From positions 124,001-188,000 of the forward strand of contig NW_025813735.1 in the NCBI RefSeq assembly GCF_021917145.1: a DNA stretch of 64,000 nucleotides, given 5' to 3'. The position numbers were made by a program, and so were the translations under genes. Each line of letters starts with the position of its first letter. The first letter of the stretch is position 1. Shown piece by piece: positions 1 through 64,000 of this stretch. The notes below the pieces were generated by a model. That model was not told where the DNA came from, ran no database searches, and saw nothing but the letters and a program-made list of their open reading frames with translations. This DNA comes from Hypomesus transpacificus. Taxonomy: Eukaryota > Chordata > Actinopteri > Osmeriformes > Osmeridae.

Positions 1-170
1 GAATTCTCCGCCCCCTCGTCAAAGCCAGGCAATTGCAATGTTGTTTTCAATAAAAAAAATGTTTGCACGTAGCAATCCGAACCACTTTTCCATGTTGATA
101 AGAGCTTTAAAATGTGAAAAAAGAATGGGACAAAAAGAAATCAAGGGACATTTAGAATAGATAAAAATGT

Positions 171-250
171 GTGATTAATTGATTAATCGCGAGTTAACTA
201 TGACATTAATGCGATTAATCGCAATTAAATATTTTAATCGTTTGACAGCA
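171..250. repeat. Terminus of a dispersed DNA-transposon-like repeat
   Basis: AT-rich block of alternating ATTAATCGC-type words, some inverted, ending in TTGACAGCA. This wording is familiar from non-autonomous hAT-like repeats scattered in fish genomes. Only one end is recognisable and no target-site duplication was found, so the family is tentative. A related block of GCGATTAA-like words lies near 35430-35515. Confidence 0.4.
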
Positions 251-254
251 CTAA

Positions 255-360
255 TTTCTACATCTCTGTCTATCGATATTTCTGTATTTCTATAGCTCTA
301 TGTTTCTGTAATTTCATAACTCTATGTCTGTATCTCTATATGTCTGTATTTCTGTACATC
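255..360. repeat. Low-complexity pyrimidine-rich tandem array
   Basis: Irregular repetition of words like TCTGTATTTCTATA and CTCTATGTCTGTA. No coding potential or transposon ends are seen. The rest of 1-597 shows nothing recognisable beyond this and the repeat at 171-250. A weak TATA-like TACATAAG at 493-500 lies about 100 bases before the first receptor's start codon. Confidence 0.5.
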
Positions 361-597
361 CACAAGTCTTTCATCCTCCCTGACTGAAGGCGTCACATGC
401 TTGATGTTGCTGTCAGGTGTTTGGTGTTCTCCAGAGACCTGGTGCCCCAGCTTCTCCAGCAGTGTCAGGGCTGTCTTCCTGGGCTCAGGGTCTACATAAG
501 GGCTGGGGCTGTGTGGCTGGAGGACCAGCCTGCAGAGAAGAGAGACCAGCAGTGAGAGCAGAGAGGAGCTGGAGACACCAGTCAGCAGAGCGAAGCC

Positions 598-3500
598 ATG
601 CAGAGGCTGGTCCTGTTGGCCCTGCTGTTTGGGCAGGGAGACCCCACGTGCAGGCTGCTGGGGAGGGCTCAGCCCCCAGAGCTGGCCCACGATGGGGACC
701 TCGTCATCGGAGGCATCTTCTCTTTCCGCACAAGGCAAAACGGGGTCGTTGACGGCTACGAGACGATTCCAGACACACGTGAATGCTTAGAGTATGAGCC
801 AGTATTTAGAACACATTTGTATGTTTTTCGGAGGTTAAATTTTTCTAATCAATATTTTCATTCATGTGCAATATGTTCGATCACTACCTATAACTTTTGT
901 ACTACTTAGTTACTGATCCCGTCTTTGCAATAACCTGACTGTTCAGTCATTTCTAAGCTTCAATTTCAGAGAGTTCCAGTTTGCTCAAACCATGATCTTT
1001 GCGATCGAGGAGATCAACAGCGACGCAGACTTCCTGCCAGGTGTCAGGCTTGGATACAAGATCTACAACAACTGTGGTACCATGGACATCCTGAGAGCGG
1101 CCATGGCACTGCTGAGCGGCCAGGAGACCCTCGTCGGTGACAGTAGCTGCAGCGACACGGTCCCCGCCATCCTGGGCCACTCTGGCTCCACGCCCACTAT
1201 AGGATTCGCCCGGCTGGTGGGGAGATTTCAGATACCAGTGGTACGAATCACAGAAATATTACAAAACAGCCGAGACGCATCGCAGTCCTGCTCAGTTTGT
1301 GTTATGTGAATACTGGGGTCTGATATCTGCAGCTTGATGTAGATGCACTGTAGTTTGTAATCTCAAACTAGATCTTGATTGATACTTGCTAACTTTATCT
1401 TCCTTTTTTGTGTTTTATTGAAATGCCCACCTTCTTGAACACAGATCAGCCACTTTGCCACCTGTGAGTGTCTGAGCAACAGGAGAGAGTACCCCTCCTT
1501 CTTCAGGACCATCCCCAGTGACTACTACCAGAGCAGAGCCCTGGCCAAGCTAGTGAAGCACTTCGGCTGGACCTGGGTGGGGGCCGTGTGCAGTGACAAT
1601 GATTACGGTCTCAATGGCATGGCCACCTTCATTCAAGCTGCAGAGGAGGAGGGAGTTTGCTTAGAGTACTCTGAGGCTTTTGAAAGTTCAGGGCCGATTA
1701 ATAAGTTACTCAGGGTAGTTGAGATCATTAAGAAGTCCACTTCCAAGGTTATTGTAGCCTTTGTGACACAAAGGGAGATCAAGGTGCTGGTGCAGGAGCT
1801 GTACAGACAGAATATCTCAGGGCTGCAGTGGATAGGCAGTGATGCCTGGATCACGGACACGTCCCTAATTGACAGGCAGGAACTGGGTATCCTGGTGGGA
1901 TCTGTGGGTTTTGCTGTCAGCACGGCTCACATCCCCGGCCTTGGGGAGCATCTGAAGAAGGTCCATCCCTCCCAGTTCCCCAACAGCATGTTTCTCCGAG
2001 ACTTCTGGGAAACGGTTTTTGACTGCTCTCTGAATGAGAACGTGGAAAGTCATAGAATGCCGTGCAATGGCTCTGAGAGTCTCAGACATGTGAACAACGA
2101 GTTCACGGACGTGTCTGATGTGAGGTTTTCTAATAACGTATACAAGGCTGTGTATGCAGTGGCTCACGCCCTGCACAACCTGCTCTCCTGTGAGCACGGC
2201 CAGGGTCCGTTCACTAACAGGAGCTGTGCTGAACTCACACACATCCAGCCGTGGCAGGTGAGCAGTCACACCAACACACCATGGGCTCAAAACCCACACT
2301 GACAAAATCCCACTTTCTTTTTTTTCTATGTCTTAAAATAATTCTGCCATTCCGCCAATAGGTTCTACATTACTTGCAGACGGTGAATTTCACCACCAAG
2401 GGGGAAAGTGTTTTTTTTGACAGCAATGGAGACTCTCCAGCCAGATATGAGCTTGTCAGTTTGCAGCCAGCCCACAGTGGCACCATGAAAGCTGTGACTA
2501 TCGGTATCTATGATGCTTCCCTGCCCGCGAGTCACCAGTTCATGAGACATAATACCACTGTTGTCTGGGGAGGAGGGGAGACCAAGGTAAACCTGACTTT
2601 CCTTTCAGGGATGAATAAAGTTATGTGTTATCTACTCTAATCTACAACAACAAAAATGTATAAAAGTAAAACTGTAGTATGAATACTAATATAATGAGTT
2701 TCAGTAATACTTATATCTTCATATTTACCGATAGGAAAACATTTCAAACTCTTTATTAGTTTTCTTTCTATATGGCAAAAGCAAATGTCATTAATATCCT
2801 GTAAAGTACCCGTCTGTTCAATGAGATACTATGTTTCTCCTTTGTCTTTGTGTGTCAGGTCCCTGTGTCTGTGTGCAGTGAGAGATGTCCCCCTGGAACT
2901 CGTAAGGCCGTGCAGAAAGGAAAGCCTCTCTGCTGCTACGACTGTCTCCCATGTGCAGAGGGAGAGATCAGCAACCACACAGGTGATACACACTCTCTGA
3001 ACAGCAGAGACTTTAACCACACCATATTTGCTGTAAAAGGTTGTAAGATAAATCAAAATAATCCGTCTTTTTTATATCCCAGGCTTTATGCTATATGACA
3101 CAAATGAAAGAGTTTGTCAGTTCATACTTATTTATTGTGTTTAAATGTGTTGCAGACTCCCTAGACTGTGTGAATTGTGCACATGAATACTGGTCCAACA
3201 GACAGAGAGACGGCTGTGTACCCAAACAAATAGAATTCTTGGCTTATGATGAAACCATGGGAGCAATCCTAGTCTTTTGTTCATTGCTGGGGATCTCTCT
3301 GACTCTGGGAACCATCCTCATCTTCTACTGTAGCAGAGCCACGCCCATCGTCAGGGCCAACAACTCAGAGCTCAGCTTCCTGCTCCTCTTCTCTCTGACT
3401 CTGTGTTTCCTGTGTTCTCTCACCTTCATCGGCCGGCCCTCTGAGTGGTCCTGTATGCTGCGCCACACGGCGTTTGGGATCACCTTTGTCCTCTGCATTT

Positions 3501-4072
3501 CTTGTGTTCTGGGGAAGACTATAGTGGTACTGATGGCCTTCAGGGCTACACTTCCAGGAAGTGATGTCATGAAATGGTTTGGGCCTTTACAGCAGAGACT
3601 CAGTGTCCTGGCTTTCACTCTCATCCAGGTCCTGATCTGTGTGCTGTGGTTAACAATCTCCCCTCCTTTCCCCTTTAAGAACATGGAACACTATAATGAC
3701 AGGATCATTCTAGAATGTGCCTTAGGTTCTGCTGTGGGCTTCTGGGCTGTGCTGGGGTATATAGGACTCCTGGCTCTCTTGTGCTTTGTCCTGGCTTTCC
3801 TGGCCCGAAAGCTGCCTGATAACTTCAATGAAGCCAAGTTCATCACCTTCAGCATGTTGATATTCTGTGCTGTCTGGATCACCTTTATCCCAGCTTATGT
3901 CAGCTCTCCTGGGAAGTTCACTGTAGCTGTGGAGATCTTTGCCATCCTGGCCTCCAGTTTTGCTTTACTTTTCTGTATATTCGGCCCTAAATGTTTCATC
4001 ATATTACTGAGGCCCAATAAAAATACTAAGAAGCATATCATGGGGAAGACCTCCAAAGACATCCAATATTAG
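598..4072 (+). CDS. Receptor A: intact V2R/OlfC chemoreceptor, six exons
   Basis: Family C GPCR of the vomeronasal type-2 (OlfC) group, expected in the plasma membrane of olfactory neurons; the ligand is unknown, probably an amino acid. Exons: 598-791, 970-1240, 1445-2257, 2362-2586, 2859-2982 and 3156-4072, all with GT-AG junctions and consistent phase; 847 residues. A short signal peptide (residues 1 to about 20) is followed by the Venus-flytrap domain (to about 501), with GGIFSF early, the SGST ligand-loop motif in exon 2 and [10 protein letters not shown] opening exon 3. The cysteine-rich NCD3G segment is about 502-542, then seven helices. [18 protein letters not shown] before TM3 and [18 protein letters not shown] at TM6 are family hallmarks. 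No disabling change was seen. The helix exon is almost identical to those of receptors B, D and E, although the flytrap is quite different. Confidence 0.93.
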
Positions 4073-4162
4073 CCATAGTCAATTTGACTCTTGCAAATAA
4101 TAAGTTTGAAATTGTGACTAAGGTACAGCTAACACAACATACACTATTTGCATGTTGCTTTG

Positions 4163-4168
4163 AATAAA
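4163..4168 (+). promoter_or_regulatory. Polyadenylation signal of receptor A
   Basis: AATAAA 91 bases after the stop codon of receptor A, in AT-rich 3' sequence. It is the first canonical signal after the gene, so a short 3' UTR is likely. Confidence 0.55.
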
Positions 4169-4885
4169 AGGATCAGCTAAATGAATCAAATGTAATGTAA
4201 GTGAAACCAAATTCAACTGAACCATTGATATCACATTACATGAGATAAATGTAGTTGTATATATTTGAATAAGTCCTTTAGCAGAGCTGATTATATGCCT
4301 ATATGATTATATAATATTCCTATGAATACAAATCATTTTCAATTGTATGCCTTCATGGCCGTAGAAAAGTAATCTTTGGTTTTATGAATTTGATAAAACC
4401 ATAAAACATGTTTAAAGTTAAAAAGGCCACTCATCCAGACAATGATGTAATGATTGTTGACAATAAAAAAAGTGATTTGTGAGAAGTGGATTGGATGTGA
4501 CTTTCATCATCTAACCATAACATACACCTACAGACACACACACACAGACACACACAGACAGACAGGCAGGTAAATAAGCTAGCTGCCAGTTCAGACAGGT
4601 CGTGTGTGGCGGTGGTGTATCCAGGGACGGAGCTGACACACATGAAGCAACACAACATCCTGCCTCTCAACAACATCAACATCTCAGGCACCCAGCTGGC
4701 ACTACCTGCCTCAGGGCAAAGATGATGAAAATCAAGAGATGGTGTTGCAACAGTGTACAGATAGGATCCAATAGAATCATCTGTTATAACCAGTATGGAA
4801 TTACCCGTTTTTATATTACGTTCAAAAATAGTCAATTTCGCTGGGGTGCACCGGTCAAGTGTATGTAACATGTGGGCTGAGGCCG

Positions 4886-4939
4886 TACTGCAGGGGCCCT
4901 ACTGCAGGGGCCCTACTGCAGGGGCCCAGGTTCAACTCC
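4886..4939 (+). repeat. Triple 14-bp repeat next to a tRNA-like B box
   Basis: TACTGCAGGGGCCC is repeated three times without change (4886-4927). Directly after it comes GGTTCAACTCC (4929-4939), a fair match to the RNA polymerase III B box. The surroundings probably derive from a tRNA-type SINE whose middle was expanded by tandem duplication. Confidence 0.6.
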
Positions 4940-5172
4940 GGTGTGGGGTTTTCCTGGATGTCCTCGTCTCCCGTTCATATCCTGACTGTACCTGACCCAA
5001 CTAAGCAGAAACACTCATACCATTTTTTTAAATATTTTATATTTGATCTGCAACGGGCGAGATTAAAGTGTTAACAGAACTTGGTTCCCACACACCTATT
5101 CCCCTGATGCCCTGTTCCCAGTCTGCAGTCGAGGTTGGCCTTCTCATGACATTTTACTGTCACAAAGATACA

Positions 5173-5335
5173 TACAGCTCAGCACTACAGCTTCAGACTG
5201 CAGATCAAGAGGTTGCAGGGTTAATTCCCTCCCACCCGATATGGTGCTTTTGATCAAGGTGGAGAGCACAGCTCAGTGGTTAGAGCACTTGCCTTAAGAT
5301 CAAGAGGATACTTATTCAATTTCCACCCAGTACCG
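5173..5335 (+). repeat. Two tandem tRNA-derived SINE heads (relics)
   Basis: Two successive tRNA-like blocks. The first has AGCTCAGCACT and then GGTTGCAGGGTTAATTCCC. The second has AGCTCAGTGGTTAGAGCAC, a strong A box, followed by a decayed B box. They are SINE relics, not tRNA genes: no paired acceptor stem is apparent. Confidence 0.55.
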
Positions 5336-6776
5336 AACATGACCAAGTGGTCATGGTGTCGTGTCTTCACCAGACTGCAGACATATGGCCCTTGAAGCAG
5401 CCCAACAAAACTCCAAACATCTCATTAGGACCTTCATCCACCTGAGTGAAGGTGTAGCTCATGCAGTGAATAAGGCTGGTTCTTGCTGTATGGAAACACA
5501 CATGGGGGTTGTCAGTGTGCTTTCATAAGGCGCCTATACAAAGTAATGGGGATAAACAGGGTTTACAGGGAATTGGTAAATGTATCTTATTACGATGTTG
5601 TGGTTGAGATATGATCACTTGTTGTCCTGTGTCTTACAACAGACTGTTCCTTGGCACTTACCACTGTAGAAGCTGTTAAACCCTGTACCCTAGACCTTTA
5701 TGATATCCTGCGTTATCATATGCCCGTCGCTGTGGACAAAAACTAAACAACTAAGAAATAATAATAAAAAGAACAAAACATTATTTTTTATAGCGCTTTT
5801 AAAAGTTGTATCTCAAAGCGTTTACAACATAAGAAATACAAATACAGTGAATATAAAGGACTAGCAAACATGCAATAAGAACAATTATTTTTATATTTTT
5901 TTAATGTTCTCTGCCAGCCACCGTCCTCTCAGCGTCTCTCCTGTGGTCGAGGAGCATGTTGTGGCCTCCTCAGGCTGCAGGGGGAAGAACAAGACGAGGA
6001 CTTGGCCAACCAAAATCTGTTTGGCTGCTGCGGTCATAAAAAGGGGACAGAAGTGAGGACAGAGAGTCAGAGGCTGTTTATCAATCCTAAGAACGCTGAG
6101 AATGCAAGTACATTCTTTTGAAGAATGTTCTGGCAAGCCTCCCTGCGAGAATGGTCTTGCAAGGACGCAAGGACGGAAAATGAATTGAGATGGTTAGGGT
6201 TTTCATGGACTTGCAGCATTATGATAACACTGGCTAACTACAAAAACTAGATAACAAAGCTAAAAAATGGTCCGTCTACCTGTAATTTTACGTTTTCTGT
6301 AGCCCTTGCTAACTTACAGTACCTGTTAACTAGTGTCTGCACTGCACTGAGCTAGGTTATCGACAAGTCGGAGCAAATTTACAAATTAGCCGTTTCATCA
6401 ATAAAATAAGAACATTTTTCAGCGACTGAACTGCCTATTTCTCGTCACATTTTAATTCAGATGCTGATTTACACGTTTAGCTGAAATATTAAAAGTAAAA
6501 AATTACTGTTGTGAGGTTTGTCCGCCTCGCTTGACATCTTGCAATGACTTCTGGGAAATCAGAAGCGTTCTCGCTGGTCAAGTCACCATCCGATGCATCC
6601 TCGATAAAAGGGGCGGATCAGGAACATTTCCGGGTATTTTTGGTGTTCTTGGTGACTTGTGTTCTTTGGATTGGAACCGTACTTGGGCAATAAAAGATGA
6701 CGTCAAACGAGTTCGCAAGAACACAATAACGGAAAAAAACGTGGATTGATAAACAGCCAGAAGCCAGAGTGGAGCC

Positions 6777-8487
6777 ATGACACTGGTGATGCTGGTCCTG
6801 TTGGCCCTGCTGTTTGGGCTGGGAGACCCCGCGTGCAGGCTGCTGGGGAGGCCTCAGCCTCCGGAGTTGGCCCAAGATGGGGACCTCATCATCGGAGGCA
6901 TCTTCACCTTTCGGACGGGGTATGTGGGCTTACCCAAACCCCCGACATGTCTGAAGTAGGTGGTTTGTCCTAAACATGTGTTTTTTGGGGAATCGATATT
7001 TGCCATGTTGTTGCATGCCAGGTCTCAGGTGTGTTCTTTTCCCCCCAACTGACTCATGATGAAAGTTTATGGGTTTTGTCTTTAATATGAATTTCAGAGA
7101 GACACAACCTGCTCTCCTGTGAGCACGGCCAGGGCCCGTTCTCTAACAGGAGCTGTGCTGAACTCACACACATCCAGCCGTGGCAGGTAAGAGAGTTTCT
7201 ACAACAGATCACATTATTGCTAAACTAGCTTCTCGGACTGCACTGTCTGTTAAATGAGACTGTTAAATGAGATACTATGTTTCTCCTTTGTCTTTGTGTG
7301 TCAGGTCCCTGTGTCTGTGTGCAGTGAGAGATGTCCCCCAGGAACTCGTAAGGCCGTGCAGAAAGGAAAGCCTCTCTGCTGCTACGACTGTCTCCCATGT
7401 GCAGAGGGAGAGATCAGCAACCACACAGGTGATACACACTCTCTGGTCCACTACTCTCTGAACTGTAGCAACACCAAACAGCAGAGACTTTAACCACAAA
7501 CAAGCAGACAGGTCATACACAGCATACAATACTAGTATCAACAGTCTTTTCTAACGCTATTTTAATGTTTCTATCCAAACAGACTTAACTGAATGCCTGA
7601 AATGTCCTATTGAATACTGGTCCAAGGTCAGAAGTGACCGATGTGGTTTAAAAGAAATTGAATTCTTGACCTACACAGAAATCATGGGAATTGTTCTCTC
7701 ACTTTTTAGTTTGATTGGGGCTTTTTTAACACTGACCACAGCAGCAATATTCTTCCAGTTCAAAGACACTCCCATCGTCAGGGCCAACAACTCAGAGCTT
7801 CCTGCTCCTCTTCTCCTTGACTCTGTGTTTCCTGTGTTCTCTCACCTTCATCGGCCGGCCCTCTGAGTGGTCCTGTATGCTGCGCCACACGGCGTTTGGG
7901 ATCACCTTTGTCCTCTGCATCTCTTGTGTTCTGGGGAAGACTATAGTGGTGCTGATGGCCTTCAGGGCTACACTTCCAGGAAGTGATGTCATGAAACGGT
8001 TTGGGCCTTTACAGCAGAGACTCAGTGTCCTGGCTTTCACTCTCATCCAGGTCCTGATCTGTGTGCTGTGGTTAACAATCTCCCCTCCTTTCCCCTTTAA
8101 GAACATGGAACACTATAATGACAGGATCATTCTAGAATGTGCCTTAGGTTCTGCTGTGGGCTTCTGGGCTGTGCTGGGGTATATAGGACTCCTGGCTCTC
8201 TTGTGCTTTGTGCTGGCTTTCCTGGCCCGAAAGCTGCCTGATAACTTCAATGAAGCCAAGTTCATCACCTTTAGCATGTTGATATTCTGTGCTGTCTGGA
8301 TCACCTTTATCCCAGCTCTCCTGGGAAGTTCACGGTAGCTGTGGAGATCTTTGCCATCCTGGCCTCCAGTTTTGGTTTACTTTTCTGCAAATTTGCCCCA
8401 AAATGTTTCATTATATTACTGAGGCCCGAGCAGAATAATAAAAAACACATAATGGGTAAGGCAACAAAATATGTTGGCTACAGATGA
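6777..8487 (+). pseudogene. Receptor B: V2R pseudogene, internally deleted
   Basis: Exon 1 (6777 to about 6953) is intact: signal peptide, then GDLIIGGIFTFRTG. The next piece joins an exon-2 acceptor directly to the last 27 codons of exon 3 (about 7097-7186, ending ELTHIQPWQ), so most of exons 2-3 and the intron between them are gone. Exon 4 is absent. Exon 5 (7304-7427) and exon 6 (from about 7582) remain. Exon 6 has a roughly 5-bp loss at SEL (near 7796) and a roughly 8-bp loss after FIPA (near 8316), both shifting frame. The surviving helix sequence is almost identical to receptor A, so the damage is recent or the segment was re-copied by conversion. A functional receptor is not possible. 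Confidence 0.9.
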
Positions 8488-9043
8488 TGTATACGGAAAC
8501 TTAGGAAACAGGAACCATGTCCAACTAATAATTACAACGCCACTGAAGTCATTTTATTGTGTAATAAAAATTTGCTGCATTGTTAACTTAATAAACAATC
8601 TGTTCCTTCTCTTATGTGACTGCATTGTGCACAGTGTCCATCATCCACCGGATAATCCTCACAATCCACTTCCTCATTATAATATAGTTATCAGAAAGGT
8701 CTGCTGGGTAACAGATGCTTTACCAAAGCAGGAAGTCAACAGGTCTTTGTATATCCTAAAATATACAGTTTGATTTTAAATATGTGGATTGGCACAAATA
8801 ATCCATGATACCTTGACAATGTCTATATACTTAGTAGTAATGCAGGTAGTCATTACATGTTTTTTTTTTATGTTATTAATTCAAAAGCAACTTGCATATA
8901 GTTCATTACTTACAGTATATCTTAAAATTATCTTGATTTCCAAATATAAATTAATGATCAATATCAAGCAACATGTGTTGATTGTAAAGCAAAATGAAAC
9001 TTAACTTTGCTTGTGGCCTTTTCTAAGCATGGAAAAGGTATAA
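8488..9043. other. AT-rich spacer after receptor B
   Basis: AT-rich sequence with AATAAA-like words near 8565 and 8588 that could have been 3' processing signals of receptor B. Nothing else recognised. Confidence 0.4.
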
Positions 9044-9136
9044 CCGCACATACACACACTGACCTGCACGAATAAGCACACACACCAGCGCACACACACA
9101 CCAGCACACACATGCACACACACACACACACACAAA
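9044..9136. repeat. CA microsatellite
   Basis: Interrupted (CA)n run with CACACACCAGCACA variants. It lies about 160 bases before the TATA box of relic C. Confidence 0.85.
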
Positions 9137-9298
9137 GAAAGCAACAAGCCGATCGACAACCTCAACAACCGTGACGCTCCGTGACGTCGTTATTTCAACA
9201 GACGTTGTTATTCTCCCCACGTCTCTGAGGCCCTTGGAGGATAGCCCTGTCCAGCCCACCTTGGACAGCCCCCAGCTGGGAGGCACGACCAGGGGTCC

Positions 9299-9305
9299 TA
9301 TAAAA
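9299..9305 (+). promoter_or_regulatory. TATA box of receptor relic C
   Basis: TATAAAA 48 bases before the ATG at 9353, a spacing that fits a short 5' UTR. Receptors E, G, H and J also have a TATA box upstream, at 50-190 bases. The promoter looks better preserved than the gene body. Confidence 0.6.
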
Positions 9306-9352
9306 CCCTGCCACCATCCAGGCTGGAGGCAGTCTTTCAGGGGTGACACTCT

Positions 9353-12300
9353 ATGATGAGACCCTTCACCCTGGTCCTGCTGGCGCTGCTCACCGGGGCA
9401 GTGTCTCAGAGCTGTGGAGGCTGGCTCCCACCGCAGCTCAGCCCAGAGACAGCTGCCTGTCCTGAGGGTGGAGGACACACAAGCGACCCTCCCAGCCGGT
9501 CTCACACCCCCAGCCTCCATCCTTCAGAGAGGCTGGAAGGATCTCAGAGGTGAGTTCTATATCAAATGGTGGTTTATTTTGTTTCTTTGCTTGGCTATGA
9601 ACGTGTGTTCTCTCTGTGTTAACCTGCTTCAGCTTGGTTTACCTGGAGGGCTCCTGGAGTCACGCAAGTGGATGGAATCTGCCAGGGGTTTGTTTCATAA
9701 CCACTGACTTTGTAATTGTTTTAATTATCTCGATGGGGATCTTTAAATTATATTGTTAGGAGTCTAAATGCCTTATGATGGGACAGCTAAAACAGGCAAT
9801 TAAAACGCTTTCAGAGAAACTCCAGAGACTGTGTGGTACTAAATTACTTTTCGATAATGACACCGACAACACTAACATTAATCATTGTTGACATGTTTTC
9901 ATAATGATGATGGTTTTGGCTACAGTAGCTGTGCATAACCTCATAATCAAGACCCACCGTACCCTGCTGTGTTTGACTTGGGTCATCAGGGGAAACAATT
10001 AAGAAAATTACTCCCATCATCCTCTCTCTGTCAGGCGAAGAACTTGTATCCTACCGTACTTCTGCTGCATTCACTTTGAAATTCAGGAATTATTTGATGC
10101 ATCATGATAAGAGATATCTTATATTTTGGATATAGCTAAACTGATGAAATGTCACAGTTGTCTTTCATTGACTATATATTTGATTATTAGTCTTTTACAG
10201 GGATGTACACTGTTGATGATAACTTATATTTATTGTCAAAAATGTCTACATTACTCTTGATGTTATCAACACCCACATTGAAAGTTTGAAACCAAGCAGA
10301 TTGTATGTTATTTTTGCAAATGTGTATTTTCAAAATCACAAAGAATTATATAGGTCAAACAATGTACATGTAGCTGTTTATTGATGTAACAGACACTTTT
10401 CTCCAAAGCGACTTACAAACAGTGCATAACTGTAAGAAATGACGAGTAGAAGTCATATTTGACATCTACTTGTTCTCAGTCTCTCTCCGTCTGCTCTGCA
10501 GATCAGAATCAGCAGCAGTCCTCCTGGTGGTTCTCACTGTGGAGCAGATCAACAGCAGACCCCAGCTTCTTCCAGGAGTGACTCTGGGCTACAGGATCTA
10601 CAAGGGCTGTGGGTCCAACCACCTGATGAGGGCTGGCTTGGAGGCAGTTAACGGGGCTGAGCAGGGCTGTGGCCGAGGCAGCTGTGGAGGCAGCGTGGAG
10701 GCAGTGCTGGAACAGTCCTCGTCTGGACCCTGCGGGGTAGAACTCACACTGCAGGTGATGGAGAAGAAATGAGCACCTCTGTTTGCGCTTGTTTGCATGG
10801 TTAACTCTTTAGGGAATTATCTCAGTAGCCTCTCTCAAGGCAACATTATACTGTTACTTTTTTGTTGTTAAATAGTTTTTTTATTTTAACAGTATTTATT
10901 GAAATCCTAAATCTTCTTTTGTTTTTTGTTTTCTCCCGTTATTTTACCTGCACAGGGAAGCCAGGTACCCCACTGTGCATGTCTGATTAGTCAGTGGGTT
11001 TCCCTGGCAACCACGCTCCTCAGAGCAGATCCCAGAGACTGCGGCCTGGTCCTGGAGCCCACAGACAGCCTGGGTCTCCCACACATCCACCCCAAACTGC
11101 TCTCCCCTCACACCCAGACTCAGAGACAGACTGTTGGACTGGGGACGAAGCGTGGTGCCTCACCAGAGCCCCCCTCCATCATGGTGGAGGGTAAGGTCTG
11201 TGTCCGCTGCTCTGGTTCCCCAGGCCTGGTCTGGAGGTGCTGGAGGGGGGCCTGGGCCTGCAGGTCCCCAGCCCTGCTCTGCCTCCCTCTGCCCTGGGCT
11301 CCGACAGGGCCCTGCCCTTGTGGGCGGGCCTCTGGATCAGTACTGCTGTTGGATACCCCTGCTGGGAGAAAGGAGAGAGGCAACTGGGCTCTGCTTTCAC
11401 CCCGGAAACAAGATGGATTTCAGCCATGCCAGGTACATCTTTGTAGGTTTACTTTTTGTAGACAAGTATAGAAATACCACTCTCCATAATACATATTTTT
11501 TTTTGATTTATGTAAAAGTTTAATAAGAACCTAGTCGTAAATTACTGAACTCTGTTCAGAAGATTGACAGGACTTTAAAGGGGATCCAACACTTCAAATC
11601 AAACCAATTATTTGCATCGTATCATCAACTTCTCTTTATATGTCGTTGAGTGAGTAGACAAGTTATGTATATAACATGTCTAGAGATACATTGCATTTCC
11701 ATTTTTCCTCTGATAGGTGCCCTTGACAGTTTACATCCAGGCACATCCTCTGGAGACAGGTTCACACTGCTGTCATGGTCTCCTAGACACGGATGGACAA
11801 AATCTACGAAATAAAGGTCATTTTTTCCACTCCTCCAAGCAAGAGTAAATATGAATAAGAAACTCATTTGATTAACATAAGACAATCACTCAAATTAAAT
11901 CTTACACATGCACATAAACGCAATAAATGTATATTACACATCGATTACGATTCTAAACCTGCTAATACTAATATACAAATAAACCCTTCCTCCAGATGGC
12001 CATACCTACATCCCACACATCTCCCACAGCAGTGTTGAGAGCAGGATTCCCCAGGCAGTCTCCTACAGCTGGGTGGAGGGAAGGATTCCCCAGGCGGTCT
12101 CCTACAGCTGGGTGGAGGGCTTGCTTCTGGCAGCGCTGTGCTTGGTGGGGGTCTGTGTGACCAAGGCAGCAAACACCCTGCACAGAGACTCTCCTCTCCT
12201 GAGGACCAACACCAGGATCAGCCTCTTCTCCCTGACTCTGTGTTTCCTGTGTTCTCTCACCTTCATCGGCCGGCCCTCTGAGTGGTCCTGTATGTTGCGC

Positions 12301-12762
12301 CACACAGCGTTTGGGATCACCTTTGTCATCTGCATCTCTTGTGTTCTGGGGAAGACTATAGTGGTGCTGATGGCCTTCAGGGCTACACTTCCAGGAAGTG
12401 ATGTCATGAAATGGTTTGGGCCTCCACAGCAGAGACTGAGTGTCCTGGCTTTCACCCTCATACAGGTCCTGATCTGTGTGCTGTGGTTAACAATCTCCCC
12501 TCCTGACTTGAGCAGTAATATAAAGACAAATCTGACTTTAGGAGAGTATGTGTTAGGCCCAGTTGTGTTTGGCTCCATAGCTCTCCTGGCTCTAGTGTGC
12601 TTTCTTATGCTGTTCTGTCTAGTGAACAGACCAGCCTCTTTGCAGGCAAAGTTTGTTTTTCTCAGTGTTCTCGTCCAGATCCATGTGATGGCTTGGCTTC
12701 AAGCTTCCAGAGCACCAACAAAGTGTACTCTTGTCATTGAAATAAATAAACCAGCATTGTAA
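9353..12762 (+). pseudogene. Receptor C: diverged V2R relic with patches copied from neighbours
   Basis: Recognisable parts: a signal-peptide exon (9353 to about 9550, MMRPFTLVLLALLTGAVSQS); a flytrap exon-2 piece (about 10500-10755, [20 protein letters not shown]); a poorly matching region about 10956-11430 that may be decayed exon 3; a possible exon-5 relic (about 11717-11815); and a helix exon ending at 12762. In the helix exon about 12232-12505 is almost identical to receptors A and E, but both flanks are strongly diverged and the end lacks the TM7 and tail motifs. Residues [13 protein letters not shown] are duplicated in frame (39 bp; 12041-12079 and 12080-12118). Exon 4 was not found. 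Most likely an old pseudogene refreshed in patches by gene conversion; a divergent working gene is a weaker alternative. Confidence 0.65.
10384..10426 (-). repeat. SINE/LINE tail fragment in an intron of relic C
   Basis: Matches the reverse complement of the common teleost tail wording (AGTCGCTTTGGA-type, present in fuller form at 43513-43545). Short and diverged. Confidence 0.4.
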
Positions 12763-14445
12763 AAAAAGAGTTTAATCTCAGTGAGCTGTGGTTGAAAACA
12801 GGCGACAAACATACACAAATAAATACATCTCGGCCACAACTGAATGTTACTTCAATTAACAGTTTATTATCAGCAAACCTTTTTTTCTTAATGTAGCAAG
12901 TGTATATTGTACTTCCAGTATGTGTGCAATAATAAAATGTAATTATTGTGTGTTCTAAATTACTTCACATACATTTGTGTTTTATTCATTTAGCAAATGC
13001 TTTCATCCAAAGCGACATGAATATTATACTGTATCACACTGGAGTTTTGCCTAACATGGATGACTGGACAAAACCAGAAAGGCAACATTTAACAATGACA
13101 AAAAAAATCATAAAGTTACCATTTATATAGCCTAAAGAAATCTGATCAATTTGAATAAGTGCACTGGGAATAAATCTATGGATTTCATGAGAGAAATCCT
13201 TATCTGTTTTATTTTATTTTTATTATTTATTATACAGGCCTAGTTAATAGCTTATTAAGCATGGGACCAACACTTTGTATGCTGTGTCTATATATATAAA
13301 TAAATAAGATCTATGCTATGATTATTAGCTTGTTAGCCTTACAAGTCATATGAAATATTATTTACTAAACAGTTTATGAGGTCATGCTAAACACTGTGGC
13401 CAGTATTTCCCATACATTGATGTATTTGTTGAGGGCTGCCACAATATCAGCATTGGCCACCAAATATTGTTTTTCTTTCATTTGTATTTATTTGTTTAAA
13501 ATGGGTTCAATTCATTAATTCGTACGAGGACAATAGAATAACCGGATGTCGTTTGTGAACGAGAATCACTAGTTTTGGTTTTCTCTGGAAAGGGGGCCTC
13601 ATTTATATTCTGTGCCCTGTAGACAGGACATCAGCAAGCACAGAGGCACTAGATTTGATCCAGAGAAATCTGTAATTCCAGAAATCTGTCTCACCGACAT
13701 CTTACTCACTGACGGCATCACAGGCACTGTGCCCTGTCTGTAATTCCAGGCATTTGTGTGTGTGTGTCTCTCACCGACATCTTAAGCATTAACTGCATCA
13801 CAGGCACTGTACACTAGTCCAAACAATTTCATGTGACACTGCACGTCCTCGGGTAGTGAGACATAACCTGTCACATTTCAACTTCAACAGAGCCAGGATC
13901 ATGAGATTATCGAGCCATAGCCACACACAATTAAGGCCAACTTTGCAATATCCCTAAAAACTTTAAGTAAACCTTTACATTTCTGCAGAGGTGTCTTACA
14001 ACATCTAAATGGTAAAAAACAAGTTCAGTTTGTCTACATTTTGGTATTACAGGGATATTAAAAAAATCTGATACGTTTTGTGTTTACCAATCATGAGTAA
14101 ACAGGGAATGAACAATCCTTTTCATGGTTCGGTCTGATCTTGTGACCAAATACTGTGCTGAGCATCTTGCCCCTAAGCACACTAATCTTGATATGGTGCT
14201 AATGTCTACAGACGCTTTTACTAATAATTGTCTAAGTGTGTGTTAATGTTGGAAAAATTATTAGTCAATTTTGAATGAATTATTTGTAGTTATTTAAGAA
14301 AAGGCTTGAGAAGGTTATAGTGCGAGTTGCAATAAAAATGGTTATGTTAGTAAACAGTTTCCATGTCATAAAAGATACATTTGAGGAAGCTTGACACGTG
14401 TCTCATGTCTGTTGACTCTTGACACAACACTGTGTGTTTCCAATC
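12763..14445. other. Spacer between relic C and receptor D
   Basis: AT-rich. It holds an imperfect direct duplication around 13690-13810, two copies of TCACCGACATCTTA about 80 bases apart, each followed by GCATCACAGGCACTGT, with a short GT run between them. No gene or complete transposon seen. Confidence 0.45.
12979..13020 (-). repeat. SINE/LINE tail fragment
   Basis: TTAGCAAATGCTTTCATCCA followed by AAGCGACA is the reverse of the widespread teleost SINE tail. Fragment only. Confidence 0.45.
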
Positions 14446-14451
14446 TATAAA
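14446..14451 (+). promoter_or_regulatory. TATA box of receptor D at the edge of the inverted duplication
   Basis: TATAAA 57 bases before the ATG of D. From here to the ATG the sequence equals the mirrored region of receptor E (TATA at 27104-27109). Just upstream the two copies are unrelated, so the duplication breakpoint sits at the TATA box. Confidence 0.7.
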
Positions 14452-17277
14452 GGGTGTGTCCTCTGACAGAGACTGCAGTTTGAGGAGGAGAGAGACTCTG
14501 AGATGAGACTGTTGGGACTCATCATTCTTGGTCTACTGGCAAAGACTCAGTCAGACAGTTCAGCATGCAGACTGATAGGACAGACAGGTTATGTAGAGCT
14601 AGCTAAAGATGGAGACCTTCTAGTTGGAGGAATATTCACATTTGAGACAAGACGGAAAAAAGTTGACTATGGCTACAAGAAGCCACCAATTGAGTACTGC
14701 AAAGAGTATGTTTTTGTCTTTTACCTATGTGTCAATGGATAGTGATCTATGAATGTATCTGCATGTAATTAATGATGCTCGATCACTAGGAGGGGAGTTA
14801 TTTTTCAGTTTATTTGATTGTTCATATTAAATTATGAAATTGCTCTGACTTCCATCTCCAGGAGGAATAACAGGGAGCTGAAGTTTGCCCGAACGTTGAT
14901 ATTCACCGTGGAGCAGATCAACAGCAGCCCCCAGCTTCTTCCAGGAGTGACTCTGGGCTACAGGATCTACAAGGCCTGTGCATGTTTAATATGTTTATTT
15001 TCCCTGTTAACAGATCAGTCACCTTGCCACTTGCGCTTGTCTAAGTGACAAGAAACAATATCCTTCTTTCTTCAGAACAGTGCCCAGTGATCAGTTCCAA
15101 GTCATAGCCCTTGTGCAACTCATGAAGCATTTTGGCTGGAGCTGGGTGGGAATTGTTTATTCTACTGAGACATACTCTGTTGAAGGAACTGTTGAATTCA
15201 TAAAGGAAGCAAAGAAAGAGGGAATCTGTGTTGAGTACACAGAATTGTTCCAGAAAATAGATACTGTTAATTTCAACAAAATAGTAGAGACAATCACACA
15301 TTCTACCTCCAGGGTGGTGCTGGTGTTTATGTCCCTTTCATACACACAGGATTTTCTAAAGAAGGTAGGAAGGAATGTTACTGGGAAACAGTTGATTGGC
15401 AGTGAATCGTGGATCACAACAGCAAGCTTGGCATTGGAGAGCGGGAGTGTCTTACAAGGGGCGATGGGCTTTGCCATCCCTGAGTCTGACATCCCTGGGC
15501 TGAACGAGTTCCTGCTGAGTCTGAAGCCATCAGACGCACCTCAGAGTTCTCACATCAGGGTTTTCTGGGAGGACGTGTTTCACTGCAGCTTCTCCCCCTC
15601 TAACACCTCCAAGCTGTGTACCGGCTCAGAGGACCTGAGGACAGTCGTCAACGATTACACAGACACAACGGAGACCAGGACTGTCAACAATGTTTACATG
15701 GCTGTTTACGCAGTAGCACACGCCCTCCATAACCTACTGCAGTGTGAAAACGGGTTAAATCCCACCACCGGGAGGAGCTGTATCAACAAGACTGAGGTCA
15801 TGCCTCAACAGGTGAAAATATAGAGGAGAAACTAACCCTACTTTTGTTCATTTCCTTTCATATCTTTAGGTGACATTCAGCTCCAATGAATTGTTTGTCT
15901 TCATGCAGGTGCTGGAGCAGCTAAGGTTGGTGAACTTCACAACGCAGAATGGGAATAAGGTGTCCTTTGATGCAAACGGAGACTCGGTGGCCCAGTATGA
16001 CTTGGTTAACTGGCAGATAGGAGAAGATGGCTCTGCTAACATTGTCAACATCGGCAGATACGACGGATCCAAACCAGATGGACAGAAATTTCTTATAAAA
16101 GACAATTTTAAAATAGTGTGGGGTGGAAACCATGCTGAGGTACAACAATGTGATTGTAATGACTGCAAACAACAGTTGTGGCAGTTGTGTACATTGAATA
16201 GGCAACTAAACAGTTCTATTACAGGTAGAAAAACAGCATGGTCACAAGATATAATTTAATGAAAAATAAAAACAATGGAACCATGCTTTTCTATTTTTGC
16301 TGTATACTTAGGATTAGCTGACACTAACCCTTATTGAAATGTTGTGTCTGGAAGGTTCCCAGATCGGTGTGCACAGAGCCTTGTCCTCCTGGGACTCGGA
16401 AGGCCACCAACAAAAGGAAGCCAGTGTGCTGCTTTGACTGCCTTATCTGCCCAGAGGGAGCGATCAGCAACCAGACAGGTACCTGGCTGTTTCTATTGAA
16501 GATGCCGTTCATTTACCGTCACAAATCTCTGGGAATGTTCCTAAACTGATGATGTATTTATACATTTGTTTTACCATTTGTTGAACAGATTCTTCAGACT
16601 GTTTCCTGTGCCCTCCAGAGTCCTGGCCGAATGAAAACCAAGACATGTGCGTTTTAAAACCCATTGAATTCCTCTCCTTTGAAGAAATAATGGGGACTCT
16701 GTTAACATTGTTTTCATGCTTTGGTGTGTTTTTGTCAGTGCTTATGTCAATAATTTTTGTGGTTCACAAACACACCCCAATAGTCAGGGCCAACAACTCA
16801 GAGCTCAGCTTCTTGCTCCTCTTCTCCCTGACTCTGTGTTTCCTGTGTTCTCTCACCTTCATCGGCCGGCCCTCTGAGTGGTCCTGTATGCTGCGCCACA
16901 CGGCGTTTGGGATCACCTTTGTCCTCTGCATCTCGTGTTCTGGGGAAGACTATAGTGGTGCTGATGGCCTTCAGGGCTACACTTCCAGGATGTGATGTCA
17001 TGAAATGGTTTGGGCCTTTACAGTAGAGACTCAGTGTCCTGGCTTTCACTCTCATCCAGGTCCTGATCTGTGTGCTGTGGTTAACACTCTCCCCTCCTTT
17101 CCCCTTTAAGAACATGGAACATTTTAATGACAGGGTCATTCTAGAATGTGCCTTAGGTTCTGCTGTGGGCTTCTGGGCTGTGCTGGGGTATATAGGACTC
17201 CTGGCTCTCTTGTGCTTTGTCCTGGCTTTCCTGGCCCGAAAGCTGCCTGATAACTTCAATGAAGCCAAGTTCATCAC

Positions 17278-18838
17278 TGTCACGACGTGTGGAGGGGTAG
17301 GACCCAAACGCAGGAGAGTCAGCAGGCATGGTCCAAAAACAAAAGGGTTTAATGCTCAAAACGGGAAACAGACAGGGTACACGCAGGGACAAAGGGTAAT
17401 GCTAAGACAAAGACTGGACACAAAGCAGGAACCTAAATACACAGAAACAAACAAGACACAGGTGAACACAATGAAACTAACGACAACTGAACGAGACAGG
17501 TGACGACAATGACAGGGAAACACTAGGGCAGGGCAAAACCAAAAACAATAGGGGGGCACGGCTGTGGCCGTGACAGTACCCCCCTCTCAAGGGACGTCAC
17601 CCGACGACCCACAAGGCAGGGCAGGGGGTCAGGGCAGGTCCGGGGGGCGGCCCGGAGGCAGGGCAGAGGGTAGAGGCAGGTCCGGGGGGCGGCCCGGACG
17701 CCGGAGGAGGCGGCCAGGAGTCCTCGGGCGGAGGAGGCGGACAGGAGTCCTCGGGCGGAGGAGGAGGCGGCCAGGAGTCCTCGGGCGGAGGAGGAGGCGG
17801 CCAGGAGTCCTCGGATGGCCTGGCACTGGGCAGCACAACCTCGGGGCGAGGCAGGGGCTCAGGGCAGGAACGAGGCTGGGGCACAGGGCAGGAACGAGGC
17901 TGGGGCACAGGGCAGGAATGAGGCTGGGGCACAGGGCAGGAACAAGGCTGGGGCACCGGGCAGGAACGAGGCTGGGGCACCGGGTAGGAACGAGGCTGGG
18001 GCACCGGGCAGGAACGAGGCTGGGGTACAGGGCAGGAACGAGGCTGGGGTACTGGGCAGGAACGAGGCTGGGGTACTGGGCAGGAACGAGGCTGGGCTAC
18101 AGGACAGGAACGAGGCTGGGCTACAGGACAGGAACGAGGCTGGGGCACAGGGCAGGAACGAGGCTGGGGCACAGGGAAGGAACGAGGCTGGGGCACAGGG
18201 AAGGAACGGGGCAGGGGTACAGGGCAGGAACGGGGCTGGGTTCTGGCGGCAGGCGGCCGACTCTCCCTGGCAGGAACAGCCTTGGTGGTCTGGGTGCTGG
18301 GCGGCGCAACCTTCTTCGTCCGGGCGCAGGGCGGCACAACCTCAGGATGAGGCAGGGGCACAGGGCAGGATCGAGGCAGGGGCCCAGGGCAGGACCGAGG
18401 CTGGAGTCGGGGTTCCGGCTGGAACCAGGACTTGGGGTGGGCCTTGAGCTGCAGGCTTCGGGGTCCACCAAAGGCCAGGCGGGTCCCTAGGAAAGGGTTG
18501 GGTGAACTCTCTGCTGGGTCCCATCTTGGTCTTAGCATTCTGTCACGACGTGTGGAGGGGTAGGACCCAAACGCAGGAGAGTCAGCAGGCATGGTCCAAA
18601 AACAAAAGGGTTTAATGCTCAAAACGGGAAACAGACAGGGTACACGCAGGGACAAAGGGTAATGCTAAGACAAAGACTGGACACAAAGCAGGAACCTAAA
18701 TACACAGAAACAAACAAGACACAGGTGAACACAAGGAAACTAACGACAACTGAACGAGACAGGTGACGACAATGACAGGGAAACACTAGGGCAGGGCAAA
18801 ACCAAAAACAATAGGGGGGCACGGCTGTGGCCGTGACA
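17278..18838 (-). mobile_element. LTR-retroelement fossil, non-autonomous, probably Gypsy-type
   Basis: Element of 1561 bp flanked by a 5-bp target duplication, ATCAC (17273-17277 and 18839-18843). Two direct terminal repeats of 298 bp (17278-17575 and 18541-18838) begin TG and end CA and are almost identical, so the insertion is young. The polyadenylation-like wording in the repeats places the element antisense to receptor D. The interior has no recognisable reverse transcriptase, integrase or protease. It is mostly a proline-rich 24-bp tandem array with a possible gag-start remnant next to the repeat at 18541. It is broken or inherently non-autonomous; the family call rests on the 5-bp duplication and general layout. 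Confidence 0.8.
17845..18240. repeat. 24-bp minisatellite inside the LTR fossil
   Basis: About 16 copies of a unit reading GGGCAGGAACGAGGCTGGGG plus four variable bases. Because 24 is a multiple of three, several frames stay open across it and mimic long genes. It is part of the interior of the LTR fossil. Confidence 0.85.
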
Positions 18839-19153
18839 ATCACCTTCAGCATGTTGATATTCTGTGCTGTCTGGATCACCTTTATCCCAGCTTATGTCAG
18901 CTCTCCTGGGAAGTTCACGGTAGCTGTGGAGATCTTTGCCATCCTGGCCTCCAGTTTTGCTTTGTTGATATGTATATTTGTGCCTAAATGCTTCATCATA
19001 GTTTTCAAGCCAGAACTAAATTCAAAGAAACATATTATGTTAAAACAATCCAAATGCCTTTAATGTATATATCGTTTTTGTAAATTAAGTGCACAATGCT
19101 TATTATGTTTGTTTTATGACATTGAGTACATGCTGCTTCTTTCAACAATATTG

Positions 19154-19159
19154 AATAAA
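19154..19159 (+). promoter_or_regulatory. Polyadenylation signal after receptor D
   Basis: AATAAA 91 bases past the stop codon of D. The sequence here no longer matches receptor E, so the duplication ended close to the stop codon. Confidence 0.45.
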
Positions 19160-19309
19160 AATGTTGTTGTCTTGTCTTTACCATAACGGTGTGACGGCCA
19201 GTTCCATCTCTGGGTTTATAAGTAGTAGACAACAAAGCTGACAGGAGAAAGACTCAATGTGCACCTCCACAAGTCAAGAATGACTGACGACCATATTCCC
19301 TTTTTACCT

Positions 19310-19452
19310 CAGTTGTCCCAGGAGTTTTTTAATTTGTTTAATTGTTTCTTTGAGGGTTTAGGTTGGTTAAGAGGCAGTTCTAGGGGCGTATGTGAAGCCC
19401 TCTGTGGGATTGCTTGTCCGAAGGGCTATACAAATACAGTTTGATTTGATCT
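19310..19452 (+). repeat. L2-like LINE 3' end
   Basis: Resembles the copy at 36928-37151: shared GTGAAGCCCTCTGTG and GGGCTATACAAATA, ending in TTTGATTTGAT. This is the usual 3' tail layout of teleost L2-type LINEs or their SINE partners. 5'-truncated. Confidence 0.55.
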
Positions 19453-19885
19453 GCCACTCGATAGTCCTGACATAGCCGTTCTCAACCACTGTAGTCCTAA
19501 AATAGCTGTTCTCATCCACTGTAGCCTTGAAGAGCCTTTCATCCACTGTAGTCCTGGACAGCTTTTCTGACAATCAATTTAATCGCTTTTGCGATAGGTC
19601 AATTGTTTCAATACGAACTTAAGGTAACGAAAGGCATTCTATGCTATTGAAGCCTTAGCTAGCATTTAGATGTGAGATTACATTTGCATAACTGGATTTT
19701 AAAATCATGGTTATTATTTACTAGTATGAATAGGCCTACCTCTAATATTATCTTTAAAATAGCAAGCTTATAGAGTTACCATTACCAACAAACTAAACTA
19801 ACTGCTGTAAAGTTGAGCTAGATAGAGCTAGAGGCCAGGTAGAGCTACAGACGCTAAAGTCACGTTGTCAACTGACGCTGTACCT

Positions 19886-20832
19886 TATGGAGGACTAAAT
19901 GTGCCAAAATTAAATACATAAATAAATAAATACTTAAATAAATAAATACTTAAATAAATAAATACTTAAATAAATAGACATCTCTAAAGTGATGATATTG
20001 TTAACATGTGGCCTGTTCACAGTCACGTTTATTGAAGCAAGCGCATGACCAGGTAGAGGGTCAGAGAAGTGTGTGCGTCTTGGTTGTGCCAGGCTGCCAG
20101 CACCGTTCTACAGCTCCACACCAGGCATAAACCATTACAGGTTACGTTTTAGGGCCATTTTAACATGTTCAGGAAAAAACTGTGTTTTATAAAGCCTAAA
20201 ACCCTGCAGTTCCATGAGGACAGTTCTATCAAATGGCTTATGTCCCGCCTCTTTACATTTAAAATGAAATGTGCATTTCATTTTAAATGTAAAGAGGCGG
20301 GACTTTGATCAAACTGCTTATGTCCCGCCTCTTTTCATTTAAAATGAATGCGCATTTCATTTTAAATGAAAAGAGGCGGGACTTTGATAAAACTGCTTAT
20401 GTCCCGCCTCTTTTCAAAGGAAAAGAAATGCACATTTCATTTTAAATGAAGAGGCGGGACATAAGCCATTTGATAGAACTGTCCTCTTGGAACTGCAGTG
20501 TTTTAGGCTTTATAAAACACAGTTTTTTCCTGAACATGTTTAAATGGCCCTAAAACGTAACCTGTAATGGTTTATGCCTGGTGTGGAGCTGTAGAACGGT
20601 GCTGGCAGCCTGGCACAACCAAGACGCACACACTTCTCTGACCCTCTACCTGATCATGCGCTTGCTTCAATAAACGTGACTGTGAACAGGCCACATGTTA
20701 ACAATAACATCACTTAAGAGATGTCTATTTATTTATTTAAGTATTTATTTATTTAAGTATTTATTTATTTAAGTATTTATTTATGTATTTATTTATGTAT
20801 GTATTTAATTTTGGCACATGTAGTCCTCCATA
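19886..20832. mobile_element. Fold-back (long inverted repeat) MITE-like element
   Basis: About 947 bp, nearly all a palindrome: 19886-20350 reappears as its reverse complement in 20370-20832. The ends read TGGAGGACTA and TAGTCCTCCA, both flanked by TA, which would fit a TA target duplication. Each arm holds a block of AAATAAATACTT-like repeats. The centre holds several alternating copies of GTCCCGCCTCTT and its reverse complement. No transposase frame. The superfamily is uncertain; the TA duplication would suit Tc1/mariner-like movement. Confidence 0.75.
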
Positions 20833-21419
20833 GTACCTAGCCACGACTACTAGTATGATAATATTAGCAATAGTTAATCATACTAGTAAGTAAATCATTG
20901 AAAATCCAGTGTTGCGAATATTATCTCACATCTAACATAGCGTAAGCTTTAGCTAGACCATGACAACAGATTACTAATCAGCCACACTCCAACACTACGT
21001 ATGTAGCTCGACTATAGACCAATTATCACCCTACATCACACAACTGTCAAGCAGTCTCAAGTGCGCATGTCGGTTGCAAAAGACGAACATCTCCCTGGTC
21101 TATTACACTTGGAGTGTTGATCAGGTCATCATATATCTCTGGCCACTGGATTGCAGGGCTTGATATTAACTTTTTGAGGCTCTTGGCCTTTGGACAAATA
21201 CATTTACGTTTCACTTGTCTATGCACAAAAGTCACTTGACCCCGAGACCCTTAAAAAATAGCCTGACCAAGTGATCGGACAAAACTAGCCAGGTCGCTTT
21301 CTCAGGCAGATGACAAATTAAACAGGCTCGCTTAAAGAAATCTGAGATGCTGGCTATCTTCATCAGGCTCATATCTACATTAGGCAGTCCTTCTGGTGTA
21401 GAATGGAGTGAAATACAAC

Positions 21420-21790
21420 ATTTTGCACACTGCCAGTGAGCGAGTCTGACTGAAGCTAACGTCAAAACAGTGTAACGGGATGCAGTCTCACTCAGATAGC
21501 CAGTTTAAACAAATCAGAAAAACAATTGGACCAGCTGGCTAAAAGCAGAATTCCCAAATCTCTTGAAAGCTGCCCTGCTCGATTTTTAAATGTAAAATTG
21601 ACTGTAAAACTGTAAAATTACGAACTTTATGACATGACGTGAAGACATGGTTGCCGCTCGACTATGCGGTCTGTACCGGGCGACATTCTCACTCAAATTT
21701 CAAGACCTTCGTGACCCAAATCAAAATTCTGATGCGACAGATTAATGGGTAATCGCTTTCTCTTTTAAAGGCTGTCCTCCTCGACCTTTT
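21420..21790. repeat. Dispersed unknown repeat, copy 1
   Basis: Shares ordered similarity with 48020-48440: GAGCGAGTCTGACTGAAGCT, AACGTCAAAACA, GTCTCACTCA, a TGCCGC-CTATGCGGTCT region, then CAAATCAAAA-TCTGA. No terminal repeats or coding sequence identified. Confidence 0.5.
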
Positions 21791-22045
21791 TGGTTGTTTT
21801 AAATCTAACTATTTGTATTATCCGTGTGGTCCTTTTGCCATAAAAAATGCTATCCTTTCCCGGTTTTCTGCAGCCACATTGCGCGCATCCAGAATGTTTA
21901 CAAACAAATAATTGGTCTATTGACTGGTAGCTGAGGTAGGATTGATCACCGTTACCTTAGTTCTCAAACTCAAAATGTCGGTTTTACAAGTTTGGGTTGT
22001 CTTCCCAAAATGACAATCAACGATGTACATAGGATTCTATGCTAA

Positions 22046-22121
22046 TGATCACATTTGTCCTTTGCATCTCTTGTGTTCTGGGGGAAGACTATACTGGTAC
22101 TGATGGCCTTCAGGGCCCCCG
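22046..22121 (+). pseudogene. Orphan V2R TM3 scrap
   Basis: About 75 bases encoding [12 protein letters not shown], one extra G, then KTI-VLMAFRA, matching the TM3-loop part of receptor helix exons. Sequence on both sides is unrelated. It lies in the spacer of the D/E inverted duplication. Confidence 0.75.
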
Positions 22122-22679
22122 CTGCCCCGATTCTCCGTCCAACCTCTCACTCCATTCTCCCCTCACTTGCGAACAAGACCCTGAGGTACTTGACCTCCTT
22201 CATTTGGGGTAAGAAGAACTCATTCTCTGATGACAAATAAATACATGTCAACATATTTATATATAGGCCTACTGTTGGTAAATTATTATTACAATTCTTA
22301 CTCATTTTAAAATGGCATTTTGCCTTTAATTCATCATGACCAAAACGCCAATAGATACGCTTGGCACGTTGAGGAAAGACCAACTGACATTTACACCTTA
22401 ACTTGCCTGTGTATCTCTGGCAATTTTTATGTTAGTGGTTACTTTTCCTTTCTATTTGTACCACTGAGAAAAGTTGATGTTTCTCATGTTGTTACATTTG
22501 TGATACGTGCATTTGGTATGTTAATAAAAAATAAATAGAAACTTACATACGCCCTTACATTTGTTTATTTTATATGGTAAATTTCACATACATAAATGTA
22601 CATTTAGGAGAGATAACCCCAATTTATTTTATTTATTTAAGGACTATAAAAAGACACTCAAACTTATAGACACACAAAA

Positions 22680-22735
22680 ACACATCTCATCCACATATTG
22701 CATAACCCAAGTCCAGTACTTCCGGTAGCGAGCAG
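22680..22735 (+). repeat. Dispersed repeat block shared with 29065-29125
   Basis: Shares CACATATTGC, AACCCAAGTCCA and TACTTCCGGTAG followed by GAGCAGTTAC with 29065-29125. Probably fragments of one unidentified transposon. Confidence 0.45.
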
Positions 22736-23580
22736 TTACGCTTACTTACTGTCTGTGCTGGAAACATCAAACTGCCTATTTTAATTCTGAATATTAGATT
22801 ATAAACTTGAACATGACGCCATAACAACGAATTACGAATTGATTCGCTTTAATCACTTAAGCAGTTTAACCTTGACCCTCTACTAGTACTACTGTACTGT
22901 AGTGTAGTACAGTATGATTTGCTTTAATTATTGATATGTCTCCTTCCTTGTTGATTTGAATATTCTGAATATATCCACTGCATATTGCAATCAGTTTCTC
23001 CTTGATCTGGTAGTATTACTCCAAAAAGAATCACTTACACTAACCTGGTACAGTATGCTACGTATACAGCAGTTTACAGTAGTAGACCTACCCGTTATAC
23101 AAATCAGATTTTTTTTTTTACACAAATATATTCAGATTTCAATTTTAAAGAGGTGAATTCAAAACCAACAAATTTGGTGGTGTTTAAATTTCAATATTAA
23201 GTAAGTAGCTATTCAATGCCTGTTTAAAATTCAAAACATTATGTCACTGATTTGCTTCCATCCTGTTTCTTTTGGAAATAGGTCAAAATATGGAAGTTTC
23301 TCCCAAAATTTCATCTCGACTTTAATCACCACTTATTATCAGGCATTGAGATCTACGTTAACTAGCATGCTAACATTAACAGAACAAAAATAAGAACTTT
23401 TTTTGAATTATACTACAGTTAAACTGGTTTATAAAAATTAGTATTTTACAAAAAGGAACATACAAAATTCATATTCTATGAGATATTTGTAGTTTTGATT
23501 ACACCACCTCAAAGCCAAGGAGCTAACAATAATAAATACAAGAAATACGAGTCACTGAAACTAACTCCAAACACAAAATG

Positions 23581-23586
23581 TTTATT
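23581..23586 (-). promoter_or_regulatory. Polyadenylation signal of receptor E
   Basis: AATAAA on the minus strand, about 150 bases after the stop codon of E. Confidence 0.5.
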
Positions 23587-23733
23587 AAATATGTAGAATA
23601 TGTTGTAACTTGTGGTTTTTGACAGATGAGGAATTGTGGTTTAGGCCAACTGACATCAGTAAATTCACATTAGTATCAGTTCACTATAACAGTATTGGCT
23701 GGGCACCTTGTCTATAATCCAGCCTTTCATGAT

Positions 23734-26700
23734 TTAAATGTGTTTAGATGGCATCTTTGTCATCAAATGTTTCTTTGAATTTAGTTTTGGCTTGAAAACT
23801 ATGATGAAGCACTTAGGCACAAATATGCATATCAACAAAGCAAAACTGGAGGCCAGGATGGCAAAGATCTCCACAGCTACCGTGAACTTCCCAGGAGAGC
23901 TGACATAAGCTGGGATAAAGGTGATCCAGACAGCACAGAATATCAACATGCTGAAGGTGATGAACTTGGCTTCATTGAAGTTATCAGGCAGCTTTCGGGC
24001 CAGGAAAGCCAGGACAAAGCACAAGAGAGCCAGGAGTCCTATATACCCCAGCACAGCCCAGAAGCCCACAGCAGAACCTAAGGCACATTCTAGAATGACC
24101 CTGTCATTAAAATGTTCCATGTTCTTAAAGGGGAAAGGAGGGGAGAGTGTTAACCACAGCACACAGATCAGGACCTGGATGAGAGTGAAAGCCAGGACAC
24201 TGAGTCTCTGCTGTAAAGGCCCAAACCATTTCATGACATCACTTCCTGGAAGTGTAGCCCTGAAGGCCATCAGCACCACTATAGTCTTCCCCAGAACACA
24301 AGAGATGCAGAGGACAAAGGTGATCCCAAACGCCGTGTGGCGCAGCATACAGGACCACTCAGAGGGCCGGCCGATGAAGGTGAGAGAACACAGGAAACAC
24401 AGAGTCAGGGAGAAGAGGAGCAAGAAGCTGAGCTCTGAGTTGTTGGCCCTGACTATTGGGGTGTGTTTGTGAACCACAAAAATTATTGACATAAGCACTG
24501 ACAAAAACACACCAAAGCATGAAAACAATGTTAACAGAGTCCCCATTATTTCTTCAAAGGAGAGGAATTCAATGGGTTTTAAAACGCACATGTCTTGGTT
24601 TTCATTCGGCCAGGACTCTGGAGGGCACAGGAAACAGTCTGAAGAATCTGTTCAACAAATGGTAAAACAAATGTATAAATACATCATCAGTTTAGGAACA
24701 TTCCCAGAGATTTGTGACGGTAAATGAACGGCATCTTCAATAGAAACAGCCAGGTACCTGTCTGGTTGCTGATCGCTCCCTCTGGGCAGATAAGGCAGTC
24801 AAAGCAGCACACTGGCTTCCTTTTGTTGGTGGCCTTCCGAGTCCCAGGAGGACAAGGCTCTGTGCACACCGATCTGGGAACCTTCCAGACACAACATTTC
24901 AATAAGGGTTAGTGTCAGCTAATCCTAAGTATACAGCAAAAATAGAAAAGCATGGTTCCATTGTTTTTATTTTTCATTAAATTATATCTTGTGACCATGC
25001 TGTTTTTCTACCTGTAATAGAACTGTTTAGTTGCCTATTCAATGTACACAACTGCCACAACTGTTGTTTGCAGTCATTACAATCACATTGTTGTACCTCA
25101 GCATGGTTTCCACCCCACACTATTTTAAAATTGTCTTTTATAAGAAATTTCTGTCCATCTGGTTTGGATCCGTCGTATCTGCCGATGTTGACAATGTTAG
25201 CAGAGCCATCTTCTCCTATCTGCCAGTTAACCAAGTCATACTGGGCCACCGAGTCTCCGTTTGCATCAAAGGACACCTTATTCCCATTCTGCGTTGTGAA
25301 GTTCACCAACCTTAGCTGCTCCAGCACCTGCATGAAGACAAACAATTCATTGGAGCTGAATGTCACCTAAAGATATGAAAGGAAATGAACAAAAGTAGGG
25401 TTAGTTTCTCCTCTATATTTTCACCTGTTGAGGCATGACCTCAGTCTTGTTGATACAGCTCCTCCCGGTGGTGGGATTTAACCCGTTTTCACACTGCAGT
25501 AGGTTATGGAGGGCGTGTGCTACTGCGTAAACAGCCATGTAAACATTGTTGACAGTCCTGGTCTCCGTTGTGTCTGTGTAATCGTTGACGACTGTCCTCA
25601 GGTCCTCTGAGCCGGTACACAGCTTGGAGGTGTTAGAGGGGGAGAAGCTGCAGTGAAACACGTCCTCCCAGAAAACCCTGATGTGAGAACTCTGAGGTGC
25701 GTCTGATGGCTTCAGACTCAGCAGGAACTCGTTCAGCCCAGGGATGTCAGACTCAGGGATGGCAAAGCCCATCGCCCCTTGTAAGACACTCCCGCTCTCC
25801 AATGCCAAGCTTGCTGTTGTGATCCACGATTCACTGCCAATCAACTGTTTCCCAGTAACATTCCTTCCTACCTTCTTTAGAAAATCCTGTGTGTATGAAA
25901 GGGACATAAACACCAGCACCACCCTGGAGGTAGAATGTGTGATTGTCTCTACTATTTTGTTGAAATTAACAGTATCTATTTTCTGGAACAATTCTGTGTA
26001 CTCAACACAGATTCCCTCTTTCTTTGCTTCCTTTATGAATTCAACAGTTCCTTCAACAGAGTATGTCTCAGTAGAATAAACAATTCCCACCCAGCTCCAG
26101 CCAAAATGCTTCATGAGTTGCACAAGGGCTATGACTTGGAACTGATCACTGGGCACTGTTCTGAAGAAAGAAGGATATTGTTTCTTGTCACTTAGACAAG
26201 CGCAAGTGGCAAGGTGACTGATCTGTTAACAGGGAAAATAAACATATTAAACATGCTATAGACCACCTACAAATAGACAGAATATTCAGTGAAAATTTGA
26301 CTAGAAATTAAGTGGATTTACTTTGTAAATCTTGCTTGGACTGTATTAGGTCAAAGTAAATGTAACAGATGATTTAGTGGAGATTCTTTAGACACATTTC
26401 AAAGCAGGTTTAACCATCTCACCTGTGGTACATGTAGAGGGCCGATAGCTCTGTTGATATCCCCACTAGGTCCAGAGGAGGAGTGTCCCAGCAGAGCCTG
26501 CACTCTGCCACTGCCACAGCCCTGCTCAGCCCCGTTGACTGCCTCCAAGCCAGCCCTCATCAGGTGGTTGGACCCACAGGCCTTGTAGATCCTGTAGCCC
26601 AGAGTCACTCCTGGAAGAAGCTGGGGGCTGCTGTTGATCTGCTCCACGGTGAATATCAACGTTCGGGCAAACTTCAGCTCCCTGTTATTCCTCCTGGAGA

Positions 26701-27052
26701 AGGAAGTCAGAGCAATTTCATAATTTAATATGAACAATCAAATAAACTGAAAAATAACTCCCCTCCTAGTGATCGAGCATCATTAATTACATGCAGATAC
26801 ATTCATAGATCACTATCCATTGACACATAGGTAAAAGACAAAAACATACTCTTCGCAGTACTCAATTGGTGGCTTCTTGTAGCCATAGTCAACTTTTTTC
26901 CTTCTTGTCTCAAATGTGAATATTCCTCCAACTAGAAGGTCCCCATCTTTAGCTAGCTCTACATAACCTGTCTGTCCTATCAGTCTGCATGCTGAACTGT
27001 CTGACTGAGTCTTTGCCAGTAAACCAAGAATGATGAGTCCCAACAGTCTCAT
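23734..27052 (-). CDS. Receptor E: intact V2R/OlfC, right arm of the inverted duplication
   Basis: Exons (minus strand): 27052-26850, 26693-26423, 26222-25425, 25327-25097, 24881-24758 and 24647-23734; GT-AG throughout, 846 residues. Signal peptide [17 protein letters not shown]; flytrap to about residue 501 ([11 protein letters not shown]; exon 2 motif SSSGPSGDI; exon 3 opens [11 protein letters not shown]); cysteine-rich segment 502-542; seven helices 543-846 with [14 protein letters not shown] and [13 protein letters not shown]. Where CaSR-type flytraps have a serine-rich SGS(T/S)xS loop, E reads SSSGPSG, so ligand preference may differ from G and J. It is the complete version of pseudogene D. 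Family knowledge places it in the membrane of olfactory microvillous neurons; the ligand is not known. Confidence 0.94.
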
Positions 27053-27103
27053 CTCAGAGTCTCTCTCCTCCTCAAACTGCAGTCTCTGTCAGAGGACACA
27101 CCC

Positions 27104-27109
27104 TTTATA
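27104..27109 (-). promoter_or_regulatory. TATA box of receptor E
   Basis: TATAAA on the minus strand, 52 bases before the ATG, followed by the same 5' UTR sequence as D. Upstream of it the sequence differs from D. Confidence 0.7.
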
Positions 27110-27321
27110 CATGCTGAGCAATGTGAACCGATTCGTTTTTCTACCAATAACATGTTATTCGTTTCTCCATGCCCTCCTAGTCTGTCAGATAATACATCAG
27201 TGCAGTCTCTTAGGGAGTACAGTGATACACAAACAATCTCCAAACCACACTATTACTGTACATATTGATGTAGAAATTGATATCACACTGCTGAAATTAT
27301 GAAGATGAGTTACAGGTATTA

Positions 27322-28475
27322 TACACGACTCACCCATTGAGCAGATCAGCTCCTATAAATATCTTGGAGTTCACTTAGATGACACTTCTAGTTGGCATGT
27401 GCATGTTGACATCTTGTGTTCTCGTCTACACCAGAGATTGTATTTTCTACGTAGACTGAGGGTATATAGGATGAACAAAAGCTTCATGGTTTTATTCTAC
27501 CAGGCAGTGCTGGAGAGTTCAATCAGATATGGGATGTCATCCTGGTATGGCAACTTCACCGCAAAACTGAAAACTAAACTCGCTCGTCTGGTGCACACAG
27601 CCATGAAGGTCATTGGAAAAAGTAGCTACCAGACCTTGCAGTCTATTAATCAACAATCTGTTGCCCAAGCCCGGAGAGTAGTAAATGACCCTTCACACAT
27701 TCTCCATTCAGAGTATGACCTTCTACCCTCGGGGAGGCGATATAGAGTCCCTTACTGCATTCTCAACTGTTTTAAGAACTAATTTGTTCCAACTTCCATT
27801 AAATTTCTCAATGCTGCTTGAGGCTGAAGTCTATGTAATAATTTTTACAGTGCTTTTATTACAGTGATCTTTTAGCATGTATTATTATGAGGTGTATGCA
27901 GTGGCGGTTCTAGACACATTTTACTGGGGGGGCCAAGGGGGGGCCAGTGTTTAATCCGAGGGGCACATTAAATACGGACACAAATGATATTTAAACATTA
28001 AATACTTTAATTTTGCTTTACATTAAAATCATACAAAAGGCTCTGGCACTCCCTCTTCTAGTTCCTCAGCTCTCAATACTTTGATATGTTTCTCTTTACT
28101 TTTACTTTTTTATTTACTGGGACAAAAAAGGCAGCAATATCCCTTCCTCGTTTCATAAAGACTACTAGAAGAAGAAAAACGTGTAAAAAAAAACAGTTTT
28201 TTTATTCAGTCAGCTCAGGGGGGCCACAGGGGGGGGGCAGGTAGGTACTTTTTTACAGGGGCACTGGCCCCTGTAGGCCCCCGTGTAGAAACGCCCCTGG
28301 GTGTATGTCTGTGTTATGTTATTGGATATGTGCAATACTGTTATGTAACAATTGATCCTGTTATGGCTGAGGATGTATTGTTTGTTGTCATTGTGACTAT
28401 CAAGGCATTCATGACGCACAGCAGAGTCCGAAAAAAAATTCCCTGAGCGGAACAATAAAGTTCATCATATCCTAA
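27322..28475 (+). mobile_element. 5'-truncated LINE (L2/Rex-like), split by a hAT MITE
   Basis: The frame from about 27327 to 27782 encodes the reverse-transcriptase C-terminal region of L2/CR1-clade LINEs: SSYKYLGVHLDD, LHQRLYFLRRLRVYR, YQAVLESSIRYG, ARLVHTAMKVIG, PSGRRYRVP. After 27782 comes 3' UTR, interrupted by the hAT element at 27899-28299 and resuming at 28300. It ends with GAACAATAAAGTTCATCAT near 28470. The 5' part of the element is missing. Exact clade within L2-like LINEs is uncertain. Confidence 0.8.
27899..28299. mobile_element. hAT-type MITE with 8-bp target duplication
   Basis: 401 bp. It starts CAGTGGCGGTTCTAG and ends CTAGAAACGCCCCTG-like (inverted CAGGGGCG). It is flanked by a perfect 8-bp duplication GGTGTATG at 27891-27898 and 28300-28307, the hAT hallmark. 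No transposase. The insertion is in the LINE 3' UTR, so it is younger than the LINE copy. Confidence 0.9.
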
Positions 28476-29890
28476 AGCCTAATTTAGACTTATGTCACCG
28501 ACACTTTTGAAATGGTCGCCGAAAAAGAAAAGTGTCGCTCAGGCTGCTGCATTTATACTTCGGCAAACAGTCGCCTGTGCTCAAGGTTCGCGTGACGTAA
28601 ACTGAATCATTTTACTGTTACATTCATAGCTATGGTTACGTTGTTAATGCTTTGTAGCCTAGGTGATTGATCAGAGAAACTGACAATTTAAAATGTTTCC
28701 GCAGTCTGAATTTCAGCAATCTGAATTTCAATAATCTGAATTCCCCTAATCTGAATTTCAGAAATGTGTATTTCTGGATCAAAATAATTCAGATGTTTTA
28801 AATTCGGCATACAAATAAATCAGATATGATATATTCATCAGCTTTCTAGTTCCATATGGCAGAGCCAGGCTAAAGCGGCCTCATTATCGTCCATTCAAAC
28901 TCGCCAACATTACAGACCCCATTATCGTCCACGACCGTTTCTTCCGTTAATTTCTTATCGACCAAAAGCTTGACAGAGCTTCTTCAAGTAGTGACCAGCA
29001 GCTGAGGTAGGATTGGTCAAAGCCGTTTTGGGGCGTGGCTTTTGCGATAGGTCAATTCACCATGCACGCATCACTTCCGCATATTGCTAAACCCAAGTCC
29101 ATTACTTCCGGTAGTGAGCAGTTACTGCCCTTCATGCAAGGGGGGAAAGGGTTCAAATTGTAAGTTTCGAGCTACATAGACAACTACGAAGGTAAGGTTT
29201 ATCTAACTCACCCAGTAAAAGTAGCTAGTTCAAGCTAGGCTAGCTTTAGCTATATAGGATTTAAGCTGTACCATTAGCTAGGCTAGCTAGCTAACAATAT
29301 GCAGTGCGCACAGGGCCTTGTGTTCGTGAACTTCTGCTAGAGGTGTGTTACATATCAAACAGTTGGCATTTCCCAGATTTAAAGTGTTGCCATCGACAGT
29401 CAAATGAAAAGTAAATAATGTACTAAGATGTGTTCATGTTGCCTCCAGTAGCTACTGTAGCTTACTATGTACGTCATCACTGAGATTACATTTTTGCCCA
29501 CATGGTGGCGTAACTGAATACAGGGAAGGACTTTTTTAGATTAAGGTAGAGTAAAACAGAGGCTAACATGGTTTGATGGACTTATTAAACACATTCTTAT
29601 TCTTCTTATCAGCTTGGCCAGTGGACAGTGGTTCATTATCCCACAGTCTGCCCAGAGCCCATGTAAGTCATTTAAATAGCTTCAATAACCCAAAAATACA
29701 AGGCTGTAACATTGTCAGCCTGTACTAGTCCTGTGTGTGTTTATTTATGTGTATGTGTGTGTTCATGTGTACGCTTGTGTGTGAATGTGTGTGTCAATCC
29801 AAAGCTGTCCTAAGGGTCCATACCAAGCATGGTTTCCAAAGAGTGCTCCTCCCTTTTCTGTTCAGACGCTGACAGACGTACCATGGAGGA
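28476..29890. other. Spacer before receptor F
   Basis: Contains repeated TCTGAATTTCA words (28703-28762), the dispersed block at 29065-29125 shared with 22680-22735, and AT-rich sequence. A short GT-rich run lies at 29732-29795. No gene recognised. Confidence 0.45.
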
Positions 29891-29897
29891 ATAGGAC

Positions 29898-29903
29898 TAT
29901 AAG
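29898..29903 (+). promoter_or_regulatory. Possible TATA-like element of receptor F
   Basis: TATAAG 50 bases before the ATG, the same distance as the TATA boxes of C, E and H. Imperfect match. Confidence 0.4.
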
Positions 29904-29947
29904 AATGAGAATTCACCTGGATCTTCCTCACAGAACAGTGAACAGAC

Positions 29948-32900
29948 ATGTGTCGAAAAGAATGGTGCTTCCTCTGCTCTTTGGCAGTTCTGTCCCTGAG
30001 TTCTGCCTCTGGCTCTGCCTCTGGCTGTGAAGTGCTGGGTAAGTTCAACATGCAGAGGTTATTCAAGCCAGGAGACATAACGATCGGGGGCATTTTTCCC
30101 GTGTCCAACAAACAGGAGCAGAGCAACATCTCCTACATGGTAAAGCCTCCTGACGTCAGCTGTGTGGGGTGAGTCTGGTCTTATTCACGTCCAGATTGTC
30201 GTCCAGACGTTTACGTGTTTGATGTTTAGTTTATAGTTGTGTATGGATTCCTCAGTTCTCAGTAAAAAACTACTTTTTAATGCAATTACTTTTATTTCTG
30301 ATAATCATGGCTGTTCACTCGTCATTTTTTTTTCTGTCAGTAAAAGTGAGCTTTCATATCTAAAATCTATGATCAACTTTTCAAACAATTTCTTTTTGAA
30401 GGTTTGATCTGCGTGCCTTCCGCTGGACCCAGGTAATGATCTTCGCAATTGAAGAAATCAACGAGGACAACCTCCTGCTGCCCAACATATCCCTGGGTTA
30501 CAGGCAAGCTCATTTCACACCATTCATTATTGTATTCAATCAGCAGACTGCTTAAATCCAAAAGCGATGCACAGGCAGGGATTAGAGCCTGCAACCCCTT
30601 GATCTGCAGTCAAATGCTCTGAGCACTATGCTCTACCCATGCCCCTTAATCTGGAGTCAAATGCTCTAACCACTATGCTCTACCCATGCCCCCGTACAGG
30701 ATCCTTGACTCCTGTGCGTCTCCCACCAACGTCCTGCGCGCGGCTGTGACTTTGGTCAGCCGGTCAGAGGACCCTGGTGCCCTGTGCCCTCCTGTGGCTG
30801 CTCTCATCGCAGAATCCGGCTCCTCTCAGTCGCTGGCTGTGGCCTCCACTCTGGGCCCCTTCAGGGTGCCCACGGTGAGAAGTGTCAGGTGTCGCTACGA
30901 CAGGAACACAGCTGAGACAGAGGCACGTCTGGTGTCTCTGTCTCAGCTCAAGTCCCGTAGATGACTCTGTAAAATGATCATTCTGTGTTCTGTGATCGTC
31001 TGTAAAGATGTTCTGAGTTTGTATTTCATGTATTTCTTTGTCCTTTCAGCAGGTCATTGCTGGTTATTTCTCAAACTCGTATATCCAAGCACTGAGATAT
31101 TACTGGAATGTGTTCTGTGTCAAATGATTTCCCTATGTCATTGTTTTGGATAAAGTCTGTTCAATTTCACACTTGATTTTGAGAAACCACAATAGAACGA
31201 ATGCAAATGCAACTCAGCTGGTTAAGATGAGAGTGAGGGTCACATGAAAGTAATCAACCATTTGTTGATAGTGTATTGAGTATACTATACTGAGCATGTG
31301 TAGATCATCCACAGATTTACTTTTCAAAGAAAGTGCTATCCTCGCTGGGCTCATCTCTCTCATCTCTCATCTCATGTCTCTCCTTGTCATGATGGCAGGT
31401 CAGTTACTTCTCCACCTGTGCCTGTCTGAGTGACAGGGAAAAGTACCCCACGTTTTTCCGCACGATCCCCAGTGACTTCTACCAAGCCAAGGCTCTCGCT
31501 GCCCTGGTCCGCCGGTTCGGCTGGACCTGGATTGGTGCGCTCCATTCAGACAACGACTATGGCCGGAACGGCGTCCTGGCGTTCACCAAGGAGGTGCAGA
31601 AGCAAGGCGTGTGCATCGCATTTGTGGGGACGGTGTTACGGACGTACACCAGGGCCAGGATCCTGGACGTGGTGGACACCATCAAGCAGTCCATGGTCAA
31701 AGTCATTCTGGCGTTCGTTCCAGAGGGCGACCTGTACCCCCTCATGCAGGAGGTGGTCCTGCAGAACATCACAGGGATCCAGTGGATCGCCAGCGAGGCC
31801 TGGATCACCGCTGCGCGGCCCTCCACCCCGGAGATCTACCGATCCTTCGGGGGGACGATCGGCTTTGTGGTGCGCAAGGCAGCCATTCCCAGGTTCGAAC
31901 CGTTCCTCCGGGGCATCAGTCCGTACGTGGACTCCAGCGCCGGTTTTATCAGGGACTTCTGGGAGATCATGGCGGGGTGTCGGCCGCTGGCGCCAGGGAA
32001 GGTCCAGGCGGCTGGTGCCGGGGCCAGGGACGTAAAGTGGTGCAGCGGAACGGAAACCCTAGCAGGTTCCAGCAACGTGTTCTTCAACGTGTCACAGCTG
32101 AGGGTGGCATACAACGTCTACAACGCCGTGTACGCCATCGCACACGCCCTCCATAACCTCATATTTTGCCAGGCGTACGGGGAAAGCCCGGTGATACCTT
32201 GTGTGAATGTGTCTCAGATTCAGCCCAAACAGGTGAGGACATCCACAAACAGAAGTGCTGTATTTACATGAATGATTCAGACAGTTAGGGATACAGTTGA
32301 GCTACACCACCTCATTTAAGTAAAAATATATAATTATAATTTTTATTTTGTGTCATTTTCAGAAGCACCACATGACTCGTGTGTTTTTAAACTCTGGCTG
32401 TACAGGTCAGTGACCAGCTGCAGAAGGTGAAACTCACCAACCCATTTGGGGAAGCCGTGTTTTTCGATAAGAACGGGGACCCGCCCCCCTCCTATGACAT
32501 CATCAACTGGCAGCTGACGGAGGGGCAGGTGGATCATGTGACTGTGGGTCACTTTGGCTCCGCGTCCGATGGGAGCTACAAGCTCAGCATCCAGGAAGAA
32601 GACATCGTCTGGGGAACAGGTCACATGGTACTGTGCATTTATTTTTGGTTTCGTTCATTTTTGTACTTTTGTATTAATTTAGCAAAATTGTTTATTCAAA
32701 ACTAAGCACATATTGTGCATTTAGAAGGGCAGTTATGCTGTATACAGAACAAAATCAAGGATCAGATGTACATGCTGTAGTTCCAGGGGCGGTTTTAGGC
32801 CTCCCGGGCAGCCTCCCGGGGCGCAACAAAGTTAGGGACGGCATTTTCTGCCAAGATGGCCCCCTCTGCTGTGCAAAAAAAGTGTGCGGCTGTGTTCGTG

Positions 32901-34860
32901 CCACTCGCTCCTTCGTCCCGGGGGAGGGGGTCTCAGCTACCAGACACAGTGTAAAGTAACATCTCAGCTACCACACACAGTGTAAAGTAACATCTCAGCT
33001 ACCACACACAGTGTAAAGTAACATCTCAGCTACCACACACAGTGTAAAGTAACATCTCAGCTACCAGACACAGTGTAAAGTAACATCTCAGCTACCACAC
33101 ACAGTGTAAAGTAACATCTCAGCTACCAGACATAGTGTAAAGTAACATCTCAGCTACCAGACACAGTGTAAAGTATCATCTCAGGTACCAGGCACAGTGT
33201 AAAGTAACATCTCAGCTACCAGACATACTGTAAAGTAGCATCTCAGCTACCAGACACAGTGTAAAGTAACCACATCTTAGGTACCAGACACAGTTCGACA
33301 ATTACAGTAACTCACATATCACTTCCTACTACCTGTCAAACTGATTCTAATTGCCCTTCAATATAAATACCCTGTTCTTTCTAGATTCCAACAGCAGCAT
33401 GTTCTGCCGTTTGCCCCCCGGGGACCAGGAAGGCTCAGGTTAAAGGCCGGCCTGTCTGCTGCTTTGACTGCATCCCCTGTCCTGAAGGAACTATAGCCAA
33501 CTCCACAGGTACCAAGCATACACAGTACAGTATACATTACGGTGTTGCCCTATATGGTACAGTATGCATTACAGTGCACTATACAGGTACTGCATATGTT
33601 AGTGTTGCACTATACAGGTACTGTATATGTTAGTGTTGCACTCTACAGGTACTGCATATGTTAGTGTTGCACTATACAGTGAGAAACCTATCTGACTCTA
33701 CTGTGTGAAAAACAAAATCATAGTATATAAAGGATTAATTTAGCAGATGCATTTATTCAAGGCAACGCACAGTACAGGGGAGATTTGAACTTAACCACTG
33801 AGCTACACCTTCCCCCCCAAATGTATAATCTGATGGACGCAAAGAGTCTAGAGGTAATTTGTAATATATATTTCCTACCATGAACCTGTTTTTGTCGGAA
33901 AGTGTATGTGTTACTTGTGTGTGTTCCTCAGGTGCTGTAGACTGCGACCCCTGTCCTCGGGAGTATTGGTCCAACAAGAGGAGGGATAACTGCATTCAGA
34001 AAACCATTGAGTTTTTATCCTACAGCGAACCAATGGGAATAGCTCTTACTGTGATCTCCCTGCTAGGTGCTTGTCTGTCATTGGCCACAATGTCAGTTTA
34101 CATCCACTACAGAGACACGCCTGTGATAAAGGCAAGTAACTTTGAGCTGAGCTCCCTGCTCTTGTTTTCTCTCTTCATGTGCTTCCTCTGCCCTCTGCCC
34201 TTCCTGGGCAAGCCCACCACCCTCACCTGCATGCTGCGCCACACGGCTTTTGGAGTGACCTTTGCCCTGTGTATATCCTGCATTCTGGGCAAGACCATAA
34301 TTGTGGTGACTGCGTTCAGAGCGACCCTGCCCGGCAGCAACATGGCGGGGAAGTTTGGCCCAGCCCAGCAGAGAGTCATCGTATGTTCATGCACGTTCGT
34401 CCAGATATTCATCTGTGTCCTCTGGCTTAATCTCAACCCGCCTTTCGCTGACAAGGTTTTCCGATACAGCAATAAAAAGATTGTTCTGGAGTGTAATCCT
34501 GGTTCGGAGGTTGCGTTCTATGCTGTGTTGGGGTACATAGGCTTTCTGGCTGGAACATGCTTGGTCCTGGCTTTCCTGGCCCGAAAGCTGCCTGATAACT
34601 TCAATGAAGCCAAGTTCATCACCTTCAGCATGTTGATTTTCTGTGCTGTCTGGATCACCTTTATCCCATCTTATGTCAGCTCTCCTGGGAAGGTGACCGT
34701 AGCGGTAGAGATCTTTGCCATCCTGTCTTCTGCATTTGGGTTGTTGATTTGCATTTTTGCGCCAAAGTGTTACATTATTTTCATGAAACCAGAGCACAAT
34801 ACTAAGAAACATGTGATGCGTAAAAACCCTCCAAGGAAAGTAATTTACAGCTCAAAATAG
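29948..34860 (+). CDS. Receptor F: V2R/OlfC with a SINE-derived extra intron in exon 2
   Basis: Exons: 29948-30168, 30402-30503, 30700-30874, 31399-32232, 32406-32627, 33385-33508 and 33932-34860; 868 residues if the 196-bp interruption of exon 2 is spliced. That interruption has AG|GCAAGC at its start and TACAG at its end, so splicing would use a GC-AG pair; unspliced it brings a stop and a frame shift. Signal peptide, [11 protein letters not shown], an ESGSSQS ligand-loop motif like G, H and J, a cysteine-rich segment (about 519-559) and seven helices (from about 560) are complete. TM1-TM5 are distinct from the other receptors, but 34564-34693 (end of TM5 to TM6) is nearly identical to A and E. 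Likely functional; the GC-AG intron is the main doubt. Confidence 0.88.
30504..30699 (-). repeat. tRNA-derived SINE piece forming an intron in receptor F
   Basis: The minus strand reads as a tRNA-type SINE: GGTTGCAGGCTCTAATCC (B-box area, 30579-30596) and GGTAGAGCATAGTG (A-box area). The A-box part is present twice in tandem (about 30600-30645 and 30646-30692). The insert is bounded by TACAGG copies at 30499-30504 and 30695-30700, consistent with a target duplication. Confidence 0.75.
32779..32935. repeat. Possible hAT-like left end in receptor F intron 4
   Basis: CAGGGGCGGTTTTAGGCCTC resembles the hAT ends seen at 27899 and 48777. No matching right end or target duplication was found. Confidence 0.35.
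32935..33300. repeat. 31-bp minisatellite in receptor F intron 4
   Basis: About 11-12 copies of a 31-bp unit containing ATCTCAGCTACCACACACAG and TGTAAAGTAAC. The last copies are more diverged. Intronic. Confidence 0.9.
33738..33830 (-). repeat. SINE relic in receptor F intron 5
   Basis: AGCAGATGCATTTATTCAAG resembles the reversed SINE tail, followed by TTGAACTTAACCACTGAGCT, a reversed tRNA-like head. Confidence 0.45.
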
Positions 34861-34978
34861 ATCGTACAGCCTCAGTCTGTATGGTCATGTAGGCTGATCT
34901 ACGTTACAGTGTTACGACTTCATGTGCTGCTTTTGGTGTCAGTTTGCTTTTAGTCTTGTTCATTACCATGCTGACTGT

Positions 34979-34984
34979 AATAAA
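34979..34984 (+). promoter_or_regulatory. Polyadenylation signal of receptor F
   Basis: AATAAA 119 bases after the stop. The same 3' UTR, with its AATAAA, is duplicated at about 50995-51230. Confidence 0.6.
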
Positions 34985-35127
34985 TCACTCATAACTTCAC
35001 TGTTTGGTTTAACTTTTATTTGCTGACGTTCTATGTGTGGTAGACAGATGAAAATGTCCAATGATAATGGACAACAGAAATGGCTATATTTGATTGGCTT
35101 AGATGGTTTTGGGAGCAGTGTTCCCGC

Positions 35128-35320
35128 TTTTTTCTACGGAGACACAAATCTTTTTTGCAAGTTACAAAACTTTTTTGCAAGTACACAAATCTTGCCTTCT
35201 TCTACGGAGACACACAACTTTTTTTTGCAAGTACACAAATCATTTTCTACAGAGACACAAATCTTTTTTTGCAAGTACACAAATCTTTTTTGAAAGTTAC
35301 AAATCGTTTTTACAGAGCTC
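35128..35320 (+). repeat. Irregular minisatellite
   Basis: Alternating units of TCTACGGAGACACAAATCTT and TTTTTGCAAGTACACAAATC in variable order. It leaves several short frames open in all three forward phases; no gene is implied. Confidence 0.75.
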
Positions 35321-35518
35321 GCTCTCCTGGCACTAATTTCATGCCATAGGTATACATCCGCGCAAAAATATCAAGGTGAAAGTCATCATAGCTTGCATAG
35401 TATAGACCCAGCTCCCAACCCAATTTGGAGAATAGATTAACGGCGATATTTTTTTAATCGCCCTATAATTCTCACATTAACGCAGCACGTTAACGCCGAT
35501 AACGGCCCACCACCCAAT

Positions 35519-35940
35519 ATAATATAATTCAATATTTCATATTTACACATATTGTTAATATATTGTCTAGTTGCTAGCTAGCTAAAACTGCGAAATGGCT
35601 AGCCGCAGTCAGATGTTTTCAGTGATAACACCCTGTAGCCTAATGTCAGTTGTGTTTGTCCTTTAGTAATCTGAAAATGTAAGGACACCCCATGCCATTT
35701 TTTGTCTTTGTTTTTCTCCCCATATTTGAAAAATATAATTTTTACAAATTCAACAATCGGTTGATATTTCCCGTCATCACAACGTTCATGTAATGTACCT
35801 TTATTAAATCATCACCCCCTCTGTGTTCATAAATCATTTAGTTAGAAAGGGTTAAGAGATGCTGACTGTTCAGAGTCTGTTCCTGACGCACAACCCAGGG
35901 TGTCACCAAACAGTAATTACAGACAATGACGAAAGCCAGG
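35519..35940 (+). repeat. 5' flank of receptor G duplicated at receptor J
   Basis: Matches 56548-57170 at high identity, apart from an LTR fossil present only in the J copy. It marks the upstream edge of the segmental duplication that produced G and J. Confidence 0.8.
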
Positions 35941-35942
35941 GG

Positions 35943-35949
35943 TATAAAA
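35943..35949 (+). promoter_or_regulatory. TATA box of receptor G
   Basis: TATAAAA 189 bases before the ATG; the same context occurs at J (57174-57180). The 5' UTR between is long and holds repeated GTGTGCATCACAGGTACC words that contain CAG|GTACC, so a short 5' UTR intron is possible. Confidence 0.6.
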
Positions 35950-36137
35950 CCGCTCTCCTCCCAGCGCCAGGTCACTTCCAACCAGACCAGTCTGGGAAGA
36001 CAGAATATCTTCTGTTCCCAGTGTGCATCACAGGTACCACCTGCCACCTACTAGGGGTCTACACCACAACACAACTGAGTGTGCATCACATCTACACCAC
36101 AACACACCTGTGTGCATCACAGGTACCACCAGCCAGG

Positions 36138-39100
36138 ATGCCTCTGTTGCCGTGGTGTCTCCTCCTGTCCTCCATCTCTGCCTCACCTCTTCCAGGCAGC
36201 ACCACCCAGCCCTCGACCCCACCACCCTGCTCCACCCACGGGGCGTTCCAGCTGCCGGGCTTCCAGGCTGCTGGACACTTTATGATCGGGGGGATTTTCC
36301 CCCTCCACTACCGGGTGGAGCTGCCCATCACAAACTACACCTCCGTGCCCAAGAAGGCCCTGTGCCATGGGTGAGACCATCTGGACTGTTAGGATCAAGA
36401 TCCTTTTGTGTTCTTTGTTTTTCTTTCATGGTGGGAGTTGTCTTTCAGAAAGACTTAATCCTGTGTGTGTGTTCTTTCCCATGCTCTGACAAGAGGCCTT
36501 TACAGTGAGATCATGTTTCTGTAGATTACCGGTAATGTCAACGTCTCTAACAAGTGTCGCCTTGTTAGATCTGTGAGGACACAGTGTGCCCAACAGACTG
36601 AGATGTGGAAATGCTGGGGTTCAAATACTATAGGAAGAGTGGTTCTGGTCCGGGTCCTATTGATAACATATTGTCGTTAGTGTGTGGAATGCTGTGGGGA
36701 AAGTGAGGATGGTCTGGTCATATTGTTAATGTGTTGAAGCTGTCAGGCGACGTGTTTTGATTTCCTGGCGTGAACCATGTGCTGGTTGCTCTGGTTACAC
36801 CTTCATCCCTCTATCCCTCTTTTCTGACTGTTGTTTCAACATACTGTTTAAAGTCAGTGAAAGATATTTTACTCTCATTGGCAGATAAAAAGCTTGTCAT
36901 TCTGGGCAATTAAATTCTTATGACAAGTCTTACCAACCGTCTCTGGAGGAGGGGATCCCTCTCTGAATTGCTCCTCCCAAGGTTTCTTCCATTTTTTCTC
37001 CCGGTGGGAGTTTTTCTGGGAGTTTTTCCTTGTCTTCCTTGAGGGTTAAGGTTGGTTGAGGGGCAGTTCTATGGGCGCATGTGAAGCCCTCTGTGACATG
37101 CTTGCGTGTAAAAAGGGCTATACAAATAAATTTGATTTGATTTGATTTGACAGCCACATAGTATGCATTCAAATACATGAAAGAGAAAATGTCAATTCAA
37201 AACACTGGGCAAAGCAGCAATATTACTGAAAACAGCAAGGAATGTAGCTCCGGCAATAAAAAGTACCAAAAGCAACATAGCGTTAAAACACTGGTTATGT
37301 GTACCGGGAGATGTGTGTAAATATTATATTATTATATTTATATGTTTCATTTTATAAATGTAAAGTGTTAGAGTGCTGATGTTCCTTGAGTAGAGAGGTT
37401 GCTGGTTAGAAGCCTGAAAGCTTGAGGGGAGAAACATTGAGTGTGATAGTCCGTGGCCAGATGCATTTAATCTCTGTTGGCTCATCTGTGTGTGTGTCTG
37501 TATATGTGTGTCTGTATGTATGTCGGTATCTGTGTGTGTGTGTGTTCGCCTGCATGTGAGCAGGTTTGACCCGAGAGCGTTCCGCTGGGCTCAGACCCTG
37601 AGGCTGGCCGTGGAGCAGATCAACCAGAACCAGGAGTTTCTGCCCAACCACACGCTGGGGTACAAGATTTTTGACTCGTGTGCCACGCCCATCACGGCCC
37701 TCAGGGCGGCTCTGTCTTCGCTGAACGGACCAGGGGAGGAGAACAGCCCCCTGTGTTCTGGTACCGGACGTCTGGTGGCGCTGGTCGGGGAGTCTGGTTC
37801 TTCACAGTCCATCGTCGTGTCCAGAACTCTGCAGCCGTTCAGAATCCCCATGGTGAGTTCTGGTTGGTGAACAGGAGTGTGTAGATACGTTTTACTTCCT
37901 GTAAATGTCAGACATTATCAGTTTGTATTTAGTGTTTAGTTCCTGGAGAATGTTCCTGCTCTTTAAAGGGGATTTGACTTCCTGGCCAGTGTTGTCACGT
38001 TTACTTGAGGAAGTGCCTAAAAGTATCTTTAGTTTTGACAAAGAGATTATGACACTTTGAGGAGTTTGCCTTACGAACAGGCACTCATTCATTATTCATT
38101 TACCCAACATCCATGTGTTTCTGCCCTTCAGATAAGCTACTTCTCCACCTGCTCCTGCCTCAGCAACAGGAAGGAGTTCCCAACCTTCTTCCGCGTGGTT
38201 CCCAACGACGACTACCAGGTGAAGGCCCTGGCTCGCCTGCTGCAGCAGTTTGGCTGGCGGTGGATCGGGGTGGTCCTGGAGGACCACGACTACGGGCGCT
38301 TCGCCCTGCAGGGCCTGCGGAGGGAGATCCAGGGCACTGACGTCTGCCTGGCCTACAGCGAGATGATCCCCAAAGATTACAGCCGTGAGCGGGTGCTGCA
38401 GATCCTGGAGGTGATGCGGACTTCCTCGGCACGTGTAGTGGTGGTGTTCTCGGGCGAGGGGGAGTTGTACCCCTTCCTACAGGAGTTTGAGAAGCAGAAG
38501 ATCCCGGGGCTCCAGTGGGTGGCCAGCGAGGCGTGGGTCAGCGCCAAGGTTCTGGCGGAGGCCTTCCCCTTCCTGGATGGGACGGTGGGCTTTGCGGTCC
38601 GCGAGGGGAGGGTCCCAGGGCTTGGGGAGTTTGTGCGGAAGGTGAACCCCCAGACATACCCCTCCAACCCCTTGGTGAGGGAGCTCTGGGGAGAGCTGTA
38701 TGGCTGTGACCCCTTCCCTTCCCTGCTCCCCTCCACCACCCCTCTGCCCCCCTCCACTGCCCCTCTGCCCCTCTGCACAGGTAAGGAGGTTCTCCTGGAG
38801 CAACAGTCTGCCTACATGGACTTTTCTGGGCCCAGAGTGTCGTATAACGTGTACAAGGCTGTGTACGCCATCGCCCACTCTCTCCACAACCTCCTCAGCT
38901 GCCAGCCTGGTGCAGGGCCCTTCCTCAACCAGTCCTGTGCTCTCAGCAGCAACATTGACCCCTGGCAGGTATCTGTGAGAAAACTACACATATGAAGTCA
39001 ACGCTCTGCCGATGTGAAACAGTTCCTGGTTTAAAAACGATTTGGGTTTTTATATGTATGCCCTGGACAGTGTAAAGTACTACAAAACTAGTAATACAAC

Positions 39101-41255
39101 AATTTCTGTGTTGTATTACATGTTACATTACCCTTGTAATGTAAGCATTGTGAAAGCATGTTGAAATGCTTTTTGGTAAAAAGTGGTTCTCCTATGATTC
39201 TTCTGGATTTTGTGGGACTTCCTCAAATGATCAAAGTGATACACAAACACAGCCAATCACCTCACACTAACCCTCCCTGTGATATCTTATACTCCCTGAG
39301 GACCCCACTAATTACAATGTTTTTGACCTTAAGGGACGGGAAGGACTGGAATTTACCAAACATGAGTCAAGTCCGTCAACAGTACCTAACAGAAACACAG
39401 GGAAAAATCCAAGATTTCAGTTAAACCTGCCATTTCCTTTTGTGCTCTTGTCATTGTGCCAGCTTCAGCACTATCTCCAGGAAGTGTCCTTTAATGCATC
39501 TGGAGAGGAGGTGAACTTTGACCTGAAAGGAGACTCCATCCCCTCCTATGACCTGATGAACTGGCAGAGGAACCCTGATGGAAACCCCTGGTTCGTGAAG
39601 GTCGGCCTGTTTGACGGAACAAAGGATTCTGGGAAGGAGCTGGTGATCCAGGAGGAGGCAATAGTGTGGGCGGGGCATCAGAACCAGGCAAGCTGCTGTC
39701 ACTGTGTTTACTCGCATCAGATGCCAGCTGGTCAAGTTCTGTACTGGCAGTTTGATATAAGTCTGAGCAAAAGTGTAGGTTTCTCTCTTTGGTGTTTCCT
39801 GACAGGATATCAAGTTTGTGTTTTGAACGTGAGTGAATAACTCACTTATTACTCATTAAATTACCACTAAGTAAGAAAGTTTAATTACATTGTGTTTCCA
39901 AAGATACAAAAACTAGTGAGTCACCTCAAATCACATAAACAACGTCTGTTGAACTTTCAGGCGCAGGGATCCTGTCCATGATTCTTTTATGGAGGTTAAA
40001 GCGTGTCCTATAGAAACAATGTCCATAGATTCCTCACACAGCGTGGTTGGTGTTGACCTGGTGTCCCTGTCCCAGGCAGTGGTGTCTGTGTGCAGCTCCA
40101 GCTGTGCTCCAGGATCCAGGAAGGCTGTCCGTCATGGGGAGCCTCTGTGCTGCTTTGACTGTGTACCATGTGACAGCGGCAAGATCAGTGATCAGACAGG
40201 TGAACCAGCAGGACTGATAGCTACTGTACAGTTTAGAGATCAAAGTTTTCATGAATTTATGAAATGATTGAAATTATTTTAGATTTCAGGAAGCATATTG
40301 TTTATTTCTCATTTTCTCTTTCTCTGTCTCTCGCTCTCCCTTTATATCCAACTCTCCAGATTCTATAGAGTGCACTGTTTGTCCTGAGGACTTCTGGTCG
40401 AACGACAATGGCACCAGGTGCATCCCCAAGACAGTGGAGTTCCTGTCCCACGACGCCATGGGCTTGTCCCTGACGGTGATCGCCGTAGTGGGAGCTTGTC
40501 TGACCATAGCTGTCCTGGGGGTCTTCCTCCACAACATAAACACCCCCATCGTCCGTATCAACAACTCAGAGTTGAGTTTCTTCATCCTGATCTCCCTGAC
40601 TCTCTGCTTCCTGTGTGCGCTGGTCTTTGTGGGGGAGCCCACTTCCTGGTCCTGCATGCTGCGTCACACGGCCTTCAGCATCACCTTCTCCCTCTGCATC
40701 TCCTGCATCCTGGGCAAGACCCTGGTGGTCCTGGCTGCCTTCACCTCCACCAGGCCCGGGAACAACATCATGAGGTGGCTGGGGCCCAGGCAGCAGAGGG
40801 TCATCATCTTCAGCTGCACCCTGGTCCAGGTGATCATCTGTACAGCCTGGCTCACAGACGCCCCTCCCTTCCCCTCCAGGAACTCCCAGTACCAAAGCTC
40901 CAAGATCATTCTAGAATGCAGCGTGGGTTCCAGCCTGGCGTTCTGGTGCGTTCTGGGATACATCAGCCTCCTGGCCTGCCTGTGCTTCGTCTTGGCCTTC
41001 CTGGCCCGCAAGTTGCCCGGCAACTTCAACGAGGCGAAGTTCATCACCTTCAGCATGCTGATCTTCTGCGCCGTGTGGGTGTCGTTCATCCCGGCGTACG
41101 TCAGCTCTCCCGGGAAGTACACCGACGCAGTGGAGACCTTTGCCATCCTGGCCTCCAGTTACGGCCTGCTCTTCTGCCTGTTCGCTCCCAAGTGTTTCAT
41201 CATCCTCCTGAGGCCTGAGCAGAACACCAAACAGCATCTCATGGGGAAGAAATAA
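36138..41255 (+). CDS. Receptor G: intact V2R/OlfC, six exons, GC-AG intron 4
   Basis: Exons: 36138-36370, 37564-37852, 38132-38968, 39463-39687, 40076-40199 and 40360-41255; 867 residues. Intron 4 starts with GCAAGC after CCAG, a GC-AG intron shared with H and J; all others are GT-AG. Signal peptide, a Ser/Thr/Pro-rich linker ([16 protein letters not shown]), then the flytrap with [23 protein letters not shown] in the ligand loop and [11 protein letters not shown] proline-rich insert ([19 protein letters not shown]) lies in a lobe-2 loop. Cysteine-rich segment about 529-569, then seven helices ([26 protein letters not shown]). The SGSSQS wording is typical of amino-acid-binding family C flytraps, so an amino-acid ligand is likely; the specific one is unknown. 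Confidence 0.93.
36928..37151 (+). repeat. L2-like LINE 3' end in receptor G intron 1
   Basis: Contains CTCCCGGTGGGAGTTTTTCT, GGTTGAGGGGCAGTTCTATG and a (TTTGA)n tail. It is absent from the equivalent intron of J, so it inserted after the G/J duplication, or was lost from J. Confidence 0.6.
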
Positions 41256-41297
41256 AACACAACTTTCCTGTTAGCTAGTTTATAAAGAATAATTTAT

Positions 41298-41303
41298 ATT
41301 AAA
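41298..41303 (+). promoter_or_regulatory. Possible polyadenylation signal of receptor G
   Basis: ATTAAA 43 bases after the stop. Variant hexamer, low certainty. Confidence 0.35.
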
Positions 41304-41598
41304 TATTTAGATATAAAATCATTTGCAACTTATTATTTGGTTTCCTTGGTTTCTGATCGCTCACTACTTAGTTACTGAATGAGAAACACATGACAAACTC
41401 AACAAAAACAATAATAAACATAACAACCATCATATTTCCGGAAACCAGTGACCATCATTATGGTACATTGTCAGGTCGTCTGTTGTTCAGTTTTAAACTC
41501 TGGGGGATCACGTATCCTAACAACAGCACGTGTCCAGTAAAGTAGCAACCAATCTCCTTCCTTCGGCGGTAATGAGATGCAGAAAGCACAATTGGATC

Positions 41599-41604
41599 TA
41601 TAAA
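41599..41604 (+). promoter_or_regulatory. TATA box of receptor H
   Basis: TATAAA 67 bases before the ATG at 41666. The gap between the stop of G and the start of H is only 410 bases, so the promoter of H is compact. Confidence 0.6.
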
Positions 41605-41665
41605 GCCTCTCAGGACTTTCCGTGTGTCAGTTGGGGGGTGAGGTGTGTGTGAGGCGTGTGTGAGG

Positions 41666-44600
41666 ATGACTCTCCTCTTAGTGTGGTGTCTCCTGGCCCC
41701 CTGCCTGGTCTCCTTCCTCACCCAAACGTCTGCCTCTCCCCCGTTCCCCACGGCCTCTCCCCCGGCCTCGGCCCCAGCCTCTGTGTGCTCTCTGCAGAAT
41801 GACTTTGCGCCAGGGTTTGTGGCTGAGGGAGACTTTGTGATTGGAGGGATCTTTCCCCTGCACTACAACCAGGAGATGCCTGGCCTTAACTACACCTACA
41901 AACCTGCAGCCATCAGGTGTAACGGGTGAGTGGGGAGGCTGGGTGAGTCTGCAGCCTGGGCTCCCTTGCTGAGGGAAGCTGGGAACGACACAGAGCTTTC
42001 TGACTCGTTGATTGTGACTTTTTTGTAATTTATTTTTTACTACTGCCACTGTAGGGATTTTAATATGTCATCTTCAAATGTTTCTGTTTGTGTGTGTGTC
42101 TGTATATGTGTGTCTGTATGTGTGTGTGTGTGTGCACATGCATGTGAGCAGGTTTGACCCCAGAGCGTTCCGCTGGGCTCAGACCCTGAGGCTGGCCGTG
42201 GAGCAGATCAACCAGAACCAGGAGTTTCTGCCCAACCACACGCTGGGGTACAAGATCTTTGACTCGTGTGCCTATCCTCTGACAGGCCAGAGGGCTGCCC
42301 TGGCCGTGCTGAACGGCCCCAGCCAGGCCCAGCCCTCTACCTGCTCTGGAGCCTCTCTCCTGGCCGTGGTGGGAGAATCCGGCTCCGCTCAGTCCATCGT
42401 GGTGTCTGGAATCCTGGAGCCTTTCAGAATCCCCATGGTAGGGTTCTGGAAAGCAAGGTTCTAACGAAGGAGATCAAAAGGGGTTCTAACCTAAACATCT
42501 AAAGACTGTTTTAACTAAAGATGACCTTGGACGACATTTTCTAATAACAAACATAATAATAAAGAAGGTGTTCAAAGGAGTCCTATCCTAACTTCTCAAG
42601 ACTGTTCTAACAAAAGGCAACTTCAGTTCTGTATCATTCTATGGACGAATTTCACAAAGGTGTTTTAACAAAACCTTTGTTAAGACTAAGGTTCAAGTTT
42701 AGGTCAAATTATGACTTTAATTCTTTAATGCAGTAAGAAGGGGAGAATTATCAAGATACATTTTGAATGAGTAATTATTTGATAATTAAATGTAGCGATA
42801 GGAAAGAACTTGTTTGTGCCTCCTGACCTTTGTACCCTGTCGTGTGTGGCAGTGCTGGACCTGTAACTGTGGCGTCTCTCCTCAGATCAGCTACTTCTCA
42901 TCGTGTGCGTGCCTCAGCGACAGGAGGAAGTACCCCACGTTCTTCAGAGTCATCCCCAACGATGACTACCAGGTGAGGGGGGCTACCAGGTGAGGGGGGC
43001 TACTAGGTGAGGAGGGCTACCAGGTGAGGGGGGCTACCAGGTGAGGGGGTCTACCAGGTGAGGGGGTCTACCAGGTGAGGGGGGGCTTCATAACCTAGTC
43101 ACTGGATGTCTCCAGAGAATCCAATATCAGTCGAATTTTACTTATTTGTCATGAAGGTTATTGTTATTCTTGTTATTATTCTTTGTGTTGTTTGTTTTAT
43201 TATGATCTCTGTGCGGAAGCTTAATGTGCTTCTGAGAGAACAGATTTGAATGATTCTTGTTGGCCTCAAACTGTCTTTTTGTCCTGGTTCCATATACAAC
43301 GAATGGTCGGTCAAAGCTTTACATTAAGGTCACAAAACTACCATGTAACTGCATAGCAGCAGGGAGTCAGATGGCTGAGCGGTGAGGGAATCAGGCTATT
43401 ATTCATAAGGTTGCCGGTTCGATTCGCAGCCGTAGCCAAATGACGTTGTGTCCTTGGGCAAGGCACTTCACCCTACTTGCCTCGGGGGAGTGTCCCTCTA
43501 CTTACTGTAAGTCGCTCTGGATAAGAGCGTCTGCTAAATGACTAAATGTAGCAGTCACAACATTGTTGTTATGTCTATTGTTGCAATGCCCCTGCCTGCA
43601 TGTGTGTGTATGCGTGCAAATATGACTGTGTTTGTGTCTCCAGGTGAAAGCCATTGCCCAGCTGCTGGTGCGTTTGGGGTGGAGGTGGGTGGGGGTGGTG
43701 CGGGGCAACCGTGCGTACGGACGCTTTGCCCTGCAGGGCCTTCTGAGGGAGCTGAGCGACACAGAGGTGTGCGTGGCCTACCAGGAGACGATCCCCCTGC
43801 TGTATGACAGAGACAAGGCCCTGGAGATCATGCAGGTGGACATGCTCGCACACACCTGCTGGGAGGGACGGCTGGGGAGGAGCCCAGGGGACAGGGCTCT
43901 GGATTCTGTTCCTGCTCCAGGGGACAGGGCTCTGGACTCTGTTCCTGCTCCAGGGGACAGGGCTCTGAACTCCTGGGCAGGTTCCTGCTCCAAGATCAGT
44001 TGTTTGTCTATTTTCTGTTGCGGTTTTGTTACTGCTACCTTATCCTCCCTCTCCCCTTCTTCCTCCCCATCTATCTCCCCTCCTGTCCCTTCTTACCCCC
44101 TCTTTCTCCTCTTCCTTCCCTCCTCCCCACCCACCCCCCTTCTCCCCCTTCTCCTCCCCATCTACACCCCCCCCGCCAGGTCATGCGTACCTCCAGAGCC
44201 AGGGTGGTGGTGGTGTTTTCGGCTGAGGGGGAGATGACTCCCTTCCTCAGGGACTACATGGAGCAGAATATCACAGGGATCCAGTGGGTGGCCAGCGAGG
44301 CCTGGGTCACAGCCTCCGTCTTCACGGCCAGCGAGTACTACCCCTATCTGGGGGGCACCATAGGCTTCGGCATCCGGCAAGGCTCCATCCCCGGCCTGGA
44401 GGGCTACCTGCGTGAGGTGAACCCCCAGAGATACCCCTCCAACCCCCTGGTGACAGAGCTGTGGGAGGCTCTCTACGGCTGCACCCCCTCTTCCTCCTTC
44501 TCCTCGCTCCCCCTCTGCACAGGACAGGAAGTTCTCCTGGAGCAGCACTCTGCCTACATGAACACCTCCAGTCCCAGGGTGGCCTATAACGTGTACAAGG

Positions 44601-47241
44601 CTGTGTACGCCATCGCCCACTCTCTCCACAACCTCCTCAGCTGCCAGCCTGGTGCAGGGCCCTTCCTCAACCAGTCATGTGCTCTCAGCAGCAACATTCA
44701 CCCCTGGCAGGTAGGCCTTTCGCCCTGCACAGCACATGGACGTTGTTGTTGTTTAGCAGACGCTTACATCCATAGCGATGTAAGCGTATTTCGGTGGTTA
44801 GAGTCAAGGAACAGTCTGTATTTACAAAGGCTGACGTCTGTTTGAGCATGCATGCAATAGACTATTTCATAGTAACAGACTACACTGTTATTTATTTATC
44901 TTTTATTCATATTTTTCTTAAGCTCCAGCACTATCTCCAAGAAGTCGCCTTCTCCATTTCGAACCAGCAGGTGAACTTTGACCTGAAAGGGGATTCCATT
45001 CCGTACTATGACATCCTCAACTGGCAGAGGGGCAGCGATGGGAAGATCGAGTTTGTCAACGTCGGCCTGTTCGACGGAACAAAGGATTCTGGGAAGGAGC
45101 TGGTGATCCAGGAGGAGGCGATAGTGTGGGCGGGGCATCAGAGCCAGGCAAGCTGCTGTCACTGTGTGTTTACCTGCATCAGATGCCAGCTGGCCAAGTT
45201 CTGTAGGGTCAGGTGGAGGTGAGTCAGGGGAATCAGGAAGAGGAGCTTCTTTTAGGGTTTGGCCTGATGGCTCAGACACCTAACATGTCACTCATAATAT
45301 TTATTATTTGAGCCCGACTGATAAAGGATTTTTAAGGCCGATATCGATAAAAATATTTGGTGATTTAAAAATACGATATTCCGATATATCGGCCTATATA
45401 TATATAAAAAATTAATTAATACAAAATCCAGAAACGCGTAACAAAACAAACAGAATTCCCTAATTCTCCACAGCCACCCGACTCTGGCTGGATCAGCTGG
45501 TTGTTTATGGGGTTCTAAACACGAGTGTTGCCAACAGGGACGTTGTAGAGTGCTCACTGTTGGACAAACTATTGCTTGCCAACACTCTTAACATGGTTGA
45601 AGGGTGTTTCGGCCATTTTTATTTTTTTCAATATTGATTTATTGGCCATTATAAATGCCAATAACGATAGTTTGGAAAATGCCTAATATCGGCCAATAAT
45701 ATCGGCCCACCGATAAATCGGTTGGGCTCTAGTAAATATGCTAGAGGAAGGATAATGTATAATATACATAATACAAATGTTATATAATAGTATACATAAC
45801 AACTAAGAAAGATAATGATGCAATACTAATGATGGTAGTTGTGATTAATTTAAGTCTTTATAATATACACAGTACTGAATAATTGTAATGATAATGTATT
45901 AATATAGCAGACATAGGGAAGGGAATTTCAACCTGCGATCTCTCAATCTGCAGTCAAACCCTCTAACCACTGAGCTGCTACCAGCCCTCCCCCATCCCAC
46001 CACAGTATCCCCTTCACTGTAGAAAGCTTCGAGTGGGTTTGTGACATCTGTGCGGTATTCCTGAGTTTGTGTTGTGTTCAGGAGCTACTGTTGTGGTGTC
46101 CCTGTCCCAGGCAGTGGTGTCTGTGTGCAGCTCCAGCTGTGCTCCAGGATCCAGGAAGGCTGTCCGTCATGGGGAGCCTCTGTGCTGCTTTGACTGTGTA
46201 CCATGTGACAGCGGCAAGATCAGTAATCAGACAGGTGAACCTGAAGTTTTGCCGAATTTATGAAATTATTGAAATTGTATTAGATTTCATAAAGCAAATT
46301 ATTTCATTCTCATTTCTCCTTTTTGTTCTCTCTCTCTCTCTCTAGATTCTATAGAGTGCACTGTTTGTCCTGAGGACTTCTGGTCGAACGACGATGGCAC
46401 CAGGTGCATCCCCAAGACAGTGGAGTTCCTGTCCCACGACGCCATGGGCTTGTCTCTGACGGTGATCGCCGTAGTGGGAGCCTGTCTGACCATAACTGTC
46501 CTGGGGGTCTTCCTCCACAACAGAAACACCCCCATTGTCCGCATCAACAACTCAGAGCTGAGTTTCTTCATCCTGATCTCCCTGACTCCCTGCTTCCTGT
46601 GTGCGCTGGTCTTTGTGGGGGAGCCCACTTCCTGGTCCTGCATGCTGCGTCAGACGGCCTTCAGCATCACCTTCTCCCTCTGCATTTCCTGCATCCTGGG
46701 CAAGACCCTGGTGGTCCTGGCTGCCTTCACCTCCACAAGGCCCGGTAACAACATCATGAGGTGGCTGGGGCCCAGGCAGCAGAGGGTCATCATCTTCAGC
46801 TGCACCCTGGTCCAGGTGATCATCTGTACAGTCTGGCTCAAAGACGCCCCTCCCTTCCCCTCCAGGAACTCCCAGTACCAAAGCTCCAAGATCATTCTAG
46901 AATGCAGCGTGGGCTCCAGCCTGGCATTCTGGTGCGTTCTGGGATACATCAGCCTCCTGGCCTGCCTGTGCTTCGTCTTGGCCTTCCTGGCCCGCAAGCT
47001 GCCCGGCAACTTCAACGAGGCCAAGTTCATCACCTTCAGCATGCTGATCTTCTGCGCTGTGTGGGTATCGTTCATCCCGGCGTACGTCAGCTCTCCCGGG
47101 AAGTACGCTGACGCAGTGGAGACCTTTGCCATCCTGGCCTCCAGTTACGGCCTGCTCTTCTGCCTGTTCCCTCCCAAGTGTTTCATCATCCTCCTGAGGC
47201 CTGAGCAGAACACCAAACAGCATCTCATGGGGAAGAAATAA
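41666..47241 (+). CDS. Receptor H: V2R/OlfC with two extra introns in exon 3
   Basis: Exons: 41666-41925, 42152-42437, 42886-42972, 43644-43835, 44180-44710, 44923-45147, 46111-46234 and 46346-47241; 866 residues. The ATG at 41666 precedes a good signal peptide ([18 protein letters not shown]). The normally single exon 3 is split at DDYQ|VKAI and at EIMQ|VMRT, both phase 0 and both at CAG|GT. Joined, the three parts (810 bp) line up with exon 3 of G (837 bp). Intron 4 is GC-AG as in G and J. The ligand loop reads [12 protein letters not shown]. Exons 5-6 are nearly identical to G, with CMLRQTAF instead of the CMLRHTAF of nearly all neighbours. Likely functional; transcripts are needed to confirm splicing. 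Confidence 0.88.
42973..43090 (+). repeat. 17-bp tandem repeat of a splice donor
   Basis: Seven or so copies of CTACCAGGTGAGGGGGG starting at the exon-3a end of receptor H. Each copy holds CAG|GTGAG, so the intron begins with a ladder of donor sites 17 bp apart. Confidence 0.85.
43361..43550 (+). repeat. tRNA-derived SINE in a gained intron of receptor H
   Basis: A box TGGCTGAGCGG (43372-43382), B box GGTTCGATTC (43416-43425), a middle with CCTTGGGCAAGGCACTTCAC, and the tail TCTGGATAAGAGCGTCTGCT ending AAATGACTAAATG. Head and tail are nearly complete. The tail wording is shared by several euteleost SINE families. Confidence 0.9.
43875..43990 (+). repeat. Tandem repeat in the second gained intron of receptor H
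   Basis: Three copies of a roughly 33-bp unit, CAGGGGACAGGGCTCTGGA plus TTCTGTTCCTGCTC-like sequence, then a long pyrimidine tract (44035-44178) before the acceptor. Confidence 0.8.
44735..44785 (-). repeat. SINE tail fragment in receptor H intron
   Basis: TTTAGCAGACGCTTACATCC followed by ATAGCGATG is the reverse of the SINE tail at 43513-43545. Confidence 0.5.
45306..45733. mobile_element. TIR DNA-transposon remnant in receptor H intron 4
   Basis: The ends GAGCCCGACTGATAAA and its inverted partner GATAAATCGGTTGGGCTC form terminal inverted repeats. GCCGATAT and ATCGGCC words recur inside. No transposase. Target duplication unclear, so the superfamily is not assigned. Confidence 0.65.
45905..45995 (-). 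repeat. tRNA-derived SINE head
   Basis: The minus strand reads CAGCTCAGTGGTTAGAGGGT, then GCAGATTGAGAGATCGCAGG and TTGAAATTCCC: A- and B-box-like parts in the right order. Confidence 0.55.
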
Positions 47242-47399
47242 ATCACAACTGTCTTGTTAGCTAGTTTAGTACGTAAACAAAGGGAAAACTATTTAAAGTT
47301 CTAATAATTTATTTGAAATGTATTAGTAAATGTTATTTCAGATGTAATCTTTAAATATGAAGTATATGAACTGACTTTCATTGTAAACTGCCTCAAAGA

Positions 47400-47405
47400 A
47401 ATAAA
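47400..47405 (+). promoter_or_regulatory. Polyadenylation signal of receptor H
   Basis: AATAAA 159 bases past the stop codon. Confidence 0.5.
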
Positions 47406-48019
47406 ATAGGTTAGGGATTTTTGTGTTTCTTGTTGTGTATTTGTAACCAATGTGAATTGGTTTTACTCACTCCTCAGGTATAAATACAGTCCACGGTGAA
47501 AAGTTAGCTTTTCGTTGGCATAGCAGGCTTGTGGTCGTGCTTCTTAGTCAGAGTTCCCAGGATTGAGCCACAAAACTGTCTGTATTTCCCAGCAGTATGA
47601 ATAAACGTCTCATCCTCCAGGCACAAGACAACAAAAACTAGAGAGGGTACAATTTCTGGGGAAATTGTAGGGTGTGCTTGCTTGCGTCGGTTGTAGGCGG
47701 GTCTGTTTTCTATTCTAGTGATATTTTCAAGCATTTAGCCAACTCATTTTGCATATTTCATTAAGAACACCCTTTGAAACAAGCCCTTAGAAACAAGCGA
47801 ACCCCCTTTGAAACAAGCTACTGTAACAACGTTGTCACTGGCAGTATTTCAGATGGAATTGCGATTAAAACAGTACCGTCTGCTAACTGAAAATATGCCC
47901 ACCAAAACGTAAATAAGTTTGACATTAATTTAGGGGGACATGACTCATTCAAAAGCAGTTTACTAGAGCCAAGCTAGAGTTTAGCCATAGCTGTGGCATT
48001 GAAGACAGTAGCCTACTAC

Positions 48020-48440
48020 TACACGCTGCCAGTGGGCGAGCCGAGTCTGACTCTGAGGCTAACGTCAAAACAAGACGCCGTCTCACTCAAATTCCAAATT
48101 TTACACAAATCACAAAAATATGCTGACCCGCTGGCTGTCTTCGCATTCTTTTTTTACAGCAACCTACATTAAAATCTCACCACCTGGCTGTCTTCACAAT
48201 AGTCATATACTCACAACATTTCCCTCTTTCTGTTCTTTCGTGTAAAATTAAACTATAAAATTACGAAAATACTACTATGAGATGCTTTCTAGCATGGCTG
48301 CCGCCGAAAGACTAGGCGGTCTCACGGGCGACCCGCACTCGCTCAAATTACAAAAACTTTCACAACCTAAATCAAAAATCTGAGATGGCAGTTCCACTCG
48401 AAATCGCTTTCTCAACAGAGTCCAATGGTTGGGAATTTTT
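48020..48440. repeat. Dispersed unknown repeat, copy 2
   Basis: Same ordered words as 21420-21790, with a somewhat different middle. No coding frame. Confidence 0.5.
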
Positions 48441-48776
48441 GGGGGTGGTATTTTTCACTCATCATCCAAGCTCCAACTTGCGTGCTAGAACATCTCTAAT
48501 ACGTTTTATCCATGCGTCGTTGCTTAAGTGTGCTGACGTAGTGACGTAGGCTAGCACAGAGTACGCTTCGTTGACAGAAGACACGTTTTGCCACAAAAAC
48601 GTTGTAACCTCTTAAACTGTGCAACGGAACGTAAATAAAAATACAAGCAACTCAATAGCTAGCAAGATGAAACTTTTGACACCAACCTTGTCTATGTAGT
48701 CCAAATATTGACTGATCCTTAGGGGTGGGAAAATAATAAAAATAATAATAATATGTGAGAGAACAAAGGTTGTGCC

Positions 48777-49697
48777 CAGTAGCGGAGCCAGAGGGGTGGT
48801 CGGGGTGGCACTGGACCCCCCTGATATCAGACTGGCCACCCCAGGTGCCACCCCAAAATGTAATTTGCTATTCCTAGCAATTGGATGCTGATTGACATTT
48901 AATTTATCTTGTTAAAAGAAGCGTTTCTTTTCACATCTGGCAGCGCATTTTTTCATTGAGGATATTTCCACAGTTCACCAGTCAGTCACAAATCACTACG
49001 CCAGCGTCTGATACAGCGCCAGCTACGGAAGACTAGAGCATCATATTACAGTTATCGTTTTAAGGTTTATCATTGGGGTCGAGGCTTCCTGAACAAAATT
49101 TTATGAAAGTTGAGTTGCTGGGCCGCAGAGCCATAGAAAAAGATGCATATTGGCAATTTGGTTCCATAACAGATTCAGATAAGGGAAATGTCTCTGTTTT
49201 TGTTTAGCACTTAGCACTACCTAGTAGCTAACAGCGCAGTTCCCACTGTGGTGTAGTTGATTAAATTTCTTTTTTTCATTTTCATTTATATAGCACACTT
49301 TTAAAACAACAACAGTGTGTTTTCTAGGCCACACATGTAAGCCTACACAAACGTTTTTTTTTCCAATTAAACCTCACTTTAAAATGTTGGTTGTTGTTTC
49401 ATGAGTGTTCTTGTGTGAGTATACACTAATAGTTATGTTTTAATGTAAAAGAAGGATCTAACCTCTAACCTGGTTGATTAAAGTAACCCTAGTGAACAAT
49501 ACTAGGCCACACTGTAGAACTCAGGCTTAAGTGAATTTGAATTTCTATTTCTCATCAGCAATCATATGAATAATTGACACTGCTTAGATCCCAGGCTAAG
49601 GTTACACACACATTTTCAGTCTTGGTCTGTGGACCCCCTGAAGTAGCCCTGGCCACCCCTTGGCCACCCCATATTTAAAAGTCTGGTTCTGCCACTG
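48777..49697. mobile_element. hAT-type non-autonomous element
   Basis: 921 bp. It begins CAGTAGCGGAGCCAG and ends CTGGTTCTGCCACTG (inverted). Flanked by GTTGTGCC (48769-48776) and GTTGAGCC (49698-49705), an 8-bp target duplication with one mismatch. No transposase frame. Different from the 401-bp element at 27899, though the end wording is related. Confidence 0.85.
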
Positions 49698-50697
49698 GTT
49701 GAGCCCTTGCCGAAGGCAAAGCACACCAAATTATATCTAAATTACAGTGCAACAAAACTGTCACATCTGCAACATCAAACATAACTTCATAAAGTCGTTG
49801 ATTCATACCTTACTCTTCTGCCTTAAAAAAGCATTCAGACATGGTGTTGTACAGTCTGCGTCCGCTTCTCTATGCAGCGTCAATGCTCCTAGTTCAGCAT
49901 CCAGTTTAGCCTTTTCCATGTTTAGCTTAACTTCCTTTTCAGCAAATGAGGTGCGTGCACGTGCTGCTTATGCCCCAGCACGGGCCCTTGCAGCTGCGCT
50001 AGCCGTTGAGGAAGATCTTGAGCTAGCCTGCTTTCTTCCATCGTGTAATTTAGGTTGAGTCCCAACGATGTTAAATAACCAGATGGTCACTTGCTTTTTC
50101 ACTGTACTGTCCTCCTTAAGCTGTAGGCTATGTAACCAGAATTAAACAGACAGCCAAACTGCTAGTGTCACTGACGACACGGAGTCAGATATTTGCCTTC
50201 TAGCTCCAGATTTATTCAGTTCGGTGAGCAAAATTATAAAGGCGTGAAACTGTAAAAAATACAGAATTCAATCAAAATATGGGTTGTATATAAGCAAACA
50301 AAACACAATGACATGGTATATCAGAAGATGCTACTAAATTAACATTTTAAGTAGGAAACGTAGGCCTACACCATACAAAAATGCTTCGTTAGCCGTTAAA
50401 CAGGCAATATCGGCTGTGCTGCTTATCGACAACAGCACAGAAAAGTGACTTAGAAAAAACACAATTAATGTTTGATAGAGCCTACGTTTGTATTTTAGGA
50501 TGAAATTAAAATGAAACACAATACTCACAAGCAATGCTTACGCACGGCAAAGCAACATAGCTTCGGAACTCGATCTGTATGTTACGTGAGGCGAACTTCC
50601 AACTGAAACAAAAAAAACTGCCTGGTAAATAAACCACTGGCCAGCAGGGTGCACTAGAAACAAGCGCGGCTTACATTTAAAGGTAAGGCATAACAGT

Positions 50698-50752
50698 GTG
50701 CAAGGCGGTGTACGCTATCACCCACGCCATCCACCACGTCGTCTGTGAGCAT
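50698..50752 (+). pseudogene. Orphan V2R exon-3 scrap
   Basis: Encodes VCKAVYAITHAIHHVVCE, matching [20 protein letters not shown] near the end of receptor exon 3. Too short to assign to one receptor. Confidence 0.65.
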
Positions 50753-50989
50753 ATTCATTGCACTCCGTCGCCGATAAGTGCTGCCTCAAATGGAACACTT
50801 ACTTTAAACACTTGGTGGAAGTGACGGACGCAAATCTGCTCGCCACACCCGCAAAACCTGCCAAAATGAACGCGCTTCTCCACTCAAATGGAAAAAGCTG
50901 CCGAAAGGGCTCCTCCTTTCCTGCTACGTAGCCAAGATGGCGCCCGTTTAGGGCGAGTAGTGTCCATCGTTGTACACAGGTTTTTTTTC

Positions 50990-51230
50990 CATTATTTTTA
51001 TGAAACCAGAGCACAATACTAAGAAACATATGATGTGTAAAATCCCTCCAAGGAAAGTGATTTAGAGCTCAAAATAGGTCATACAGCCTCGACGTCTGTA
51101 TGGTCATGTAGGCTGATCTATGTTACAGTGTTATGACTTCATGTTGCTGCTTTTGGTGTCAGTTTGCTTAAAGTCTTGTTCACTGCCACGCTGACTGTAA
51201 TAAATCACTCATCATAACTTCACTGTTTGG
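50990..51230 (+). pseudogene. Orphan copy of the 3' end of receptor F
   Basis: Begins inside the last codons ([22 protein letters not shown], then stop) and runs through the 3' UTR to the AATAAA at 51199-51204, about 95% identical to 34770-35010. The rest of this former receptor is missing; with the scrap at 50698 it suggests a lost F-like gene. Confidence 0.8.
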
Positions 51231-51554
51231 TTTTATTTAAAAATACATCTTCACTTTTTAGGATATAAATTTACGGAAGCCTTGAAGGGAAAGTGAAAAT
51301 CAAAATTTTAAGAGAAAGAAAAAGGGTTAATTATGTAAACAGTTGATATTATCCTATTGTCATCTTACAAGATCAAGTCAAGCATGCTCTCAGGTCAAAC
51401 GGGTCAGTCATAATATTTATAGAGACAGTTCTTACAGTAACATCACTTGTTACAACATAGTTGCAACAGTATCACTTGTTACAATAACATTGGTTGTATC
51501 AGTTGCTACAGTAACATTAGCTGGCACTGTGCAGCATCCGGCATTACATGATGG

Positions 51555-54500
51555 TTACTTCCGCATCATCTGTTTCCTGTTGTTTTTCTCCGGTTCCAGC
51601 ATGACAACGTAGCACTTGGGGGCAAAAATACACATGAGAAGGCCGAAGGTGGAGGCCAGGATGGCGAAGATGTGAACAGCCACCGTGTACTTCCCAGCCG
51701 TGCTCACGTACACAGGGATGAACGTGACCCACACGGCGAAGAAGATCAGCATGCTGAAGGTGATGAGCTTGGCCTCGTTGAAGTTGTCCGGGAGTTTCCT
51801 GGCCAGGAAGGCCAGAAGGAGGCAGAGGGAGGCCAGCAGGCCAATGTATCCCAGAACGCACCAGAAGCCGATCTCCGACCCCACGGCACACTCCAGTATG
51901 ATGACGGCACCGAGGTAGGCGGTGTTGCGGTTGGCGTGCGGGGGGTTGGTGAGGAGCCAGATTATACAGATCAGTCCCTGGGGAGAGGAGAGATGCACTT
52001 TGATCAGTCCAGAGGTTTACTGTCATAGTTATGTGTCGTTAGGTTACCAGCAGGCCAAAACTAAAAATCTACCGATGTTTTTAGTTATTTTTCTGCGATT
52101 ATTCAGGTAAAAAAAATCCGGAATTCTACTGAGTGATTATTTGGTGTATTGTGGCACTTTTTTGCCACTGGAAGCATGATTCTAAGTGAGGTTGATGTGT
52201 ATGAACTTCCCTCTATCCCTAACCCCTTACAGTGTACAGTTTAACAGATTATCAGGTTAAGGATTTGAGGTTCAGGAGGAGAACAAGTACTTTTCCACCT
52301 CAGTATTGCTACTTTTCTTTGAAAGCAGAACCACTAGTGAGGCAGACTGTACCTGGATGGCAGTGCACACCAGAACACTGGCTTTCTGCTGGGTGGGGCC
52401 AAACCACTTCATGACATCACTTCCTGGCAGGGTGGCCCTGAAGGCGATCAACACCACAGCAGTCTTGGCCAGGAGGCATGAAATGCAGAGGGCAAAACTG
52501 ATCCCAAACGCTGGGTACCGCACGCGGCACAGCCAATCAGAGGGCTCACCAATGAACAGGAGACCAATAAGGAAGCAGATGCAGAGGAAGAGTAGGAGCA
52601 GGAAGCTGAGCTCCATGTTGTTGCCGCGGACAACGGGGGTGTGTCTGTGGCTGAGGAACACGGCCAGCACAGACAGGGAGGAGCCGGCTCCTAGCAGAGA
52701 CACGGAGCACAGGACCACGCCCATGGGCTCGTGGTAGGACAGGAAGTCCATCGTCTTGGGGACACAGTCGTCCCTGCCTGCGTTGGGCCAGCTGTTCTCT
52801 GAGCACTGGATGCAGTTTAAGGAATCTGGAAACGAATCGGGAGAAATTGGATAGTTTGTATTGCTCTCATTTACCAACAAGCCACTGACGACATTAAAGT
52901 ACATAATAATACATTTATAATACTATTTTTTACTCATTATTTATTAATAAAGTATCTATTTCTAAAAATTAAATGGTTGGATTTCCTAAAACCTGATTCT
53001 ATACAGTGTTTATAATCATGCATTATGAATTTAGCCCTCACCGGTGTGGTTGCTGACCTCCCCGTCAGAACAGGGGATGCAGTCGAAGCAGCAGACTGGC
53101 TGCCCCTTCCTGTTGGCCAATCGGGTGCCAGGAGGGCAGCTCTCACTGCACACTGAGCGAGCTGCCTGAGGGTTAAAGGTCAACCACTAAGACTCATGGG
53201 ACAGCTAAGCTGTACAGCAACCATCTAGCAGGTATCTTCACATAAGCTCATAACCTTGGACACTGTGACCTATGTCTGACACTCGACACCTTAAAACATT
53301 ATCACGAAAAATGGCTGTTGTTCCAATCAACCTTTTTGATGATTATACTTCAACAAAACATTAAATGGCTCATCTTATGTGAACCAGAAACCCACATGAA
53401 CTATCTTCCTTGAAGGCAGCGGTATCCTTGTTGCATGTTGTTTTCAATGTGTGAGTTTTAGTAGTAGCCTCAGTGTGTCCTGTAGTTTATAAACAGCAGC
53501 AGGCACATTGACCTGCAGTGTGACAAGTGTGAGCAGGACTACAAGTACCAGCCTGATGAGCAAACGCAGTTTCAAACCCCTCCTTGAACCACCACACACC
53601 TGTTGGCCGACGGGCCACTGAATAGCGGAGTCATTTATGACCAGTTCCTGCTCATCAACCAATAAGGCGTTATAGAAGCCCACTTTAACCAATCGCAGGG
53701 AGCCATCTGGACCCTTGTGCCAGTTCATGAGGTCGTAGGAGGCTATGGGGTCGCCGTTGTCATCGAATCTGACCTCCTCCCCCAGAGTGGAGAACTTCAC
53801 CCTCCTCATGTAGTGCAGCAACTAAGGGAGAGACACAATGTCCTACATGAAACTGTTTTATGTCAAATATTGATTTGAGGACAATAGTCTGGAACTTAAC
53901 AGTGGACCTAACCAGGAGTCGTAGGGATACCTAAGTTAAAGGTAGCCTGAAGTCACACTCACACACACACACACACTCATCCACACACACACCTGCCATG
54001 GTTTGAAATCCTTCAGGTCCCCACAGGTCCCATTGATGAAGGGACCTTGCCCCCTAATGCAGTTCCCCATGTCATGCAGGGCGTGGGCGATGAGGTAAAC
54101 AGCCTTGTAGACGTTGTACGACACCCTGAGGTCAGTCACGTCAGAGTAGGCAGAGTAGACGTCTGATAACCTCTCTGTCCCACGGCATGGCTTCCTGTTC
54201 GTGTTCGACTCTGTGTGAGAGTGTGTGTTGGAGGACCCGTTTAACCAACAGTCAAACATCTCCTGCCATAGCTCCGTCAGGAAGGGGGACTGGCATGCGC
54301 TGGCCGCGTCCAGCCGGGTCAGGTGATCTCCCAGCCCGGGGATAACGTCCGCCTTGTGGATCCCAAAACCCAGGGTTCCCTTCAGCATGTCCCCAAACTC
54401 TCCCCAGAGGGACTTGGCGGTGGCCCAAGCCTCGCTGGCGACCCACTGCAGTCCGGTGATGTTGCGGCGTCGCATCTCTCTTAGGATGGAGGCGAGCTCT

Positions 54501-56223
54501 GGCTCGCCAGAGAAGTTCAGGATGACCCTGGAGGAGGAGCCCTGGATGCGACGCAGACGCACAGCAGAGATACAGCAGAAGCTAAATAAAATCATGTTTT
54601 TTTTATTATTTAAATGCGTACCTGTATGACGTGCACCAGCTCATCCAACGGCCTGTCTGTCAGCACCACAGGATAGAAGTGGACGTAGGCGGGACACACA
54701 CCAAACTGCTCGGCTGCCTGGAGGAACAGCTGGATGGCAAAGCGTGCGTAGGCGGACTCCACCCCAATCACGCCCACCCAGGTCCAGCCGAAGTAGTGCA
54801 CCAGGCGTGCCAGTGCCCGGATCTGAAAGGCGTCGCTCGGCATCGTCCGCATGAACGTGGGGAACTTGCTCTGGTCGCTCAGACAGCTGCAGGAGGCAAA
54901 GTAGCTCACCTGGAGGCAGAGAGGCAGAGTTAGGGACACCAGGAGGCAGAGGCAGGTTAAGGGACACCTGGAGGCAGAGAGGCAAGGTTAGGGACATCAG
55001 GAGGCAGAGAGGTAGAGTTAGAGACACCAGGAGGCATAGAAGCAAGGTTAGGGACACCAGGAGGCAGAGAGGTAGAGTTGGAGAGATCAGGAGGCAGAGA
55101 GGTAGAGTTAGAGACACCAGGAGGCAGAGAGGCAAGGTTATGGACACCAGGAGGCAGAAAGGCAGGGTTAGGGACACCAGGAGGCAGAGACGCAAGGTTG
55201 GGGTGACCTGGAGGCTGAGGGAGGGGAACCTGGAGACGGAGAGGCAGGAGAAGAACAGTTTAACCGACAGACCACACAGCACCCCTACAAAAAACAGTCT
55301 GTTACTAGAACTAAACAGTAGCTCTGTCACAACAACAAGTTGGAGATACATTACTACTCTTATTATGACCATGTTCATCTTCCAGACAAATCCTATTTCC
55401 ATAAACATTTCATCCCAGTAAGCAGAGCATAGCAGTGTAACACCTGTCCTCTCCGGTCTCACCAGGGGGATGTTGAAGGAGCCTAGAGTTCTTAACAAGG
55501 CCATGGAGACTCCAGAACCAGCGTCGCCTATGATGACAGGTGACCGAGCCTTGCGTGCAGCTGAACATCCAAGCTCCTGTCCGGTCCCTGGACCGGGACC
55601 AGGACTAGGATCCGAGTCAGGCAGTTCGGCACCCCCAGAAGCCCTGGCTGTCTCTGGCTTGCCGTTGACCAGGAGCAGGGCCTCCTGGAGGGATGTGTGC
55701 ACGTCGTCACAGCTGTCCCTGATGTGGAAGCCCAGTTTCAGCTGAGGGAGCAGGTCTTCGCGCTGGTTGATCTCTCTCACGGCGAACGCCATGGTCTGCA
55801 TCCAGCGCAGGGCTCGCTGACTGAAGCTGGAACACAAACACGGACACATACACTTAGTAGAGAATTCTAACGTTCGCAAGGCTCACTGGGTGTGGATGTG
55901 ACAGTCTGTCTGGCTGGGTGAACGACTACAAAACAGAATTCACACTTTCCCGTACTAAACTGCACACAATTAACCTAACCTCTCCTCTCTACTTACTACT
56001 TATAAGTGTGCGGTTGGGGTTTCCATTGAAAGGAAAGAAGAGGAGAGACGGGACTGTTGTGGAGAGGAAACAAGCCTCCGATGACCAGATCTCCATCCTC
56101 GTAGAGGCTGCCTGTCTCCTCCAAGCCCAGGAAGGAGCACCCGTCCTGGGAAACCACGGAGCACAGCTGGCCCACCAGGAGACCAACACCCAGCACCAAG
56201 AGCTTGGCTCCCAGGCACGTCAT
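51555..56223 (-). CDS. Receptor I: diverged V2R/OlfC with split exon 3 and split helix exon
   Basis: Exons (minus strand): 56223-56000, 55826-55463, 54909-54622, 54541-53993, 53821-53600, 53165-53042, 52825-52353 and 51977-51555; 888 residues, all GT-AG. ATG at 56223 gives a signal peptide ([18 protein letters not shown]), then [14 protein letters not shown]. The ligand loop [12 protein letters not shown] resembles the calcium-sensing receptor GSGVS motif more than its neighbours do. Exon 3 is split after HVIQ (80-bp intron) and the helix exon after CTAIQ; the joined parts total 837 and 896 bp, exactly the lengths of the unsplit exons of G. Before TM3 it reads [17 protein letters not shown], unlike the usual MLRHTAF. 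Most distant receptor here; subfamily not assigned. Confidence 0.88.
54910..55225 (-). repeat. 30-bp minisatellite in receptor I intron 2
   Basis: About 10 copies of a unit like GACACCAGGAGGCAGAGAGG plus TAGAGTTAG-type sequence, running right up to the exon-3 acceptor. The unit length is a multiple of three, so the intron stays open in one frame. Confidence 0.9.
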
Positions 56224-56547
56224 GCTTACTGAGCCTCTACTCAAGGATAGCTAATCTGTGATTGTGTGAGTTGAAAAAAAAAATCTTTCTGTGTTTCTTT
56301 TTTTCTATGTAGGATGTGGCTGTGCCTGTTCTTCTGTGTAGGATGTGCCTGTGCCTGTTGTAAAGGTGGACTGAACTACCAGGCTTAACGCTACAGAGAG
56401 GAAAGCAAGTAAGTCTGTCTGTCTACCACAGCCCCTTTCTTTATATTGTGGGTCCAGGAAATCAGTGGACCTGCCCAGCAAATGCTGACGTCATCATAGA
56501 GAGAGTTAAACTCATGATAGCTATTGTGTCACAACAGGCAACTGTAG

Positions 56548-57173
56548 AATATAATTAAATATTCCATATTTACACATATTGTTAATATGTTGTCCAGGTG
56601 CTAGCTAGCTAAAACTGCGAAATGACTACCCGCAGTCAGATGTTTCCAGTGATAACACCCTGTAATGTCAGTTGTGTTTGTGTAATGACGATAGGTGGTG
56701 GACTCAAAAGCACAACTCAGAATATTCACAAAAAGGTTTTACTGGATTCAGAAGCTAGTTTATTGCTAGGTTGTCTTTGTACCTCGTGCTATTCCCTGCC
56801 TAGTCTTCTGAATGGGCAGGGGGTCCCTGAGGACCAGGGTTGAAGACCATTGACCTAGGGAGTGGGGCGGGATGTGACAGTTTGTCCTTTAGTAATCTTA
56901 AAATGTAAGGACATCCCATGACATTTTTTGTCTTTGTCTTTTCCCCATATTTGAACAATATCATTTTTACAAGTTCAACAATCGGTTGATATTTTCTGTC
57001 AACAGATCATTCATGTAATGTGGTTAATGAAACATCCCCTCTGTGTTCATTAACCACTCAAAAATCATTTCATTAGAGAGGGTTAAGAGTTCCTGACTGT
57101 TCAGAGTCTGTTCCTGACGCACAACCCAGGGTGTCACCAAACAGTACTTACAGACGATGACGAAAGCCAAGGG
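56548..57173 (+). repeat. 5' flank of receptor J duplicated from receptor G
   Basis: Matches 35519-35942. Interrupted at 56681-56879 by an LTR fossil absent from G. Confidence 0.8.
56681..56879. mobile_element. Solo LTR fossil
   Basis: 199 bp starting TGTAATGACG and ending GATGTGACA, flanked by a perfect 5-bp duplication GTTTG (56676-56680 and 56880-56884). The empty site is preserved upstream of receptor G. A solo LTR of a Gypsy-like or related family, left by recombination; younger than the G/J duplication. Confidence 0.75.
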
Positions 57174-57180
57174 TATAAAA
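57174..57180 (+). promoter_or_regulatory. TATA box of receptor J
   Basis: TATAAAA 184 bases before the ATG, same context as receptor G. Confidence 0.6.
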
Positions 57181-57363
57181 CCGCTCTCCTCCCAGCGCCA
57201 GGTCACTTCCAACCAATCTGGGAAGACAGAATATCTTCTGTTCCGAGTGTACATCACAGGTATCACCTGACACCTGCCAGGGGTCTACACCACAACACAA
57301 CTGAGTGTGCATCACATCTACACCACAACACACCTGTGTGCATCACAGGTACCACCAGCCAGG

Positions 57364-60300
57364 ATGCCTCTGTTGCCGTGGTGTCTCCTCCTGTCCTCCG
57401 TCTCTGCCTCACCTCTTCCAGGCAGCACCACCCAGCCCTCGACCCCACCACCCTGCTCCACCCACGGGGCGTTCCAGCTGCCGGGCTTCCAGGCTGCTGG
57501 AGACTTGATGATCGGGGGGATTTTCCCCCTCCACTACCGGGTGGAGCTGCCCATCACAAACTACACCTCCGTGCCCCAGAAGGCCCAGTGCCATGGGTGA
57601 GACCATCTGGACTGTTAGGATCAAGATCCTTTTGTGTTCTTTGTTTTTCTCTCATGGTGGGAGTTGTCTTTCAGAAAGTCTTAATCCTGTGTGTTTGTTC
57701 TTTCCCATGCTCTGACAAGAGGCCTGTACAGTGATATCATGTTTCTGTAGTTTACCGGTAATGTCAACGTCTCTAACAAGTGTCGCCTTGTTAGATCTGT
57801 GAGGACACACTGTGCCCAACAGACCAAGATGGGGAAATGCTGGGGTTCAAATACTATAGGAAGAGTGGTTCTGGTCTGGGTCCTATTGATAACATATTGT
57901 CGTTAGTGTGTGGAATGCTGTGGGGAAAGTGAGGATGGTCTGGTCATATTGTTAATGTGTTAAAGCTGTCAGACAGTGTGTTTTAATTTCCTGGAGGGAA
58001 GCTTATGCCGTTCACAGTCTCATGACCCTTTATTGATCTGAACTGTTTCACCAGGTGCTGGTCGCTCTGCTTACACCTTAATCCCGATATGTGTGTGTGT
58101 GTTCGCCTGCACGCGAGCAGGTTTGACCCCAGAGCGTTCCGCTGGGCTCAGACCCTGAGGCTGGCCGTGGAGCAGATCAACCAGAACCAGGAGTTTCTGC
58201 CCAACCACACTCTGGGGTACAAGATCTTCGACTCGTGTTCCACGCCCAACACGGCCCTCAGGGCGGCTCTATCTTCGCTGAACGGACCAGGGGAGGAGAA
58301 CAGCCCCCTGTGTTCTGGTACCGGACGTCTGCTGGCGCTGGTCGGGGAGTCTGGTTCTTCACAGTCCATCGTCGTGTCCAGAACTCTGCAGCCGTTCAGA
58401 ATCCCCATGGTGAGTTCTGGTTGGTGAACAGGAGTGTGTTGATACGTTTTACTTCCTGTAAATGTTAGAGACAATTTTTAAATAAAATGTTGTGTACCTG
58501 TAATTGTTAGACATTATCAGTTTGTATTTTGTGTTTAGTTCCTGGAGAATGTTCCTGCTCTTTAACGTTAACGTGTTACGTTGTCACATTTACTCGAGGA
58601 AGTGCCTAGAACTATCTTTAGTTTTGACAAAGAGATTATGACACTTTGAAGAGTTTGCCTTACGAACAGGCACTCTATTTATTTACCCAACATCCATGTG
58701 TTTCTGCCCTCCAGATAAGCTACTTCTCCACCTGCTCCTGCCTCAGCAATAGGAAGGAGTTCCCAAACTTCTTCCGCATGGTTCCCAACGACGACTACCA
58801 GGTGAAGGCCCTGGTTCGCCTGCTGCAGCACTTCGGCTGGCGGTGGATCGGGGTGGTCCTGGAGGACCACGACTACGGGCGCTTCGCCCTGCAGGGCCTG
58901 CGGAGGGAGATCCAGGGCACTGACGTCTGCCTGGCCTACAGCGAGATGATCCCCAAAGATTACAGCCGTGAGCGGGTGCTGCAGATCCTGGAGGTGATGC
59001 GGACCTCCTCGGCACGTGTAGTGGTGGTGTTCTCGGTCGAGGGGGAGTTGTACCCCTTCCTACAGGAGTTTGAGAAGCAGAAGATCCTGGGGCTCCAGTG
59101 GGTGGCCAGCGAGGCGTGGGTCAGCGCCAAGGTTCTGGCGGAGTCCTTCCCCTTCCTGGATGGAACGGTGGGCTTTGCGCTCCGCGAGGGGAAGGTCCCA
59201 GGGCTTGGGGAGTTTGTGCGGAAGGTGAACCCCCAGACATACCCCTCCAACCCCCTGGTGAGGGAGCTCTGGGGAGAGCTGTATGGCTGTGACCCCTTCC
59301 CTTCCCTGCTCCCCTCCACCACCCCTCTGCCCCCCTCCACTGCCCCTCTGCCCCTCTGCACAGGTAAGGAGGTTCTCCTGGAGCAACAGTCTGCCTACAT
59401 GGACTTTTCTGGGCCCAGAGTGTCGTATAACGTGTACAAGGCTGTGTATGCCATCGCCCACTCTCTCCACAACCTCCTCAGCTGCCAGCCTGGTGCAGGG
59501 CCCTTCCTCAACCAGTCCTGTGCTCTCAGCAGCAACATTCACCCCTGGCAGGTATCTGTGGGAAAACTACTCATATGAAGTCAATTCTCTGCCGATGAAA
59601 CAGTTCCTGGTTTAAAAACTATTTTTGTTTTGTATGTATGCCCTGGACCGTGTAAAGCACTACGAAACTACTAGTTTCTGCATTGTATTACATGTTACAT
59701 TACCCTTGAAATGTAAGCATTGTGAAAGCATGTTGAAATGCGTTTTGGTAAAAAGTCCTCAAACGATCAAAGTGATACACAAACACAGCCAATCACCTCA
59801 CACTAACCCTCCCTGTGATATCTGATACTCCCTGAGGACTATGTAATCCAAGATTTCAGTTAAACTTGCCCTTTTTCCTTTTGTGCTCTTGTCATTGTGC
59901 CAGCTTCAGCACTATCTCCAGGAAGTGTCCTTTAATGCATCTGGAGAGGAGGTGAACTTTGACCTGAAAGGAGGCTCCATCCCCTCCTATGACCTGATGA
60001 ACTGGCAGAGGAACCCTGATGGAAACCCCCAGTTTGTGAAGGTCGGCCTGTTTGACGGAACAAAGGATTCTGGGAAGGAGCTGGTGATCCAGGAGGAGGC
60101 AATAGTGTGGGCGGGGCATCAGAACCAGGCAAGCTGCTGTCACTGTGTGTTTACTCGCATCAGATGCCAGCTGGTCAAGTTCTGTACAGGCAGTTGGATA
60201 TAAGTCTGAGCAAAAGTGTAGGTTTCTCTCTTTGGTGTTTCCTGACAGGATATCAAGTTTGTGGTTTGAACGTTGAGTGAATAAGTCAATAATGTCCGCT

Positions 60301-63300
60301 GTGGGTCGGACGGTTCACGCCTCCGCATCGTCCATTATCAGGTGTTATTATATGGCAACGACAGTACGAGCGCTCTGATTGGCTAATGAGTAGTCATGCC
60401 AGCCGCATATTGACGTCATCGCCGGTCCGCGGTCTGATACGGATTATTATTGCCCTCGTCTGACGTCATCTTCAAAATGAGCGATATCGAGGAGTCAGAT
60501 GAGTTTACTGTCCAGACGATACTGAAGACATCAACAGCGACAAATAAATTGTTAACTTTCTAAAAGAGTCGTTATTTGTGTTGGAATTAAAGCCATTTTA
60601 GCAGAACCCTGTTGTCTGCTTTTTATCAAAACTAATTGGGTGCTAGGCAACACCTGAAACACACCGTGAGAAGACTTGAGAGCTAGCTACAATTAGCCTA
60701 CCATTTATTTTCATTTACAAAATGATAATAGCTAAAAATGCTAAATGGACCGCGCCATCTTTCCAGACTGACTCGTCCGGTCTTGCGCAGAAGCTAGTTC
60801 CTAGCCCCGAAACTCTTGCAACTAGCTGTACACGTCGTACTTCGTGACAAACACTCGCGAGCATGTGAGCTGGAGCTAAGGCATTGCATAAAACTTGCAG
60901 AATGTGGTAAAAGTCCGATACGTTGTTCTTTTTGCTTCGTGTTTTAGTATGACTGCTTAAATATTGTTTCGGATTAAAGAAACTGTAAACTTGAATATCT
61001 GGCCCCGTCGTTGTTCAAGCTCGGCAAAACAAGCTAAATTAAGCCTATGTTACTATTATAATGATGATGAGTGTTGCCTACTATTACTAACTTACAGTTA
61101 TTGTTAATGCCATTATTGTGGTGTTAACTGACATAAAGTTATAACAGTATAACGACCATAACAATATTGTGGTTATCAGACATGATTTATTCATCTTCGT
61201 CTTAGCTCCAGATGTCAACAATCTATAATGACGCCGTAACATGCCACAATATCATAACTAATCATATTATGCTATAATTACGTTTGTCATGCCATGAGCA
61301 TAATAACATTCATTACAAAATTGTTAAATCTGCTTTAAAATAACGGAAATAAACTCTACAAACAACCGTCATGTATGTGTGCAACCATTTGTAAAACGTG
61401 CCACAATAAAGGCAGGCAATTGTAGATGATCAAATCCTTTCTCCTTGTTCTCATTCAGCTCAGGTAAATCAGCAATTTGCTAATGTTTCCTTATGTGCTC
61501 GTATCCGTGAACACGTTTCCAGGCTTTTTTTTGTATGTAAGCAAATACATGGGGGGCTAGTTTACCCATTTCGGATAGTTTTCAAATTCAGCTAAAATCT
61601 GGAAAAATTATTCTATAAAAAAGCTAGTAGTATCAGACAGGTTTGAGAATCTAACAAAAATTATTGGGGGAGATCGTTTTAGATATGTTGACTGGAGTTA
61701 ATAAAATATAAACGACCGGACGAGTCAGGTAGCAAATCGGAAATTCAATACCACCAACATCCACCGGGGCCGTTGCCTCAAGCCGAAGGGCGAGGGGTGG
61801 GGGTCTGGATATTGTACACCTTGTCGGGCATTATCCCGCTTATACCATGGTCACTTGCCAACATTTGTCTTTTTACAAACATTAATTTATGTTTCCAGGC
61901 GTTTTGCAATAGAAATCAAAAGTTTTTTTATGTTAGCTAACTCTGATATTTCTAGTCCACTCAGGTCATAGAACCTAGCCTGGTCCTAACGGGACTCTCG
62001 TACATTTAATTTGTACAGAGAGTCTGGGCTTGCTCCATTGACAAGCTTTAACTTCCTTGAAGGCGGATACTCTGTTGAAGTTTAAAACTATTGGGTCTGC
62101 CCAGAGCCACTCTGGATCTGCCATAACCCATCGCTAGCGTTCGCCTTAGCCAACTCCTTCACCACTAACGGAGCTAGCTGGAAAATCAAACGAACCCTGT
62201 GGGGATCAAAGATTGTTCTTGCTCCGGCTTTAACTTCTGCATATTCGGCAGCGTTGCCAGAACGGATTGAATGTCTTTGCTCACATCTTTTAGCTGCCGC
62301 CATTACGGAACTACAACTCAAACTAGTGCACAACATCAATGTCATCGTTCTCAGCCACTCCCTCTGTTCGCTGATTGGACCGGTAAAAAGTTTACCTGAG
62401 ACATCTGACCAATATACTTCAAGCCCAGACGCAGTACAGAAGCAAATGAAAATCGAGCGGAAGTACGTAGGAGGGCAGAGCCAGGATACATAGAACCAAC
62501 ACCTGCTTTCTTTTGCCTGAGCTATTAGCCTGAAAGCTAACGTTATGCTAGCAACATTTAAAGGCAATAACATTGTGTACGGTTGACAAAAAGTAAATAT
62601 AATTTTACAGTATGTTTGACAAAAATACTATCTAGCTGGCCAGCTATGTCATTGTCCCCAAATCAATGTCAAGATTTTCACGAATAAAATAGCTTTCGGC
62701 CATTATAGCCTAGTGCTAGTCTAGGCTACGGCCGCAGCCTGCGAAGCGAGTTGAATAGCAAATGGTTGTGAGATGATTGCATCAAAGTTGACATATTCTC
62801 TAAACAGTAATTATAATTTGACAGTATGATTAACAAGACTAGCCAGCTATCCAGCCATGTCATTGTTCCCAAAACAAATGAAGATTTTTACGAATAAAAT
62901 AATCGGCCATGTGTGGAGTCGCGGCTGCTGTCGTGTTAGCCGCAGCCTGCCTGAAGTAGATTGACTAGCGAGGTGAATAGCGAATGGGATGTGAGATGAG
63001 CGGTTGTGACACAGACACAGTAAATTCAGAAAAGTAACATTTTGCAAATAGTTTAAAAGAAATATTTAAGTCACTCATTGTTGTATTGACATGTTAGCTT
63101 GTTAAAGCATAGACATATGTCCATGTGTTAAAGTCTTTCAAAATTGTAAATGGAGGCTTTGACTGCGTCCCTGTTCTTATGGTTACTTATTTCAGACACA
63201 TGGTACAGGCTCATACTATGTAGCCAGCGCAATTATTTTGAAGGGTGAACAGACCGATTTGCTGCAACTAGTCATTTAGTAGACGCTCTTATCCAGAGCG

Positions 63301-64000
63301 ACTTAGTAGGTGTCTGTATATCACCGGATAATGGACACTGCAGCCAGAATCGAGTATTCACCCAGATCCTGGCATAACACTCATCAAATTACCACTAAGT
63401 AAGAAAGTTTAATTACATTGTGATTCCAAAGATACAAAAACTAATGAGTCACCTCAAATCACATAAACGACGTCTCATTAAGATTTTGCTTTAGCACTGC
63501 CCTCTTGTGTCTGAAACACTACTCTGCTGGTGAACTTTCAGGCACAGGAATCCTGTCCATGGTTATGAAGGTCTTTAAATTAATGGACAAAACTAAATAT
63601 ATAAATACATCAATAAGTATATAATTGAATGCAGAAATAAATGAATAGATACTTAAGTGACACCATAAAGAAATAAATCAGAAATGAAACATGTCGCTAA
63701 AAATATAAATGTTAAATGTGTTTGTGTTTTCTTTTTTTTAAATTGTATTTATTCATTGGTAGGATAACGCCTGTGTCCTATAGAAACAATGTCCATAGAT
63801 TCCTCACACAGCGTGGTTGGTGTTGACCTGGTGTCCCTGTCCCAGGCAGTGGTGTCTGTGTGCAGCTCCAGCTGTGCTCCAGGATCCAGGAAGGCTGTCC
63901 GTCATGGGGAGCCACTGTGCTGCTTTGACTGTGTACCATGTGACAGCGCCAAGATCAGTAATCAGACAGGTGAACCAGCGACACAGAGGCCAGGACTGAT
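57364..64000 (+). CDS. Receptor J: V2R/OlfC, duplicate of G, 3' end outside the window
   Basis: Exons seen: 57364-57596, 58121-58409, 58715-59551, 59904-60128 and 63846-63969; the seven-helix exon would follow beyond 64000. The 569 residues present differ from receptor G at only a few places (for example GDLMIGG for GHFMIGG, QHFGWRW for QQFGWRW). No stop or frame shift in the visible part. Same SGSSQS ligand loop and proline-rich insert as G, so probably a similar ligand. Intron 4 starts with GCAAGC (GC-AG) and is 3.7 kb against about 0.4 kb in G, because roughly 3.1 kb has been inserted (about 60283-63375). Whether the gene is complete cannot be seen here. Confidence 0.88.
60283..63375. mobile_element. 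About 3.1 kb of inserted DNA in receptor J intron 4
   Basis: Sequence on both sides matches intron 4 of receptor G (left to about 60282, right from CTCATC at 63376), but this block does not. The left end has TAATGTCC and later GTCCATTATCAGGTG; the right end has CACCGGATAATGGAC, its near reverse complement, suggesting terminal inverted repeats of a DNA transposon. A reversed SINE tail sits at 63262-63305. No convincing transposase frame; the 161-codon frame at 62088-62573 is unrecognised. Probably nested elements. Confidence 0.55.
63262..63305 (-). repeat. SINE tail fragment
   Basis: GTCATTTAGTAGACGCTCTT followed by ATCCAGAGCGACTTA is the reverse of the tail at 43513-43545, well conserved. 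Confidence 0.65.

Follow-up and report, generated by a model that had tools for sequence, protein, structure and literature searches.

In rice, a SINE inserted into the coding sequence of the catalase gene CatA gave rise to a p-SINE1-like intron (Iwamoto et al.; accessible sections of PMC2394776 and PMC3151243), a case that resembles the locus described here in that a coding-sequence SINE became an intron, but that comes from a plant. For vertebrates, the accessible sections of a 2007 paper call SINE-insertion introns previously unreported and describe four human cases of Alu 'intronization' (PMC2394776), which share with our locus a SINE-made vertebrate intron but are located in 3′-UTRs and alternatively spliced. 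The coding intron 3 of notothenioid slc26a2 resembles a transposon and has gt-ag in its repeats; unlike our locus it involves, in the sections of the article at hand, an element with inverted repeats, a 4-nt direct repeat, GT-AG borders and a second element inserted later (PMC12357937). Introners likewise turn transposon insertion with target duplication into introns, but they form families of many similar introns, for which the accessible part of PMC9860276 finds no gain pattern in vertebrates, whereas our locus holds a single SINE copy: with up to three mismatches allowed, a 28-mer from its donor end has one match in the 437-Mb assembly, unlike the many near-identical introns typical of introners. 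Fish MC-receptor and other GPCR genes also gained introns, some with internal SINE/UnaL2 fragments, at ~320–190 Mya (PMC3151243); these too are fish GPCR introns, but they are old, and the accessible text describes no founding insertion with a duplication. Our locus would combine a known route, transposon insertion, with unusual ingredients: an antisense tRNA-type SINE, a GC donor and a vertebrate coding exon.

The gene concerned, F (29948–34860), is a V2R/OlfC receptor gene inside the OlfC gene cluster of the window, by which we mean the whole 64,000-nt stretch analysed (positions 124001–188000 of contig 67 of the 437-Mb genome). Full-length zebrafish OlfC genes all have six coding exons with conserved phases, according to the available sections of PMC1764893. 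F departs from this plan: its five canonical junctions, in phases 2, 0, 0, 0 and 1, are joined by one additional phase-2 break, where exon 2 is interrupted by a 196-bp insert (Table 1). The departure is one of gene structure and leaves the protein family unaffected. With the insert removed, the joined ORF encodes 868 aa with 0 stops and 0 frameshifts, the other exons all being open as the sequence-only reading had claimed, and the product carries the domains of a V2R/OlfC receptor (Pfam ANF_receptor, E = 2.1e-73; NCD3G, E = 5.5e-19; 7tm_3, E = 1.1e-83). At the junction of exons 4 and 5, six donor-acceptor combinations were tried, and only ATG/GTACTG with ctag/ATTCC kept the frame (slashes mark exon–intron boundaries throughout). 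Intron 4 of F also contains, at 32930–33290, an array of ~30-bp repeats resembling CAGCTACCAGACACAGTGTAAAGTAACATCT, spotted by eye.

Table 1. Features of gene F, its insert and extra or comparable introns in neighbouring paralogs (window coordinates).
Feature	Position	Strand	Remarks
F exon 1	29948–30168	+	contains the start codon; phase 2 at its 3′ end
F exon 2, left part	30402–30503	+	3′ end ...GGT TAC AG
TACAGG, left copy of putative target-site duplication	30499–30504	+	source of CAG/ and of the first base in the GC donor
Predicted phase-2 intron, CAG/GCAAGC ... GTACAG/GAT	30504–30699	+	196 bp; splits codon R108; one antisense SINE plus one repeat copy
tRNA-type SINE, antisense to F	30505–30693	−	head full-length at 30693; degenerate tail towards 30505; ~15% from family consensus
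Two tandem 47-bp units	30595–30688 (30595–30641 and 30642–30688)		duplicated tRNA-like 5′ part of the SINE; 91% alike
CTCTAAC, branch-point-like motif	30664–30670	+	candidate branch-point A at 30669; antisense of SINE A-box region; stretch from 30657 up to the acceptor AG free of AG
GTACAG, predicted acceptor	30694–30699	+	right TACAGG copy at 30695–30700
F exon 2, right part	30700–30874	+	begins G ATC CTT GAC
F exon 3	31399–32232	+	unbroken
F exon 4	32406–32627	+	weak donor ATG/GTACTG
F exon 5	33385–33508	+	
F exon 6	33932–34860	+	seven-transmembrane part; stop TAG
Modelled intron 4 of paralog G	39688–40075	+	donor CAG/GCAAGC, 9-mer identical to the F donor
Extra intron, exon 3 of paralog H	42973–43643	+	GT-AG; begins in a 7-copy 17-bp array repeating its own junction
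Second extra intron, exon 3 of H	43836–44179	+	GT-AG
Extra intron, transmembrane exon of paralog J	51978–52352	−	375 bp
Extra intron, exon 3 of J	54542–54621	−	80 bp

The insert lies inside the R codon of GYRILDSC with TACAGG on both sides, just as the sequence-only reading had described, and the arithmetic that it gave for removal is correct: excision joins 102 and 175 nt, restores the frame and rebuilds GYRILDSC. Retention would disable F, as had also been stated, with translation gaining 16 residues after GYR before reaching a stop, and skipping of exon 2 (277 nt) would likewise shift the frame. As for the proposal that TACAGG is a target duplication, the repeat is indeed present on both sides, but at only 6 bp it amounts to modest evidence, because AG/G is required for exact removal regardless. 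When SINE copies were scanned for target duplications, an exact shared word of at least 7 letters was found near both ends in 6/32 rows (unverified matches), a limit below which F's 6-bp repeat falls.

Splice dinucleotides alone prove little, because for a 6-bp duplication combined with F's SINE end, chance alone would offer an exact GT/GC-AG removal at 132 of 2601 coding positions (5.1%). Within exon 2 plus the insert, 39/393 GT/GC-AG pairs of at least 60 nt keep the frame without a stop; the family comparison of these 39 covered the pair 30504–30699 only, which leaves GYRILDSC. The argument for an intron rests on the CAG/GCAAGC context, the branch point and the intact ORF rather than on the dinucleotides.

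The F donor had been read as close to consensus, and so it proved: against the donor consensus CAGGTAAGT, CAG/GCAAGC departs at +2 and +6 only. At the other end of the insert, the candidate branch-point motif CTCTAAC is located 30 nt before the acceptor with no intervening AG. Within the SINE family this motif is a minority form, because exact GTTAGAG (antisense CTCTAAC) is present in only 9/33 other copies; in the gap between motif and acceptor, an AG is kept by 24/33 other copies, and the substitution that destroyed it in F occurs in 0/33. The insert thus appears to fit the signals of a GC-AG intron, with a strong-context GC donor, an AG acceptor and a branch point in range, and would be removed from the mRNA. 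Exon 2 also contains a competing GT donor at 30433 (CAG/GTAATG), scoring 3.3 versus 2.8 for the GC donor, and the F intron-4 donor ATG/GTACTG (32628) scores −2.1 where the intact-looking gene A has one at −1.8, all on a simple, rough matrix. No frame-keeping pair links donor 30433 to acceptor 30699. The 9-mer CAG/GCAAGC is modelled as the canonical intron-4 donor not only in G but also in H and K, so that three neighbouring paralogs appear to use GC; among the introns modelled in A, E, F, G, H, J and K, tallied by hand and leaving out a dropped 75-nt GC candidate in J, 4/39 have GC donors.

The insert had been taken for a reversed tRNA-derived SINE, and the Rfam tRNA model does match its minus strand at 30568–30631, at a sub-threshold 26.4 bits (gathering score 29). 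We take the head of the element to resemble tRNA-Cys; ARAGORN found no tRNA gene in the window. Its tail is degenerate and gave no UnaL2 match. At least 41 SINE matches were listed genome-wide, with 40 of 179 candidates scored, and the copies besides F's are 74–93% alike over partial lengths. Its dispersed genomic copies and tRNA-like head appear to place the element among tRNA-type SINEs, which typically pair such a head with an L2/UnaL2-like tail. It spans the insert end to end: the head starts no more than about one base from the right repeat, and the tail reaches the left one. Another SINE lies in F intron 5, with a UnaL2 match at 33730–33783 (28.6 bits, below the gathering score of 55).

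How old is the insertion? Compared with a leave-one-out consensus of 33 other copies, each with at least 80 aligned letters, F's SINE differs at 15/103 sites and ranks 13th lowest of 34. Most of these copies were fetched for their likeness to F, so that its real divergence from the family may be greater. Fourteen of the 15 differences are each carried by at most six other copies and the remaining one by 13/29; at 3 of the 15 sites, no more than 46–52% of copies share the consensus base. The two 47-bp units inside the SINE differ from one another at 4/47 positions and have four differences from the consensus in common, indicating that their tandem duplication probably followed the insertion. 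Neither this duplication nor the additional introns of cluster paralogs had been noticed in the sequence-only reading. With a SINE ~15% diverged and units 4/47 apart, the insertion looks old, and the suggestion of an intron caught at birth does not hold: the intron is not freshly born. This argument presumes that the differences in the SINE arose after insertion.

The coding sequence of F appears to have been maintained meanwhile. In neutral simulations limited to substitutions, its ORF was kept in 0/2000 replicates at d = 0.15, and 3.3% of ORFs survived at d = 0.043. Other disabling changes, which had been named in advance, together with an absence of transcripts, as the sign of a pseudogene, number none in F, whereas the models of two pseudogenes in the same cluster contain 3 stops and 2 frameshifts (D) and 2 frameshifts (B). 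Gene D is the inverted partner of the intact-looking E (14539–19048 and 23737–27016), the two being ~90% identical in the protein model. F further retains 213/242 residues that are invariant in paralogs, where neutral decay at d = 0.15 predicts ~72.6 changes (P = 2.7e-11 for at most 29); invariant sites were defined on A, E, G, H, J and K, the other paralogs in the window, with at least four present and exon 1 left out. The paralogs themselves keep 242/258 (A), 241/266 (E), 242/243 (G), 242/250 (H), 241/298 (J) and 100/102 (K), so that F, with 29/242 departures from shared residues, has more than A (16/258) and E (25/266) and fewer than J (57/298). Pseudogenes D (235/237) and B (159/164), being recent copies, also keep many, and the measure alone therefore cannot separate genes from young pseudogenes; it counts for F because its SINE is old.

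The site itself is unbroken elsewhere. Exon 2 had been described as normally uninterrupted, and all 42 other exon-2 matches listed, which include distant members and one with a TGA, span F's site in one piece. F's standing as an exception holds in this narrower sense, exon 2 being split at this site only in F among the matches listed, but not more broadly, because other OlfC genes of the cluster often carry extra introns and F is thus not the sole departure from the six-exon plan. As far as visible, paralogs A, E, G and K keep to that plan (K runs off the window), and H and J each have two extra introns (Table 1). In H, a 17-bp unit that includes the exon-intron junction CTACCAG/GTGAG is repeated seven times in tandem to form the array at 42966–43084, and a relative of H, L059, has the same intron with fewer array copies, as counted by eye; the repeated junction suggests that the H intron at 42973 was probably born through tandem duplication. 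A further SINE lies inside the intron common to H and L059.

Searching the genome with F exon 3 gave 93 matches, part of which belong to other receptors, and showed the exon fragmented in many contig 67 genes. Automatic models, built as spliced alignments of fetched loci (L010–L037 and L059–L063 on contig 67), placed extra in-frame introns at F positions 195, 217, 226, 231, 247, 259, ~262 (two phases), 279, 284, 311, 366 and 387, in addition to the intron that splits J's transmembrane exon; certain of these positions recur in several genes. The check for in-frame stops covered part of the retained extra introns, several of which have lengths divisible by three. Loci holding the same gene twice include L013 (H), L014 (L059), L024 (L062), L035 (L060) and L061 (L019); L021 was modelled in reverse orientation (2 stops in the first), and L022 in a single orientation, at 87% identity with 2 stops. 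Several candidates were set aside because they probably reflect differences in coding length or fitted poorly: the 75-nt GC candidate in J, candidates of 54 and 96 nt in L061, 48 nt in L016 and 45 and 215 nt in L029, the exon-2 breaks of L036 and L037, a break in L025 at F position 39, and all C and D models. On these models, the contig 67 OlfC genes, many of them with extra introns in the canonical exon 3, at ten or more positions, may constitute a hotspot of intron gain. In L023, the intron at F position 311 has its acceptor, TGCAG/GT, directly after the tail of a sense SINE that is preceded by other intron sequence, and is perhaps another SINE-linked intron.

Several histories could leave F in its present form. 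F might be a pseudogene, or an allele, recently broken by the SINE, with the GC-AG pair accidental and the rest intact for lack of time. Exact excision being available at 132/2601 positions, the presence of pseudogenes B and D in the same cluster, and the combination in F of a GC donor with a weak intron-4 donor all agree with such a history. It fits poorly with a SINE ~15% diverged and carrying units 4/47 apart, in a gene that nonetheless has 0 stops and 0 frameshifts while D and B are disabled; at either distance simulated, from 3.3% of ORFs surviving to 0/2000, neutral drift would seldom have spared the reading frame, and we judge a recent break improbable. Less improbable, although still unlikely, is a mixed use of the insert, partly spliced through the GC site and the GT donor at 30433, with F weakly expressed or its transcripts subject to nonsense-mediated decay. 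GC donors frequently go with alternative splicing, and donor 30433 is a competitor, but F appears to have been constrained since the insertion, and the models of G, H and K place no donor other than CAG/GCAAGC at intron 4.

The intron could also be the older of the two, acquired by another route and later entered by the SINE, which would have replaced most of it. Extra introns are frequent in the cluster, and the one that H and L059 share has a SINE inside it; yet at F the head and tail of the SINE reach the two repeats, such that no older intron sequence is visible, and 0/42 other exon-2 matches listed have an intron at the site. Of the alternatives weighed here, we find this sequence of events the hardest to credit.

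The best explanation remains that F is a functional receptor gene with a GC-AG intron born from a SINE, and we hold it with considerable confidence. It is anchored in the anatomy of the insert, the frame, the intact ORF, the divergence of the SINE from its family and the unbroken paralogs at the site, all of them observed; splicing, the branch point and the target duplication are inferred. We propose that a working OlfC (V2R) gene received a tRNA-type SINE, antisense and within its codon R108, with duplication of TACAGG at an empty site that would have read GGTTACAGGATC. The two copies of the duplication would have given both exon edges, with AG/G on the left, where the end of the SINE tail would complete CAG/GCAAGC, and TACAG/G on the right, and the branch point CTCTAAC would have come from the antisense A-box region. 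The spliceosome would then excise exactly the SINE and one repeat; because exact excision leaves the protein unchanged, F could have stayed under selection while the SINE decayed.

The cluster around F looks unusually rich in extra introns, and neither extra V2R introns nor a coding SINE-born vertebrate intron was reported among the matches listed in a search of titles and abstract starts of the open-access literature. More tentatively, and with somewhat less than even confidence, we suggest that the OlfC cluster is a nursery of coding introns, gained at ten or more positions through at least two routes, one exemplified by F (a SINE with duplication-borne splice sites and an A-box branch point) and the other by H (tandem duplication of a splice-like exon stretch). 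F would then be the first coding SINE-born vertebrate intron described, as far as the open-access literature reaches.

The origin of spliceosomal introns is a long-standing open question, and vertebrate cases with a visible founding element are very few. In F, the target repeat and the SINE between them account for the putative donor, acceptor and branch point, yielding a testable recipe in which an antisense tRNA-type SINE brings the branch point and an AGG-containing target brings both splice edges. Because sister genes show further gains, one gene family could serve to compare the mechanisms by which introns arise.
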